Source: Candidatus Scatomonas merdigallinarum
GTDB taxonomy: Bacteria > Bacillota > Clostridia > Lachnospirales > Lachnospiraceae
Reading direction: 5' to 3'
Assembly (NCBI GenBank): GCA_018716305.1
Contig: DVKB01000034.1
Span: forward strand, 124,001 to 188,000
DNA: 64,000 nt
Positions 1-64,000 of the stretch are shown in pieces; position 1 is the first letter of the stretch, and each line of letters opens with the position of its first letter. The notes beneath the pieces are model-generated. The model was not told where the DNA came from, ran no database searches, and saw only the letters and a list, made by a program, of their open reading frames with translations. The translations under genes were made by a program, and so were the position numbers.

Positions 1-575
1 TCCTGCTCGTCCTTCATAGCCTGCAGACTTCCCAGAGCTTCCGCCTGCTGAGACTCTAATTCCTGTACCCGGGACACGGTGTCGGCGTATTCTTCCAGAC
101 AATCCCGGTCATATTCATACATCTGCTGGGTATATTCCGCCCGGTTCAGCAGCCCCGAGAGATCTCCGTCCTCCAGCAGGATCATAATCCATCCGGCATT
201 TCCCCCGTGTTCATATATGTACTGGATCCTGGTCTGCATGGCTTCATACTGTTTTGACTTGTCGTTTTCCGCCTGGGCCAGATTCTGCCGGGTCTCCTCC
301 AGAAGTTTTTCTTTATCCTCGATCTGCCGGCTGAGAGAGTCTACCGCGGACAGAGTAACCACCAGCTGCCCGTCCAGACTGCCGATCTCCTCCTCCATCT
401 GCTTCTTCTGATCTTCCAGCGACTGTATAGAATCCAGAAGTGTCTTTAAAGACTGGTCCGCCTCCTCTTTCTGATCCTTTATCTCAGTGACCGTGGGCGC
501 TGCCGCTGCGGTCAGAATCTGGGAACTGCACAGGGCGGCTGTGATCCCAAGAATTAATTTTTTTGTTTTACTCAT
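1..575 (-). CDS. Coiled-coil secreted protein, CwlO/peptidoglycan-hydrolase-like N-terminal region (partial, runs off left edge)
   Basis: Reverse-strand reading from ATG at 575: MSKTKKLILGITAALCSSQILTAAAAPTVTEIKDQKEEADQSLKTLLDSIQSLEDQKKQMEEEIGSL...; signal peptide then coiled coil; open to window edge. Confidence 0.75.
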   Translation of the reverse strand, partial: MSKTKKLILGITAALCSSQILTAAAAPTVTEIKDQKEEADQSLKTLLDSIQSLEDQKKQMEEEIGSLDGQLVVTLSAVDSLSRQIEDKEKLLEETRQNLAQAENDKSKQYEAMQTRIQYIYEHGGNAGWIMILLEDGDLSGLLNRAEYTQQMYEYDRDCLEEYADTVSRVQELESQQAEALGSLQAMKDEQ

Positions 576-686
576 AAGAACCTGCCTGTATATTTTCTAT
601 AACAGAATTAGAATACCATTTTTATTGTGCAGATTCAATCAGATTTTTGTAAATAAAAGAAAAATCTGTACAATTTTCGGCACAGA

Positions 687-741
687 AAAAAAAGAAGCTG
701 GAAACCGACGGGGTTTCACACGCCGATTCCCAGCAAAATAT
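687..741 (-). terminator. Intrinsic terminator downstream of phoU
   Basis: On minus strand GCTGGGAATCGGCG...CGTCGGTTTCCAGC followed by TTCTTTTTTTT. Confidence 0.7.
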
Positions 742-757
742 TTTTCTCCATCTGTTT

Positions 758-1390
758 TTATTTTTGGCTCAGGACCTGCTTTCCCTCCGCTATGTAGATC
801 ACCCATCCGGCTACATTCACTACATGATCCGCAATCCGCTCATAATATTTGCCGATCATCAGCTGATCCACCAAAGACCCCTCTTTCAGAAGGCCCTGGG
901 TCAGTTCATTGCGGAATTTTACAAACAGTTCGTCCACCTTGTCATCCATATCAATCACCTGACGGGCCAGGGCAGTGTCAGAATTCTCCAGAGCCTCCAG
1001 TCCTTTGTCCAGCATCTCAATGGCAGCCCCGGCGATGTCCAGCAGCAGCTGGCAGGGACGATCCGTTTCTCCTGTCAGAAGGATTTCCGCGATATCCCCT
1101 CCGTTGATTCCAATCCGTTCCAGATCAGCGGCGATCTTCAGTGAACCGGACACCTGTCTCAAATCTGTGGCTACCGGCTGCTGCAGCAGAAGAAGACGGT
1201 TGCAGAGCGTCTCGATGAGACTTTCCATGTTGCTGATTTTTACACTTTTCTCGCAGATTTCATCCAGCTCCTCTTTATTCCTGCTGGAAAGCAGGCCGCA
1301 GGTGCTGCGGATGCTTTCCCGGCAGCTTTTGCCCATCTGGATTACAGATCTGCGAAGTTCTTCCAGCTCTTCATTAAAATTTGTCCTCAT
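758..1390 (-). CDS. phoU: Phosphate signalling complex protein PhoU
   Basis: MRTNFNEELEELRRSVIQMGKSCRESIR... PhoU-type helical repeats; ATG at 1390 preceded by AGGAGG. Shorter than the given ORF. Confidence 0.85.
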   Translation of the reverse strand: MRTNFNEELEELRRSVIQMGKSCRESIRSTCGLLSSRNKEELDEICEKSVKISNMESLIETLCNRLLLLQQPVATDLRQVSGSLKIAADLERIGINGGDIAEILLTGETDRPCQLLLDIAGAAIEMLDKGLEALENSDTALARQVIDMDDKVDELFVKFRNELTQGLLKEGSLVDQLMIGKYYERIADHVVNVAGWVIYIAEGKQVLSQK

Positions 1391-1527
1391 GCACAAAACC
1401 TCCTCTATCACCATCAGGCTCTCCTGAGCCTGTCTATTATTCAGTTTTACTTTATTCCAGCTTCTGTTATTTGTCAAATTAAATCTATGAAAAATTCAGA
1501 TATTTTATGTATTTTTCAAAAAATTAA

Positions 1528-2349
1528 TTATTTTTCATTTCTATGGGAGGGCTGGCTGGCTATAAAGAAACGCAGCAGTCTGGTCTTATGCAGAATAAAA
1601 ATGGAAAAATCCATAAACAGATGGGCGATCAGGGTGCTGACAATCACTCCGTTGGATTTCAAAAGAAAATCTGTGTAAAAGCCGAACCAACAGATAAAAG
1701 CCGAATATCCGCCCATCAGCAGAAGCAGGGGAAGATTGCGCGCCGCCCCTCTGAGCGTTTCCATAAAACTTTTGATTGTAAAATCAAAGTAAAGAAATCG
1801 TCCTACCGCCAGCGTAATAAAGTAAAGGATTAGTTCGTCATAATTTGTATCGTCATAAATAAAACGGATATACAGTAAAATCAGTACAATGTAGAAGGAG
1901 GACACCAGGCGCACCGCGGCCTTCTGTTCCGATTTTATGTGAGTCAGCTTTACCAGCACCACGTCAAACCAGCTGGTCAGAAAAACAGAGAGGACAATAA
2001 ACAAAAGCAGAAGAACGCTTTTATAGCGGATCCATATTTCCGCAGCCCGGGGCAGATACTGGGGCAGGTACGCGTCAATGAGATAGTAAAGGCTCAGAAA
2101 CAGCAGCACGGCCGTGCTGCTGAATACCATCTCATAAAAACTCTCAATGACCCGATATTGTTTTTTGCTGTGTTTTTGCAGTTCCCGCTCAGGCATGGGA
2201 GCGGCTGCCGTCCGCAGCTTTTTCTTTACCTGAATTTTCGCGGCGCAGAGAATCACCGCCAGCACGGCGAACATTCCCAGAAAAGATACAAGTAAAAAGA
2301 TACCGGCGTTTTTCAGGTTAAAATAGTGCAGCAGATAATATTCATTCAT
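1528..2349 (-). CDS. Multi-pass membrane protein of unknown function
   Basis: MNEYYLLHYFNLKNAGIFLLVSFLGMFAVLAV...; several hydrophobic helices; AAGGAG upstream of ATG 2349. Confidence 0.6.
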   Translation of the reverse strand: MNEYYLLHYFNLKNAGIFLLVSFLGMFAVLAVILCAAKIQVKKKLRTAAAPMPERELQKHSKKQYRVIESFYEMVFSSTAVLLFLSLYYLIDAYLPQYLPRAAEIWIRYKSVLLLLFIVLSVFLTSWFDVVLVKLTHIKSEQKAAVRLVSSFYIVLILLYIRFIYDDTNYDELILYFITLAVGRFLYFDFTIKSFMETLRGAARNLPLLLLMGGYSAFICWFGFYTDFLLKSNGVIVSTLIAHLFMDFSIFILHKTRLLRFFIASQPSHRNEK

Positions 2350-2442
2350 TTTGAAACTCCTTCCGAAACTTGAGGGCTTTTGCCCCAACATCGTTCTATA
2401 TCATAGTCCCAAAATGTCAAAAGAATGTGAACTTTTTATAAC

Positions 2443-2476
2443 AAAAACGGGAACCGATGCCTTCCCCCGGTTCCCG
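2443..2476 (-). terminator. Intrinsic terminator at end of rib-HAD operon
   Basis: Minus strand CGGGAACCG-GGGGAAGGCAT-CGGTTCCCG followed by TTTTTG. Confidence 0.75.
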
Positions 2477-2483
2477 CTGCTGA

Positions 2484-3137
2484 TTAAAGATAGTTCAGAA
2501 GATCCTCCGGCGTCTGAGCCAGACGTTGCGCTCCTCCCAGTTCTTCCGGAGAGCCAAATCCGTAAACACAGCCAATAAAGGGGCTTCCGCTGCTTTTGGC
2601 TGCCTCCAGATCGCTGTATCGATCTCCGATAACCACATAGGGCGGCGGGAAGCGATCCGTTACATGCAGTATGATCTCCGATTTCGGAGCAGACTGAAAG
2701 GACTCGCAGTCGAAAAAGAAATCAAACCACCGCTCCATGCGGAAAGCATCCCAGTGAATCTCTGCGTAGGAAGCCTGACAGTTGCTCAAAATCGCCATAG
2801 AATATCCCTTTTCTTTCAGCTGCCCCAGGATTTCCGGCATCCCGGGGTACCAGGCCGCCCGTCCCTCCTGTACCGCCTGCTTCATAGCTTCCCCCACCAG
2901 GGACGCTGCCTGCCCCTTGATTTCTCCCGGCAGGTCCGGCAGAAAGGAATTCCACATATCCCGGGTATTCATGCCCAGCCAGGAGGCGATCTTTTTCCCG
3001 GAGGCTTCGGGAACAGCGTATCCCTGCCGGCGCAGCCACTGAAAGGCCTGTTCCACCGCCGGTTCATAGATCCGCAGAGTATCGTGGATGGTGCCGTCGT
3101 AATCAAAGATCAGGGACGGCCTTTTTCCGGCGGCCAT
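2484..3137 (-). CDS. HAD family hydrolase (HAD-IA type)
   Basis: LIFDYDGTIHDT motif I, ILSN motif II, PKSEI and VIGDRYSDLEAA motifs; 1 nt downstream of ribH. Confidence 0.85.
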   Translation of the reverse strand: MAAGKRPSLIFDYDGTIHDTLRIYEPAVEQAFQWLRRQGYAVPEASGKKIASWLGMNTRDMWNSFLPDLPGEIKGQAASLVGEAMKQAVQEGRAAWYPGMPEILGQLKEKGYSMAILSNCQASYAEIHWDAFRMERWFDFFFDCESFQSAPKSEIILHVTDRFPPPYVVIGDRYSDLEAAKSSGSPFIGCVYGFGSPEELGGAQRLAQTPEDLLNYL

Positions 3138-3138
3138 C

Positions 3139-3612
3139 TTACAGCTGCCGCGCCAGGTTCACCATTTCAATGGCTGACAGGGCGCAGTCATATCCTTTGT
3201 TGCCCGCCTTGCTCCCGGCTCTGGCAATGGCCTGCTCGATGTTTTCCGTGGTTACGATTCCGAAAAGTACAGGAACCCCGGCGGCAAGCCCTGTCTGGGC
3301 AATGCCCTTGGACACTTCGCTGCACACGTAATCGTAGTGGCTGGTGTCTCCCCGGATCACGGCCCCCACGCAGATCACCGCGTCGTATTTGCCGGATTTT
3401 GCCATTTTGGAGGCGATGAGGGGAATCTCAAAAGCGCCCGGCACCCAGGCCGCAGTAATGTTTTCCTCCGCTACTCCATGGCGGACCAGGCCGTCCACGG
3501 CGCCGGACAGCAGCTTGCTGACAATGATTTCATTAAATCGGGAAGCCACAATGGCTGCTTTCATGCCCTCCGGGGCAACTACCTTTCCTTCCAGTACCTG
3601 AATCTGTTTCAT
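3139..3612 (-). CDS. ribH: 6,7-dimethyl-8-ribityllumazine synthase
   Basis: [22 protein letters not shown]...VPGAFEIPL...[26 protein letters not shown] signature. Confidence 0.95.
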
Positions 3613-3632
3613 TTTCCTTTCCTCCTGACGTT

Positions 3633-4844
3633 TTAAAAGTGAATTTCTTTAAAAATGTGTCCCATTTTTTCCTGTTTGGTTTTCATATAGAAAGAGTCAT
3701 ATTTCTGGGGAGTGATTTCAATGGGGACCCGTTCCGTAATGGTAAGGCCGAACCCGTTGAGGCCATATACTTTCTGAGGATTGTTGGTGAGCAGCCGCAG
3801 GGATTTTGCTCCCAGATCCGACAGGATCTGAGCGCCCACCCAGTATTCCCGCAGATCCGGGGCAAAGCCCAGACGGATATTGGCTTCCACTGTATCCAGC
3901 CCCTGTTCCTGCAGCTCATAGGCTTTCAGCTTGTTGATGAGGCCGATGCCCCGGCCCTCCTGGCGCATATACAGAATAATGCCCCGGCCTTCCGCCTCCA
4001 CCTGCCGCATGGCGGCCTGCAGCTGATTTCCGCAGTCACAGCGCAGAGAGCCGAAGGTATCCCCGGTAAGACATTCCGAATGCACCCGGCAGAGAAGGTT
4101 CTCTCCATCGCCGATCTCTCCTTTTACCAGGGCTACGTGGTGTTCTCCCGTAATGTTGTTGATATATCCGTAGATCCGGAAATGGCCGTAACAGGTGGGC
4201 ATGTCCGCGCAGGCTTCCCGGACCACATGTTTTTCATGAATCCTGCAGTAATCCTGCAGTTCCTTGATGGTAATAAATTTCAGCCCGTATTTTTCCGCCA
4301 GTTTCCAGAGGCCGGGAGTGCGCATCATGGTACCGTCCTCCTCCATGACCTCGCAGCAGACCCCGCACTCTGTCAGCCCGGCCAGCCGCATGAGATCTAC
4401 CGTGGCCTCTGTGTGGCCGTTCCGCGCCAGCACGCCGCCCTTTCTGGACACCAGGGGGAAGACATGGCCGGGGCGCCGCAGATCCCCGGGAATCGTGGAG
4501 GGATCCGCGCATTTTCGCATAGTGTATCCCCTCTCCTGGGCAGAGATGCCGGTGGTGGTATCTTTGTGGTCCACGGACACGGTAAAGGCAGTACAGTGAT
4601 TGTCTGTATTTTCAGAAACCATCTGGGGCAGGCCCAGACGGGAGGCTACGGCGGCGCTCATAGGGGTGCAGATCAGCCCTCTGGCATGGCAGGCCATAAA
4701 ATTAATATTTTCGCAGGTGGCAAATTCCGCAGCGCAGATCATGTCCCCCTCGTTTTCCCGGTCCGGGTCATCTGTCACCAGGATAATCTTTCCCGCCCGC
4801 AGCTCCTCCAGTGCCTCCGGAACGGTGCTGTATTTCTGTTCCAT
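3633..4844 (-). CDS. ribBA: Bifunctional 3,4-dihydroxy-2-butanone-4-phosphate synthase / GTP cyclohydrolase II
   Basis: [19 protein letters not shown] (RibB) and [21 protein letters not shown]...[19 protein letters not shown] (RibA). Confidence 0.96.
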
Positions 4845-4868
4845 ATAAAAATCTCTCCTTTTCTACAC

Positions 4869-5537
4869 TTAAAAATCCAGTTCCCGGAGCATCTCCATGG
4901 TAATTCCGGAGGCTTCCGGCTTGGGCTGTGTTCCGGGATCTCTGCCCAAAACACAGCCCAGCAGTTTTTTTACGTATTTGCCGATCAGATCCGTCTCCAG
5001 ATTCACCAAATCGCCCGGCCTCTTTTTCAGCAGAATGGTTTCCTGTCCCGTATGGGGAATCACGGATACCTGAAAAGAAGTTTCTCCCACGGCAGCTACG
5101 GTCAGGCTGACGCCGTCGATGCAGACGGATCCTTTTTCCACAATCAGTTCCAGAAGCTCCTCCCCCGCGGCCACAGTCACCCATACCGCGTTTTCCTCCC
5201 GGCGAAGCCGGGTGATGCTGCCGGTTCCGTCAATATGCCCGGAGACCAGATGGCCTCCGAATCTCCCATCCGCGGCCATAGCTCGCTCCAGGTTTACCGG
5301 ATCCCCGGGCCGGCAGCCGGAGAGACTGCTCCGGCGCACCGTCTCCGCCATCACATCCGCGGTAAACCCATCCGGCTGGAGGGACACCACTGTCAGGCAG
5401 ATGCCGTTTACGGCGATACTGTCTCCGATCCCGGTTCCCTCCAGGACTTTTTTTGCCCGGATAGAAATGGTTCCGGAACTGCCGGATAAGGCAAGTGAGC
5501 GGATCCGCCCTGTCTCTTCTACGATTCCTGTAAACAT
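4869..5537 (-). CDS. ribE: Riboflavin synthase, alpha chain
   Basis: MFTGIVEETGRI...NGICLTV...GGHLVSGHIDGTG...DGVSLTV. Confidence 0.95.
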   Translation of the reverse strand: MFTGIVEETGRIRSLALSGSSGTISIRAKKVLEGTGIGDSIAVNGICLTVVSLQPDGFTADVMAETVRRSSLSGCRPGDPVNLERAMAADGRFGGHLVSGHIDGTGSITRLRREENAVWVTVAAGEELLELIVEKGSVCIDGVSLTVAAVGETSFQVSVIPHTGQETILLKKRPGDLVNLETDLIGKYVKKLLGCVLGRDPGTQPKPEASGITMEMLRELDF

Positions 5538-6658
5538 ATTTTTTTCTCCTTACCGTCGATCACTTTCCAGGAAAGCAGGAGGTCCTCTTCTATCCTGGAT
5601 ATTTCTGTCAGCTCCAGGGGAAATGCCTGATCCGGAGTTTCCACCCCCGGGCCTTCCACCGGAGATCTGCCTCCGCCGCCGAACAGTTTGGGGGCGATAA
5701 ATTCCCGGATTTCCCGGACGATTCCGGCCCGCAGGGCCGATTCATTGAGTCGGCCTCCTCCCTCCAGGAGAATGCTGTCAATGTTCTCGCGGCCCAGCTG
5801 CTTCATCAGTTCTCCCAGGTTGACTTTCTCCGGGGAATCCGGAACCTCCAGCACTCGGACTCCCCTTTCTTCCAGAGCCTTTTTTCTGGCGGTAAATTCC
5901 GGATCCCCCGCTGCGGCCCCGGAAGCGCAGGCGGCGATCACCGGAACCTGGTCCGCGGTCCGGCAGAGTTTTGAATCCAACGGAAGACGCAGACGGCTGT
6001 CACAGATAATGCGGATAGGGTTTCTCCTTCCCTCCTTTCGCACCGTGAGAAGAGGATCATCCGCCAGCACGGTGCCGATGCCCGCCAGGATTCCCATATA
6101 GCTCCAGCGCAGTTCCTGCACCTTCTGTCTGGCGGCTTCCCCGGTGATCCACTTGGAAGCGCCGGTGCGGGTGGCGATTTTCCCGTCGGCGGTCATGGCG
6201 TATTTCATCACCACATAGGGAGTGCCGGTGGTAATAAAATGAAAGAATACCGGATTCAGCCGGTCGCAGGCTTCTCTCATAAAATCTTCCTCCACCGTTA
6301 CCCCGGCCTGCCGCAGAATGGCAGCCCCTTTGCCGGAAACCTTTGGGTTGGGATCTCTGGAGCCGATGACCACCCGGGCGATTTTCTGTTCCAGAATCGC
6401 TTCCGTGCAGGGAGGAGTTCTCCCGTAATGACAGCAGGGTTCCAGAGTCACATACAGAGTTGCCCCCTCGGCAGACTCCCTCAGAGAACGGATGGCATTG
6501 CGCTCCGCGTGGAGTTCTCCCCATCGGGCATGCCAGCCCTCCCCGATGATCCTGCCGTCCTTTACAATAACCGCTCCTACCAGAGGATTGGGATTGGTCC
6601 AACCCCTTCCCCGCCCGGCCAGTTCGATGGCACGTTCCATAAATTCACGATCTGTCAT
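5519..6658 (-). CDS. ribD: Bifunctional diaminohydroxyphosphoribosylaminopyrimidine deaminase / 5-amino-6-(5-phosphoribosylamino)uracil reductase
   Basis: MTDREFMERAIELAGRGRGWTNPNPLVGAVIVKDG...GELHAERNAI...CCHYGRTPPCTEAI; start at 6658 rather than the longer ORF start. Confidence 0.95.
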   Translation of the reverse strand: MTDREFMERAIELAGRGRGWTNPNPLVGAVIVKDGRIIGEGWHARWGELHAERNAIRSLRESAEGATLYVTLEPCCHYGRTPPCTEAILEQKIARVVIGSRDPNPKVSGKGAAILRQAGVTVEEDFMREACDRLNPVFFHFITTGTPYVVMKYAMTADGKIATRTGASKWITGEAARQKVQELRWSYMGILAGIGTVLADDPLLTVRKEGRRNPIRIICDSRLRLPLDSKLCRTADQVPVIAACASGAAAGDPEFTARKKALEERGVRVLEVPDSPEKVNLGELMKQLGRENIDSILLEGGGRLNESALRAGIVREIREFIAPKLFGGGGRSPVEGPGVETPDQAFPLELTEISRIEEDLLLSWKVIDGKEKKICLQES

Positions 6659-6674
6659 AGGCTCTCCTTTTTCT

Positions 6675-6724
6675 GAAAAAGCCCTGACAGAATTCCGTTT
6701 CCGGAATCTCTGACAGGGCTCTTT
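6675..6724 (-). terminator. Intrinsic terminator (expression platform of FMN riboswitch)
   Basis: Minus strand AGCCCTGTCAGAGATTCCGG-AAA-CGGAATTCTGTCAGGGCT followed by TTTTTC. Confidence 0.85.
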
Positions 6725-6814
6725 GCTCACATTGTTCTTTCTGGCAGTCTCCCCGCAAATAAAAAACTCTGAAATGAAACACATTTCAGAGCTGATTCAC
6801 GCAGAAAAACCGCC

Positions 6815-6925
6815 TCTCTCTTCTTCCATCCAGACTATACTGTCGGCCCCGGAATCTCACCGGATCCTGCCTTTCGGCTCGCGGGCTTTACCGCCGGTAG
6901 GGACTTGCACCCTGCCCTGAAGATA
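6815..6925 (-). ncRNA. FMN riboswitch (RFN element)
   Basis: Minus strand CTTCAGGGCAGGGTGCAAGTCCCTACCGGCGGTAAAGCCCGCGAGCC...GATCCGGTGAGATTCCGGGGCCGACAGTATAGTCTGGATGGAAGAAG; RFN consensus upstream of ribD. Confidence 0.97.
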
Positions 6926-7057
6926 GATATTTTTTTGACGAATTTTATTATACTCCTGTTCTTTCAGAAAAGCAAGGGAAATAATTTGTAAAATTCTCTT
7001 CTGACCTTTTGTTTTCCGGGATATTTCTGATACAATGAGGAAACGATGTGAGACAAA

Positions 7058-7192
7058 TTGAAAGCGATCATCCGCAAGGACTTCCGTGGAGTGGCGGCCA
7101 ACCGCAGACTGTTCCCGGCCCTGCAGATCATTCCCCCGGAATTTCGTAAAGAAATTCTGTCCATCTTCCTTTATAACTGTAACAGGGCATAA
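7058..7192 (+). pseudogene. 5' remnant of an ABC-2 type transporter permease gene
   Basis: TTG-started reading LKAIIRKDFRGVAANRRLFPALQIIPPEFRKEILSIFLYNCNRA*, resembling the N-terminus of Firmicutes ABC-2 permeases (MKAIIKKDFR...N..LF..L.IVP) and then ending; TACAAT -10 like box at 7031. Confidence 0.45.
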
Positions 7193-7811
7193 AGGGATGT
7201 TTTTTGCCCTTTAATTTTCCGGCCTTCAGATCTATAGCGTCCTTCAGATTTTTTTCCATGTATTCCGGTCCGATGGGACAGTCGTGATGGCAGGGAAGAA
7301 TGGTCACTGCCTGATCTGCGATGCCACAGAGTTTTTTCTGGCTCTCAATATAAAGGTCCAGATTCCGGTGCGCGCCGAACATAAAGATAGGGCCTTCCTT
7401 CTGGACGGAATCCCCGGGCAGCAGCAGCTTCTTTTCCCGGTCCAAAAAGGCAACGCTTCCGTAAGTATGTCCGGGGATTTCCAGAACTTCCAGACAAAAA
7501 TCTCCGCAGCGGAAAACGTCCCCCTCCCTCAGATCCTTTACTTCGATCCCGCTGTCCAACAGGTGCCAGTCTTTCTGATTCAGATAACAGCTGCCGAAAT
7601 CCTTCAGGCCGCCGGTGTGATCTCTGTCTCCGTGGGTCAGAAGCACCTGAACCGGAAGATCCGTGACCTCCCGCACTGCCTGATACACCCCGCTGTCCTC
7701 AAATCCCGTATCAATGAGCAGGGCCTGCTGCTCTCCCACAATCAGAAACTGCCGCACCCGGCCATCCTCCAGGATATAAAAGTGATCCATAAAAAGCTTG
7801 ATTTCTGTCAT
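7128..7811 (-). CDS. MBL-fold metallo-hydrolase (C-terminus possibly altered)
   Basis: LLTHGDRDHTGG (HxHxDH-like), IPGHTYGSVAF, LLLPGDSV, ILPCHHDCPIG. Confidence 0.85.
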   Translation of the reverse strand: MTEIKLFMDHFYILEDGRVRQFLIVGEQQALLIDTGFEDSGVYQAVREVTDLPVQVLLTHGDRDHTGGLKDFGSCYLNQKDWHLLDSGIEVKDLREGDVFRCGDFCLEVLEIPGHTYGSVAFLDREKKLLLPGDSVQKEGPIFMFGAHRNLDLYIESQKKLCGIADQAVTILPCHHDCPIGPEYMEKNLKDAIDLKAGKLKGKKHPFMPCYSYKGRWTEFLYEIPGE

Positions 7812-7987
7812 ACATGCCTCCTTTTATAAATCCGCTGTTTTGAAAGCGGCGTAACCCTCATAAAAAACTGAAAATCTTTTACATTTATTTTAACACGAAA
7901 CAGATACCGCCTCAATTCGGGACTTGCTTTTTTTGCGGAAATCAGGCATGATAGTACACGTACTTTAACAGAAAAGAGGGACATACA

Positions 7988-8434
7988 ATGCTGCAGATCA
8001 GAAAAATGACAGGGGCGGACGCAAAAACAGTTCTCCCCATGGTATACGGTTTTTACAGAAGCGACGCAGTGGATCACGCAGTGCCGGAAGAAACCCTGAA
8101 CCGGACCTTTCAGGCGGCAGTCACAGATGGCTCCCTACTGGAGGGATTCGTTTTGGAGGATGAGACCGGCGCGGTGGGCTTTGCCTATCTCTCCCCCTAC
8201 TACGCCTGCGAAGTAGGCGGCGTCAACATGATGCTGGAGGAAATCTTTATTATTCCGGAAGCCCAGGGAAAAGGATACGGCACGGAATTTTTCCGCTGGA
8301 TGGAGGAAACCTATCCGGAGGTGCGCCGGTTCCGTCTGGAAGTAACCGAAAGCAACCAGGCGGCGGTGAGGCTGTACAAAAAACTAGGGTATGATTTTAT
8401 CCGGTATGAGCAGATGGCAAAGGACCGGAAATAA
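7988..8434 (+). CDS. GNAT family N-acetyltransferase
   Basis: MLQIRKMTGADAKTVLPMVYGFY...EEIFIIPEAQGKGYGTEFFRWMEE...VTESNQAAVRLYKKLGYDF. Confidence 0.9.
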   Translation: MLQIRKMTGADAKTVLPMVYGFYRSDAVDHAVPEETLNRTFQAAVTDGSLLEGFVLEDETGAVGFAYLSPYYACEVGGVNMMLEEIFIIPEAQGKGYGTEFFRWMEETYPEVRRFRLEVTESNQAAVRLYKKLGYDFIRYEQMAKDRK

Positions 8435-8645
8435 TTTTCTCCATCACAAAATTTGTCAGCAGGACTCCCCTGCGCTCCACCTGCTGTTCCCGGACCAGCC
8501 GGTATCCCCGTTTTTCAAAAAATCCTCTGGCAGTCAGAGAGGCGTGGGTACGGATCACTGCCGTGCCCGCCGCCTGCTCCAGAGCCTCACAGAGAGCGGT
8601 GGCAACGCCCTGCCGCTGAGTGTCTTTTTTCCGCCAAGCCGTATG
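8430..8645 (-). pseudogene. 5'-truncated GNAT acetyltransferase remnant
   Basis: Reverse-strand reading without start: KHTAWRKKDTQRQGVATALCEALEQAAGTAVIRTHASLTARGFFEKRGYRLVREQQVERRGVLLTNFVMEKII = acetyl-CoA binding half and C-terminus of a GNAT. Confidence 0.6.
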
Positions 8646-8647
8646 CT

Positions 8648-9271
8648 TCAGATCTCCCTCCTGGCTTCCGCAGGCCGCAGCAGTTCCAATACCAGGGTCC
8701 CCACAGTAACCGCATCCTCCACCGTCAGATAGTGATCCGCGGCCGCCTCCAGCAACAGCTTTCCGGAGGCGGGAAATTCTTCGTCCTCAAACCAGATGTT
8801 CACCAGCAGGGGATATCGGGGAAGGAAAGGAATCCTGGCACAGTAATCTCCTTTTCCCTGTATTTCCTCCGCCCCCAGCTTCTGAAAACTCTCCCGCACC
8901 TGTTCCGGTGTTTTCCCTTTCAGAAAGTTTCCCAGATCCCTCTCCGCGTCCCGGTCAAATTTGGTTCCCCGGATCACTCCCTCCCGCAGACTGCCGAAAT
9001 TGATCCATTTCCCGGTCAGGGGAGTTCCGTCCGCCAGATCCAGATAGTGGAGCAGGATCAGATGCTGCCATCCCTCCACCGGGGGCTGAAAGGTACAGTC
9101 CGTCCAGGAAAGTCGCAGTTCACGCCCCAGAGATAAGATCCGCAGGGAAGCCGTTTCCTCCACAAAGGTTACTCCCGCAAGTCCGGCGATCTCCCTGGGA
9201 TCCCGGATCCTCAGACGCTCCAGGGCTGCCTTTCTCATTTCCTCAAAAGCCCGGTTGGCTGTTTCTTTCAT
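8648..9271 (-). CDS. DUF3786-type protein
   Basis: LLHYLDLADGTPLTGKWINFGSLREGVIRGTKFDRDAE...NIWFEDEEFPASGKLLLEAAADHYLTVEDAVTVG; recalled family resemblance. Confidence 0.65.
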   Translation of the reverse strand: MKETANRAFEEMRKAALERLRIRDPREIAGLAGVTFVEETASLRILSLGRELRLSWTDCTFQPPVEGWQHLILLHYLDLADGTPLTGKWINFGSLREGVIRGTKFDRDAERDLGNFLKGKTPEQVRESFQKLGAEEIQGKGDYCARIPFLPRYPLLVNIWFEDEEFPASGKLLLEAAADHYLTVEDAVTVGTLVLELLRPAEARREI

Positions 9272-9377
9272 ATAAATCCTCCTTTTGATCAGGCAATTCT
9301 TCTGATTTTCTCTGATTGAAGTATAACCTAAATAACCGCTTCTGTCTATTTTTATGGGCGATTCCTTCTTTCACCTC

Positions 9378-9417
9378 TTGACAGACTCTTTTCCGCGTCG
9401 TACAATAACATTGTTAT
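9378..9417 (+). promoter_or_regulatory. Promoter and likely TetR autoregulatory operator
   Basis: TTGACA (9378-9383) - 17 bp - TACAAT (9401-9406), followed by palindrome ATAACATTGTTAT (9405-9417). Confidence 0.7.
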
Positions 9418-9430
9418 ATCACACTGCTAT

Positions 9431-10060
9431 ATGGAGGGGATCATGGAAGAAACCGCTTCTGCTACACTGAATAATATCCTGCTGGCCGCCATGGAAGAAT
9501 TTTCCGACAAAGGCTTTCTGGGAGCCTCCCTGCGGCAGATCGTAAAAAAGGCTGGTGTTACCACCGGGGCGTTTTATGGCTATTTTTCCAGCAAGGAGGC
9601 TTTATTTGCCGCTCTTGTAGAACCCCATGCCGCCGCTCTTATGGGAAAGTTTATGGAAGCCCAGACCTCTTTTGCTGAACTCCCGGAAGAACAGCAGCCG
9701 GAACATATGGGAGTGGAATCCTCCCATTGTATCCACTGGATGGTGGATTATATCTGCCGGCATCGCGAACCGGTAAAGCTGCTGCTCTGCCGCTCAGAAG
9801 GCACCAGCTATGAGCATTTTGTCCATAATATGGTGGAGATCGAGGTAGAATATACCATAAAATATATGGAAGTCCTCCGGCATCTGGGGAAAAATATCCC
9901 CCAGCTGGATGAACAGATGTGCCATATCATTGCCAGCGGCATGTTTAACGGAGTATTTGAGGTCGTGATCCACGACATGCCCAGGGACAGAGCTCTGCGC
10001 TATGTGGATCAGCTGCGGGACTTTTATACAGCCGGATGGCTGAAATTAATGGGGCAGTAA
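9431..10060 (+). CDS. TetR/AcrR family transcriptional regulator
   Basis: N-terminal HTH FSDKGFLGASLRQIVKKAGVTTGAFYGYFSSKEALFAALV. Confidence 0.92.
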   Translation: MEGIMEETASATLNNILLAAMEEFSDKGFLGASLRQIVKKAGVTTGAFYGYFSSKEALFAALVEPHAAALMGKFMEAQTSFAELPEEQQPEHMGVESSHCIHWMVDYICRHREPVKLLLCRSEGTSYEHFVHNMVEIEVEYTIKYMEVLRHLGKNIPQLDEQMCHIIASGMFNGVFEVVIHDMPRDRALRYVDQLRDFYTAGWLKLMGQ

Positions 10061-10082
10061 GCCCCATTTTCTCGGCATGATA

Positions 10083-10098
10083 GTTAGTTTGTTCTAAC
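10083..10098. promoter_or_regulatory. TTAG-N6-CTAA palindrome (site 1)
   Basis: GTTAG-TTTGTT-CTAAC immediately upstream of the ABC exporter ribosome-binding site. Confidence 0.6.
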
Positions 10099-10125
10099 TT
10101 CATGATAGATAAAAAGCTAGGAGGT

Positions 10126-11928
10126 ATGATTTTGAAGCAAAAAAAACAAAGCAGCCTGTCCCGCATTTTAAGTTACGCAGGCGGGCACAAACATCTCACC
10201 CTGCTGGGCTGCCTTCTCTCCGCTCTTTCGGCGGTACTGGGGCTGATCCCCTATGTATGCGTCTGGCTGGCGGCAAGGAATGTACTGGAGGCCTGGCCCG
10301 GCACTGACGGAATATCCGGTCTGGCCCGCTGGGGCTGGACGGCGGTCTGGACCGCCATAGGCAGTATTCTCCTGTATTTTGCGGCCCTGATGTCTACCCA
10401 TATCGCCGCCTTCCGCACAGCCCGGAATATCCGGCGTGCCGCCATGGCCCATGTACTGAAGCTTCCCCTGGGATTTTTTACAGAAAATCAGTCCGGGCGG
10501 CTGCGGAAGCTCATTGATGATAACGCCGGCCTTACAGAAGATCTTCTGGCCCACAAACTTCCTGATCTGGCGGGAACGGCAGTCACTCCCGCGGCAGCTG
10601 TTGTCATGCTGTTTCTCTTCGACTGGAGAATGGGTCTTCTGTGTCTGCTCACTATGATCCTTGCCTTCCTCTCTATGTGCCTGATGATGGGCGGAAAAAA
10701 CGCCGGTTTCTTTCATCGGTATCAGAAGGAGATCGAGCGCATGAGCGGCGAGGCGGTAGAGTATGTCCGGGGCATTCCCGTGGTAAAGATGTTTCAGCAG
10801 ACCGTCTACTCTTTCAAAGCGTTTTACGCCGCCATCCGGGATTACAGTGATCTGGCCAGTCAGTATGCCATGAGCTGCAGGGTAGGACAGACCTGCTTCC
10901 TGACTTTTATCAACGGGGCATTCGCCCTGCTGATCCCGGCGGCGCTTCTGCTGGCCTCCGGAGGAGATATCCGGACCGTGCTGGTCAATTTTATCTTTTA
11001 TGCCCTGTTCGCCCCTGCCTGCGGCCAGATGATCAACCGGATTATGTATATGAGCGAGGCGGTCATGGAAGCGGACGAGGCGGTGGGCCGTCTGGAGGAA
11101 ATTCTCAGCCGGAAACCTATGGAAGAATCCAATGAGCGGAAATCTCCGGCAAATGCCGCCGTGTCCTTTGACCATGTGACCTTTACCTATCCCGGCGCAG
11201 AGAGACCGGCTCTCAAGGATGTATCTTTCTCTGTCCTTCCCGGCCGGGTAACGGCGCTGGTCGGGCCCTCCGGCGGAGGAAAGACTACAGCCGCCAGCCT
11301 GATCCCCCGCTTCTGGGACGCGGACAGGGGGACGGTTTCCATCGGCGGAGTCGATGTGCGGGAGATGGACACGGACGCTTTAATGAAACAGGTGGCCTTT
11401 GTATTCCAGGATACCCGGCTGTTCAAAGAAAGCCTTCTGGAGAACATCCGGGCTGCCAGACCGGAGGCTTCCAGAGAGGAGGTTCTGTCTGCCGCCCACG
11501 CTGCTCAGTGCGATGACATTCTGGAAAAACTTCCCCGGGGTCTGGATACTGTGGTGGGGACAAAAGGCGTTTACCTCTCCGGAGGAGAACAGCAGCGGAT
11601 CGCCCTGGCCCGCGCCATCCTGAAAGACGCTCCCATCGTCGTGCTGGATGAGGCCACAGCCTTTGCCGATCCGGAAAATGAACACCGGATCCAGAAGGCC
11701 TTTGAAGTGCTGACCAAGGGTAAAACTGTGCTGATGATCGCCCATCGCCTCTCAACGGTGCGGAATGCGGATTCCATTCTTGTCCTGCAGGGCGGAGAGA
11801 TCGCCGAGCAGGGAAACCATAAGAGCCTGCTGGCACAGCATGGCGCCTATGCCGCCATGTGGGAGGATTACCAGCGCAGCGCCAGGTGGAAGCTTGGAAA
11901 ACAAGGAAAGAAGGAGGGAACGGTATGA
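10126..11928 (+). CDS. ABC exporter, fused permease/ATP-binding subunit
   Basis: TM domain plus Walker A GPSGGGKT, LSGGEQQR signature, VVLDEATA Walker B; AGGAGG before ATG 10126. Confidence 0.92.
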   Translation: MILKQKKQSSLSRILSYAGGHKHLTLLGCLLSALSAVLGLIPYVCVWLAARNVLEAWPGTDGISGLARWGWTAVWTAIGSILLYFAALMSTHIAAFRTARNIRRAAMAHVLKLPLGFFTENQSGRLRKLIDDNAGLTEDLLAHKLPDLAGTAVTPAAAVVMLFLFDWRMGLLCLLTMILAFLSMCLMMGGKNAGFFHRYQKEIERMSGEAVEYVRGIPVVKMFQQTVYSFKAFYAAIRDYSDLASQYAMSCRVGQTCFLTFINGAFALLIPAALLLASGGDIRTVLVNFIFYALFAPACGQMINRIMYMSEAVMEADEAVGRLEEILSRKPMEESNERKSPANAAVSFDHVTFTYPGAERPALKDVSFSVLPGRVTALVGPSGGGKTTAASLIPRFWDADRGTVSIGGVDVREMDTDALMKQVAFVFQDTRLFKESLLENIRAARPEASREEVLSAAHAAQCDDILEKLPRGLDTVVGTKGVYLSGGEQQRIALARAILKDAPIVVLDEATAFADPENEHRIQKAFEVLTKGKTVLMIAHRLSTVRNADSILVLQGGEIAEQGNHKSLLAQHGAYAAMWEDYQRSARWKLGKQGKKEGTV

Positions 11929-13676
11929 CAAAGAAGTTACAGCACTTGTTTGCTCTCAGTGAAAAAGGGGCAAAGGATCTGGTGAAAGCCGTTATCTGGT
12001 GTTTCGTGTGCAATGTAAGCCTGATGCTTCCGGTGGGGGCTGTTCTGCTGACGGCCCGGCATCTTCTGGATTCCCTGGAAAAGGGAACCAGTCCTATGAA
12101 TGGATTCTGGATCTATGCCGGTTCCGGCGCGGCTGTCCTGATTCTGCTGTTTATTCTTCACTGGTTCCAGTACGCTTCTCTGTATCTGGCAACCTATCAG
12201 GAAAGCGCCAGCCGGCGGGTGAGCCTGGCGGAAACCCTGCGCCGGCTTCCCCTGAGCTTTTTCGGGAATCGGGATCTGAGCGACCTGACCTCCACCATGA
12301 TCGCGGACTGCTCCAGCCTGGATCAGATGTTCTCCCACTATGTTCCCCAGCTGTTCGCCTCCCTTTTCTCCACTCTGGTGATCGGCATTGCTATGTTCCT
12401 CAGCGACTGGCGGATGGCTCTGGCTGTTTTATGGGTAGTTCCTGCGGCTGTCCTGCTGACGGCAGGGAGCAAGAATATTCAGGATTCCTTTGGGGCCAAA
12501 AATATCCTGAATAAGCGGGCGGTGGCGGACTGCATCCAGGAAGGACTGGAAACCATACGGGAGATCAAAGCCTGCAGCCGCCAGAAAGCCTATATGAGAA
12601 AACTGGAAGAAAAGCTGGCCGCCATGGAGAAGGGCTCCATCCATTCCGAGCTGGCAACCGGCGTGTTTGTATGTTCCGCTCAGGCCTTCCTTCGTCTGGG
12701 TCTGGCAACTACCATTCTGACCGGCGGGGCGCTGCTGGCAGCCGGTGAACTTTCCTTCCTCTATTTTCTGGGATTCCTCTTTGCCGCCGCCAGGCTTTAT
12801 GATCCCCTGGGGCTGGTGCTTCAGAATATCGCCGCTACCTTCAATACCAAGCTGCAGATCCAGCGGATGCGCTCCATTCTGGAACAGCCGGTGCAGAAAG
12901 GAACCGAGGATTTCACACCGCAGAATTACGACATTTCCTTTGACCATGTATCCTTTGCCTATAGGGAAGGAGACGGTGTGCTGGAAGATGTGAGCTTTAC
13001 CGCCCGCCAGGGAGAAGTAACGGCTCTGATCGGGCCCTCCGGCGGCGGAAAATCCACAGCCTGCAAACTGGCGGCACGGTTTTGGGACGCTTCCAGGGGA
13101 ACCGTAACCCTCGGAGGCATAGATGTATCTACTGTAGAACCGGAAACACTGTTAAAATACTATTCCATGGTATTCCAGGATGTGGTGCTGTTCCGGGATA
13201 CCGTCATGGAAAATATCCGCCTGGGACGTCGGGATGCCACCGATGAGGAAGTTCTCGCTGCTGCCCGGGCTGCCCGGTGCGAGGAATTTGTCCGGAACCT
13301 TCCTCAGGGCTATCAGACCATGATCGGAGAAAATGGCTCTACCCTCTCCGGCGGCGAACGCCAGCGGATCTCCATTGCCCGCGCCTTGTTGAAGGACGCG
13401 CCGGTCATTCTTCTGGACGAGGCTACAGCCAGCCTGGATGTGGAGAACGAAAGCGCTGTTCAGGAAGCACTCTCCCGCCTGCTTCAGGGAAAGACTGTGC
13501 TGGTCATCGCTCACAGGATGCGCACGGTGGCCGGAGCGGATCACATCGTGGTGCTGGAGCGGGGCCGCGTTGCCCAACAGGGTACACCGGAAGAGCTGAT
13601 GCGGAAAGGCGGGCTTTACCGCCGGATGGCAGAACTTCAAAAAGAAACGGCACAGTGGAAACTGGGAACCAGATAG
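11925..13676 (+). CDS. ABC exporter, fused permease/ATP-binding subunit (partner)
   Basis: Walker A GPSGGGKS, LSGGERQR, ILLDEATAS; ATGA overlap with the preceding gene. Confidence 0.92.
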   Translation: MTKKLQHLFALSEKGAKDLVKAVIWCFVCNVSLMLPVGAVLLTARHLLDSLEKGTSPMNGFWIYAGSGAAVLILLFILHWFQYASLYLATYQESASRRVSLAETLRRLPLSFFGNRDLSDLTSTMIADCSSLDQMFSHYVPQLFASLFSTLVIGIAMFLSDWRMALAVLWVVPAAVLLTAGSKNIQDSFGAKNILNKRAVADCIQEGLETIREIKACSRQKAYMRKLEEKLAAMEKGSIHSELATGVFVCSAQAFLRLGLATTILTGGALLAAGELSFLYFLGFLFAAARLYDPLGLVLQNIAATFNTKLQIQRMRSILEQPVQKGTEDFTPQNYDISFDHVSFAYREGDGVLEDVSFTARQGEVTALIGPSGGGKSTACKLAARFWDASRGTVTLGGIDVSTVEPETLLKYYSMVFQDVVLFRDTVMENIRLGRRDATDEEVLAAARAARCEEFVRNLPQGYQTMIGENGSTLSGGERQRISIARALLKDAPVILLDEATASLDVENESAVQEALSRLLQGKTVLVIAHRMRTVAGADHIVVLERGRVAQQGTPEELMRKGGLYRRMAELQKETAQWKLGTR

Positions 13677-13680
13677 CTTC

Positions 13681-13732
13681 TTGACAGGCTGGAGCAAGAA
13701 TCGTATAATCAAAACAGTTAGTTTATACTAAT
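13681..13732 (+). promoter_or_regulatory. Consensus sigma-A promoter with TTAG-N6-CTAA palindrome (site 2)
   Basis: TTGACA (13681-13686) - 17 bp - TATAAT (13704-13709), then GTTAG-TTTATA-CTAAT (13717-13732). Confidence 0.8.
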
Positions 13733-13777
13733 TAAAAATCAACCATAAAAATTTTAACAGGGAGGCGCGATAGAACT

Positions 13778-14023
13778 ATGTGGAAATATACCGTCGAAGT
13801 CCGGGGAATGATGTGCGGGATGTGCGAGGCACATGTAAACGACGCTGTGCGCAAAGCCTTCCCGGTAAAAAAAGTGAGTTCTTCCCGGGGCAAAAAGCAA
13901 ACGGTGGTCATTTCTGAAAGGGAACTGGACACATCGGCACTTTCGGACGCTATCCGCAAGACCGGGTACAAGGTTGGCGAAATCCGGAAAGAGCCCTATG
14001 AAAAGAAAGGGTTGTTCGGATAA
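13778..14023 (+). CDS. Heavy-metal-associated (HMA) domain protein
   Basis: MWKYTVEVRGMMCGMCEAHVNDAVRKAFPVKKVSSSRGKKQTVVIS; MxCxxC metal-binding motif. Confidence 0.85.
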   Translation: MWKYTVEVRGMMCGMCEAHVNDAVRKAFPVKKVSSSRGKKQTVVISERELDTSALSDAIRKTGYKVGEIRKEPYEKKGLFG

Positions 14024-14034
14024 CTCTTTCATAC

Positions 14035-14075
14035 AATACCGCCGCCCATGAATCGGGCGGCGGTATTGTATGTAC
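14035..14075 (+). terminator. Intrinsic bidirectional-type terminator hairpin
   Basis: ACAATACCGCCGCCC-ATGAATC-GGGCGGCGGTATTGT. Confidence 0.7.
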
Positions 14076-14085
14076 AGATCTTCTT

Positions 14086-14988
14086 TTAGACCTCCCCCAA
14101 TAGGCGGATAAATTCTTCTGCCAGAGGGGTTAATTTGGCGTTATTCCTTATAATATAGCCAAAATAAACGGACTCCTTTCCGGATTCAATGGGAATCCCG
14201 CGGATCTGAAACGGTTCAAACCGCCCGTGGATAATCTTGCCGGACACATATGCCAGCTTTGTGTCTCGCAGAAATTGCAGGATTTCGTAGCTGCTGTCTG
14301 CGGTAACGACTTTGGGACGATCTTTTAATGTCCTCACGTCATTTTTTACATAGCCCACAAAGTTCGTATAAGAAAAGAAATCTTCTCTTGGTTGGATCAG
14401 GCTCAACCCCCGCAGCTGCTGAACATTTATTGATTTCTCCTGATACATCGGATGGGACGGACCCAAAAAAAGATATAGAGGGACTTTTCTCAACAAATGA
14501 AACGTCTGCCGTTTATGCTGCAGCATATCCTGCAGCGCAAAATACTGATGACCGGGTACGCAGACAACGGCGAGTTCCACCATATGCCTGTGCAGATATC
14601 GTATACCGTCTTCTACCGTACCCTCCCGGATCTGAAATCGGACACTGTTTTTTTCATGCCTCTGGTAAAACTTTACATAAAGCTCTGCGATCTGGCAGTC
14701 GAAATTCGCGAACACAGAAAACTGATTCATCTCCTGCTCTTCTTTCAGGCTGCCGATCTTCTCCGCACCCCGCAGAATATCCAGCGCGTACTCATAAACC
14801 TTCCTTCCCTGTTCCGTCAAAACAACACCATTTGCCCGGCGCTTCAGCAGACACATGTTTAATTCTTCCTCCAGGGCCTTTATCGTCTTGCTGATATGCG
14901 GCTGCGAGGTATACAGCGCCTCCGCGGCTGCTTTAAAGCTTCCTGTATCCACGCTGACTACAAAAAAACGCAACTGTTTTAACTGCAT
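14086..14988 (-). CDS. LysR family transcriptional regulator
   Basis: MQLKQLRFFVVSVDTGSFKAAAEALYTSQPHISKTIKALEEELNMCLLKR. Confidence 0.93.
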   Translation of the reverse strand: MQLKQLRFFVVSVDTGSFKAAAEALYTSQPHISKTIKALEEELNMCLLKRRANGVVLTEQGRKVYEYALDILRGAEKIGSLKEEQEMNQFSVFANFDCQIAELYVKFYQRHEKNSVRFQIREGTVEDGIRYLHRHMVELAVVCVPGHQYFALQDMLQHKRQTFHLLRKVPLYLFLGPSHPMYQEKSINVQQLRGLSLIQPREDFFSYTNFVGYVKNDVRTLKDRPKVVTADSSYEILQFLRDTKLAYVSGKIIHGRFEPFQIRGIPIESGKESVYFGYIIRNNAKLTPLAEEFIRLLGEV

Positions 14989-15018
14989 GATTTCTCCTTT
15001 GCCGTTATTTATGTTGGT

Positions 15019-16383
15019 TCACTTAACTTTCCCTCTCCTGGCTGAATATTTACCGGCCTTCACCAGATACATCAGTAAAAAAGCTGCGCCCGCCGCAATC
15101 CATGAAACGATATAAATCCAAACAATGCATTCCATATTTTCATATCTGGGCTGAATCAGCCAGATTCCCGCTATGCGCAGGAGGCAGACCGTTGCAAGCG
15201 TTATAACCATGGGGAGCAATGTATTTCCCATGCCGCAGCATGCCCCGGACAGCGCTTCCGCCACTGCGTAAAACACATAAAAGGGAGCCATCATCTGCAT
15301 ATATTTCACTACCAGCGGAAGCAGAATCCGGGCGTCTTCGCCTGAGACAAACCAGCCTCCCATGGCACCTGCGCCCAGATACAGAAACAGGCTGATGACG
15401 GATACAGTACCCACAGACATGGCAGTTCCGGTCAGTACCCCTTTGTTTATACGATGTTTTTTCCCCGCCCCAAGATTTTGCGCCACATAAGTGGTCAAAG
15501 CCGGACCCATGGCATCAGCGGCCAGCCAGACGAACATATCCAGTTTGTTGCAAACTCCCCAGGCTGCGATAGAATCGCTTCCCATGCGGTTCACACTGAC
15601 CTGTACGATGGAATTTGCCACTGGAAAAAGCATAGACTGCAGGGCAAGAGGAAAACCTGTGACGACCATTCCCTTCGCGTATTTTGAACCTCCCCACAGG
15701 GGACCTTCTGACAATATCCCTTGTCCGCGCAGAACTCGGTTCAACAGAACAAACGCGCAGACCACACTGATAATCTGCGCAGCCACAGTGGCAGCCGCCG
15801 CTCCTTCTACGCCCAGCCCGCACAAGCCAACAAGCAGATAATCTCCAACGACATTGCTAAGAGAACATAAAACCAGTACGTATAAAGGACTTTTGGAATC
15901 ACCAAAAGCCCGCAGGATCCCTGCCGCCATATTATACAGGATCATCGACCAGATTCCGCCGAAGTAGATCCGCGTGTAGGCAAGGGTCTCCCCGAAAATA
16001 TTATCCGGCACACCCATTACCTGAAGCAACTGCGGCGAAAAAACAACTCCCGCTGCGCTGCAGGCGATTCCCAGCACCGCGGCAACCGTGCAGGCCGCGC
16101 GCACCGAACATTTCATACTTTCTTTATCGCTGGCTCCAAAATAGCGGGAAGTATGAATGGCCGCGCCGGCGGCAAGCCCGTTCATAAAATTGAGCGGGAA
16201 TTTAAATAGAGTCGCCACTGCGTCAATGGATGCCAGACCTTCCTTACCTGCAAATTGCCCTACGATCACCGCATCTGTAGTCACATACAGCTGCTGGATC
16301 AGGGTTCCCAGCATGATCGGCAGCACAAAGGCAAGAATCCCTCTGCTTATGCTTCCATCCAGAAGATTCACTGCTTTTTTCAT
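15019..16383 (-). CDS. MATE family efflux transporter
   Basis: MKKAVNLLDGSISRGILAFVLPIMLGTLIQQLYVTTDAVIVGQFAGKEGLASIDA; 12 TM MATE pattern. Confidence 0.9.
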   Translation of the reverse strand: MKKAVNLLDGSISRGILAFVLPIMLGTLIQQLYVTTDAVIVGQFAGKEGLASIDAVATLFKFPLNFMNGLAAGAAIHTSRYFGASDKESMKCSVRAACTVAAVLGIACSAAGVVFSPQLLQVMGVPDNIFGETLAYTRIYFGGIWSMILYNMAAGILRAFGDSKSPLYVLVLCSLSNVVGDYLLVGLCGLGVEGAAAATVAAQIISVVCAFVLLNRVLRGQGILSEGPLWGGSKYAKGMVVTGFPLALQSMLFPVANSIVQVSVNRMGSDSIAAWGVCNKLDMFVWLAADAMGPALTTYVAQNLGAGKKHRINKGVLTGTAMSVGTVSVISLFLYLGAGAMGGWFVSGEDARILLPLVVKYMQMMAPFYVFYAVAEALSGACCGMGNTLLPMVITLATVCLLRIAGIWLIQPRYENMECIVWIYIVSWIAAGAAFLLMYLVKAGKYSARRGKVK

Positions 16384-17387
16384 GCCGATCCCTTTCTGTC
16401 GTCCGCAAGACCTTCATAGCCTCCGTGTGTCTCTGGAAAAAGATAGCAGGCAACCAGATGCCCCGGCGTGATTTCCTCCAGGGCAGGTCTTTTCTGCCGG
16501 CAGATTTCCATACAGTGTACACAGCGATTCTGGAAGGGACATCCTGCCGGAACATCCAGAGGACTGGGAACGTCCCCTTCCAGACTTTCAATTTTTTTAT
16601 GAAAATCCATATGAATATCGAAAAGAGATCCCATCAGAGCTTTTGTGTACGGATGCCGCGCCTCCGTTCCAAGCTTTTTCCCCGGGATGATCTCCACCAG
16701 ATGCCCCAGATACATAACCGCCACTTCATCGGAAACAGAAGCCACTAAAGCAATATCATGACAGATAAAACCAATGGCCAGATTCATCTCCTTCTGCAGT
16801 CTGCGGATCAGCTGAATGACGGTTTTCTGTACGGAAACATCCAGGGCGGAGGTGGCCTCATCCAGAATCAGGACTTCCGGCTTTAGCGCCAGCGCCCGGG
16901 CGATTGCCACCCTCTGTCTCTGGCCGCCGCTGAGGCTGTGCGGGAAACGATCCATAAAATCACAGGGCAGTTCCACCATCTTCAACAGACTGCCGCAGAC
17001 CTGTTTTTTTTCCCCGGCGGTGATCTCTCTGTAGTTCATCAGCGGTTCACAGATGATATCCCGGATCCGCATTTTAGGGTTGAAGGATGTATTCGGATCC
17101 TGGAACACCATCTGAATATGTCTGCGGCTCTGCCGCAGTTTTTCCCCTTTCAGTTCAGACAGCTTATCCCCCCGGAAGACGATTTCTCCCTGATCCGGCT
17201 TTTCAAGGGCAACCAGCAGCCGCATAAAGGTGCTTTTTCCGCACCCGGATTCGCCCACCAGACCCAAGGTCTTCCCTCTGTAGAATTTTAAATTGATATC
17301 CTTGTTTGCTGTCAGATATTTTCCTTTTCCTGCGGGAAAAGTCTTTGTAATGTGTTTTGCTTCCAGGATCAGCTCCTCATTGTTCAA
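16380..17387 (-). CDS. Nik/Opp-type ABC transporter ATP-binding protein
   Basis: LVGESGCGKST, LSGGQRQRVAIARAL, LDEATSALDVSVQ, oligopeptide-type C-terminal CPFQNRC...; probable TTG start at 17387. Confidence 0.88.
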   Translation of the reverse strand: MNNEELILEAKHITKTFPAGKGKYLTANKDINLKFYRGKTLGLVGESGCGKSTFMRLLVALEKPDQGEIVFRGDKLSELKGEKLRQSRRHIQMVFQDPNTSFNPKMRIRDIICEPLMNYREITAGEKKQVCGSLLKMVELPCDFMDRFPHSLSGGQRQRVAIARALALKPEVLILDEATSALDVSVQKTVIQLIRRLQKEMNLAIGFICHDIALVASVSDEVAVMYLGHLVEIIPGKKLGTEARHPYTKALMGSLFDIHMDFHKKIESLEGDVPSPLDVPAGCPFQNRCVHCMEICRQKRPALEEITPGHLVACYLFPETHGGYEGLADDRKGSA

Positions 17388-18162
17388 GCCACTCACCTCC
17401 CATAGACGGAACAGAAGCAATCAGTTTTCTGGTATAGGGATTCCGGGAAGCGTGAAGGATCTGCTCCCGATCCCCCTGATCTTCAATCCTTCCGTTGCGC
17501 ATCACAACTATGTGGTCGGCCATGTAAGCTGCCACACCGATATTGTGGGTTACAAGGATGATCCCTGTATGATATTCTGCCCGAAGTTCCATCATCTGCC
17601 GGACAATCTGTGCCTGTGTTGTCACATCCAGAGCGGAAGTGGGCTCATCCGCCAGCAGAAGCTTTGGCTGATAGGTCATCCCCATGGCGATCCCCACTCT
17701 CTGCCGCATGCCTCCCGACAGCTGGAAAGGATAGGAGCGCATCACATGATCTCCATCCGGAAGGCGCATCCGTTCCAGCATGGTGCTTCCTTTTTTCCAT
17801 GCATCCTTTTTGCTGATTTTTTCATGGGTCCGGAGGTATTCCACAAATACATTTCCCACACGGCGGGTGGGATTCATCATAGCTCCGCTGTCCTGAAAAA
17901 TCATGGAGATTTCCCTGCCTCGAAGAGCCCGCCATTGCCTTTCCGTATAACTAAGAAGAGATTTCCCGTTAAACACAATCTTCCCTCCCGTTACCTTTCC
18001 CGCCCCCGGCAGAAGCCCCATTACCGCGCGGATCACAGTTGTCTTTCCGCTTCCGCTTTCTCCCACCAGCGCAAGGATCTGCCCCGGCATCATCTCCATG
18101 GAAAAATCTATAACCGTCGGTATATTTTTGTAGGACACCGTCAAATGATCAATTTTCAGCAT
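17377..18162 (-). CDS. Nik/Opp-type ABC transporter ATP-binding protein
   Basis: LVGESGSGKTT, LSGGMRQRVGIAM, ADEPTSALDVTTQ. Confidence 0.9.
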   Translation of the reverse strand: MLKIDHLTVSYKNIPTVIDFSMEMMPGQILALVGESGSGKTTVIRAVMGLLPGAGKVTGGKIVFNGKSLLSYTERQWRALRGREISMIFQDSGAMMNPTRRVGNVFVEYLRTHEKISKKDAWKKGSTMLERMRLPDGDHVMRSYPFQLSGGMRQRVGIAMGMTYQPKLLLADEPTSALDVTTQAQIVRQMMELRAEYHTGIILVTHNIGVAAYMADHIVVMRNGRIEDQGDREQILHASRNPYTRKLIASVPSMGGEWLEQ

Positions 18163-18995
18163 TTCCCTGCCTCCTGTTCATCCCTGGGATCCATAATATC
18201 CCGGAGAGAATCCCCCAGCATATTAAACACAACAACTACCAGAAAAATTGCCAACCCGGGAAAGATCGTCATCCAGGGGGCGCTCTGTATCAATCCCCGC
18301 CCCTCGTTCAGCATATAGCCCCATTCCGGTGCGGGCGGCTTCGCGCCGAATCCCAGAAAAGACAAGGCTGCAAGTTCCAGCATCATACCGCCCACATCTG
18401 TGGCTGCTGTGATGACCAGAATAGGCAGCGAATTTGGCAGCATATACGCTTTTATGATGTGAGAGGTTCTGGAGCCGGAGACGATGGCCGCGGACACGTA
18501 ATCCCTGTCCCGGATTTTTAATACCAGGGATCTTGCCAGTCTGGCGTATTTCGTCCAGCTGACAACGGTAATGGCAATCACTGCGTTTCTCATGCTGGAT
18601 CCGATAATGCCTGCTACCGCAAGGGCCAGCACCAGGCCTGGGAAGGCCACCATCATATCTGCGATACGCATAAGGATCGCGTCCACAACGCCTCCAAAAC
18701 AGCCGGCGATCACGCCCACGGCGGTGCCGATCAGAAAGACCAGAATCACCACGCCAAAAGTGGACGTTAAAGAAGCGCGGGCTCCGTAAATCACCCTGAC
18801 AAAAATATCTCTCCCCATTTTATCAGTTCCGAAAATATGTTCCCGGCTGGGAGCCTGCAGCGCATGGTCAATATTTCCGGTTAGGGGATCCGCGCCACCC
18901 GTGATCACCGGAGCAAAAACTGCTGTCAGAATGATGAGAACAGCCAGAACAGAAAAGATCATAAACTGCCTGTTTTTCAGAAAATCTTTTATCAT
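18156..18995 (-). CDS. Nik/Opp-type ABC transporter permease (NikC/DppC-like)
   Basis: HIFGTDKMGRDIFVRVIYGAR...; binding-protein-dependent permease EAA-like region. Confidence 0.9.
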   Translation of the reverse strand: MIKDFLKNRQFMIFSVLAVLIILTAVFAPVITGGADPLTGNIDHALQAPSREHIFGTDKMGRDIFVRVIYGARASLTSTFGVVILVFLIGTAVGVIAGCFGGVVDAILMRIADMMVAFPGLVLALAVAGIIGSSMRNAVIAITVVSWTKYARLARSLVLKIRDRDYVSAAIVSGSRTSHIIKAYMLPNSLPILVITAATDVGGMMLELAALSFLGFGAKPPAPEWGYMLNEGRGLIQSAPWMTIFPGLAIFLVVVVFNMLGDSLRDIMDPRDEQEAGKC

Positions 18996-19003
18996 ACCTA
19001 TTC

Positions 19004-19954
19004 TTATCTCCTCTTTATACGCATCCTGGGATCAATATATACATAGGAAGCGTCCACAATCAGATTGATCACCATATAAATCAATGCCATCCAGAGGACA
19101 TAGCCCTGGATCAGATTATAGTCACTGGAGGTTATGGCGGACACGGCCAGATTACCCAGACCCGGATAGGAAAAAATAACCTCCACCACCGATGTGCCTC
19201 CCAGGAGACTTCCCACAGAGAGTCCCAGCATGGTTACAAGAGGAAGCAGCGCATTAGGAAAGACATTTCCCCAGATAATCCGGCTTTTCTTGATCCCTCT
19301 TGCCTGGGCTCCGATTACGTAATCCTGGTTCAGTTCTTCCAGCACCGCGGCGCGCACCTGACGGGTATACTTGGAGGCCATGGCAATGGCCAGTGTCAAA
19401 GCCGGCAGGAACAAGCTCCTAAAATCACCGTCTGCGCTGATTACCGGAAAGATCGTAAATTTTACACAAAATGCCAGCATCAGCAGAAGCGCCACCCAGA
19501 AATTCGGCATGGCGCAGCCTGCGAAAGTAAACCCTCTTGCCAGATAATCCAGCCAGGAATTTTTGTACAACGCCGAAAAAACCCCCAGAGGAACCGACAG
19601 AAGCAGCATCATCCCCAGGGCCATAGCCGCCAGACGCAGGGTTGGCCCTATCCGTTCCAGCAGCAGTTCTGTCACAGGCTGGCGGAGGGAATAAGAGGTA
19701 CCGAAATCACCGTGAAGGCAGTTTCCCAGCCAGCGGACATACTGTGTCAAAAACGGATCGTTCAGCCCCATCTCCTCCCGAGTCTGCTCCACAATCTCTT
19801 CGGAAGGCATCTGCCCCATGGAGATATACATGTTTTCCACCGGATCCCCGGGAGATAAGTATGTCAGAAAAAAAGTGATAAAGCTGATCCCCACCAGAAC
19901 CACGACAATCTGCAGCAGCCTGGAGAGCAGCTGTTTTTTGCTCAATACGATCAC
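19004..19954 (-). CDS. Nik/Opp-type ABC transporter permease (NikB/DppB-like)
   Basis: FLTYLSPGDPVENMY...ARGIKKSRIIWGNVFPNALLPLVTMLGLSVGSLLGGTSVVEVIFSYPGLG. Confidence 0.9.
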   Translation of the reverse strand: MIVLSKKQLLSRLLQIVVVLVGISFITFFLTYLSPGDPVENMYISMGQMPSEEIVEQTREEMGLNDPFLTQYVRWLGNCLHGDFGTSYSLRQPVTELLLERIGPTLRLAAMALGMMLLLSVPLGVFSALYKNSWLDYLARGFTFAGCAMPNFWVALLLMLAFCVKFTIFPVISADGDFRSLFLPALTLAIAMASKYTRQVRAAVLEELNQDYVIGAQARGIKKSRIIWGNVFPNALLPLVTMLGLSVGSLLGGTSVVEVIFSYPGLGNLAVSAITSSDYNLIQGYVLWMALIYMVINLIVDASYVYIDPRMRIKRR

Positions 19955-19982
19955 ACCTCATTTCATCAGGAAAATACCCGGA

Positions 19983-21572
19983 TCATTCTGCCGGAACAAT
20001 TTCCGTAGTCAGCCAATAATAATCCGCTGTATGGATATGGGCATATCCTACACGCTCATTGGAATAAACCATGGAACTGTTATAGTAACCATCTACGATT
20101 ACCAGGGCATCATCTATGATAATCTGCTGCATTTCCTTTACCAGTTCTTTTCTTCTCCCCGGATCCAGTTCATTCTGCAGAGATTCATACAACTGGTCAT
20201 ATTCCGGATTGGAATACCCGCAGTAAGTAGTTTCGGAGTACCAGTTGCCGAGATACTCCAGCGGATCGCCGGTTCCCACAGTGGTCCAGTTATTATTGTT
20301 CAGATCATAATCTCCCGCAGCCAATTTGCTCCACTGATCGTCGGAACTTCCGTATTCAGCTGTGACTCCGATGCCGATTTCCGCCAGGTACTGGGTATGC
20401 GCGTCTGAGAAATCATTTAACAGACGATTTTCGTAGGAAACATAGCGAAGATTAATATTCTGCCCCTCCAGTTCCCGGATACCGTCCCCATCGGTATCTA
20501 TAATTCCCGCATTGTCCAGCAGTTCCCTGGCCCCTTCCGGATCATAGGCATAGGGATCTGTCAGTTCCTCATAGCCGTAATCCAGATTGGAAGGCAGTAC
20601 GGAAATACCGGCTGTATACAGGCCGCCGATGGTTTTGGATGCGCAGATCTGGTCTTTATCAATCGCCATGAGGATCGCCTGGCGGAGGGTATCGTTGGCT
20701 AAAACCCCGTCCAGGTTCATCCAGCTGAATCCGCAGCGCACGCCGGTGGCGATATCCACGGTAAAGTCAGGATTCTCCTGAAAATCCTGAATGTCGGAAA
20801 CATTGGTGATGTTTTCCACCAGATCTACCTGGCCGCTCTGCAGGGCCATGGTCTTTGCGGAGGCATCTCCCATGAAAAGAATATTCACTTTCTCATAGGG
20901 AACTTCTTCATAATAATTGGGATTGGCTGCCATCTCGTAACCGACTCCCACGCCCTCAAACTGGCTTACCATATAGGGGCCGGTTCCGATGACCCCATTC
21001 ATGAAATCCTCTGTATGTTCTATATCAACCACCGCCATGACCGGATAAGCCAGCTGCCCCGGCAGGTCATTGTACGGCTGACTTGTAAGGATCGTCAGTG
21101 TATTTGCCTGGTCATCCGCTGTGATTTCCGCTTCAAACTCCAGATATTTTTCCGCGTTGGCCGAAGACTCTTCGGATACTTCTCTCAGATATTCAAAGCA
21201 TTCCTTTACCTTTGAAGGGGTTACCTGACAGCCGTCCGAAAAATAAATATCGTCTCTCAGGGTAATCACCCATTTGGTATGCTCCTCATTTACTGTATAG
21301 CTTTCAGCCAGCCATGGCTCCGTATTCATTTCATCATCGAACCGGAAAAGAGCCTCCGTAATACCATAGCGCATGGCATTCCAGGCGCCGTTGGGCGTCA
21401 GAGAAAAATTCAGGGAGCCGTCATCGTACATCTGGCATCCGAAATTTAAAACCTTTTCTTCCCCGGCATGTGATTCCGCAGTTTTGGAGTTATCCGAACG
21501 GCTGCATCCGGAGAGCAGGAAAAGCGCGCTAATAGCTGCCATTCCAAAAACAAGATACTTTCTGGGCTTCAT
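19983..21572 (-). CDS. ABC transporter substrate-binding lipoprotein, NikA/OppA (SBP family 5)
   Basis: Lipobox LFLLSGCSRS; NPNYYEEVPYEKV, IGTGPYMV, DTDGDGIRE; start MKPRKYLVFGM at 21572. Confidence 0.9.
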   Translation of the reverse strand: MKPRKYLVFGMAAISALFLLSGCSRSDNSKTAESHAGEEKVLNFGCQMYDDGSLNFSLTPNGAWNAMRYGITEALFRFDDEMNTEPWLAESYTVNEEHTKWVITLRDDIYFSDGCQVTPSKVKECFEYLREVSEESSANAEKYLEFEAEITADDQANTLTILTSQPYNDLPGQLAYPVMAVVDIEHTEDFMNGVIGTGPYMVSQFEGVGVGYEMAANPNYYEEVPYEKVNILFMGDASAKTMALQSGQVDLVENITNVSDIQDFQENPDFTVDIATGVRCGFSWMNLDGVLANDTLRQAILMAIDKDQICASKTIGGLYTAGISVLPSNLDYGYEELTDPYAYDPEGARELLDNAGIIDTDGDGIRELEGQNINLRYVSYENRLLNDFSDAHTQYLAEIGIGVTAEYGSSDDQWSKLAAGDYDLNNNNWTTVGTGDPLEYLGNWYSETTYCGYSNPEYDQLYESLQNELDPGRRKELVKEMQQIIIDDALVIVDGYYNSSMVYSNERVGYAHIHTADYYWLTTEIVPAE

Positions 21573-21603
21573 TTTTTCTTCCTCTCTTTGCTGTTTGTTA
21601 CAA

Positions 21604-21645
21604 AGCCAAAAAAAAGATCTGATGCTCCCGCACCAGATCGGATCC
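21604..21645 (-). terminator. Intrinsic terminator between cobalamin riboswitch and SBP gene
   Basis: Minus strand GATCTGGTGC-GGGA-GCATCAGATC-TTTTTTTT. Confidence 0.85.
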
Positions 21646-21744
21646 TCTTTTCCACACAAAAAATGCTCGATTGCCTGCTTTTAAACAAAACAACGAATCG
21701 TATAGAATAAAGATTTCTCGTCCTCCGCAAGAACCTTTGACAGA

Positions 21745-21945
21745 AAATAAGCAGGTCTCCTGGCTTAAGCATTCTTGTCCTCGGCGCCTTCCCAGGGGAT
21801 TTCCCCAGTGGCATTCTGCCTTGGACCAGCTATTACAGTGACGGGATCGCTCCGGATTTTCACCGGATTCCCTTTTAATCAGAACAGCTCTGAACTTATT
21901 TCTCACGGCTTAACTGCCGGCTTTGTACCGGTCTATTATAGCATC
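21745..21945 (-). ncRNA. Cobalamin (B12) riboswitch
   Basis: Minus strand ...AAAGGGAATCCGGTGAAAATCCGGAGCGATCCCGTCACTGTAATAGC...GCCACTGG...GGGAAGGCGCCGAGGACAAGAATGCTTAAGCCAGGAGACCTGC; B12-box and conserved core. Confidence 0.96.
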
Positions 21946-22015
21946 GGCCTTATGCCGCGTCCAGAATTTTTTCGGATCGTTATATTACAATTTGTTATGT
22001 CAAACCTCTCCCGCA

Positions 22016-23181
22016 TTACGCTCTTTTTCTGACCCTCCGCACCAGCAGCGCCAGTGCCAGAACAGCCGCCGCAAAAAGCAGCTGCCACGCGCAGCCCTCC
22101 AGCAGACGCTGCTTCAGCGCCCCGGCAAGCTCCGAATGTGTCCCCAGGATCCCGTTATTTTCTTCATACCAGTAAACAGGCAGAAACCGGATGACGTTCC
22201 GCACGCCGGGACTCAGCAGGGACACCGGGATAAACACGCCGCCCAGAAAACTCATGCCCAGAGCCAGGACATTCGCCAGCCCGTTGACGCCGTTGGCGCT
22301 TCCCGCCAGATGCACTACCAGAAAGGCGACGGACAGCCCCACCAGCACCATGGAGGCCACGTTCAGGGCGTACCAGCCCAGATGCGGCTCCGATGGGAGC
22401 CCGCCCGGATTCATCAGCCACACCATCAGGAAGCTGGCACAGAAGAACGCCGCGCCGATCACCGCAAAGGCCAGCAGCATTTCCAGAAGGCGGCGGGACG
22501 CGCTGACCGCCGAGGCCCGCAGCCTCCTCCGGATCTCCGGGCGCTGATAATCCAGCATGACAAAGCCGATCACATAGCAGGACAGCGCCATGAGGATATA
22601 GGGCAGATACTGAAACGTTCCCGCCACCCTGCTCATCTTTGTATTGCCGGAAAGCAGGGAGACAGCTGTCTCTTCTCCCGAAACCGCTTCCATGTGCTCC
22701 GCCGCCTCTTCCGCTGTGAAACCGGCCTGCAGGTACAGGGCCGCGCTTGAGAGCCACCCCTCCGCCAGCTCCCTGACGTAATAGCTCTGACCGGAGCCTG
22801 GCCGTCCTGTTCCCTCCAGCACGTCCCCGGCGTCCGCGCCGTTTTTCGCCGCCTCCAGAAGCCGCTCCTCAAAGCCTTCCGGAATCACCAGCACATACTG
22901 GATATTGCCGTAATACAGCTCTTCCTGCAGCCGGGACTGCTCGTCAGGGAGCTCCTTCACGTCCTGCGTCCGCTTCAGGTAGCCGGTCAGGGCGGCTGAC
23001 AGCATGCTCCCGTCCCGGTCCACCACCGTCAGCGCCACCGTTTCCGTCTCATAGGCATTCCCCGCCCCGTTTTCCATGGAACGGGTCATCAGCATCCCCA
23101 GCACCAGGAAAATAGCCAGATAGAGCAGGATCACCGCTTTCTGGCGGAGCGCCCCAGAAGATAACCCTTAAAGACTGTCAT
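22016..23181 (-). pseudogene. ABC-2 type transporter permease with apparent -1 frameshift near the N-terminus
   Basis: Frame 1 from ATG 23181: MTVFKGYLLGRSARKR*. The remaining permease (GALRQKAVILLYLAIFLVLGMLMTRS...) continues in another frame; the junction is a GGGG run. Confidence 0.7.
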
Positions 23182-24934
23182 AGCGCCCCCTCCTTGTCAT
23201 GAGCCAGGAACCCAGCAGAAAGATCAGACTTTCCGCCCCCATCAGAAGCAGGTTCATCCCCAGTCTCCCCATGTCGTCATAAACAGCGATGCAGTAGAAG
23301 GAATCGGCAATCAGAGCAGCCGGATTGATCCGGTTAATCATGGGCGCATGCTTTTCCACCAGATCCTTCATGCCGCTGATCATCAGTCCGGCCAGGAACG
23401 CGCAGAAGATGGATGAGCCGATCAGAACCGCCGTTTTCATATTCTGGCTCCATTTCCCGTTGCCTGCCAACCAACCAGCTTTAGACTTCAACCAGAACTG
23501 AAGCTCGTTATAATTTGTATTGTAGTCCGTCAAGAGTATTCCCGTATTCGGTAAAAGGAAATATTTCTCCGGGCTCATTGAATCCACATATTCTTTTAAC
23601 GCGCAAAAACTCTGTACCAGCTCATCCGTAATTTCCGGCTCTTCCGGCTCTGTTGTCTGCGCGTCCTCCACCGTCACTGTCACGCTGCCCGAGACCGCCG
23701 TATCGGAAACACTTGTCGCACTGATCGTTGCCGTTCCGGCTTTCAGAGCGGTTACATTTCCATCTTCGTCAACAATGGCGATCTCTTCACTGTCCGAGCT
23801 CCACGTTACGGATTGATCCGCATTTTCCGGCGAAACATCCGCAGTAAATTTTGAAGTTTCGCCCACTTCCATGGATTTTGCGCCTGACACCATAACCGAC
23901 TCCGGCACAACTGCGGTTTCTCCAACCGGAGTCAGATAATCCCAGTAAAAACCAAGAAACGCACTCTGAATCGTGCTTCCCATTCCGCCTGCTCCGACTC
24001 TGATATATACAACCGGATCGTCGTCTGGTGGCGTAAACGTCATGGTTTCAATAGCATCTATTATCATAGTTCCGAAACTGAAATCCTGTATATATTGATA
24101 TTCCGCTCCGTCCTGCGGTTCGCTCGGAAGACCGCCTTTGGCGTTCGTGTCCGTCTGCCACTCCTCTTTACTATCGTACCACTGGAACAGATAGCACCCC
24201 GCCACGTTCGCACTCCAATGGAGTGAAACGTAAACCTGCCCGTCTTTTACTTCTACATCGGCGGTATTCATCATCGTTGTTCCATCTATCCCGTCAAACG
24301 TCACGTTTCCCATCGACGTATGGGCAATGATATAATTCCCGTTTTCGTCTGTTTCAAATGCAGCCTCCGGAAGTGAGAACGCGAAATTATTCGGATTCAT
24401 AAACAGCCTGAACGGAACCTGATATGTTCCATCTTGAAGATCATCAGGAAGACTTGCCGTAGGCACGTAATAATATGGATCCGCGTCATCCTCCAGATAA
24501 AACGTATAGTTTATATCTGTTATGTCCGCATTCTCAGCCATCATCTCTATCCCGTTAGAGGAATCCACCTCTGTATAAGTCGCGTTGTATGCGCCTTCTT
24601 GTTCTTCTGTCAATGTTTCTCCAGAAGCCTCTGTATCAGTCTCGTTTCCGTCATTTTCTTCTGCCGAAGAGTTGTTGTCCGATGTTTCCGCTGTTGTTCC
24701 TGCGCTCTCGCCCGCAGTTTCGCTAGCTCCCTCATCTGGGATATTGCTATCTGGTGTTTCCTCTGTTGTCTCCATAGTCTCGTCAGTCCCTTCAGCCGAT
24801 GAACTGCCGTCCTGTGTTTCCGCTATCGTCTCTGTATTTACGTCCGAGGCCAGAACTGACAGCGGTTGAGCTGCCGCCATTGATACGCTAAGAAGCGTGC
24901 ACAGCCCGTATTTCATCAATTTCTTTTTTTTCAT
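23168..24934 (-). CDS. Chimeric ORF: secreted protein with Big_2-like domain joined to the C-terminal part of an ABC-2 permease
   Basis: Signal peptide MKKKKLMKYGLCTLLSVSMAAAQPLSVLA; Thr/Glu-rich linker; VMVSGAKSMEVGETSKFTADVSPENADQSVTWSSDSEEIAIVDEDGNVTALKAGTATISATS (Big_2); then TAVLIGSSIFCAFLAGLMISGMKDLVEKHAPMINRINPAALIADSFYCIAVYDD...GRYDSL (ABC-2 permease C-terminus). Confidence 0.75.
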   Translation of the reverse strand: MKKKKLMKYGLCTLLSVSMAAAQPLSVLASDVNTETIAETQDGSSSAEGTDETMETTEETPDSNIPDEGASETAGESAGTTAETSDNNSSAEENDGNETDTEASGETLTEEQEGAYNATYTEVDSSNGIEMMAENADITDINYTFYLEDDADPYYYVPTASLPDDLQDGTYQVPFRLFMNPNNFAFSLPEAAFETDENGNYIIAHTSMGNVTFDGIDGTTMMNTADVEVKDGQVYVSLHWSANVAGCYLFQWYDSKEEWQTDTNAKGGLPSEPQDGAEYQYIQDFSFGTMIIDAIETMTFTPPDDDPVVYIRVGAGGMGSTIQSAFLGFYWDYLTPVGETAVVPESVMVSGAKSMEVGETSKFTADVSPENADQSVTWSSDSEEIAIVDEDGNVTALKAGTATISATSVSDTAVSGSVTVTVEDAQTTEPEEPEITDELVQSFCALKEYVDSMSPEKYFLLPNTGILLTDYNTNYNELQFWLKSKAGWLAGNGKWSQNMKTAVLIGSSIFCAFLAGLMISGMKDLVEKHAPMINRINPAALIADSFYCIAVYDDMGRLGMNLLLMGAESLIFLLGSWLMTRRGRYDSL

Positions 24935-25025
24935 AACGATCCACTTTCTTCAAACAAATTTGAATCGGATTCCCGCGCAAAACTGCGGGAATCCTTTTTC
25001 CTGAAAATCGAGATCCTTTCCTGAC

Positions 25026-25733
25026 TTAGTCGGCTACGTTAAATCCATAGTAAGCAGTCGGATTTTTCATAGCATCCGGAAGGAGACTTATGATCCAGTT
25101 TGGAAGTCCCGTAATGTTTGTTGCAAACTCTATCAGAAGCATATTGTCCATAGAACCCGCGTTATCTGTCGAACCATCTTCGAACTGCATTCCCTGAGCA
25201 CCGTTCTCCAACGTAACCGTCAAAACATTACCATCTGCACTTGCCGCCGCCGCTTTCTCTTCACCATTTAAATAGTAATGGACGGTTGCGCCGCTCAATG
25301 TTCCAGATGCGGTAATTCCCATGAACGTATAACTTATGGACTGCGTTTCAATCATCAGCGTAATAGTACCGTCATTGTTGACTGTAACATTTGAAATGTC
25401 AGAATTCTGCACGATTCCCCCATCTGACATGGAAATGCCCTCATTATCTGCCTTGTAAGAATGATGTGCTGAGATTTTTGCTGTTCCCGACGTATATACG
25501 CCGTCTTTTCCAAGTGTTCCGAGATCAAATTCATCTTCTATCGCAGCTTTTGTATCGTTTGCTGCCCTGACCTCGCTCTGGATTTTCACATCAGATTCTA
25601 TAGCTTCCTGAATTTCCATAACCTGATGCGCTGTCGGCTCAACCGAAACAGTCTCCGCCGCCATTACCGGCACAACGCCCGTGCTTAACATCGTCGCTGC
25701 TGCCAAAACTGCTGCTAATTTCTTGAACTTCAT
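25026..25733 (-). CDS. Secreted protein, possible NEAT-like domain
   Basis: Signal peptide MKFKKLAAVLAAATMLSTGVVPVMA; DGVYTSGTAKISAHHSYKADNEGISMSDGGI...ISYTFMGITASG resembles a NEAT fold pattern (weak). Confidence 0.6.
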   Translation of the reverse strand: MKFKKLAAVLAAATMLSTGVVPVMAAETVSVEPTAHQVMEIQEAIESDVKIQSEVRAANDTKAAIEDEFDLGTLGKDGVYTSGTAKISAHHSYKADNEGISMSDGGIVQNSDISNVTVNNDGTITLMIETQSISYTFMGITASGTLSGATVHYYLNGEEKAAAASADGNVLTVTLENGAQGMQFEDGSTDNAGSMDNMLLIEFATNITGLPNWIISLLPDAMKNPTAYYGFNVAD

Positions 25734-25765
25734 AATCAGGCCCTCCTTTGATATTTATATATTTG

Positions 25766-25781
25766 ATTAGTTTTTACTAAC
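25766..25781. promoter_or_regulatory. TTAG-N6-CTAA palindrome (site 3)
   Basis: ATTAG-TTTTTA-CTAAC within the larger palindrome GATTAGTT-TTTACT-AACTAATC (25765-25786). Confidence 0.6.
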
Positions 25782-25864
25782 TAATCTGTTTTAGAAAAGG
25801 AAAGCAATCAGGCCTTCCACAACACGATTTTATCAGATAATCACAGGATAGCAAGCTGTTTTTT

Positions 25865-25883
25865 TGTTACTCCCACCGTAACA
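25865..25883. repeat. TGTTACTCCCACCGTAACA inverted repeat, copy 1
   Basis: TGTTAC-TCCCACC-GTAACA; identical copy at 25967-25985. Confidence 0.8.
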
Positions 25884-25907
25884 AAACGGCTGTTTTTCAT
25901 TTCTTGT

Positions 25908-25923
25908 ATTAGGCTTTACTAAC
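25908..25923. promoter_or_regulatory. TTAG-N6-CTAA palindrome (site 4)
   Basis: ATTAG-GCTTTA-CTAAC. Confidence 0.6.
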
Positions 25924-25966
25924 TAAAATCCCTTAAAACAAGCTGCTTTTCGGCTTTTACCAGTGA

Positions 25967-25985
25967 TGTTACTCCCACCGTAACA
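25967..25985. repeat. TGTTACTCCCACCGTAACA inverted repeat, copy 2
   Basis: Identical 19-mer to 25865-25883, offset 102 bp. Confidence 0.8.
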
Positions 25986-26039
25986 GAAATTTATATTTTT
26001 TCAGAATCTGGGGATTTTCGGTGTGCCTGAAAGCTTTTC

Positions 26040-26087
26040 TTGCTTTTTCGTCCTATTTTCGCTATACTTCAGTTAGTGTGCATTAAC
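26040..26087 (+). promoter_or_regulatory. Promoter with TTAG-N6-TTAA palindrome (site 5)
   Basis: TTGCTT (26040-26045) - 17 bp - TATACT (26063-26068), then GTTAG-TGTGCA-TTAAC (26072-26087). Confidence 0.65.
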
Positions 26088-26108
26088 CGAAAAGTGAGGA
26101 AACTGTCT

Positions 26109-26357
26109 ATGAAGATCCACATATGGCAGGCCCTGCATGACACAGAGGCCCGCAGAGAAATGGAAAAAGAAAGCCTGGAGCAGATGATCCGGATCTACTG
26201 CCACGGAAAACACCGCGCACGGAAGGGCCAGCTCTGCCCTGACTGCCTGAAATTCCGTGATTACGCCTGGAAACGCACGGACAAATGTCCCTTCATGAAG
26301 ACCAAGACCTTCTGCAGCCGCCTGCCTGAGCGCCGGTTCTTCATATTTTCTGGATAA
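26109..26357 (+). pseudogene. YgbA-like (nitrous-oxide-stimulated promoter family) protein, apparently 3'-truncated
   Basis: EKESLEQMIRIYCHGKHRARKGQLCPDCLKFRDYAWKRTDKCPFMKTKTFCS matches the Cys motif family, but the expected C-terminal Cys/His segment is replaced by RLPERRFFIFSG*. Confidence 0.6.
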
Positions 26358-27165
26358 TCATGGAAAAAATCGCCGTTCGGATATGAATTTTCTTCTCCTT
26401 CAGCGGCGCGCAGGTCCGGAGCCTGCAGTTTCCGATCAGCAGATTTTCCTCCGCATGGTAGGTGTAATCCAGCATTTCCGCCGGAAAGGAATAATAATCC
26501 CCGTCCTTTACTGTCGGCTCGAAGCCCTTCTTCCCTTCATATTCCAATTCCGCCAGCTTTCCATGAAGCATCAGACGTTCCATCAGGTTCCGGCGTTCCA
26601 GGGCCACCGCCTTCAGCCGGATGGTTCCTGTTCCCTTTCTGACGCGCAGCGTGGCGGGATGCTCCATCCCCCGGTCTGCCATCGAAAGATATTTTCCACG
26701 TTCAAAATTCTCCCGGTAGATCACAAAGGCCACCGGATAGTCTCCATCTCCCAGCATATCCGCGAATTCTGAAAAAGTCAGGTTCCGCAGCGGCTTCAGC
26801 TGCTGGAAGAGCCGGTTAAGCCGGGTTCTTCGGAAAAGCTGCTCTTTCATACCTTCCGTGAGGAACATCACCATCTGCATGGCGTTTTCCCGGTTTTCAT
26901 TCTCATCCAGATGCACGGTCTCCTGCAGGTATTCCTCCATAAGCCTGAGCTCTTCCCGGTACCGTCCGGCTATCGCTTTCCCTTCCTCTGTCAGTCTCAG
27001 TGAATCCCCGCAGACAATCTTCTGTGACACCAGATAACTGATATTCCGGCTGGCAGAAGCCTTGGACACCTGGAAAAAACGGGCCAGCTCCGTAACGGTA
27101 ACGGTTTTTTTCTCATCTGTATCCAGATAAAGCAGATACGCCAGACGCTTCGTTGTCATTTCCAT
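26341..27165 (-). CDS. DtxR/MntR-like transcriptional regulator with unusual C-terminal region
   Basis: HTH TVTELARFFQVSKASASRNISYLVSQKIVCGDSLRLTEEGKAIAGRYREELRLMEEYLQETVHLDENENRENAMQMVMFLTEGMKEQL follows DtxR-family layout; ~150 aa atypical C-terminus. Confidence 0.7.
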   Translation of the reverse strand: MEMTTKRLAYLLYLDTDEKKTVTVTELARFFQVSKASASRNISYLVSQKIVCGDSLRLTEEGKAIAGRYREELRLMEEYLQETVHLDENENRENAMQMVMFLTEGMKEQLFRRTRLNRLFQQLKPLRNLTFSEFADMLGDGDYPVAFVIYRENFERGKYLSMADRGMEHPATLRVRKGTGTIRLKAVALERRNLMERLMLHGKLAELEYEGKKGFEPTVKDGDYYSFPAEMLDYTYHAEENLLIGNCRLRTCAPLKEKKIHIRTAIFSMIIQKI

Positions 27166-27187
27166 GTATTACTATCATCCTTTTCTT

Positions 27188-27244
27188 TGATTGAATAATT
27201 CGCAAACCCCCATCTCAGATGGGGGTTTGCGAATTATTCAATCA
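27188..27244. repeat. Perfect 57-bp palindrome (28-bp arms, 1-nt centre)
   Basis: TGATTGAATAATTCGCAAACCCCCATCT-C-AGATGGGGGTTTGCGAATTATTCAATCA. Confidence 0.95.
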
Positions 27245-27249
27245 GTAAA

Positions 27250-27846
27250 TACGATCACGTTTGACGCTGTCAAACAGGCAGTTGCACTTTTGGGGAAGGC
27301 CACTTTTGTCATGGACCGTGGTTATGATGAAAATAAGATATTCCTCCTGCTGGATCACTTGAAGCAGGATTACGTGATCCGTCTGACTTCCAAACGCAAA
27401 CTGCTTTACCATAACAAATGGACTCAAGCAACGGAACTGCGGAACCGGCGGAAAGGCAAGATAAAAGCAGATGTTTTTTTTAAAGGGAAAGAACATACCG
27501 CATATCTTTCCCATGTCAAGGTTCAGATCACTGCCTCCCGAAAGGATATTTATCTGGTTCTGGTCTATGGCATTACGGAACATCCGATGATGCTGGCCAC
27601 AAACAAAGAGATCCGTTCAAAGGATGATGTGATCCGCATTGCCAGGACCTACTTTTCCAGATGGCGGATCGAGGAATATTTCCGTTGTAAGAAGCAGACC
27701 CGCTCAGGGAGAAAGTCAGTTTCTGCTATTACCGGCTGGCGAAAGGCATCTCCGGCATACTGTCGTATGCAAAGCAAGGCGTCAGGCTGTGGTTCCAGAC
27801 AAAACGTCCGGCATACCGTCAGCTCTGCCTTACGCTGACCGCTTAA
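27250..27846 (+). mobile_element. IS4-type transposase remnant (5'-truncated, internal deletion/frameshift)
   Basis: ITFDAVKQAVALLGKATFVMDRGYDENKIF...YFSRWRIEEYFRCKKQ (YREK-like signature), then a frame change to PLREKVSFCYYRLAKGISGILSYAKQGVRLWFQTKRPAYRQLCLTLTA*. Confidence 0.8.
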
Positions 27847-28019
27847 ATAAAAGAATATGTCACCCAAAGCCCGGTTCCGGCGGGGCTTATTAAAGTGCCT
27901 CTACTCTCGGTACTGCCATTCTGAATTTCTCAAAAAATCGGCAGATTGGTACTTTGGGTAGACATATCTGTTTTTTATTGCAGTTTGCGGAAACTCAAGA
28001 TCCTCTCCTTCAGACCTGC

Positions 28020-28778
28020 TCACAGAACCGCCTGGATGAGTTTTATGGTGTACGCTTTCCGGGGATGAAGGATTACCTGCTCCGGCGTTCCCTCTTCCAC
28101 GATCCTGCCTTCCGCCATGACCAGCACCCGGTCACAGAACTGCTGCACCAGAGCCAGGTCATGGCAGATAAACAGGTAGGACAGCCCCCACTCCCGCTTC
28201 AGGGAGGCTAACAATTCCAGAACCTGTTTCTGTACCGTGACATCCAGGGCGCTGGTAGCCTCATCGCAGATCAGCAGCCGGGGCTCCACCGCCAGCGCTC
28301 TGGCGATGGCCGCCCGCTGGCACTGGCCTCCGCTGACCTCATGGGGATAGCGGCCGGCAAAGTCCGCCGGAAGTCCGCACTGCATAAAAAGCTTCTCCAC
28401 CCGCCTTTTTCGCTCTTTGGAAGAAAGGCCGGTATTTTTCAGGCTTTCTCCCACCCCGTCCCCCAGGGTCCGGCGGGGGTCAAAGGATTCCGCCGGAGAC
28501 TGAAAGACCATCTGCAGCTGCCGGTATACCTGGCGCTGCTCCCGGGACTTCAGATGAGTGACCGCTCTGCCCCCAAGATAGATCTCCCCCTCCGAGGGCT
28601 TCAAAAGCCCGGTGATCATTCTGGCCACCGTGCTTTTGCCGGATCCGGATTCCCCCACGATGCCCAGAGTTTCTCCGGGAAGAAGGCAGAAGCTTACATG
28701 GTCCACAGCGGCCAGTTCCTCCTGTCCTTTTTTCTGAAATGTTTTGGTCAGTTTTTTTACTTCCAGCAAAGGTTCCAT
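28020..28778 (-). CDS. Nik/Opp-type ABC transporter ATP-binding protein (NikE/DppF-like)
   Basis: IVGESGSGKST, VSGGQCQRAAIARAL, CDEATSALDVTVQ. Confidence 0.9.
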   Translation of the reverse strand: MEPLLEVKKLTKTFQKKGQEELAAVDHVSFCLLPGETLGIVGESGSGKSTVARMITGLLKPSEGEIYLGGRAVTHLKSREQRQVYRQLQMVFQSPAESFDPRRTLGDGVGESLKNTGLSSKERKRRVEKLFMQCGLPADFAGRYPHEVSGGQCQRAAIARALAVEPRLLICDEATSALDVTVQKQVLELLASLKREWGLSYLFICHDLALVQQFCDRVLVMAEGRIVEEGTPEQVILHPRKAYTIKLIQAVL

Positions 28779-29561
28779 CTAATTTTTCTCCAGCACCGGC
28801 ACAGCGGCCAGCAGCTCCTTTGTATAGTTTTCCCGGGGACGGCCCAGCACCTGCGGGGCCGGTCCGTACTCCACAGCCTCCCCCGCCTTTAAAACAAGGA
28901 CTGTATCCGCCATGGCCCGGACCACTCCCAGATTATGGGTCACCAGCACCATGGCTGTGCCGTACAGTTCCCGCGTCAGCAGCAGTTCCTCCACCGCCTG
29001 TCTCTGCACAGAGACGTCCAGGGCGCTGGTAGGCTCATCCGCCAGCAGGATCTCCGGCTTCAGGAGCATGGCCATGGCGATCCCCACTCTCTGGTTCATG
29101 CCCCCGGAAAGTTCAAAGGGATAGCCGGCCAATATCCGTTCCCCTTCCCGGAAACCCAGCCGGGCAAAAAGCTCCAGGGCTTCTGTATCGCTTTCCTTCC
29201 GGGTGATCTTTCTGTGAGCGGAAAGACTCTCAAAGATCTGGCTGCCGATGGTGCGCACCGGACACAGGGCGGCTCCGGCGTCCTGAAAGATCATGCCGAT
29301 CTGCGCGCCCCGGATCTTCCGCAGTTCCTTTTCCGTAAGATCCGGCAGGTTCCGGTCCCGATACAGGATCTCTCCTTGGGTCACCAGGCCTCCCTGGCCC
29401 AGGATCCCCAGGGCCCCCCGGATCAGGGAGCTTTTTCCGCTGCCGGATTCCCCCACAATTCCCAGGATTTCTCCGGACTTCAGGGTAAAATTGATATCAC
29501 GGACTGCCGGGATCCCGTTATAGGAGATCTCCACCGACCGGTAAACAAGTAATTCTTCCAT
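28779..29561 (-). CDS. Nik/Opp-type ABC transporter ATP-binding protein (NikD/DppD-like)
   Basis: IVGESGSGKSS, LSGGMNQRVGIAM, ADEPTSALDVSVQ. Confidence 0.9.
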   Translation of the reverse strand: MEELLVYRSVEISYNGIPAVRDINFTLKSGEILGIVGESGSGKSSLIRGALGILGQGGLVTQGEILYRDRNLPDLTEKELRKIRGAQIGMIFQDAGAALCPVRTIGSQIFESLSAHRKITRKESDTEALELFARLGFREGERILAGYPFELSGGMNQRVGIAMAMLLKPEILLADEPTSALDVSVQRQAVEELLLTRELYGTAMVLVTHNLGVVRAMADTVLVLKAGEAVEYGPAPQVLGRPRENYTKELLAAVPVLEKN

Positions 29562-29582
29562 GGTTTTCTCCGTTCCGCCGCC

Positions 29583-31151
29583 TCAGCCGCCGATATCCAG
29601 ATCCGCGGTGATCTCGTAATAATCGCAGGGATGCGCTGTCAGTCCCGTAACCGAAGCGTCTGCGACCATGCTCATCCGCAGATGGGAGGCAAACACAAAG
29701 GCATTGTCCTTCAGAATCACCTGCTGCATTTCCACAGCCAGTTCCTGCCGGCGGGCGCTGTCAAAGGTCCGGGACATCTCCTCCGCCAGGTTCTCCAGCT
29801 CATCGCTGTGATAATGGCCGTCATTGTTGGCGGAGCTGTCCAGGCAGCGGTAGGTAAAGAAATATTCCGGATCTCCCGTGGGCGCTGTCACCATGGCGCT
29901 GACGTAAATGTCCCAGGCAGAAGGGTCTGTGCGGATGCTGTTGTGGTCCGCGGTGCTGTTGATCTCCACCTGAAAACCGATCTCTCCCAGAGTGGACTGG
30001 GCATACTCCGCCAGCAGCGGCAGCTCCTGGCGGCTGGGATAGGTGAGCCAGCGCAGGGTCAGCAAAGTTCCCTCTTTTTCCCGGATTCCATCCCCATCTG
30101 TATCGATCCAGCCCGCTTCCTCCAGTACCTTTTCGGCTTCTTCCGGATCATAGGTTTCCGTGGAAACCGCGTCGCCGCCAAAGATAAAGTTTTCCGGGAA
30201 TACCCCTTCTGCCGGATATCCGTTGCCCCCCAGCAGGGTCTCCACAAAGCCCTCCTTATCGATGCCCAGGGCAATGGCTTTGCGCACCGCGGGATCCCCG
30301 GTAACGGGGCTTTCAAAGTTCATGGTGCCGAAAAATGCCCGGCTGGTGGCACAGCTGGTAAAGGAGTACTGTTCATTTTCAAACAAAGGATAGCTGGCGT
30401 AGGGCATGCCGTAGGCCACATCGATCTCTCCCGACTGCAGAGCCATAGTCAGGGTATCTCCGTCAGTAATGGTGCGGACCGTAACCTTGTCCAGCTTCGG
30501 CTCCCCTCCCCAGTAGTTTTCATTTTTCACCAGCTCCAGTCCGCTGTCTGTCACCAGGGAAACCGCCTGGTAAGGCCCGGTGCCGGAGACAATCCCCTCC
30601 TCTGTGACTCCCGCCTCCATGTCGATGACGCAGCCGTAGGGATCCGCCAGATAATGGATCAGGGCAGGCACCGGCTCAGCGGTGTGTATGGTCAGAGTAT
30701 AACCCTCCGCGGTGATCTCCCGGATTTGCAGGTCCTCCGCCGCCCGGACATGGACAGAGATCAGATCCTCCAGGCATTCTTTCACCGACTGAGCGTCCAT
30801 ATGCCGGCCGCTGGCAAAGTCCACATCCTCCCGGAGCTGAATCACCCAGGTCAGCTCGTCCGTGTTTTCATAGCTTTTCGCCAGCCAGGGCTCTATCTCC
30901 ATGGAATCGGAAAAGCGGAACAGAGTCTCCCCCACTCCGTAGCGGATGCAGGCCCAGCCGCTGTTGTCCCGGTGGGGATTGATGTCGGGTTCTCCGTTTT
31001 CCGCGTTAAAGGTGGTATCGCCCCACACCAGCGACTTTTCTCCGGAGGTCTCCGGAGATGGCTCCTGAGCCAGCGTTCCGCCGCTGCACCCGGACAGCAG
31101 AGAAATCAGCAGTCCGGCGGCCAGGAATGTGGTCCATGTTTTTTTTCTCAT
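29583..31151 (-). CDS. ABC transporter substrate-binding lipoprotein, NikA/OppA (SBP family 5)
   Basis: Lipobox LISLLSGCSGG; LVKNENYWGGEPKLDKV, GTGPYQAV, DTDGDGIRE. Confidence 0.9.
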   Translation of the reverse strand: MRKKTWTTFLAAGLLISLLSGCSGGTLAQEPSPETSGEKSLVWGDTTFNAENGEPDINPHRDNSGWACIRYGVGETLFRFSDSMEIEPWLAKSYENTDELTWVIQLREDVDFASGRHMDAQSVKECLEDLISVHVRAAEDLQIREITAEGYTLTIHTAEPVPALIHYLADPYGCVIDMEAGVTEEGIVSGTGPYQAVSLVTDSGLELVKNENYWGGEPKLDKVTVRTITDGDTLTMALQSGEIDVAYGMPYASYPLFENEQYSFTSCATSRAFFGTMNFESPVTGDPAVRKAIALGIDKEGFVETLLGGNGYPAEGVFPENFIFGGDAVSTETYDPEEAEKVLEEAGWIDTDGDGIREKEGTLLTLRWLTYPSRQELPLLAEYAQSTLGEIGFQVEINSTADHNSIRTDPSAWDIYVSAMVTAPTGDPEYFFTYRCLDSSANNDGHYHSDELENLAEEMSRTFDSARRQELAVEMQQVILKDNAFVFASHLRMSMVADASVTGLTAHPCDYYEITADLDIGG

Positions 31152-32029
31152 TTTGTTCTTCTCCTTTTTCTCTGTCCGTTTCTGGGATCCAGATAATCCC
31201 GCACAGTGTCCCCCAGAAGGTTAAAAAGCACTACAGAAGCAAAAATCCCAAGTCCCGGGGTCAGTACCACCCAGGGATAGGTCTGCAGCATACTCCTGCC
31301 GCTGCTCATCATACTGCCCCACTCCGCTGTGGGGGGCTGGGCTCCCAGCCCCAGAAAAGAAAGGGCCGCGATCTCCATCATCATGGTGCCGATATCCAGC
31401 ATGGCCGTCACCAGCACCGGGCCGGCGATGTTGGGCAGGATGTGGCGGAAAAGGATCCCCAAAGAAGAGGTTCCGGAAAGCTTTGCCGCCTGGATATAGG
31501 TGAGATTTTTCACCGTCAGAGTCTGGCTCCTGGCCAGTCTGGCATATTTGGGCCAGCTCACCGCCGCCAGGGCAATCACCGCGTTTTGGATGCCGCCCTG
31601 GAGCACTGCCGCCACAGCCATGGCGAACACCAGCCCCGGAAAAGCCAGGCAGATGTCCGAGACCCGCATGATCACCGCGTCCAGGGCTCCGCCGAAATAG
31701 CCGCAGAGCAGCCCCAGAAGAGTCCCTCCCACGGCGATGATCCCCACCAGAATCAGGGCAGAAAAAATACTGGTCTGTCCCCCTACGATCACCCGGGAGA
31801 GCATATCCCTCCCGTACCGGTCCGTGCCGAAGGGATGATCCGGGCTTGGGGGCTGCAGGGCAATAGACAGATCCTGCCCGTTGGGGTCATAGGGGCAGAT
31901 CCATTCCGCGAAAACCGCCGCCAGCAGCAGGGCGATAACCAGAGACAGGAACAGGATCAGACGGATCCTGGTGTGATCGGCCCGGATCCTCTGCCGGCGC
32001 GCCCCGATCTTTTCAGTATGAGAATTCAT
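31148..32029 (-). CDS. Nik/Opp-type ABC transporter permease (NikC-like)
   Basis: HPFGTDRYGRDMLSRVIVGGQTS...LGAQPPTAEWGSMMSSGRSML. Confidence 0.9.
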   Translation of the reverse strand: MNSHTEKIGARRQRIRADHTRIRLILFLSLVIALLLAAVFAEWICPYDPNGQDLSIALQPPSPDHPFGTDRYGRDMLSRVIVGGQTSIFSALILVGIIAVGGTLLGLLCGYFGGALDAVIMRVSDICLAFPGLVFAMAVAAVLQGGIQNAVIALAAVSWPKYARLARSQTLTVKNLTYIQAAKLSGTSSLGILFRHILPNIAGPVLVTAMLDIGTMMMEIAALSFLGLGAQPPTAEWGSMMSSGRSMLQTYPWVVLTPGLGIFASVVLFNLLGDTVRDYLDPRNGQRKRRRTK

Positions 32030-32970
32030 GCCTTCTCACCTCCCAGCCGCACCCGGGGATCCAGGGCCCGGTAGCAAAGATCCGTAATAAGATTCACCGC
32101 CACATAGATCACGGCCATCCACACTACGTAAGCCTGGATCACAGGATAATCCCGCATATTGATGGCGTCCACCGCCAGCTTTCCCACCCCGTCCCACATA
32201 AAAATGGACTCCACAATGGCAGTCCCTCCCAGGAGACTGCCCAGAGACAGAGCCATGAGAGTGAGAATCGCGGACAGACAGGAACGCAGGACATATTTCC
32301 GCAGGATCACGGAAAAAGGCACCCCTCTGGCCCTTGCTCCCGTCACATAGTCCTTGCCCAGCTCCTCCAGCACCGCCGCCCGGATCTGCCGCATATATTT
32401 AGCGGACATGGCAATGGCCAGGGTCAGGGCCGGCAGGGCCGCGCTCCTGAGGCTCAGACCCTCCGAAATCACCGGAAAAACGGGAATATATATGGCCAGC
32501 AGATACATCAGCACCAGAGCCACAAAAAAGTTGGGAAGGCTGCTGCCGATAAAACTGCACACCCGGATCAGATAGTCCGTAAATCGATTCTGTCTTACCG
32601 CCGCCAGAATTCCCAGAGGCAGGGAGATCACCACCGTCAGCCCCATGGACAGCACCGTCAGAAGCAGGGTTGCCGGCAGCTTGGACACAAAGACAGAAAA
32701 TACATCGCTGCCGGAAATATAGCTGGTGCCCAGATCTCCTGTAAGAAATCCTCCCAGCCAGCGGAAATACTGCGCCAGAAATGGCTGATCCAGCCCCAGC
32801 TCCGCTCTCCGGGCGGCGATCACCTCCGGGGAGAGGGCCACTCCGGAAACCTCCGACTGCTGCAGCACCGCGTCGCTGCCGGCGATCCGCATCAGGGCGA
32901 AAGAAAGAAAGGTAATGCCCAGCAGGATGGGAATCAGCAGAAGCAGCCTGCGGATCACATATTTCTTCAT
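32026..32970 (-). CDS. Nik/Opp-type ABC transporter permease (NikB-like)
   Basis: MKKYVIRRLLLLIPILLGITFLSFALMRIAGSDAVLQ...; start at 32970 gives an ATGA overlap with the methyltransferase stop. Confidence 0.9.
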   Translation of the reverse strand: MKKYVIRRLLLLIPILLGITFLSFALMRIAGSDAVLQQSEVSGVALSPEVIAARRAELGLDQPFLAQYFRWLGGFLTGDLGTSYISGSDVFSVFVSKLPATLLLTVLSMGLTVVISLPLGILAAVRQNRFTDYLIRVCSFIGSSLPNFFVALVLMYLLAIYIPVFPVISEGLSLRSAALPALTLAIAMSAKYMRQIRAAVLEELGKDYVTGARARGVPFSVILRKYVLRSCLSAILTLMALSLGSLLGGTAIVESIFMWDGVGKLAVDAINMRDYPVIQAYVVWMAVIYVAVNLITDLCYRALDPRVRLGGEKA

Positions 32971-33767
32971 GATATCTCCTTCTGGCTCAGATTCTTTACC
33001 GCCCGGATCAGAAACATGGGGGTAGAGGAATTGTTGATCCTCTCCTCCCGGGTCCAGACCCGTCTCCAGATCTCCGGATCCGCCTCCATCTCCATTCCCA
33101 GTCTCTCCAGGACCTTCCGGTCCCATTCCGGGCGGAGAGCCAGGGAAAGGGGCGCCTGCACGGCAATGGCCTCCATGGCGGGGATATCCGTCCCGTCGGT
33201 CTCGTTGGCCACCCCTTCCGCCAGGATATTCTCCCGGTCCTTCAGATACCCTTCCCGGGCCTCCCGGTCATACAGATACCGGTACCAGTTGGCGTCAAAG
33301 TTCAGCAGAAGCCCGCCGGGCTTCAGGACCCGGCACCATTCCCCGTAGGCTTTCTCCGGGTGGGGCAGGTTCCAGGTAAGGTTCCTGGTAACGATCACGT
33401 CAAAACGGTTCTCCGGGAATTCCAGCTGTTCCGCGTTCATTCGCAGAAAACAGATGCGGTCCCTCCAGATCCCCGCGTTATTCCCGGCCTCCTTCAGCAT
33501 GGATTCCGTATAGTCCACAGCGGTAACCTGATACCCCATTTCCGCCAGGATCACCGAAAAAAAACCGGGGCCGCAGCCTATGTCCAGAACAGAAAGTTCC
33601 CCCGGCTTCCGTTCCGGATACTGCCGGCTGATCTGCTCAAAAAGAACTCCGCCCCACACCTGATGCTGACCGGAGTTCAGTTCACTTTTATTCACTTCAG
33701 AATATCCGGCCGCCCGGTTGGTCCAGTAGGCCTGATTCTCTGTTTCATACTGCCGAAATGTCTGCAT
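32967..33767 (-). CDS. Class I SAM-dependent methyltransferase
   Basis: LSVLDIGCGPGFFSVILAEMGYQVTAVDYTESMLKEA...FDVIVTRNLTWNLPHPEKAYGEWCRVLKPGGLLLNFDANW. Confidence 0.9.
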   Translation of the reverse strand: MQTFRQYETENQAYWTNRAAGYSEVNKSELNSGQHQVWGGVLFEQISRQYPERKPGELSVLDIGCGPGFFSVILAEMGYQVTAVDYTESMLKEAGNNAGIWRDRICFLRMNAEQLEFPENRFDVIVTRNLTWNLPHPEKAYGEWCRVLKPGGLLLNFDANWYRYLYDREAREGYLKDRENILAEGVANETDGTDIPAMEAIAVQAPLSLALRPEWDRKVLERLGMEMEADPEIWRRVWTREERINNSSTPMFLIRAVKNLSQKEIS

Positions 33768-33774
33768 ACATCCT

Positions 33775-33829
33775 CCTTAAAACCCGTCGTTCTTTGGTTC
33801 TCCCCTATAGTATCATACGGGTTTTAAGG
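33775..33829. promoter_or_regulatory. Perfect 13-bp inverted repeat flanking the methyltransferase-nik promoter/leader
   Basis: CCTTAAAACCCGT (33775-33787) and ACGGGTTTTAAGG (33817-33829). Confidence 0.75.
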
Positions 33830-33855
33830 CTGTAAGCCCCCCCTGGGGATAAAAT
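33807..33855 (-). promoter_or_regulatory. Promoter with GC-palindromic element, site A (methyltransferase-nik operon)
   Basis: Minus strand ATTTTATCCCCAGGGGGGGCTTACAG - 17 bp - TACTAT. Confidence 0.65.
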
Positions 33856-35282
33856 TACTGCCGGGGCTGACTTTGCGAAGGCTTTTCCAGAGCTTTTTTA
33901 AACCGGAAGGCAAAGAGAATGGCCGTAAAGGTTACCGCCAGGGTGTCTGCCGCCGGTTCCGCCAGGTACACGGAGGTGGTCTTCTCCAAAGGCAGGATTC
34001 CCGGAAGCAGGTAGATCATAGGAATCAGCAGGACAAACTTCCGCACAACCGCCACCGCGATGGATTCCACCGCTCTGCCCAGGGCGTTAAAGGTCATCTG
34101 GCAGGCCATCTGGATTCCGAAGAGGAACATGACCCCCATGTAGATCCGCAGGGCAGTCCCGGTATAGGCGATCAGCTCCGGGCTGGTGGTAAACATGGCG
34201 GCAAACACTCCGGGAAACAGCATAACCAGAGCCCATAAGATCCCCGCGTAGGCCATGCTGACTTTCAGCAGGAGCCGGAAAGCCCCCTTGACTCTTCCGT
34301 AGTCCCCGGCCCCGTAGCAGTAGCTGATGATGGGCTGGGCGCCCTGTCCCAGTCCCTGCAGGGGGAGCATGGCGAACTGCATGACGCTGGTGAGAATGGT
34401 CATTGCTCCCACGGCAATGTCTCCTCCATAGTTCTGAAGAGAACTGTTAAAGCAGACGGAGATCACACTCTCGCTGGCCTGCATGATAAAGGTAGCCGCC
34501 CCCAGGGCCACGCAGGGGCCTATCACCTTGGGAACCAGCCGCAGATTCTTCTTTCGGATCCGCAGAAAGGTCCGCTTTCCGCAGAGAAAACTCACCACCC
34601 AGAGGCAGGAGAGGGCCTGGGAAATAATCGTGGCCAGCGCCGCGCCCCGGACGTTCATTCCCAGTCCGAAAATAAAGATGGGATCCAGGATAATGTTGGA
34701 CACTGCCCCGATCAGCACAGAGAGCATGCCGGTCTTCGCAAAGCCCTGGGCAGTGATAAACGCGTTCATTCCCAGGGTCAGCTCCACAAAAATGGTTCCC
34801 ACGGCGTAGATGTTCATGTAGTCCACCCCGTAGCCGATGGTCTTTTCACTGGCCCCGAAGGCCATGAGCAAATCCCGGTTCCAGATCAGCAGTACCGCTG
34901 TCAGGATCACGGAAAGGAGGATCTGCAGGACAAAGCAGTTGCCCAATGTTTTCTCCGCGGAATCCTTATCCTTCCTGCCCATAAAAATAGAAGCCCTGGG
35001 AGATCCCCCGTAGCCTACCAGTGCCGCGAAGGCGGATACGATCAGAATCAGAGGCATGCATACGCCTACCCCTGTCAGGGCGGAGGCTCCGATATCCGGA
35101 ATATGCCCGATATAGATCCGGTCTACAATGTTGTACAGCATATTGATCAGCTGCGCCGCCACCGTGGGCAGAGCCAGCTTAACCAGTAATTTCCCCAGAG
35201 GCTCCCTCCGCAGAAATTCCTTGCTGTTCTCCGGAGTTTTCTGAAGTTCCATGTCTGTCTGTTCCTGTTCTTTCTGTTTCAT
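33855..35282 (-). CDS. MATE family efflux transporter
   Basis: REPLGKLLVKLALPTVAAQLINMLYNIVDRIYIGHIPDIGASALTGVGVCMPL. Confidence 0.92.
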   Translation of the reverse strand: MKQKEQEQTDMELQKTPENSKEFLRREPLGKLLVKLALPTVAAQLINMLYNIVDRIYIGHIPDIGASALTGVGVCMPLILIVSAFAALVGYGGSPRASIFMGRKDKDSAEKTLGNCFVLQILLSVILTAVLLIWNRDLLMAFGASEKTIGYGVDYMNIYAVGTIFVELTLGMNAFITAQGFAKTGMLSVLIGAVSNIILDPIFIFGLGMNVRGAALATIISQALSCLWVVSFLCGKRTFLRIRKKNLRLVPKVIGPCVALGAATFIMQASESVISVCFNSSLQNYGGDIAVGAMTILTSVMQFAMLPLQGLGQGAQPIISYCYGAGDYGRVKGAFRLLLKVSMAYAGILWALVMLFPGVFAAMFTTSPELIAYTGTALRIYMGVMFLFGIQMACQMTFNALGRAVESIAVAVVRKFVLLIPMIYLLPGILPLEKTTSVYLAEPAADTLAVTFTAILFAFRFKKALEKPSQSQPRQ

Positions 35283-35734
35283 TGGGGATCACTTCTCCTT
35301 CCTTCCAGGGCATTCCTGGAATTTTCAAACAGCCGGCGCTGGAGTTCTACCAGAGTTTCCAGATCCCGGCTGGAAAAACCCTGCAGCACCGCGGCCAGAA
35401 ACTCCTCTCTGACCTGGTCCACCGCCTCCATCAGGGGCTTTGCCTGTTCCCGCAGCCGCAGATGGATCTTTCTTCTGTCCTCCCGGTCCGGCAGCCGTTC
35501 CAGCAGGGACTTCCGGATCAGGGACTCCACCGCCTTGGAGACGGCGCCCTTGGAGATCATCCGCAGTTCCGTAATGTCCCCCGCCGTGTCTTTTTCAGGG
35601 TTATTCAGCAGAAAACTCACAATCTCCGCTTCAGCCACCGTCAGATCGTGGTCCGTGCAGACGCGCTTCAGCATTCGGTCGTACAAGCGGAACAGGCCCC
35701 GCAGACCGGTAAATATTTCTGTTGTGGGAGTCAT
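35279..35734 (-). CDS. MarR family transcriptional regulator
   Basis: RVCTDHDLTVAEAEIVSFLLNNPEKDTAGDITELRMISKGAVSKAVESLIRKSLLERLPDREDRRKIHLRL; ATGA overlap with MATE. Confidence 0.92.
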   Translation of the reverse strand: MTPTTEIFTGLRGLFRLYDRMLKRVCTDHDLTVAEAEIVSFLLNNPEKDTAGDITELRMISKGAVSKAVESLIRKSLLERLPDREDRRKIHLRLREQAKPLMEAVDQVREEFLAAVLQGFSSRDLETLVELQRRLFENSRNALEGRRSDPQ

Positions 35735-35755
35735 CCTTTTTTTCTCCTTTGTTTT

Positions 35756-35819
35756 TTTGTAAACAGTTTACAAAGAAACTATATGGGTAACAGTATACCA
35801 TTTACAGAAAAGAAGTCAA
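35756..35819 (-). promoter_or_regulatory. marR-type promoter and operator palindrome
   Basis: TTGACT (35814-35819) - 16 bp - TATACT (35792-35797); palindrome TTTGTAAACAGTTTACAAA (35756-35774). Confidence 0.75.
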
Positions 35820-35827
35820 GGTCCCCT

Positions 35828-35885
35828 GCGGCAAAAATCCAGGCCCGGCGACTGCGAAAGACTGCCAGGCCTGGATTTTTGCCGC
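35828..35885. repeat. Inverted repeat with 18-bp perfect arms
   Basis: GCGGCAAAAATCCAGGCC (35828-35845) / GGCCTGGATTTTTGCCGC (35868-35885), 22-nt loop. Confidence 0.9.
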
Positions 35886-35916
35886 GGATATTTTCAATGA
35901 GTGAATTCATGGCTTC

Positions 35917-35965
35917 AGTATAAGCCCTGTCCCTGTCCTCCGCAAGCCCCCGTGGGGGTTATTTC
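35917..35965 (-). promoter_or_regulatory. Promoter with GC-palindromic element, site B (towards hairpin and marR-MATE)
   Basis: Minus strand GAAATAACCCCCACGGGGGCTTGCGG - 17 bp - TATACT. Confidence 0.65.
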
Positions 35966-37698
35966 TTCTGCTGATTTCTGACCTTGGACGCCCGGATCAG
36001 AAACAGGGGCGTGGGATTGTAAAATTCATCCTTCTCCCGGTAGATTTCTCTTCCGATCCCCAGTTCGATCTGTACAGAAGTCATGCCTGCCGCTTCCAGA
36101 GCCTCCAGATCCCAGCCGGGACGGCTGCAGGCGGTAATAGACAGCTGCCGTTTCAGCCGCTCGCACTCCTCCAGCATTTCTCTCCCCAGTCTGTGGTGCG
36201 CGTGATTCTGGGGCAGGCCCCTGGAATCCGTACAGTCCTCCTTGCCGTAATCGGCGTCAAAATTCAGCAGCACACCGTCCTCCTTCAGAACCCGGCTCCA
36301 CTCCCGGTAGGCCTTTTCCGCGTCCGGCAGAGTCCAGGTAAGATTTCTGGTAACCAGAACGTCAAAGGTTCCGTCAGAAAATTCCGGGTTCTCCGCGTCC
36401 ATAACCTGAAACCTGCAGCGGCTCCGCTCTTCCGCCGACAGTTCCTCCGCCGCAAGTTCTTCGGCCCCCCGGATCATGCCGGGAGTGAGATCAATGCCGG
36501 TGACCTCATATCCTTCCCTGGCCAGCAGAATGGAGAAAAACCCCGTGCCGCAGCCCACATCCAGGATTTTCAGTTGCTTTTTCCCCGGCAGATGCTTCCG
36601 CAGGATCTCCAGAAAGCGGTCCGCCAGAGAACTGTGAAGCTCCTGTCTCCTCTGCTCCAGAAAATCCCGGCTGCGTTTGGACCAGTAGCCGGCGATCTGT
36701 TCCTTCCGGTCATCAGAATGATAGTCAATCTTTCCGTAAGCGATCATGGGACCGTTCTCGCAGACCTGCAGACTTCCCGTCTGGTAGAGGATCACACCGT
36801 TTTCCTGGGCCACAGACTCCTCCAGGATATTTCCCTCGTAGTCCCTGGTGACTCCCAGAAGATCCCCCACGCTGAACAGATCTCCCGGGCGTTTTTCAGG
36901 ATACCAGAGGCCGAAGCAGGAAGCCGCCTGATACTGAATATCCGTCACTTCCAGGGGATAGTGGGTTCTGACGATATGGCCCCCGGGGCAGATTCCCAGA
37001 TAATCCAGGATGCTCCGCACATCCTTTTTGGCGGACTGAACCTCCTCGCCGCTCCAGGCTCCCATGCCGCCCCGCTCCAGGAGAACGCTGGGGATCCCGC
37101 GGGAGGCTGCGTAGTTGTAAGAACCTCCGGAGTCCACCTCCGAGCGGACCATATAGGGCACGTCTGCCTGTCTTGCCATTTCCCGGGAGATCCGGGTCAC
37201 CTCCGGATCCGCCTTTCCCGCGTAATAAATATAGGGGGCCAGTTCCTCATAGTCATCTCCGCTGTGGAGATCAATATAATAATCCGCCTCTTTGTGAAGG
37301 TGTTTCACCACCGCCGCTGCCAGGCGCTCCGTGACGGTTCCCATCGGATCCCCGGGGAATTCCCGGTTCAGGTTTTTTCCATCCTCCCGGCTGACGCTGC
37401 CCAGCCGGTTTTCAAAATCCTTCCGGTTCACAGTCTTTACCAGCAGGATCCGGCCGCTGACCTGCTCCGGCAAAAGTTCCTCCGCCAGTTCCAGCACTGC
37501 CTGGATTCCCACGTATTCCCCGGCGTGGACGCCGGCGGTGATCAGCACGGTTTTCCCGGGGGCCTTACCGCAGAGGATCGTGGCCGGAACCGAAAAGCCG
37601 CTCTCTCCCAGCTCCAGTATGCCGCTTATTTTTTCCCCCGGCCGGACCTCCTCCGGACGGATGATCTTTGTCTCGTATTTTTTGTATCCTTTCGCCAT
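35959..37698 (-). CDS. Fusion protein: AstE/AspA-type (M14-like) deacylase domain + class I SAM methyltransferase domain
   Basis: N-terminal ITAGVHAGEYVGIQAVLELA...REFPGDPMGT...YYIDLHSGDD (Zn ligands) and C-terminal LKILDVGCGTGFFSILLAREGYEVTGIDLTPGM...FDVLVTRNLTWTLPDAEKAYREWSRVLKEDGVLLNFDAD. Confidence 0.88.
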   Translation of the reverse strand: MAKGYKKYETKIIRPEEVRPGEKISGILELGESGFSVPATILCGKAPGKTVLITAGVHAGEYVGIQAVLELAEELLPEQVSGRILLVKTVNRKDFENRLGSVSREDGKNLNREFPGDPMGTVTERLAAAVVKHLHKEADYYIDLHSGDDYEELAPYIYYAGKADPEVTRISREMARQADVPYMVRSEVDSGGSYNYAASRGIPSVLLERGGMGAWSGEEVQSAKKDVRSILDYLGICPGGHIVRTHYPLEVTDIQYQAASCFGLWYPEKRPGDLFSVGDLLGVTRDYEGNILEESVAQENGVILYQTGSLQVCENGPMIAYGKIDYHSDDRKEQIAGYWSKRSRDFLEQRRQELHSSLADRFLEILRKHLPGKKQLKILDVGCGTGFFSILLAREGYEVTGIDLTPGMIRGAEELAAEELSAEERSRCRFQVMDAENPEFSDGTFDVLVTRNLTWTLPDAEKAYREWSRVLKEDGVLLNFDADYGKEDCTDSRGLPQNHAHHRLGREMLEECERLKRQLSITACSRPGWDLEALEAAGMTSVQIELGIGREIYREKDEFYNPTPLFLIRASKVRNQQKK

Positions 37699-37756
37699 AG
37701 CTTCCAGTCCTTTTCTCATGTTATTCTTTTCCGCCGAAACGGAAATCACAGAATCT

Positions 37757-37805
37757 ACTATAAAGGGCCTGGGGAAATACCGCAACCCACCCCGGGGGAT
37801 ATTTC
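37757..37805 (-). promoter_or_regulatory. Promoter with GC-palindromic element, site C (deacylase-methyltransferase fusion)
   Basis: Minus strand GAAATATCCCCCGGGGTGGGTTGCGG - 17 bp - TATAGT. Confidence 0.65.
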
Positions 37806-37847
37806 CGGACCCTTTTTGGGGTTCAGGAATACCCGGTGAAACATTTC

Positions 37848-37876
37848 GAGCCGGGAATCCTTAAGATTCCCGGCTC
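37848..37876. terminator. Perfect hairpin downstream of DUF362 gene (no strong U-tract)
   Basis: GAGCCGGGAATC-CTTAA-GATTCCCGGCTC. Confidence 0.5.
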
Positions 37877-37897
37877 TGCGGCGTTCTGCGCATTTTT

Positions 37898-38788
37898 TTA
37901 AATCTCAATCAGTTCGTACTCCCTGGAACCCATGCCCAGATCCGCGGCCGCCTCAATGGTATGGATTCCGTTGCGGCTGTTGACCCGCTCCATGAAATGC
38001 TCCTTTCCGGGATCATCGGAACGGAGCACCAGATCCATGCAGGCCTGATCGATGGCCACCGGATCCAGGGAAGCCAGAATGCCGATATCCTTCATGCAGG
38101 GATCTTCCGCCACTTCGCAGCAGTCGCAGTCCACGGAAAGATTTTTCATAACGTTGATAAAAGCGATCTTGTCCTTAAAATAAGCGGTAATGCTGGACGC
38201 CGCGTCCGCCATGGCTTCCGGAAAGGCCACTTCGCTGGCGTGCTGTTTCCAGGTCTCATAGCGGTCATCGGTCTTTCCGGCGCTGTGAATCAGCGCCTTG
38301 CCTCTGGAACTGGCGCAGCCGATAGCCAGCTGTTTCAGGGCCCCGCCGTATCCTCCCATGGGATGGCCTTTAAAGTGGGCCAGGACCAGCATGGAGTCAT
38401 AATGAACCGTGTGACTTCCCACATGATTCTCCTTCAGGACTTTGCCTCCGGGAACCGGCCATACCAGATCCGGCTCCTCCGCGTCCAGAATATCCACCTG
38501 GAAATACTTGGTCCATCCGTGTTCCTGGATTAATTTCCAGTGCTCCTCGGTATGATCCCTCACGCCTCCGCAGGCATCCCCGTAAGCGGTGTTGGTCTCT
38601 ACCACCGTGCCCTGCACTTCCTCCACCATGGGCTTCCAGAATTCCGGACGAAGATAGTTCTGATTGCCCCTTTCGCCGGAGTGAACCTTTACAGCCACCT
38701 TTCCCGGCAGGGTAATCCCCAGGGCGTGATACATCTTTACTACGGATTCCGGCGTAATTTCTTTTGTGAAATAAACCTTTGCTTTCAT
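37898..38788 (-). CDS. DUF362 domain-containing protein
   Basis: MKAKVYFTKEITPESVVKMYHALGITLPGKVAVKVHSGERGNQNYLRPEFWKPMVEEV...HFKGHPMGGYGGALKQLAIG...; DUF362 pattern. Confidence 0.85.
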   Translation of the reverse strand: MKAKVYFTKEITPESVVKMYHALGITLPGKVAVKVHSGERGNQNYLRPEFWKPMVEEVQGTVVETNTAYGDACGGVRDHTEEHWKLIQEHGWTKYFQVDILDAEEPDLVWPVPGGKVLKENHVGSHTVHYDSMLVLAHFKGHPMGGYGGALKQLAIGCASSRGKALIHSAGKTDDRYETWKQHASEVAFPEAMADAASSITAYFKDKIAFINVMKNLSVDCDCCEVAEDPCMKDIGILASLDPVAIDQACMDLVLRSDDPGKEHFMERVNSRNGIHTIEAAADLGMGSREYELIEI

Positions 38789-38825
38789 AGACTTTACCCT
38801 CCTGCAGACGGTCAGATGATTATGA

Positions 38826-39022
38826 TGACACCAGGGTCAAATAGATATGCTTTTCATGCCTGCATGAAAAAGCATATCGACTTGACCCGCAAAACACCGA
38901 AAAGGAGCCATTTTTCGCAAAAAAATGTGCGGATTTGAGGTGTTTTAGGATTGTGAGAGCGCAAAGCGCGGAACAATCCGTGGTGTCAAGAGGTCAAATT
39001 AAAATTTGACCTCTTGACACCA
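38826..39022. repeat. Multi-hairpin intergenic element
   Basis: Hairpins 38834-38888, 38891-38946, 38948-38979 and a 19-bp-arm palindrome 38982-39021; TGACACCA at both edges (38826-38833, 39015-39022). Confidence 0.75.
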
Positions 39023-39073
39023 TGTCACTGCTTAAACAGTATCACCTTGCTGACATTGTGTCAACCTTTAATT

Positions 39074-40339
39074 TTATCTTCTGGCCAGCTCTCTGGTAAT
39101 GTCCTCCCAGGTCACGCCCTTTTCCGCCATGAGTACCATCACATGGTAGAGAAAATCCGAGATTTCGTACTTGATCTCCTCCTTGTCCGGATTCTTGGCG
39201 GCGATGACGATCTCCGTACACTCCTCCCCTACCTTTTTCAGAATCTTGTCGATGCCTTTCTCAAACAGATAGTTGGTATAGGATCCTTCTTTCGGATGAA
39301 TCTTTCTGTCCTGAATCACCGCGAAGACATTTTCAAAGACCTTCAGAGGATTGGCGCCGTCATATTCCTTACGGGCCAGCTCCCGGTAAAAGCAGGAGCG
39401 GCTGCCCGTATGGCAGGCGGCCCCGATCTGGGACACTTTGGCCAGCAGCGTGTCATTGTCGCAGTCAATGGAAAGAGACTTTACGTACTGAAAATGTCCG
39501 GAGGTCAGTCCCTTCACCCACAGTTCCTGACGGCTGCGGCTCCAGTAGGTCATTCTCCCGGTGGCCAGAGTAGCCTCATAGGCTTCCCGGTTCATATAGG
39601 CCAGCATCAGCACCTGGTCTGTCTTGTAATCCTGAACAACGCAGGGAATCAGGCCGTCACCGTTCAATTTGAATTCTTCCCAGGGGATGCTGCTCTCAAA
39701 GGTATTCACGGGAATCCCCCGCTGTTTCAGGGCGTGTTTCAGCTGCGTATAATTTCCCTGCTCCAGAACTTTGCCCGTAAGGGCCGCCGCGCTCTGACCG
39801 CAGAGAAGTTCTTCCGGGTTCCCCTGATCCGCCAGCACCAGCACCGGCAGGGAAGTCCTCGCTTTCAGCGCGTCCTGCATTCCCTCATCGCAGAGCAGCA
39901 GGCCGGCAAACTCCTGGATCTCCGGCCGGCAGTTTTCAAAGGCTTCCAGATCCGGCAGATAGACGGTGATCTTCTCTTTCCCGAATTTCTGGGAAACCTC
40001 TTTCAAAATCTTCCGGTTGCCCTCCTTGGAAAAATTCAGCACGGCCCGGCGGCAGCCGGCGTAGATCAGTTTCTTTACATCTTCCATGCGCTTTACGTTC
40101 CCGGCGCCTATCACCGGCACCTCCGCGGCGGCGCAGATTTTTTTTATTACTTCCAGGGCTTCCTCGTGGTCTTTGTCCCCTTCGGAGAGATCAAACACCA
40201 GCACCTCATCCGCCCCCTGATTTCCAAAATTCCCGGCCAGCTTCACCGGATCCGGATCCTCCAGTGCCTGGAAATCCGCGAAATTTTTTACTGCCTGCCC
40301 TTTTTTCAGATAAAGGCAGGGAATAATCAGCTTGTCCAT
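39074..40339 (-). CDS. hisIE: HisIE (phosphoribosyl-AMP cyclohydrolase / phosphoribosyl-ATP diphosphatase) with degenerate N-terminal HisA/HisF-like domain
   Basis: His[36 protein letters not shown]...[26 protein letters not shown]; His[16 protein letters not shown]...; N-term [14 protein letters not shown] resembles HisF. Confidence 0.92.
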
Positions 40340-40348
40340 ATTCTCTCC

Positions 40349-40939
40349 TTACTCCAGGCTTCCCTTGGTGGAAAGCACATCGGTGATTCTGGGATCCAGG
40401 CAGGACGCCTGGTCCAGAGCTTTGGCAAAGGCCTTAAACAGAGCTTCCGCCATGTGGTGGCTGTTCCAGCCGGAAAGGATCTTCATGTGGAGATTCATGC
40501 CGCAGGAATAAGAGACCGCGTAGAAAAATTCCCGCACCATCTCGCTGCCCATATCTCCCAGCCGCTCCGCGGGAAAGGTTCCCTCAAAGGAAAAGTAAGG
40601 CCTGCCTCCCAGGTCAATGGCGCAGAGCACCAGAGTCTCGTCCATGGGCAGGATACAGCTTCCGTAGCGTCGGATCCCCCGCTTGTCTCCCAGGGCCTTG
40701 CGGAGCGCGGCTCCCAGGACAATACCTGTGTCCTCTACGGTGTGGTGGTCGTCCACCTCCAGATCTCCCCCCACCGTAATCTCCAGATCGAAAAGTCCGT
40801 GTCTGGCAAATCCCGCCAGCATGTGATCGAAAAATCCCACTCCCGTATGAATTTCATAGCTTCCATTTCCGTCCAGATCCAGCTTCAGATCAATGTCTGT
40901 CTCCCGGGTGGTCCGGATCTCTTCCGCGCGTCTTCTCAT
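40349..40939 (-). CDS. hisB: Imidazoleglycerol-phosphate dehydratase
   Basis: RTTRETDIDLKLDLDGNG...GVGFFDHMLAGFARHG...DDHHTVEDTGIVLG. Confidence 0.96.
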   Translation of the reverse strand: MRRRAEEIRTTRETDIDLKLDLDGNGSYEIHTGVGFFDHMLAGFARHGLFDLEITVGGDLEVDDHHTVEDTGIVLGAALRKALGDKRGIRRYGSCILPMDETLVLCAIDLGGRPYFSFEGTFPAERLGDMGSEMVREFFYAVSYSCGMNLHMKILSGWNSHHMAEALFKAFAKALDQASCLDPRITDVLSTKGSLE

Positions 40940-40940
40940 A

Positions 40941-42242
40941 TCAGGACTCCTTTCCCTCAAAGCGCGCCGCGATGGCGTTGGCGTGAGCCGTCAGCTGCTC
41001 GCAGGCGGCAAACTGCTCAATATCACGGTGGATCTCCTCCAGGGCCTCCCTGGAATAATAGATGACGCTGGACTTCTTTACAAAATCATCCACGGACAGG
41101 GGTGAGAAAAACTTTGCCGTTCCGTTGGTGGGCAGCACATGGTTGGGGCCGGCAAAATAATCTCCCAGAGGTTCGCAGCTGTACTCACCCAGGAAAATCG
41201 CCCCCGCGTTGCGGATCTGGGTCATCACTTCGAAGGGGTTGGACATGACGATCTCCAGGTGCTCCGGGGCGATAGAGTTGACCGTGTCCACCGCTTCCCG
41301 GCGGTCCGCCGCCACCAGAATGTAGCCGAAATGATCCAGAGACTTCTCAATGATCTCCCGGCGGGACAGAACCTTCAGATATTCCTGGATCTCCCGGGAA
41401 ACCGCCTCCCCGAAAGAACGGCTGGTGGTCACCAGAATGGCGGAGGCCATCTCGTCGTGTTCCGCCTGGGAGAGAAGGTCTGCGGCCACATAGCGGGGAT
41501 TGGCCGTCTCATCCGCCAGCACGGTGATCTCGCTGGGGCCGGCAATGGAGTCAATGCTCACATTTCCGTAAACTGCCTTTTTGGCCAGAGCCACATAGAT
41601 GTTGCCGGGTCCCACGATTTTATCCACCTTTGGAATGCTCTCCGTGCCGAAGGCCAGAGCCGCGATGGCCTGGGCGCCTCCCGCCTTGTAGATCCGGTCC
41701 ACTCCCGCCTCCTGGGCGGAAACCAGCACCGCCGGATTCACTTTTCCCTGGGCGTCACAGGGAGTAGCCATGATGATCTCCGAAACACCCGCCACTTTGG
41801 CCGGCAGAATGTTCATCAGCACAGAGGAAGGGTACACTGCCTTTCCCCCCGGCACGTAGACTCCCACTCTTGCCATGGGGGTCACCTTCTGGCCCAGCAA
41901 AGTTCCTTTTTCCGTGGTGTGGAACCAGCTGTTCTGTTTCTGCCTTTCGTGGTAATCCCGGATATTCACCAGCGCCTTGCGGATCACCTCCGTCAGCTTT
42001 TCGTCCACCAGGGTGTAGGCCTCCCGGATTTCCTCCTCTGTCACCTGCACCGTCGTTTTGTCCAGCCTGGCGTGATCGAATTTTTCCGTATAGGCGAAAA
42101 GCGCCTGGTCTCCCTTCTCTTTAACCGCCGCTACAATTTCCCCCACCGCGGCCTCAAAGGTTCCGTACTGGTTGGGGCTGCGCTTCAGCAGATTTTCCAG
42201 AATGTCTTTCTTTGTCTCTTCCGTCAGTGTCACAATTCTCAT
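40941..42242 (-). CDS. hisD: Histidinol dehydrogenase
   Basis: RVGVYVPGGKAVYPSSVLMNILPAKVAGV...VDKIVGPGNIYVALAKK...IDSIAGPSEITVLAD. Confidence 0.97.
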   Translation of the reverse strand: MRIVTLTEETKKDILENLLKRSPNQYGTFEAAVGEIVAAVKEKGDQALFAYTEKFDHARLDKTTVQVTEEEIREAYTLVDEKLTEVIRKALVNIRDYHERQKQNSWFHTTEKGTLLGQKVTPMARVGVYVPGGKAVYPSSVLMNILPAKVAGVSEIIMATPCDAQGKVNPAVLVSAQEAGVDRIYKAGGAQAIAALAFGTESIPKVDKIVGPGNIYVALAKKAVYGNVSIDSIAGPSEITVLADETANPRYVAADLLSQAEHDEMASAILVTTSRSFGEAVSREIQEYLKVLSRREIIEKSLDHFGYILVAADRREAVDTVNSIAPEHLEIVMSNPFEVMTQIRNAGAIFLGEYSCEPLGDYFAGPNHVLPTNGTAKFFSPLSVDDFVKKSSVIYYSREALEEIHRDIEQFAACEQLTAHANAIAARFEGKES

Positions 42243-42260
42243 GCTTGTCCTCTCCTTCTC

Positions 42261-42914
42261 TCAGGCTCCCGCGGCTCCTGATGCCATCCGCTTCATATTT
42301 CGGATCAGCTCTGTGATCCGGGCGTTTTCCATTCTCATGCTCACCGGGTTTACCACCATGCGGGCGGACAGGGGGCAGATTTCTTCCAGAACCTGCAGGC
42401 CGTTTTCTCTCAGAGTGCTTCCTGTTTCCACAATGTCCACGATCACCTCGGACAGCCCCACAATGGGGGCCAGCTCAATGGAGCCGTTGAGTTTGATGAT
42501 CTCCACCGTCTGATTTTTCTGGTTGTAAAAATAATCCTTGGCGATTACCGGGTACTTGGTGGCCACCCGGATCAGCTGGTTGTGGTTCAGATATTCCCTG
42601 GCGCTCTCCGGCCCGCAGACGCACATGCGGCAGGCTCCGAACCCCAGATCCAGCACCTCGTAAATCTTCCGGCCCTCTTCCATAATGGTATCTTTTCCCA
42701 CAATGCCGATATCCGCGGCGCCGTATTCTACATAGGTGGGAACATCCGGCCCTTTGGCCAGGAAAAACCGCAGTTTTTTCTCCTCATTGACAAAGATCAG
42801 CTTCCGGGAATTTTTATCTTTCATCTCCTGGCAGGTGATGCCCATTCCCTCCAGAAGCTCCAGAGTTTTGTATGCCAGCCGTCCCTTGGTCAGGGCAAAG
42901 GTTAAATATCTCAT
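42261..42914 (-). CDS. hisG: ATP phosphoribosyltransferase catalytic subunit
   Basis: [23 protein letters not shown]...[19 protein letters not shown]...[14 protein letters not shown]. Confidence 0.96.
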
Positions 42915-42939
42915 ATTATCTGTCCTCTTTTTTCTGTAG

Positions 42940-44199
42940 TCACTGTCTCAGATACGGGCTCATGTCCACCCGTTCCGTCTGGCCGCTGGAAAGATTCAAG
43001 GCGTATACTTCCCTTTCTGAGCGAAAATAAATGATGCCGCCAAACTGATTTCTCATTCCATACTGGCGGTAATCCTCCAGAACCCGGCCCGGCTCAAAGC
43101 GGACGCAGGCCATATCCATTCCCCTGGCTCTGTGGGCAGCCGTAAAGGCAAGAGCCAATTTTTCCAGCCTGGCAGGATACAGCACCATGGTCATGGAGTT
43201 TTCCACGGGAATGCCGATGCGCTGCCGCTCCAGAGCGTTCAGCAGGGCGTCCACCTCCGCGGTGAATCCCACAGCCGGGGCGTCCTTCCCGTAGCGGGCC
43301 AGAAGGCGGTCATAGCGTCCCCCTTTGATCACCGCGTCCCCGGTGCCGTAGGTAAAGGCCTGGAAAATAATGCCGGTATAATACTCATAGGGGCTCAGCA
43401 TGCCCAGATCAAATACCACATACTTTTCGCAGCCGTAGGCCTCCAGGAGCTCCCGGATCCGTTTCAGCCGCTCCAGGGCCTCCAGAGCTTTGGGATTTCG
43501 GGTCAGGTGTCCTGCCGCCTCCAGCATTTCCCGCTCCCCGATGAGCTCCGGAATCCGGTCGATGACCGCCGCCAGATTATCTTTCAATCCAAGCTTCTGC
43601 ACCATTTCCTGGGCGCCGAACCGGTTTTTGATAATCAGCAGGTGCTTCAGCTCCTGCCTCTGCTCCTGGGAAAGGCCGGCCTCCTCCGCCAGAGCGTTAA
43701 AAAATCCGGCGTGGCCCACGCTGACCTGAAACTCCTTCAGATTGGCTTTTTTCATCACGGAAACAGCCATAGCGATCATCTCTGCGTCGGCTTCCGCGCT
43801 GTTCTCATTGAGAAACTCCACGCCCATCTGGGTACTCTCCCTGAGCCTTCCCTGATAGCTGGAATTATTGATAAAAACGCTGCCCTGGTAGCAGAGCCGG
43901 ATGGGCATGGACTCCTCCGCGAAATACATGGAGGCAGCCCGGGCAATGGAGGGGGTAAAATCCGGCCGCAGGGCCAGGGTATTGCCGTCCCGGTCAAAGA
44001 ACTTGTAAAGATTCCGGGAGGAAACCGTTCCCACTTCTTTGCCGAATACATCAAAAAACTCAAAGGAAGGAGTTTCGATGTGCTGATAGCCGTATGTATG
44101 AAACAGACGCTCGATCTGCCGCTCCAGCACCCGTTTCCGGGCGCACTCTCTTCCGTAGGTATCCCGGACTCCCTCCGGGGTGTGAATAAATTTTTTCAT
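42940..44199 (-). CDS. hisZ: ATP phosphoribosyltransferase regulatory subunit
   Basis: HisRS-like without anticodon domain: [46 protein letters not shown]...[17 protein letters not shown]; first gene of his operon. Confidence 0.94.
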
Positions 44200-44231
44200 T
44201 GTTTTGTCTCCTGACGCTTTAGTCTGCTACC

Positions 44232-44259
44232 ATATTATCACATGAAAACGATTTGTCAA
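44232..44259 (-). promoter_or_regulatory. his operon promoter
   Basis: Minus strand TTGACA - 16 bp - TAATAT. Confidence 0.65.
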
Positions 44260-44789
44260 TCCCTAGTCAGCAAATCTTTCTGCAGCCCCTCCAGATAGGG
44301 AACCAGAACTCCCTGTTCCCCCTCCAGGAAAAAAGAGCGGTCCAGTTCGTCCATCCGAAAACTTTTCCGCCCCCCTTCTTCCCTGCGTCTCCAGAATGTT
44401 TCCAGCTCCCGCAGGCGCAGATAATAGAAAATATTTTTTTCCGCAAAGTACAGCAGCAGAAAGGCCACCCCCTTCTGCTTTTCAAACTCCTGCATAAACA
44501 GCAGCTGATGTTCATGGATATTGGCCAGAGGAAACACCTCCGTCTGGCATTCTTTGGCGTCAAAGCAGACAGGAATCCCCTGTACGGCTCCGATGTAGTC
44601 CACGGTACTTTTTTTATCAAAATATGCAAGGGTAATGTGCCGGTGCTCCTGATCGATCCGTATGGGAGTGATGGGGGTGGGCACCTTCTGGATCAGCGCC
44701 AGCCCCTTTTCCCGGTACTGCTCATTGGTGCGGTTGATGAGTTCTTCCAGGGTAGATCCCCGAAGTCCTCTGGAATTCCAGGTTGCCAT
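44256..44789 (-). CDS. recU: Holliday junction resolvase RecU-like
   Basis: RGSTLEELINRTNEQYREKGLALIQKVPTPI...STVDYIGAVQGIPVCFDAKECQ...HQLLFMQEF. Confidence 0.85.
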   Translation of the reverse strand: MATWNSRGLRGSTLEELINRTNEQYREKGLALIQKVPTPITPIRIDQEHRHITLAYFDKKSTVDYIGAVQGIPVCFDAKECQTEVFPLANIHEHQLLFMQEFEKQKGVAFLLLYFAEKNIFYYLRLRELETFWRRREEGGRKSFRMDELDRSFFLEGEQGVLVPYLEGLQKDLLTRD

Positions 44790-44798
44790 AGACTCCTC

Positions 44799-45368
44799 CT
44801 ATTTTACCAGGGAAATACGGTTCAATGGCCAGTACCGGAACAGGGCCTTGCCCAGGATCTTATCCCTTGCCACATATTTATGGTTCCAGAACCGTGAGTC
44901 GTGGGAATTGTTCCGGTTGTCCCCCATCATAAAATAACAGTCCTCAGGCACCTGATAAACCCCGTCCCCTTTTCCATCCGGCGTCTCCGGGCAGAAGCTG
45001 TCGTCCAGAGGCGTATCCGAGCCGTCAATGTAGACTTTTCCGTCGATAATTGTGACGGTTTCCCCCGGCAGGCCTATGATCCGCTTGATGTACAGCTGGC
45101 TTTCATCGTCCGGATATTTAAAAATCACAATGTCAAAGCGCTCCGGATCACCGAAGGTGTAGGCCAGACGGTTTCCAAAGATCTGATCGCCTGCCAGAAT
45201 AGTGTTTTCCATAGACTCCGAAGGAATCCGGGCATTGACCACCACAAAGTTGGTCAGCAGAATCACCGCGGCGACCACCACCAGGATCAGCCGCACATAT
45301 TCCCAGATCTCCCTGCCGATGCTCTTTCGGGCAGAGGGTTCCTCCTTTATTTCGTCCTGATCATTCAT
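44799..45368 (-). CDS. lepB: Signal peptidase I
   Basis: NARIPSESMENTI, YIKRIIGLPGETV, YFMMGDNRNNSHDSRFW. Confidence 0.95.
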   Translation of the reverse strand: MNDQDEIKEEPSARKSIGREIWEYVRLILVVVAAVILLTNFVVVNARIPSESMENTILAGDQIFGNRLAYTFGDPERFDIVIFKYPDDESQLYIKRIIGLPGETVTIIDGKVYIDGSDTPLDDSFCPETPDGKGDGVYQVPEDCYFMMGDNRNNSHDSRFWNHKYVARDKILGKALFRYWPLNRISLVK

Positions 45369-46353
45369 ACAAAGCCTCCTGTAAATTCAGGTTTTTTATT
45401 ATTTTCTTCAGCTGCTCCGGAAGAGGCGCTTCCAGCGTTTTCCCGGACAGATTCTCCAGCGTTTGGGGGCAGCGGTGAAAGCAGATCTGCCAGGCATGGA
45501 GGAACTGACGCTTCAGCCCGTACTGCCGGCGGAATCTGTCATTCAGCTTTGGATCTCCGTATTTAGGGTCCCCCGCCAGAGGATGCCCGATGCCGGCCAG
45601 ATGGCCGCGGATCTGATGAGATTTTCCCGTGATCAGCTCTGTCTTCAGCAGGGTGCAGTCCCCGGACCATCCCAAAGGCTCGTAAGCCGTCTCAATGGGA
45701 ACGCCCCCCGCCCCCGGAAAAGAAGTTACCGTGACCTGGTTTCTCTTTTCATCTTTTCTGAGATACCCGGATATCCGGCATTTTTCTCTCAGAGTTCCCT
45801 GAACCAGACAGAGATAGTATTTTTCCATATCCCTCTTCCGGAACAGCTCCGCCAGAGCCTGGGCTGCCCCCATGGTCTTTCCGGCCAGCACCAGCCCGCT
45901 GGTATTGCGGTCCAGACGGTTGGCGATGCCCGGGTGGAAGCCCTGCCGCTCCTCCGGTTTCAGAGCCCCCGACTTCAGGAGATAGCCGGTTACATATTCC
46001 ACCAGGGAAAGATCCCCGGGAGCCGCTTTCTGGGAAAGCATCCCCGCCGGCTTATTCACCGCCAGCACCTGGCTGTCCTCATAGAGCACCAGCGCCGGAT
46101 CCAGAGCAGGCAGTTCCCGGTCCCGGTTTTCTCCGCCCATAAATTTGTTCAGAGTCTCCTCCGAAAAAAACAGCCGCAGAGCGTCTCCCTCCCGAAGAAG
46201 TTCCTTTCCTTCCGCCCTCCGACCATTTAACACAATATTTTTCTTGCGCATCATTTTGTAGAGAAAGCCTTTTCCCGCTGACGGCAGATAGCGGAGCAGG
46301 TACTTGTCCAGCCGCTGTCCCGCCTCCCGGGATGTAATCGTAATCTCTTTCAT
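45361..46353 (-). CDS. RluA family pseudouridine synthase
   Basis: S4-like N-term RLDKYLLRYLPSAGKGFLYKMMRKKNIVLNG...GIANRLDRNTSGLVLAGKT. Confidence 0.92.
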   Translation of the reverse strand: MKEITITSREAGQRLDKYLLRYLPSAGKGFLYKMMRKKNIVLNGRRAEGKELLREGDALRLFFSEETLNKFMGGENRDRELPALDPALVLYEDSQVLAVNKPAGMLSQKAAPGDLSLVEYVTGYLLKSGALKPEERQGFHPGIANRLDRNTSGLVLAGKTMGAAQALAELFRKRDMEKYYLCLVQGTLREKCRISGYLRKDEKRNQVTVTSFPGAGGVPIETAYEPLGWSGDCTLLKTELITGKSHQIRGHLAGIGHPLAGDPKYGDPKLNDRFRRQYGLKRQFLHAWQICFHRCPQTLENLSGKTLEAPLPEQLKKIIKNLNLQEALYE

Positions 46354-46378
46354 GCAGAACCTCCCTTCAGGCCCGTGC

Positions 46379-47005
46379 TCAGAGAGAAAGCGCCAGAAGC
46401 AGATGCTTTACCAGCTGGCTTCTGGAAAGATCCGGATATTTCTCATCCGGAGTGAAATGTTCCGCGGCCGCCGCCTCAAATTCCGCCTGTCTGGCCCTGA
46501 GGGTGTCCAGCCGTTCCAGAAACGCCTTTTTCTGATCGAAGATCTTCACCGTCATCTTATACCGGTTGGCTCTTAAGGTTTTTGTAATATGCTCCTCCAT
46601 AAAGTCCAGTTCTCTGCGTTTTACCGGCCGGTCCGTGTAAGCGGCCACATAATCGCCGCACACCGCCGCCGCGTCCACAAAAATGCTGACGTCTCTGGTG
46701 GTCATATAAAGTTCATAGGCCATGACGAGATCTCCGGCCCTGGCGCTGATCTCCTGGTAAAGCTCCTGCTTCATGGGCTTTTGGAGCCACATCATAATCA
46801 TGCTCACCAGAGACATGCACACCGGAATGCATCCCACCAGGGCGATGACCGTATAGATGTTGTACCGGTCTCCCCGGTTCAGGATCATGCCCACGGCAAA
46901 AAAAGCTGCCGGCAGCAGACAGCAGGCCAGCGTCCGCATGAGGCGGAGCAGTTTCTGCTGACGGATGTAGCCGAAATCACCTTTTTTTATTTTTCCTCTT
47001 TTCAT
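46379..47005 (-). CDS. Membrane protein of unknown function
   Basis: Two predicted TM segments (LACCLLPAAFFAVGMIL, YTVIALVGCIPVCMSLVSMIMMW); conserved-looking soluble C-terminus. Confidence 0.65.
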   Translation of the reverse strand: MKRGKIKKGDFGYIRQQKLLRLMRTLACCLLPAAFFAVGMILNRGDRYNIYTVIALVGCIPVCMSLVSMIMMWLQKPMKQELYQEISARAGDLVMAYELYMTTRDVSIFVDAAAVCGDYVAAYTDRPVKRRELDFMEEHITKTLRANRYKMTVKIFDQKKAFLERLDTLRARQAEFEAAAAEHFTPDEKYPDLSRSQLVKHLLLALSL

Positions 47006-48872
47006 TGCCTGTTTCCTCTCTTCCACGGCCAATTTTACCAGACAATTCTCTTTTAGACAAGCGCTTTCTTTTCTGTCCCGGAGGCGTCGGGGGGATCAGG
47101 GCCTTGGGGCCATAGCCTATGAGATCCCTGCGTCCGCAGATTTCCAGGGCTTCCCGCACCAGTTCATAATTTTCCGGAACACGGTACTGGATCAGGGCTC
47201 TCTGCATAGCTTTCTCATGGGTTCCCCTGGGGATATGAAGCTTTTCCCCGGTGAAGGGATGCCTTCCGGTATAATACATGCAGGTGGAAACCGTAGAGGG
47301 CGTGGGATAAAAATCCTGGGCCTGCTCCGGAATAAATCCCATATCCCGGATGTATTCCGCCAGCTTCACCGCGTCTTTTAAGGTGGAGCCAGGGTGGGAA
47401 GAAATGAAATACGGAAGCACATACTGCCGCTTTCCCGATTTTTCATTGCAGGCGTTAAATTTTTTCAGGAATTCCTCATACACCTTATGGGAAGGTTTTC
47501 CCATACACCGGAGCACTTCCTCCGATACATGCTCCGGCGCCACCCGCAGCTGGCCGCTGATATGGTGCCGGACCAACTCCCGCAGAAAGGTGCCGTCCCG
47601 GTCGGCGGCCACGTAATCAAAGCGGATTCCGGAACGGATAAAGACCTTTTTAACCCCGGGAAGTTCCCGCAGCTTCCGGAGAATCCCTACATATTTCCGG
47701 TGGTCCACCCGGAGATTTCCGCAGGGTTTGGGAAACAGGCACTGGCGGCGGGCGCAGACTCCCCGGGTCAGCTGCTTCTCACAGGCGGGGGCCGTGAAGT
47801 CTGCGGTGGGCCCTCCCACATCGTGGATATACCCCTTAAATTCTTTGTCCCGAATCAGAATCTTTGCCTCCCGGATCAGGGATTCCTCGCTTCTGGCCTG
47901 GACCACCCGGCCTTCGTGGAAGGTCAGCGCGCAGAAATTGCAGCCGCCGAAACAGCCCCGGCTGCTGGTGAGAGAAAAACGGATCTCGGAAAAAGCCGGG
48001 ATCCCTCCCGTCTGGTCGTACATGGGGTGCCAGGCCCTCATATAGGGCAGCTCATAGACATCGTCCATCTCACCCTCGGTGAGCGGTGCCGCCGGCGGAT
48101 TCTGCACCACATATCCTCTGGATCCGTAATCTTCCGCCAGTACCCTGCCGGTAATGGAATCTGTGTTTTCATATTGGATCCGGAAGCTTTTCCCGTAGGC
48201 TTCCCGATCCACGGAAACCTCCTCCCAGGAGGGGAGAAACACCGGATCCGTCATCTCCGGAATCTCTCTGGTTTTATAGACAGTTCCCGGAATAAAGGTA
48301 AGAGAAGACACCGGCAGCCCGCTGTCCAAGGCCTCCGCGATGGCGGCAATGGAGCGCTCCCCCATGCCGTAGGAGATCAGATCCGCCCCGGAATCCAGAA
48401 GTACCGAGCGCCGGACTTTGTCTGACCAGTAATCATAGTGGGCCAGTCTCCTGAGGCTGGCCTCAATACCGCCCAGGATCACCGGCGTATGTTTATAGGT
48501 CCTGCGGATGAGGTTTCCGTAAACCGTCACTGCCCGGTCCGGCCGCAGCCCGGACTTCCCTCCCGGAGAATAGGCGTCAAAGCTGCGCTTCTTTTTAGCC
48601 GCCGTATAGTGGTTCACCATGGAATCCATGTTTCCGGAGGATACTAAAAAAGCCAGCCTTGGCTCTCCGAACACAGCGATGCTGTCGTCCCTTTTCCAGT
48701 CCGGCTGCGGGATCACAGCCACCTTGTAGCCTCTGGACTCCAGAACCCGGCTGATCACGGCCGGGCCGAAGGAGGAATGATCCACGTAAGCGTCTCCGAT
48801 CACATAGACAAAATCCGGCCGCTCCCAGCCCAGCTTTTCCATTTCTTCTCTTGTAACCGGCAAAAAACCCAT
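46977..48872 (-). CDS. YgiQ family radical SAM protein
   Basis: MGFLPVTREEMEKLGWERPDFVYVIGDAYVDHSSFG...SRGCFGGCNFCAL. Confidence 0.95.
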   Translation of the reverse strand: MGFLPVTREEMEKLGWERPDFVYVIGDAYVDHSSFGPAVISRVLESRGYKVAVIPQPDWKRDDSIAVFGEPRLAFLVSSGNMDSMVNHYTAAKKKRSFDAYSPGGKSGLRPDRAVTVYGNLIRRTYKHTPVILGGIEASLRRLAHYDYWSDKVRRSVLLDSGADLISYGMGERSIAAIAEALDSGLPVSSLTFIPGTVYKTREIPEMTDPVFLPSWEEVSVDREAYGKSFRIQYENTDSITGRVLAEDYGSRGYVVQNPPAAPLTEGEMDDVYELPYMRAWHPMYDQTGGIPAFSEIRFSLTSSRGCFGGCNFCALTFHEGRVVQARSEESLIREAKILIRDKEFKGYIHDVGGPTADFTAPACEKQLTRGVCARRQCLFPKPCGNLRVDHRKYVGILRKLRELPGVKKVFIRSGIRFDYVAADRDGTFLRELVRHHISGQLRVAPEHVSEEVLRCMGKPSHKVYEEFLKKFNACNEKSGKRQYVLPYFISSHPGSTLKDAVKLAEYIRDMGFIPEQAQDFYPTPSTVSTCMYYTGRHPFTGEKLHIPRGTHEKAMQRALIQYRVPENYELVREALEICGRRDLIGYGPKALIPPTPPGQKRKRLSKRELSGKIGRGREETGNEKRKNKKR

Positions 48873-48876
48873 GCTT

Positions 48877-49611
48877 CTACCTCTCTCTGGCATTTTTCAG
48901 CTTCATCAGTTCCTTCAGTTCCTCCTGGGTAAGCCTTCTGGACTCTCCAGGCTTCAGGCATTCATCCAGGCGCAGGGGCCCCATGGACAGCCGTTTCAGA
49001 AAGGTTACCCTTTTATCCAGCGCTTCAAACATTCTCTTAATCTGATGGAACCGTCCTTCTTCTATGGTGACGATCACCCGGCTGAGCTCCCCGGCTTCCA
49101 GAATGAATAAATCCGCCGGCAGAGTGGGGGTCTCATCCCCGATATCCAGGCCCTCCTGAAAAGCGTGCTGATCCGCGCTCCCCACCCGGCCGTCAATGAC
49201 CGCGTAATATTCTTTTGGCACATGCCTGCCGGGAGCCAGCAGGCGGTGGGAAAGAACTCCGTCGTTGGTAATCAGCAGCAGTCCCTCTGTATCTTTGTCC
49301 AGCCGCCCTACCGGGGACAGATCCCGGCGCCGCGGCGCCGGCAGCAGATCCAGCACGGTTCGCTGAAATCGGTCTCTGGAAGCTGTCACCACCCCCTGGG
49401 GCTTGTTCAGCATAAAATATTGAAACTCTTCGTACACCACCGGAACCCCGTCCGCCGCTACCAGGTCTGTTTCAGCGTCCACCCGCAGTTCCGGCTTCGC
49501 TGCCGGCTGCCCGTTGACAGTAATCCGTCCGCAGCGGATCATCTCTTTCAGATTTTTCCTGGTATCCACTCCCATTTCCGACAGAAATTTATCCAAACGC
49601 ATTTTTTTCAT
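48877..49611 (-). CDS. RsuA-type 16S rRNA pseudouridine synthase
   Basis: S4 domain MRLDKFLSEMGVDTRKNLKEMIRCGRITVNG; LSPVGRLDKDTEGLLLITNDG. Confidence 0.93.
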   Translation of the reverse strand: MKKMRLDKFLSEMGVDTRKNLKEMIRCGRITVNGQPAAKPELRVDAETDLVAADGVPVVYEEFQYFMLNKPQGVVTASRDRFQRTVLDLLPAPRRRDLSPVGRLDKDTEGLLLITNDGVLSHRLLAPGRHVPKEYYAVIDGRVGSADQHAFQEGLDIGDETPTLPADLFILEAGELSRVIVTIEEGRFHQIKRMFEALDKRVTFLKRLSMGPLRLDECLKPGESRRLTQEELKELMKLKNARER

Positions 49612-49629
49612 GTTCTTCCTCCAGCCCCG

Positions 49630-50991
49630 CTACTGCCATCTCCACCCCGGCTGATATTTGTTTTTCAGATTCTGTCCTGCCAGCTTGGCAAAACCGAGAG
49701 GGAACCCGTCCGTACAGATCAGCTGCCATCCGGATGCCCGGGCCCTCCCGCCCTCCTGCTCCGGAAGCAGAGAGATGGTCTCTCCTTTCAGGTATTTCAC
49801 TGTCCTGGGATCTGCGGAAGACAGATCCAGCACAGAGTCAAATTCCTCCTTTTTCAGAGCCATGGCCAGGGCCTGGGAAGGTTCAAATCTTCCTCTGCGG
49901 ACCGATCCCAGAAGAAGTCCGGTGCGCAGAAAACGGATCCCCTTTTTTATTTCCATTTCCGGACACAGGGCGTAAATCTGCTCTTTATGGCACAGAAACT
50001 CGTATCCGCTGAAATCCCGGCGCACCTGTTTCAGAAAATCTTCCGCTTCCGGCGGGAGCGTTCCCTTCCGCTTTCGGACCGGTTCTGACGCCGCCTCAAA
50101 AGTTCCGGATTTTTTCAGAAGAGCCAGGAAATGCCCTTCCCCCGGCATTTTGTGAGGATAAATCCGCACAGCTTCCGAAAGCCCCAGTTTTCCGGGTTCA
50201 AACCCCTCAAAATACGGTGTCACCGGTTCCGGGGACAGATCCGGATGGTTCTTAAGAAGCTTCAGAATCTGCTCCTCATTTTCTTTTAGAGAAAAGGTGC
50301 AGGTAGAATAGAGCAGCTTTCCGCCGGGGCGCAGCATCCGCCAGGCGGCCTGGAGCAGCCGGGCCTGGACTTCCGCGTAGGAATCCGGCCCCGCCTGCTC
50401 CCAGTAGGCTGCCATGCGGCTGTCCCGGCGGAACATCCCCTCCCCGGAACAGGGCGCGTCCACCAGAATCTTGTCAAATCCCTCCGGCCAGGCTTCCGCC
50501 AGCCTGCCGGGATCTTCGCTGGCCACCAGGATATTGGCCGCCCCTGCCAGCTCCAGGTTTTTCAGGAGGCCTCCGGCTCTGGAGGCGCTGATATCATTAG
50601 CCAGCAGGAATCCCCTGCCCTGAAGCCTGGCCGCCAGCTCTGTGGCCTTGCCGCCCGGAGCCGCGCAGAGATCCAGCACCCGGTCCCCGGGGCTCACCGG
50701 AAGACGGGAGGCCGGCGTCATGGCGCTGGGCTCCTGAAGATAATAAAGGCCCGCATAGTAATGAGGATGTCTGGCCGGTGAGGCCGCACCCTCATAGTAG
50801 AATCCGTTGGGGATCCAGGGCACAGCCCTGAGATCCCACTCTGAAATTTTTAAAAACCGTTCCGGTGAGATCTTCAGGGTATTGACCCGAAGTCCGCTCC
50901 TGGGAGGCTGGCCAAAGCTCTCCAGATACTCTTGGTAATCCTCTCCCAGAAGCTTTCTCATTTCCAGACAGTATTTCTCCGGCAGCTTCAT
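49630..50991 (-). CDS. RsmF/NOL1-NOP2-Sun family rRNA C5-methyltransferase
   Basis: LDLCAAPGGKATELAARL...ILVDAPCSGEGMFRRDS...LLYSTCTFSLKENE. Confidence 0.94.
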   Translation of the reverse strand: MKLPEKYCLEMRKLLGEDYQEYLESFGQPPRSGLRVNTLKISPERFLKISEWDLRAVPWIPNGFYYEGAASPARHPHYYAGLYYLQEPSAMTPASRLPVSPGDRVLDLCAAPGGKATELAARLQGRGFLLANDISASRAGGLLKNLELAGAANILVASEDPGRLAEAWPEGFDKILVDAPCSGEGMFRRDSRMAAYWEQAGPDSYAEVQARLLQAAWRMLRPGGKLLYSTCTFSLKENEEQILKLLKNHPDLSPEPVTPYFEGFEPGKLGLSEAVRIYPHKMPGEGHFLALLKKSGTFEAASEPVRKRKGTLPPEAEDFLKQVRRDFSGYEFLCHKEQIYALCPEMEIKKGIRFLRTGLLLGSVRRGRFEPSQALAMALKKEEFDSVLDLSSADPRTVKYLKGETISLLPEQEGGRARASGWQLICTDGFPLGFAKLAGQNLKNKYQPGWRWQ

Positions 50992-51003
50992 TCTCGTTCC
51001 TCT

Positions 51004-51816
51004 CTACAGATCTTCCGTCACGCTCTGGGCGCGGTATCCTTCCGCGATCATATCCAGCTGGGTATGAAAATGCTTCAGCTCCGCCATATCGTTCAGGGCG
51101 TAGATCCGGTAAAATTCCTCCTGGATCTTTTCTACCTCCCTCTGGCTGGTGACCCGGTACATATTTTCAATATTGTTCAGAATATCCGCCACCATCCGAT
51201 GCTGCAGCTGGGAGGAAAGCTGGGCGTCCATGATCTCGCTGCGGACAGAGGACATTTCGTTATCCAGAGCAATAATGGCGTTGGCCGCGTTGCTGAGCCT
51301 CCGTTTGATATGCTCCGGAATTCTTTCCTTGTATTTATACTGAAGGGAATGCTCCACCGTAGCCCAGAAATCCATAGCCATAGTCCGGATCTGGATTTCC
51401 ATCTGCAGCTTTTTCGGCCCTTCCAGGGTATGGACCGTATAGAAAATAATCAGGTGATAGCTGCGGTATCCGCTCTCCTTCATGTTTTTTACATAGTCTT
51501 TTTCGTACTGTACTTCAATGTCGGAGCGCTCCTCGATCATCCGGGATACCTTCTCGATATCCTCTACAAACTGACAGATAATCCTCACTCCGGCAATATC
51601 CTCCACCAGCTCTTCCAGCTGATCCATGGGTATATTTTTTCTCTTCATTTTGTCCAGAATGCTGCTGACCGTCTTGACGCGCCCTTCCACGCTCTCAATC
51701 GGACAGTACATGCCCCGGTCCTGATATTCCTTTTTCATATGGCGGAACTTCAGCACCAGTTCCTGCACCGCCAGCTCATACGGTCCAAGAAGTTTATGCC
51801 ATAACAAAATATCCAT
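51004..51816 (-). CDS. GTP pyrophosphokinase (RelQ-like small alarmone synthetase)
   Basis: ESVEGRVKTVSSILDKMKRKNIPMDQLEELVEDIAGVRIICQFVEDIEKV...EIQIRTMAMDFWATVEHSLQYK. Confidence 0.93.
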   Translation of the reverse strand: MDILLWHKLLGPYELAVQELVLKFRHMKKEYQDRGMYCPIESVEGRVKTVSSILDKMKRKNIPMDQLEELVEDIAGVRIICQFVEDIEKVSRMIEERSDIEVQYEKDYVKNMKESGYRSYHLIIFYTVHTLEGPKKLQMEIQIRTMAMDFWATVEHSLQYKYKERIPEHIKRRLSNAANAIIALDNEMSSVRSEIMDAQLSSQLQHRMVADILNNIENMYRVTSQREVEKIQEEFYRIYALNDMAELKHFHTQLDMIAEGYRAQSVTEDL

Positions 51817-51869
51817 GGTACTTCTCCCCTATACATGTATTCTTTCTACTTGAACAGTTTACACGATTC

Positions 51870-52724
51870 TCACGCATTGTCAAGAATCCTAAGCAGAGGA
51901 TAGGGATTTACGGAGATTTCCTTTCCCTCCTCTGAGGTGAAATAAATGCCCAGATGCAGATGCACCGGAAACAGGCCTTGGGTGCCCTCCGGACCGTAGC
52001 CTGTGTCGCCCATAAATCCCAGCAGCTCCCCGGCGCGGATCTGTTCTCCCGGCTGAAAATTCCGGGCATAATCCGACAGATGGGCGTAATAAAAGTATCC
52101 TCCGGAGGGGCTGCGGACGCCGATCCGCCAGCCTCCCAGGTTCAGCCAGCCGATGTTTTCCACATATCCGTCTGTCATGCTGACCACCGGATATATTCCG
52201 CCCTCTGCCGGGGTTTCCCGTCCGCTCTCCCGGCAGAAAAGATCCGTCCCCTCGTGCCGTCTCTCTCCCTGGTCTCCTCTGGCGTCCATCCAGCCGTCCT
52301 CATAGGCTACATCCAAAACTTTATTTTCCAGGTTTCCCACCGGCATGGCCCTGAGGTCCGACCAGACCGCCCGGAGCGCGTCGGTCACTGCCTCCAGGGC
52401 TTCCGGTTTCCAGCGTTCCAGTACGGTTCGGTATCTCCGGTAATGTTCCGGCCGGACGCGGCCGGCGTCATCCAGGCTGAAACGGTTCACAATGAGAAAA
52501 ACAGCCAGAACCTCCCAGACCTCTTCCCCCAGTTCCGCGGCGGCTTCCTCCGCCTTCGCGAAAGCTTCCAGAGTGATTTCCTGCTTTCGGAACGCTTCTG
52601 ATTCCACTGTGCCGGCAGATAGATTTCCCGCCACAGCCAGAGCGTCCAGAAAGCTTTGAAATATCAGCGTCAGGCACAGCACTGCCGCCAGCAGTGAAAA
52701 ACAGATCATTCCCCGCCGTCTCAT
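51870..52724 (-). CDS. M23 family metallopeptidase
   Basis: RRHEGTDLF...YPVVSMTDGYVENIGWLNLGGWRIGVRSPSGGYFYYAHLSDYARNFQPGEQIRAGELLGFMGDTG...HLHLGIYF. Confidence 0.88.
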   Translation of the reverse strand: MRRRGMICFSLLAAVLCLTLIFQSFLDALAVAGNLSAGTVESEAFRKQEITLEAFAKAEEAAAELGEEVWEVLAVFLIVNRFSLDDAGRVRPEHYRRYRTVLERWKPEALEAVTDALRAVWSDLRAMPVGNLENKVLDVAYEDGWMDARGDQGERRHEGTDLFCRESGRETPAEGGIYPVVSMTDGYVENIGWLNLGGWRIGVRSPSGGYFYYAHLSDYARNFQPGEQIRAGELLGFMGDTGYGPEGTQGLFPVHLHLGIYFTSEEGKEISVNPYPLLRILDNA

Positions 52725-52799
52725 AGAGCCCTCCGGAATTTATCCGCACTCTCTCTATTTTACGCCCGCCGGATCCCTCCTATGCCTTGGGCGCGGCGT

Positions 52800-54257
52800 T
52801 TATCTCAGTTCCCGCAGGACACGGAGAAGGTATTCGTAAACTCTTCCCGCGGAGGAGACAGAAAGACGTTCCTCTGTGGTGTGGATATCCAGGATGTCCG
52901 GCCCGATGGATACACAGTCCAGATCCGGCAGGCCGTCATAAAACAGGCCGCACTCCAGCCCTGCGTGGATCACTTCCACCGCCGGCTCGGTTCCGTACAT
53001 ATCCCGGTATACCTCCGTCATTTTATCTCTCAGGGGCGACTGCTCCCGAAACTCCCAGGCCGGATACGCCCCTTCCGTATGAAATTCTCCTCCCAGAAAT
53101 TCCGTGAGATAGCAGATTCTGTCCCCAAGAGCCGCTTTCGCGCTGCCCACCGAGCTTCTGACGCTGACCGCGGCGGAGAGCTCCTCCGGATTCAGGCAGA
53201 GAATGCCCAGATTGCTGGAGGTCTCCACCAGCCCGGGAATGACCCCGCTCATTTTCTCCACACCGTTGGGCACATTCATCAGGAAAAAGATAACTTTCTG
53301 CAGGCTGGTGGGGTGAAGGGCCGGTTCTGTTCCCGCTCCCTTTTCCTCGGCCGTAAGGATGAGTCCCTCCTCTGTTCCTCTGTATTCTCCCCTAAGTTCC
53401 TCCTGAAGCTCCCGAAGGGTTTCTTTCAGCAGCTCTTTCTCATCGCTGTCGATCCCCACCAGCATTCTGGTCTCCCGGGGGATCGCGTTGTCCTTGGTTC
53501 CTCCGGAAAGTTCAGACAGCACATATTCCACTCTCTGTCCCAGCCGGTACAGGAGCCGGCCGGCCAGAAGGTTGGAATTTGCTCTGTTTTTGTGGATCTC
53601 GCTGCCGGAGTGCCCTCCCTGCAGGCCGGAGATAGTAATCTCATACCAGCAGCCGGACACGGCTCCGAACCGCACCGGAATCCCGCACCTGGCTGTCATC
53701 CCCCCGGCGCATCCGCAGAGCAGATGGCCTTCCTCCTCAGAATCCAGGTTAATAAGCCGCCGGCCCTTCAGGGCAGACAGATCCAGGGCGCCCGCCCCCA
53801 AAAGGCCGATCTCCTCATCCGCGGTGATCACCGCCTCCAGCGGCGGATGGGGAATATCCCGGCTTTCCAGAATCGCCAGCATGTAGGCCACCGCGATTCC
53901 GTCATCTCCTCCCAGAGTGGTATCCCTGGCGGACAGGAAATCCCCCTCCAGGATCAGATCCAGTCCTTCTGTCTGAAAATCATGAGACGACCCGGGCTTT
54001 TTCTCGCAGACCATATCGGAATGGCCCTGGAGAATTACCACAGGGGAATGTTCATAGCCTTCGGTTCCCTCTTTTAGAATCACCACATTGCCGGCGGAAT
54101 CCTGGGCTGCCTCCAGGCCGTGATTCCGGGCAAATTCCATGAGATAAGCGCTGATTTTCTGCGTATGTCCGGAGCCTCTGGGGATTCTGCTGATCTCCTG
54201 AAAATAGTAAAATACCCGTTCCGGCTGAAGTGTATTTAATAATTCCATATCTGTCAT
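52800..54257 (-). CDS. pepD: Aminoacyl-histidine dipeptidase (PepD)
   Basis: LQPERVFYYFQEISRIPRGSGHTQKISAYLMEFARNHGLE...LQGHSDMVCEK...LGGDDGIAVAYMLAIL...LDSEEEG. Confidence 0.94.
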   Translation of the reverse strand: MTDMELLNTLQPERVFYYFQEISRIPRGSGHTQKISAYLMEFARNHGLEAAQDSAGNVVILKEGTEGYEHSPVVILQGHSDMVCEKKPGSSHDFQTEGLDLILEGDFLSARDTTLGGDDGIAVAYMLAILESRDIPHPPLEAVITADEEIGLLGAGALDLSALKGRRLINLDSEEEGHLLCGCAGGMTARCGIPVRFGAVSGCWYEITISGLQGGHSGSEIHKNRANSNLLAGRLLYRLGQRVEYVLSELSGGTKDNAIPRETRMLVGIDSDEKELLKETLRELQEELRGEYRGTEEGLILTAEEKGAGTEPALHPTSLQKVIFFLMNVPNGVEKMSGVIPGLVETSSNLGILCLNPEELSAAVSVRSSVGSAKAALGDRICYLTEFLGGEFHTEGAYPAWEFREQSPLRDKMTEVYRDMYGTEPAVEVIHAGLECGLFYDGLPDLDCVSIGPDILDIHTTEERLSVSSAGRVYEYLLRVLRELR

Positions 54258-54355
54258 CCCTTTCTTTCCCTGATTTTGCTGTTCCGCGTTTTATTTTTAC
54301 ACACCTATTTTAAAAAAGCAAGGCATATAGATAATTAAAACAGCCCGGAGCGCAT

Positions 54356-55282
54356 ATGCGGAAATATATTTTCTTTTTTCTTCTGATCCCTCTGTTTATC
54401 TATCTCCTGTTCTCTCCCGGGGAGGCCGTCCGCGCTTCGGCAAAAGGCGTGGATCTGTGGTTTCACACAGTTCTTCCCGCGCTGCTTCCCTTTATTATTC
54501 TGTCAGGGATTCTGGTTCGCTCCGGGATCCTGCTTCCGATTTTCCGGAAAGCGGACAAAATTTTCCGGATTTTCCCGGGACTGTCCGGCGCCGGCGTTTA
54601 CGCTCTGCTTCTTGGCATCTTCTGCGGGTTTCCCATGGGCGCCAAAATCACCGCGGAACTTCTCCGGGAAGGCAGCGTCAGTTTTCGGGAAGCAAAGCTG
54701 CTGCTCCAGGTCTCCAACCATGTAAGCCCGGCCTTTCTTCTGGGCTACGCCGCGTCCCTGCTGCCGGATCCCGGCTGGGCTTTTCCCGCCGCGGTACTTT
54801 ACTACAGTGCTGCCGCCGCCTCATTTTTCCTCACCCGGGGCTTTCCCGCAGTACATTTTGCTACCGGAAAAATCCGCAAAAAAGAGGCATCCAGATCCAT
54901 CTCTCCTGAAGAACTTCTGGATACCTCTATTATGGACGGGTTTCTTGTAATCTTAAAGCTGGGCGGATACATTATCCTTTTTACGGTCTGGTCAGAAATG
55001 GTTCGATCCATGTCCGGGGGATTTCCTGTTCTGGCGCCTGTCTGCGCCATCTTCCTGGAAATATCCTCCGGAACAGAAATCCTGCTGTCCGCTCCGCTTC
55101 CTCCCGTTCTGCGGATGACACTTCTGCTGGCAGGTCTGTCTTTCGGCGGAATTTCCACCGCCGCCCAGACCGCCGGCATGATCCGCGGATCAGGTCTGCG
55201 CCTCTCTCTCTACCTGAAGGGCAAACTGCTGCAGGCAGGCCTGGCAGCCGCCTTTACCTTACTCTTCTTCGCCGTCGTCTAA
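54356..55282 (+). CDS. ylbJ: Sporulation integral membrane protein YlbJ-like
   Basis: VDLWFHTVLPALLPFIILSGILVRSGI...GFPMGAKITAELLREGSVS; neighbours coaD and rsmD as in Bacillus. Confidence 0.85.
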   Translation: MRKYIFFFLLIPLFIYLLFSPGEAVRASAKGVDLWFHTVLPALLPFIILSGILVRSGILLPIFRKADKIFRIFPGLSGAGVYALLLGIFCGFPMGAKITAELLREGSVSFREAKLLLQVSNHVSPAFLLGYAASLLPDPGWAFPAAVLYYSAAAASFFLTRGFPAVHFATGKIRKKEASRSISPEELLDTSIMDGFLVILKLGGYIILFTVWSEMVRSMSGGFPVLAPVCAIFLEISSGTEILLSAPLPPVLRMTLLLAGLSFGGISTAAQTAGMIRGSGLRLSLYLKGKLLQAGLAAAFTLLFFAVV

Positions 55283-55897
55283 ATCATCCGCGTCAAAGGC
55301 TGTATCATCCAGCTCCTGCGGAGCCTCCTGGGCAGGATCCGCGGCAGCGGCCTGCTGCTGCGGCGCCAGCTCGCTTCTGTTTTTATTCACGATATCGTAG
55401 CAGCTCTGCAGAGAACCGATGAAGCTGCTGTAGCGCTCGCCTACATCCGCCAGGGTACTGCCCATGATCTGGGAAAGGTTGGCCAGCATATCGTCCGTAT
55501 AGGAAATGGCGCTCATGCGGATATTGTTGGCGTCCTGCTGGGCGGAATCCAGAATCCCCTGGGCCTGCTGGTTGGCCGCGTTGACTGTCTCCGTCGCCTG
55601 GGCGTAAGCCTGCTGCATGACGGCGGTCTGCTCTACCAGTTCCCTGGCGTGAGCCTGGGCCTCCGCCACAATATTGTCCGCCTTGGACTGAGCGTCCGCC
55701 AGAATGGCGTCCTTGTTGCTGATGATCTTCTGATATCTCTTGATCTCATCGGGAGTCTTCAGACGGAGCTCTCTGAGAAGTTCCTCCAGCTCCTCTTTAT
55801 TTACTACAATCTTGGTAGTGGAAAGCGGCTGATACCGGCAGCTCTCCACAAATTCTTCGATCTCTTCAATAATCTGTTCAATTCTGCTGCTGCTCAT
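55259..55897 (-). CDS. Coiled-coil protein (DivIVA/V-ATPase-subunit-H-like), acidic C-terminus
   Basis: MSSSRIEQIIEEIEEFVESCRYQPLSTTKIVVNKEELEELLRELRLKTPDEIKRYQKIISNKDAILADAQSKADNIV. Confidence 0.8.
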   Translation of the reverse strand: MSSSRIEQIIEEIEEFVESCRYQPLSTTKIVVNKEELEELLRELRLKTPDEIKRYQKIISNKDAILADAQSKADNIVAEAQAHARELVEQTAVMQQAYAQATETVNAANQQAQGILDSAQQDANNIRMSAISYTDDMLANLSQIMGSTLADVGERYSSFIGSLQSCYDIVNKNRSELAPQQQAAAADPAQEAPQELDDTAFDADDLDDGEEE

Positions 55898-55919
55898 GTT
55901 ATTTTCTCCTTATCACATT

Positions 55920-56426
55920 CTACTCGCCCTGTTCGGTCAGACCGTGGACTGCCCGGTATTTTCTGCGAATTTCCCGGGCCACATATTCCGGCACAAAATT
56001 ATGTATGTCCCCGCCGAAAGCAGCTACTTCCTTTACTGTAGTGGAACTCAGATACGCGTATTCCAGAGAAGTGATCAGAAACGTCGTATCAATATCCGGC
56101 GCCAAAATCCGGTTCGTCTGTGCCATCTGCAGTTCATATTCAAAATCTGTAATAGCCCGCAGGCCTCTGACGATCACCTTGGCATCACAGGCCCTGGCAA
56201 AATCTACGGACAGACCGCTGAAAGATGTTACTTTCACATTCGGGATATCCTCAGTTACTTTCTTAAGTATATTAACACGTTCTTCCACAGAAAACAACGG
56301 AGTTTTTGCTGAATTGTTCAGCACGCCGATAATGACTTCGTCAAAAAGCTCCGCCGCCCTGCGGACTACGTCCATATGTCCAAAGGTAACCGGGTCAAAG
56401 GTTCCCGGATATACGGCTGTTCTCAT
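55920..56426 (-). CDS. coaD: Pantetheine-phosphate adenylyltransferase
   Basis: [35 protein letters not shown]...[20 protein letters not shown]. Confidence 0.97.
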
Positions 56427-56992
56427 ATCTTTTTCTCCCCTCCCCCGCGCTTCAGAAAAAGATGCGCATTGGTTTTGTATTTTTTGATTCTGGTCACAGT
56501 AAACCCTGCCTGCTCCACCCAGTCAAAGCCTGTATCCATGGAGGCTTCCACCACCAGAAGGGTATTTTCGTCCACGCATTCTGCCTCTCGCAGACGTTCC
56601 AGGACTTCCCGCTCAAGCCCTTTCCTGTAGGGGGGATCCATAAAAATAATGCCGAAGGGCTCCTGCTTTCGCAGTCTTTCTACAGCCTGCCTAGCATCCA
56701 TCACCCATACTTCGGCATCGCCCTCAAGTCCTGTAAATTTCAGATTTTCCCGGATGCAGGCCGCTGCTTTGCGGCTCTGCTCCACAAAACAGCAGCTGCG
56801 GGCTCCCCGGCTCAGGGCCTCAATGCCTATAGCTCCGCTGCCGCTGAACAGATCCAGGAAACGGCAGCCCGAAATCCTGGGATTTAATATATTAAAAAGC
56901 GTCTCTTTGATCCGGTCCGTGGTAGGACGGGTATCCGTGCCCGGCACAGTCTTCAGCGGAAGACTCCGGCACTTTCCGGCGATCACTCGCAT
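56423..56992 (-). CDS. rsmD: 16S rRNA (guanine966-N2)-methyltransferase
   Basis: [36 protein letters not shown]...[20 protein letters not shown]...[13 protein letters not shown]. Confidence 0.96.
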
Positions 56993-57003
56993 ATCTTATA
57001 TCC

Positions 57004-57408
57004 TCAATTCTGTTCTCTCAGCTGTTCTCGCCATTCCAGATCGCCTCTGTCCAGTCCCAGGATCAGCGACTCGGCCGTGGCGATATTGGTAGCCACCGGA
57101 ATATTATACTGATCGCAGCTGCGGACGATCTGGTACACATCAGGTTCCTTTGGATCGATCATGGCCGGATTGTAAAAAAAGATTACCATATCCATATCTC
57201 CCCGCTCGATCATCTCCGTAAACTGCTTATCTCCTCCTACGCTGCCCGCCAGAAATTTGTGAACCTTGAGATTTGTCACCTCTTCGATCCTTCTTCCGGT
57301 AGTCCCTGTAGCGTAAATCTCGTGTTTTATTAAAATGCCTTTATAGGCAATGCAAAAATCTTCGATGAGACTTTTCTTGCTGTTATGTGCGATTATGCCG
57401 ACATTCAT
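57004..57408 (-). CDS. mgsA: Methylglyoxal synthase
   Basis: MNVGIIAHNSKKSLIEDFCIAYKGILIKHEIYATGTTGRRIEE...SVGGDKQFTEMIERGDMDMVIFFYNP. Confidence 0.95.
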   Translation of the reverse strand: MNVGIIAHNSKKSLIEDFCIAYKGILIKHEIYATGTTGRRIEEVTNLKVHKFLAGSVGGDKQFTEMIERGDMDMVIFFYNPAMIDPKEPDVYQIVRSCDQYNIPVATNIATAESLILGLDRGDLEWREQLREQN

Positions 57409-57626
57409 GGAATCTATCTCCTCCTATCCATCTCACGCTAGAAACCATTATAACAAATCGCTAAAAACTTCGCAATTCTTTTCGGCATTTTATACACTTT
57501 ACCAGCGGACCGGTCCTTTGCCTGCGGATACAAAAACTTCCAGTTTATTTTCACGGCTTCCTCACATACTACCACTGTAACGAAATCATCGTTGCGAAAT
57601 CAGAAGAAAGAAAACAAAGGAGGCGT

Positions 57627-57854
57627 ATGAAAATGGCTAATCGTTCATCTAATACGACTGCAGTACCGGAAGCAAAAGGAGCTATGGATCGTTTTAAATT
57701 TGAAGTTGCCAGCGAGCTGGGAGTCCCCCTCTCTGACGGATACAACGGCAATCTGACTTCCAAGCAGAACGGATCCGTAGGGGGCTATATGGTCAAAAAA
57801 ATGATCGAGGCCCAGGAGCGGCAGATGTCCGGCGGAAGCGGCCAGCAGTACTAA
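57627..57854 (+). CDS. Alpha/beta-type small acid-soluble spore protein
   Basis: KFEVASELGVPLSDGYNGNLTSKQNGSVGGYMVKKMIEAQE. Confidence 0.96.
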   Translation: MKMANRSSNTTAVPEAKGAMDRFKFEVASELGVPLSDGYNGNLTSKQNGSVGGYMVKKMIEAQERQMSGGSGQQY

Positions 57855-57869
57855 ATTTTTCCTTTAAAA

Positions 57870-57908
57870 ATCGGATAGGGGAAGTTTCTTCCCCTACCCG
57901 ATCTTTTT
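57870..57908 (+). terminator. Intrinsic terminator of SASP gene
   Basis: ATCGGATAGGGGAAG-TTTC-TTCCCCTACCCGAT-CTTTTTT. Confidence 0.85.
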
Positions 57909-57912
57909 TCTT

Positions 57913-58359
57913 TTACAGTTCAAAGCTTCCTGTCATTTCCTCATTGACTACATAGTATACCATATTTTCTTCGGGTTTCACGTATAATTTGATTGCTTTG
58001 ATCTCCTTTTCCGCTTTTCCCGCTGCTGTCCACGCTTCTTTCGCTCTGCGTGTCCAATCCTCTGCCTGTACTTCTCTGCCGGCATACTGAAGAATCACGG
58101 AAGAAACAGGCTCCTGAGCCTCCGCTTTCGTTTCAGCTGTTTTTTTAACGGCTGTCTTCTTCGCCGCGGGTTTCTTCTCCGCAGCTTTTTTTACAGCAGC
58201 AGTTTTTACCGCCGCTTTCTCTTCGGTCTTTTCAGCGGCTTTCGGCGCTTGCTTCACCTCGTCCGCTTTTTTGGCGCTTACGGTTGCTTTAACAGCTTCC
58301 ACAGATGTCTTCTTTTCTCCGGCCTTGACTGCTGCAACTGGTGATTTTTTTTCTACCAT
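57913..58359 (-). CDS. Lys/Ala-rich protein with conserved C-terminal domain (DUF6465-like)
   Basis: MVEKKSPVAAVKAGEKKTS...VKTAAVKKAAEKKPAAKKTAVKKTAE...SSVILQYAGREVQAEDWTRRAKEAWTAAGKAEKEIKAIKLYVKPEENMVYYVVNEEMTGSFEL. Confidence 0.75.
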   Translation of the reverse strand: MVEKKSPVAAVKAGEKKTSVEAVKATVSAKKADEVKQAPKAAEKTEEKAAVKTAAVKKAAEKKPAAKKTAVKKTAETKAEAQEPVSSVILQYAGREVQAEDWTRRAKEAWTAAGKAEKEIKAIKLYVKPEENMVYYVVNEEMTGSFEL

Positions 58360-58500
58360 GTTACACACTCCTCCCACGCTTATGCGTGAATTATGATTCT
58401 TATAATTTCTTCCATATCATACGCTTTTTCCCGATTTATTGCAAGGCGGTCCCCAAAATTCAATGCAACTTTGTAAGTTTCAACCAGTTTTGTATAAAAT

Positions 58501-60555
58501 TCAAAGTCCAATGTCATCAATTTGACGTTCCATATAGCGGTCCAGACAGTGCCTAAGCTCCCGGTTTTCCGGGCGTTCCAGATCCGGATCCAAGGCGGTC
58601 ACATCCCCTGCCGCCCGGCTGGCCTCCTTCAGAACGGAGGCATCCTGATAGATATCCGCGATCTGAAATTCCGCCATTCCGCTCTGCCTCAGCCCGAACA
58701 GATCTCCCGGGCCTCTCTGCTTCAGGTCTTCCTCCGCGATATAAAATCCGTCGTTGGAACGGTTCAGAACTTCCAGCCTTCTGGAGCTTTCTTCCTTTCC
58801 GTCTCCCTGCATAAAAATACAGTAGGACTGGCTGCTGCCTCTTCCCACCCGTCCCCGGAGCTGATGCAGCTGGGCAAGACCGAACCGCTCGGCATTTTCC
58901 ACCACCATCACCGTGGCGTTGGGCACATTGACTCCCACCTCAACGACGGTGGTGGACACCAGAATCTGGATCCGGTTTTCCGCGAAGGCCTCCATAATCT
59001 CCGTTTTCTGAGCTGGCTTCATCCGACCGTGAAGAGGCTCGATACGGACTGCTTCCGGAAAAATTTCCCGCAGCCGTCTGGTACAGGACATAACGTCCTC
59101 GCAGTCCAGTTCCTCGCTTTCTTCCACCATGGGACAGATCACATAGACCTGGTGGCCTTTTTCTATTTCCTTCTGCATAAAACGGCAGGCAGTCTGCCGG
59201 TAAGAGGGATCCACCACGCAGTTTTTAATGGGCAGCCGCCTGGCAGGAAGCTCATCCAGCACGGAGATATCCAGATCTCCGTAGAGGATCACCGCCAGAG
59301 TCCTGGGAATGGGGGTGGCGCTCATAACCAGCACATGGGGCTTGGCGCTTTTTTCATTCAGCAGCATTCTCTGGCGCACGCCGAACCGGTGCTGCTCATC
59401 TGTAATCACCAGGGCCAGATTCCGGTACTCCACCGCGTCCTGAATCAGAGCGTGGGTTCCGATGATAAACCGCGCTTCCCCGCTGCGGATGGAGGCATAG
59501 GCCTTTTTCCGTTCCGCAGCCGTGCAGCTGCCGGTGAGCAGCACCGGTTCCATGTCTGCCATGTGATTTTCCCGCAGCAGCCTGCTGATTGTCTCAAAAT
59601 GCTGTCTTGCCAGCACTTCGGTAGGCGCCATCAGCGCGCTCTGATAACCGTTCTCTCCGGTCATAACCATGGCAAGGAAGGCCAGAATGGTCTTTCCGCT
59701 CCCCACGTCCCCCTGGATCAGACGGTTCATGCGGGTGTTCCCTTTCAGGTCCCTTTCGATCTCGTTCCAGACCCGCAGCTGTCCGCCTGTGAGCTGATAG
59801 GGGAGCTGTTCCATGATCTCCTCTGTTTTCCACACCGCCTTCATAGGCCAGCGGTTCCGTGCGGTTTCCGTTTTATCTTTCAGCCGGTAAAGCCCCAGCA
59901 GGAAAAGCAGAAATTCATCGAATACCAGCCGCCTCCTGGCCGCCTCCAGAGCCTGGCGGTTTTCGGGAAAATGGATATTTTCCAGGGCTTCTGAAAGGCC
60001 GCAGAGCCCGTATTCCGCCCGTATCTCTTCGGAGAGGTATTCTCCGGGACATCCTTTTTCCAACGCCTGGCGCACCGCTCTGGCTACCGTTTTGCCGGAA
60101 AGTCCGGCGGTCAGGGCGTACACCGGCTGCAGGCGCCCTTCCAGTTCCCCGTACTGGGCCGGGGTAAAGATCTCCGGATGTTCCATGATCCGCCGCCCGT
60201 TCTTCTCCGCCACCTTCCCCCGAAATACGTAAAGGGATCCTCTCCTCAGGGTACTTCGCAGAAAGGGCATATGAAACCAGTTCACCTGCAGGCTTCCCGT
60301 CTCATCCCGGAGATACACAATGGTAAGGGTATGGCGCCCGGAGGTTTTGATTTCCGGAGCTCTTTCAATGGGGCCGGCCACCGCGTTTTTGGCTCCGGTT
60401 TTCAGCTCCCCTATGGCTGCCGGGCTCTCATAACAGTCATACGCTCTGGGATAATAGCGGAGCAGCTGTTCCAGATCGCAGATCCCTGCTTTTTGAAACA
60501 GCCGCTCCGTCTTATCACCGATTCCTTTTAAAGACTTCAGTGATTCGTTCTTCAT
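58501..60555 (-). CDS. recG: ATP-dependent DNA helicase RecG
   Basis: LIQGDVGSGKTILAFLAM, ITDEQHRFGVRQR, MSATPIPRTLA, QLHQLRGRVGRG. Confidence 0.97.
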   Translation of the reverse strand: MKNESLKSLKGIGDKTERLFQKAGICDLEQLLRYYPRAYDCYESPAAIGELKTGAKNAVAGPIERAPEIKTSGRHTLTIVYLRDETGSLQVNWFHMPFLRSTLRRGSLYVFRGKVAEKNGRRIMEHPEIFTPAQYGELEGRLQPVYALTAGLSGKTVARAVRQALEKGCPGEYLSEEIRAEYGLCGLSEALENIHFPENRQALEAARRRLVFDEFLLFLLGLYRLKDKTETARNRWPMKAVWKTEEIMEQLPYQLTGGQLRVWNEIERDLKGNTRMNRLIQGDVGSGKTILAFLAMVMTGENGYQSALMAPTEVLARQHFETISRLLRENHMADMEPVLLTGSCTAAERKKAYASIRSGEARFIIGTHALIQDAVEYRNLALVITDEQHRFGVRQRMLLNEKSAKPHVLVMSATPIPRTLAVILYGDLDISVLDELPARRLPIKNCVVDPSYRQTACRFMQKEIEKGHQVYVICPMVEESEELDCEDVMSCTRRLREIFPEAVRIEPLHGRMKPAQKTEIMEAFAENRIQILVSTTVVEVGVNVPNATVMVVENAERFGLAQLHQLRGRVGRGSSQSYCIFMQGDGKEESSRRLEVLNRSNDGFYIAEEDLKQRGPGDLFGLRQSGMAEFQIADIYQDASVLKEASRAAGDVTALDPDLERPENRELRHCLDRYMERQIDDIGL

Positions 60556-60574
60556 AATCCGGGCGTTCCCGCGG

Positions 60575-62248
60575 TTATTCTACTGAAATGATACAGTAGT
60601 AAACCGGCTGTCCGCCCTCATTCACCTCCACATCGCAGTCCGGATATTTTTCGGAAACCATGGCTCCCAGTTTTTCCGCTTCTTCCCCGCTGAAGCCCTC
60701 GCCATAGTAGATGCTGATCAGTTCCGCCTCATCCTTCATCATGGCATCCACCGTCTCCATAGATACGGTCAGGATATCCTGTCCCACTGCCAGAATCCCC
60801 GAATCTCCTACCGCCATAATATCTCCCTGGCGGATCTCCTTGTCGTCAATATGGGTATCCCGCACCGCGTAGGTAACCTGTCCCGTCCTTACCGTCCGGA
60901 TCATTTCCCCCATAATCTCCGCGTTTTCTTCCGCTGATTTTTCCGGCGCGTAGTTGATAATGGCCGTGATCCCCTGAGGAATGGTCTTGGTGGGGATTAC
61001 CAGAATCTTCTTGTCTTTGGTAAGGCCTGCCGCCTGATTGGCCGCCAGGATGATGTTTTTATTGTTGGGATAAATAAATATAGTTTTTGCCGGAACCTGC
61101 CGGATGGCGTTGAGCATGTCCTCGGTGCTGGGATTCATGGTCTGTCCTCCCTCGATGAGGTAATCCACGTCCAGTCCCTTAAAAATCTCATTGAATCCGT
61201 CTCCCACAGAAACCGAGATAAAGCCCACTTCCTTCAAGGGCGTCTCCGCCTCCCGGGGCTGCTCCTGCTCCTTCGCCAGCTTCTCCGCGTTTTTTATAAC
61301 TCTTTCGTGATGCTCTTCCCGCATATTATCGATTTTCATGCGGGTCAAGGCGCCGAAAGTCAGCGCCTTTTGGATGGCAAGGCCTGGATCGTTGGTATGT
61401 ACATGTACCTTGACGATCTCCTCATCCGCCACCAGCACCACGGAATCTCCGATAGACATCAGATACTCTTTGAACCCCTGTTCTTCCGCGTCGGTCAGCG
61501 CTCTGGTAAGCAGAATAATAAATTCCGTGCAGTATCCGTATTTTATGTCAGCCTCAGCCAGCGGCACCGAACCGGAAATTTCCGCCGGTTTCTTTTCCGT
61601 TGAGGGCACAGAAAAATCGAGAGGAATTTCCTTGCCGAGAAACGCATCGCAGGCTCCCTCCAGCACCGTCACCAGACCCTGGCCGCCGGAATCCACGACT
61701 CCTGCCTCTTTTAAGACAGGGAGCATCTCCGGCGTCTGTTCCAGCACCTGCCTGGCGTGCTCCAGGACCTGTCCGAGAAATTCTGAAAGTTCCATGTCCT
61801 CTTCTGAAAGCTGCGCCGCCTTTTCGGCAACCCCCTTGGCCACCGTAAGGATAGTTCCTTCCTTTGGCTTCATAACCGCCTTGTAAGCGGTCTCCACTGC
61901 TTTCTGGGCAGCCGCCGCCAGCAGCTTGGCATCAATTTCTTCCTCATCCCGAATGGCTTTGGTAAATCCCCTAAGAAGCTGAGACAGAATCACGCCGGAA
62001 TTTCCTCTGGCCCCCCGCAGGGAACCGGAAGAAATAGCCTTGGCCAGATCTTTGACTGTGATCTTGTCAAGCTCCTGAACCTCCTTGACCGCGGACATAA
62101 TGGTCATAGTCATGTTGGTTCCCGTGTCCCCGTCGGGTACGGGAAAAACATTCAGTTCATTGATCCATTCTTTTTTTAATTCCAGATTTTTTGCTCCTGC
62201 CAGAAACATTCTGGCAAGCAGGGCAGCATCTATCTTGTTTGCTGACAC
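60575..62248 (-). CDS. DAK2 domain protein, FakA/YloV-like fatty acid kinase subunit
   Basis: KKEWINELNVFPVPDGDTGTNMTMTIMSAV...SLRGARGNSGVILSQLLRGF. Confidence 0.94.
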   Translation of the reverse strand: MSANKIDAALLARMFLAGAKNLELKKEWINELNVFPVPDGDTGTNMTMTIMSAVKEVQELDKITVKDLAKAISSGSLRGARGNSGVILSQLLRGFTKAIRDEEEIDAKLLAAAAQKAVETAYKAVMKPKEGTILTVAKGVAEKAAQLSEEDMELSEFLGQVLEHARQVLEQTPEMLPVLKEAGVVDSGGQGLVTVLEGACDAFLGKEIPLDFSVPSTEKKPAEISGSVPLAEADIKYGYCTEFIILLTRALTDAEEQGFKEYLMSIGDSVVLVADEEIVKVHVHTNDPGLAIQKALTFGALTRMKIDNMREEHHERVIKNAEKLAKEQEQPREAETPLKEVGFISVSVGDGFNEIFKGLDVDYLIEGGQTMNPSTEDMLNAIRQVPAKTIFIYPNNKNIILAANQAAGLTKDKKILVIPTKTIPQGITAIINYAPEKSAEENAEIMGEMIRTVRTGQVTYAVRDTHIDDKEIRQGDIMAVGDSGILAVGQDILTVSMETVDAMMKDEAELISIYYGEGFSGEEAEKLGAMVSEKYPDCDVEVNEGGQPVYYCIISVE

Positions 62249-62270
62249 AACAGGTTTCCTCCTCTAAAAC

Positions 62271-62627
62271 TCAGTCTATAACGCGCACGCCTTCCACCAG
62301 GATGCGGACCCGGTCCACTTCCATCCCTGTAAACGACTCCAGCTTGTATTTCACATTTCCGATCAGATTATCTGCCACCGCGGAAATACTGACGCCATAT
62401 GCCACAATGACATGAAAATCCAGTGCAATCTTATTGTCGTTGATGGTTACGTTGATGCCGTGTTTAATGCTGTCCTTCCGGAGTAATTTTACCAGTCCGT
62501 CTTTCATGTTGACTGCCGCCATTCCCACGATGCCGAAACACTCTACCGCTACGCTCCCGGCATAGGTGGCGATGACATCCGTGTTGATGACAACCTCTCC
62601 CAATCCTGTATTCACACGACCCTTCAT
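62271..62627 (-). CDS. Asp23/Gls24 (YloU-like) family protein
   Basis: GEVVINTDVIATYAGSVAVECFGIVGMA...DFHVIVAYGVSISAVADNLIGNVKYKLE. Confidence 0.94.
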   Translation of the reverse strand: MKGRVNTGLGEVVINTDVIATYAGSVAVECFGIVGMAAVNMKDGLVKLLRKDSIKHGINVTINDNKIALDFHVIVAYGVSISAVADNLIGNVKYKLESFTGMEVDRVRILVEGVRVID

Positions 62628-62759
62628 GTCTTACGCTCCCTTCCCTGCAGATTTCTCAATATTCCTACAGAAGGACATACTGAATTAATACGAGTATAAC
62701 CGATTTTGCCATAAATTGAAATATAAAATTGAAAAACCCTGTAAAATTTATTTTAACGC

Positions 62760-62788
62760 TTGCAAAATCCATATATTTCTGATAGAAT
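62760..62788 (+). promoter_or_regulatory. rpmB promoter
   Basis: TTGCAA - 17 bp - TAGAAT. Confidence 0.7.
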
Positions 62789-62847
62789 AGGCTGTGTTGT
62801 GGGTCTGCGTATACTGCGGCTCAAGTTTATATCAAGGAGGTGCAATC

Positions 62848-63033
62848 ATGGCAAAGTGTGCAATCTGCGAAAAAGGCGTTTATTTCGGAAACAATGTAAG
62901 CCATTCTCATAGACGTTCCAACAAGATGTGGAAATCCAATGTGAAGTCCGTTCGTGTGAAAACCGAGAATGGAAACAAAAGAATGTACGTTTGTACTTCC
63001 TGCTTGAGAAGCGGAAAAGTAGAGCGTGCGTAA
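62848..63033 (+). CDS. rpmB: 50S ribosomal protein L28
   Basis: MAKCAICEKGVYFGNNVSHSHRRSNKMWKSNVKSVRVKTENGNKRMYVCTSCLRSGKVERA; AAGGAGG upstream. Confidence 0.98.
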   Translation: MAKCAICEKGVYFGNNVSHSHRRSNKMWKSNVKSVRVKTENGNKRMYVCTSCLRSGKVERA

Positions 63034-63041
63034 AAAGTAAA

Positions 63042-63069
63042 GGCTGCCCGGCGGGCAGCCTGTTTTTTT
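63042..63069 (+). terminator. Intrinsic terminator of rpmB
   Basis: GGCTGCCC-GGCG-GGCAGCC-TGTTTTTTT. Confidence 0.85.
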
Positions 63070-63090
63070 GAAAAAATCCGGCGGCGTTTC

Positions 63091-63228
63091 TCAGGAACAG
63101 AACAGATTGTAGCCTGCCAGCATCAGAAGCCCTGCCGCTACAACCGCGCAGAACGCGCCGGGAATCAGAATTCCGAGAAAGATCCCCACGCCTGTCCAGA
63201 ACATCAGGAAACCCGCCAGTCGTCTCAT
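63091..63228 (-). CDS. Small hydrophobic membrane protein (45 aa)
   Basis: MRRLAGFLMFWTGVGIFLGILIPGAFCAVVAAGLLMLAGYNLFCS; directly downstream of gerW; below the ORF-track size cutoff. Confidence 0.6.
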   Translation of the reverse strand: MRRLAGFLMFWTGVGIFLGILIPGAFCAVVAAGLLMLAGYNLFCS

Positions 63229-63231
63229 GCA

Positions 63232-63645
63232 TTAATCCTGCTCATCTTCCATCTCTTGGTGTATTATATGCTCAAACTCTTCCTCCGTATACGTGTCCCT
63301 GCCGCCTTTTTTGGTAAACTTCGCCGCGATATCCGGGATCATATCCAGGATCTTGGTAACCGCGTCCTGGTTCTTTACATTCACAAGTTTTGTGCCGTTG
63401 CTGTTAATGACCAAGATGGCGCTGGGTGTGATCTTTCCGCCCATACCGCCTCCGCCGTTGTTTTTCGCCTCGTTGGAGAAGGCTCCGGCGGCTACTCCGA
63501 AGGAGACGTCCACCAGCGGAAGGATAATGTTTTCCCCGATGTGGATGGCGTCGCCCACTACTGTCTTGGTAGTGATAAAACTGTCCATGCCTTTAAAAAG
63601 CGCCTCCACGGTAGACTGGAAATCGTTATTGTTCTTCTCTGACAT
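63232..63645 (-). CDS. ytfJ: GerW family sporulation protein (YtfJ)
   Basis: LFKGMDSFITTKTVVGDAIHIGENIILPLVDVSFGVAAGAF...GGGGMGGKITPSAILVI. Confidence 0.95.
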   Translation of the reverse strand: MSEKNNNDFQSTVEALFKGMDSFITTKTVVGDAIHIGENIILPLVDVSFGVAAGAFSNEAKNNGGGGMGGKITPSAILVINSNGTKLVNVKNQDAVTKILDMIPDIAAKFTKKGGRDTYTEEEFEHIIHQEMEDEQD

Positions 63646-63647
63646 TG

Positions 63648-64000
63648 CTATGCCTCCTTATGCTGAAATTTTTTTATAACACGCTGTACGTATTTATCTC
63701 TGTAGATTGCCAGACCATGCCTCAGCAGTACAAAAAGCACGATCCGCCCTTTCAGATTCACATCCGCCTCCAGGCAGGGCTCCTGAAAATCCGGAATCAC
63801 CCGGAGCCCCTCCGGGATCAGAGGAAGAAACATTCCCACCGCGCCGATGGCCTGGCCGGTTGCCGCCGGATCGGAAAAGCCAAACCGCACATAGCCCCGC
63901 ACCTTTTTGGGAAGTATGTGCCGCAGAATCACAGCTCCCCGGCGCTTTACGGTTTTCCAGGCTCTTTTAAATGTCAGCGAAGTGAAAAATCCATACCATT
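63648..64000 (-). CDS. DUF2953-type protein (partial, runs off right edge)
   Basis: GYVRFGFSDPAATGQAIGAVGMFLPLIPEGLRVIPDFQEPCLEADVNLKGRIVLFVLLRHGLAIYRDKYVQ; next to ytfJ as in other spore formers. Confidence 0.8.
   Translation of the reverse strand, partial: WYGFFTSLTFKRAWKTVKRRGAVILRHILPKKVRGYVRFGFSDPAATGQAIGAVGMFLPLIPEGLRVIPDFQEPCLEADVNLKGRIVLFVLLRHGLAIYRDKYVQRVIKKFQHKEA

Follow-up and report, generated by a model that had tools for sequence, protein, structure and literature searches.

How is nickel import controlled in bacteria that lack NikR? Among organisms that have NikABCDE, NikR was found in less than half (PMC2667541). For one large bacterial family, the locus described here offers an answer that is concrete and testable, consisting of a DNA site, the genes behind it and a candidate sensor. 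The window (the whole 64,000-nucleotide stretch of DNA analysed) carries a nickel-type importer operon together with methyltransferase, deacylase and efflux genes, and among them three short elements, A, B and C, that a sequence-only reading had proposed to be promoter elements tying the module into one regulon. The features are as follows:

28020..32970, minus strand: nikB-nikC-nikA-nikD-nikE, a peptide/nickel-type ABC importer
32967..33767, minus strand: mtA, a class I methyltransferase (37% identity to the fusion's methyltransferase half)
33807..33855, minus strand: element A, preceding mtA-nikBCADE; operator/-35 at 33830-33855, then 17 bp and an extended -10 (TGA-TACTAT) at 33807-33812
33855..35282, minus strand: MATE efflux protein
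35279..35734, minus strand: marR-type regulator
35792..35819, minus strand: marR's own sigma70-type promoter (TTGACT-16-TATACT, TG-extended; 10/12 matches in the promoter scan)
about 35824..35888, minus strand: strong hairpin between B and marR, with an A-rich 5' arm and a U-rich 3' arm, bidirectional terminator-like
35917..35965, minus strand: element B, overlapping the fusion gene stop; operator/-35 at 35940-35965, then 17 bp and a -10 (TATACT) at 35917-35922
35959..37698, minus strand: fusion of an AstE/AspA-type deacylase with a class I methyltransferase; 579 aa when counted from the likely ATG (the ORF as listed starts at 37785)
37757..37805, minus strand: element C, preceding the deacylase-methyltransferase fusion; operator/-35 at 37780-37805, then 17 bp and a -10 (TATAGT) at 37757-37762

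The start of the fusion gene is that suggested by its 579-aa orthologue in the sister species (G258). The best PDB match of the nik SBP is a nickel-binding protein (3t66, E 3e-66), and sequence searches with the methyltransferase and the deacylase returned general family matches only.

The sequences of the three elements, their strand and coordinates, their 17-bp spacers and their -10 hexamers (TACTAT, TATACT, TATAGT) are exactly as the sequence-only reading gave them. Its description of a 26-bp GC-palindrome holds in a narrower form: a dyad is present, but it comprises only CCCCC-N3-GGGG and not the whole 26 bp, with the C-tract at -48 to -44, the G-tract at -40 to -37 and the centre at -42.5, abutting the -35. 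The hexamer called -35-like is likewise in place but is a weak match to TTGACA (TTACAG, 2/6; TTGCGG, 3/6); A agrees with the consensus at two of six positions and B and C at three, below the four-match mark of a consensus sigma70 promoter. None of the three was listed by a generic promoter scan, and an Rfam search placed no known RNA element at any of them. A -35 this poor better fits an assisted promoter than a plain one.

Pairwise identity over the 26 bp is modest (A-B 16, A-C 17, B-C 21), and by identity alone element A does not exceed what the best chance 26-mers of the window reach. Such a comparison is weak evidence for A, and we therefore sought the element in other genomes. Searching 299 genomes of the same family with the fusion protein revealed 12 other genomes with a close full-length fusion, and many more in which homologues of the two halves are separate. 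In loci fetched by protein homology alone, an ATCCCCC..GGGGCTTGTG..TAAAGT-like string recurs upstream of methyltransferase, fusion and nik genes, and its phasing is rigid: of 41 A[AT]CCC[CT] seeds, 23 have TTG at exactly +15 and 18 have TAnnnT at exactly +38, other distances being scattered. In the sister species C and A are conserved at orthologous promoters; the marR-MATE cassette and B are both absent there, and A is the only element between the fusion and mtA.

Scanning the same 299 genomes with an exact pattern, AWCCCC-N5-RG-N2-TTGT-N19-TANNNT, matched 36 of them (51 listed sites), and the reversed control pattern gave a handful of matches. A few of the exact matches, such as those in G125 and G270, look spurious. 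Genes were ignored in the search, and nearly all new sites, in other genera, stand some 30-150 bp before one of the following: CbiM operons, two types of nik-type ABC operon, mtA, mtB, the fusion, MATE, ThiJ-like, FmdE-like, LysR or CsoR-family genes, or FecCD-like ABC genes with a methyltransferase (the label FecCD was assigned by reading the sequences rather than by searching for the family).

The decisive test was a weight matrix independent of this locus, built from 46 non-redundant sites of other genera, none of them from the genus of the window genome. Its consensus, TATCCCCCNNNGGGGCTTGTG-N15-TGNTANANT, is centred at -42.5 and has a poor -35. In the window, B (33.7), C (26.5) and A (23.3) were the three highest-scoring places, the fourth scoring 2.4 and the maximum among 200 shuffles being 11.4. 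These data confirm A, B and C as real matching elements. Across the whole genome, covered by pattern searches while the matrix covered the window, the aligned pattern at zero mismatches found A, B and C only, and one mismatch added a single further poor match. The sequence-only reading had held that a motif common in the genome and unlinked to these genes would speak against it; the opposite was found, with own-genome matches confined to this module and the element recurring family-wide before the same gene set. The claim of a single regulon is thus strongly supported, and the regulon sharing the A/B/C-type element is well supported. Our search of the literature, incomplete in its coverage, turned up no account of the motif or the regulon.

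Across the 46 matrix sites the -35 matches TTGACA at three or four of six positions in 45, and T and G are conserved at non-consensus -35 positions. Distances are fixed throughout, including that of the extended -10 TG found in 27/46 sites, as would also be expected if the element were an unusual constitutive promoter or were read by a specialised sigma factor. We consider this very improbable: no sigma feature corresponds to a two-tract dyad lying upstream of the -35, the element is restricted to metal-uptake genes, and it correlates with a metal-sensor gene, as described below.

The three elements were also said to precede the methyltransferase-nik operon, the marR-MATE unit and the fusion gene. 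For A and C this placement stands. Element B sits between the fusion gene stop, which it overlaps, and the strong hairpin, whose stretch folds at -55 kcal/mol (z -5.4); the fusion gene of the sister species ends in a similar hairpin. Because this hairpin and a better promoter belonging to marR itself intervene, B is doubtful as the marR-MATE promoter. Since the regulon does include MATE genes in other genera, marR-MATE may be served by B through read-through or a short leader, a role that is unproven.

Which protein reads the element? The C-tract/G-tract dyads had been likened to operators of CsoR/RcnR-family metal sensors, and the window genome (G000) encodes one candidate:

G000:C7:28824-29174, outside the window: InrS-like sensor gene, CsoR/RcnR family, encoding a 117-aa protein

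This gene carries a match to PF02583 (DUF156) at G000:C7:28836-29069. Of 21 genomes tested, 20 have PF02583 (CsoR/RcnR); G229 lacks it, and the mt/nik locus of G229 is without a site. One subgroup of these proteins has a His-rich N-terminus and, among solved structures, matches InrS best (5fmn, E 4e-22). The InrS nickel ligands His21/Cys53/His78/Cys82 (PMC4235346, PMC7055735) are kept in the G000 protein and in 24 of 27 aligned members, being lost in G239 and in the extra copies of G195 and G133; His21 of InrS was judged non-essential in PMC4235346 and a ligand in PMC7055735.

Calling the sensor present at E below 1e-20, we found it in 33 of 36 site-positive genomes as compared to 52 of 263 others (p=1.7e-17, kinship among genomes uncorrected). 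The three site-positive genomes without a clear sensor are G125 and G270, whose sites look spurious, and G202, which has a divergent homologue only. With gene content held fixed, in 39 genomes whose loci were taken by homology, a site occurs in 21 of the 24 that encode the sensor and in 1 of the 15 that do not (p=6e-7, kinship again uncorrected). The one exception without the sensor is G202, whose divergent homologue has the same ligands; one of the exceptions with a sensor and no site is G239, which has lost three of the four. Loci fetched afterwards, outside the training set, showed a site in 4/6 sensor genomes and in 0/13 without. At least six of the 52 sensor-positive genomes that lack an exact match in the strict scan carry variants of the site; no variant was found at the G058 and G082 loci.

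Gene order points the same way. The most telling adjacency is in G179, where two back-to-back sites lie between csoR and a ThiJ-like gene, and the sensor gene is near a site in G195, G133, G292, G230, G148 and G214. Site-like sequences precede the sensor operon in G093, G201 and G090, two of the three being too deviant in spacing or sequence for the matrix. In the window genome the sensor gene is unlinked, and its own promoter is without such a site. Co-occurrence, adjacency, sites before the regulator gene, the InrS ligands and the two-tract operator together strengthen, but do not prove, the assignment to the CsoR/RcnR family, against which stands the absence of a TAC/GTA dyad; the element is probably read by the InrS-like sensor.

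Two neighbouring regulators were weighed as the protein that reads the element. A LysR-type gene follows the fusion in G102, G150, G195 and G263, lies behind mtB in G136 and directly behind a site in G152, so that a factor of this kind might read the element with the CsoR-family gene as a fellow traveller. Many site-positive genomes, however, have no close homologue (G090, G093, G133 and G028 have distant matches only), the element is without a T-N11-A type site, and the LysR genes are explained as members of the regulon. We rejected the LysR neighbour, which is not universal among site-positive genomes, and regard a different factor of any sort as distinctly unlikely. A local DtxR/MarR-like gene (26341-27165), the last of the nik operon, is adjacent and has an iron-dependent-repressor-like dimerisation domain, but is absent from the sister species and from 16 of 19 other genomes tested, the three matches being at most 31% identical. 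Missing from most site-positive genomes as well, it too was rejected, and the chance that it is the regulator is close to nil.

Proteins of the CsoR/RcnR family bind DNA metal-free and are released by metal. At an import gene, control of this kind would make sense only with a bound protein that activates, and activation by the metal-free protein is accordingly the mode we would prefer. The metal-free sensor would bind the CCCCC-N3-GGGG dyad at -42.5, beside the poor -35, and would help RNA polymerase to start; in a metal-replete cell, metal would bind the sensor, the sensor would leave the DNA and import would stop. The position, the fixed phase and the weak -35 of the element suit activation. 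We put at roughly 0.55 the probability that A, B and C act as operator-promoters for a regulon of nickel/cobalt acquisition at which an InrS-like sensor binds in its apo form, activates and is released by metal; physical binding, the identity of the metal and activation over repression are the parts of this reading that we infer from the computed element, phasing, regulon content and sensor association. A precedent is InrS, which a review reports to bind ahead of the Synechocystis nik operon and to raise expression of the import genes (PMC7055735).

The same InrS-like protein could instead repress from its -35-overlapping site, either with the metal-bound form binding DNA, as in NikR-like logic, or with some other signal releasing it. 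An overlap with the -35 is a usual position for a repressor, and all evidence for association with the sensor applies equally. Most members of the CsoR/RcnR family are repressors, which counts against the activator reading. Repression is nevertheless unlikely in our view: unless the allostery is reversed, release by metal would turn import on in excess metal, and a repressor needs neither rigid phasing nor a sub-optimal -35.

Control of these genes by such a sensor would widen the role of the CsoR/RcnR family, so far mainly the control of efflux, to the control of import. The regulon marks the linked methyltransferase and deacylase genes as part of metal acquisition. A wider proposal, which we advance tentatively and would not yet bet on, is that a CsoR/RcnR protein may be a dedicated metal-free activator of nickel/cobalt acquisition across this large family, including a methyltransferase-deacylase pathway that possibly makes or processes a nickel- or cobalt-carrying small molecule.

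Several known systems resemble this one in part. Opine-type metallophore systems (cnt, staphylopine) likewise control together a set of SAM-using enzymes, an exporter and an importer of the Opp/Nik type, but the importer genes here fall below the Cnt cut-offs. NikR also controls nickel-import operons (nikABCDE), and the operator formed by its E. coli sites, GTATGA-N16-TCATAC (PMC7055735), is absent from the 46-site consensus. Type 2 CsoR operators have two short G/C tracts 2-4 bp apart and a flanking TAC/GTA dyad (PMC3902906). The element shares the two short tracts, the short gap and an AT-rich left flank, with CCCCC-N3-GGGG in the 46 sites, whereas its flanks are TAT on the left and CTTGT on the right; because the two-tract feature is there and the TAC/GTA dyad is missing, we do not class its sequence with the canonical CsoR operators. 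The operators of Cu-CsoR type in these genomes differ in turn, reading ATACCCC..GGGGTAT and lying mostly in the -35/-10 spacer or downstream. The closest likeness is to InrS, the Synechocystis nickel sensor, which is reported to act on a metal-efflux gene and on the nik import operon (PMC4235346, PMC7055735): it is the best PDB match of the candidate sensor and shares its His-rich N-terminus, its H-C-H-C ligands and its RLSR-type DNA-binding motif. By contrast with InrS, the candidate here is tied to a large import regulon that includes methyltransferase and deacylase genes, no efflux target was seen, and the operator runs directly into the -35 at a fixed phase. By this analogy, the element would work like the InrS-assisted nik promoter.

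A methyltransferase, a deacylase and a second methyltransferase form a single polypeptide of 813-856 amino acids in four genera, encoded at these loci:

L064 10017-12470, three-part methyltransferase/deacylase gene
L067 803-3373, three-part gene
L068 9414-11855, three-part gene
L069 9900-12422, three-part gene

This joining in one polypeptide suggests that both methyltransferases and the deacylase serve a shared pathway.

Among the genomes examined, the gene for the InrS-like protein, the CsoR/RcnR-family candidate reader of the site, often shares an operon with a small gene of ~75 amino acids and an ATPase resembling ApbC/Mrp, as in this example:

L113 2822-3175 and neighbours, InrS-like gene operon

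In genome G239 (loci L072 and L168), three of the four residues that serve as metal ligands have been lost from the InrS-like protein, and the site is missing at the fusion locus; together, these losses possibly represent a natural loss experiment.

Within the window we also located the following features:

26341-27165, minus strand, regulator of DtxR/MarR-like type, weakly matching a NEAT-like domain
27191-27838, plus strand, ORF between the DtxR-like gene and nikE
21733-21914, minus strand, cobalamin riboswitch upstream of ORF 19983-21659
38826-38988, plus strand, Clostridiales-1 RNA (Rfam RF01699, 120 bits)

The DtxR/MarR-like regulator is present in the window's genome and absent from the sister species G258, and its neighbouring ORF, judged by eye only, reads like a transposase fragment. 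The ORF downstream of the riboswitch belongs to a separate gene cluster, and the Clostridiales-1 RNA is oriented divergently to ORF 37898-38788, which adjoins element C.

Finally, a CbiM+PDGLE gene (ECF-type Ni/Co uptake; L067 10131-11242) carries the site directly upstream, extending the regulon past the ABC/Nik importers.
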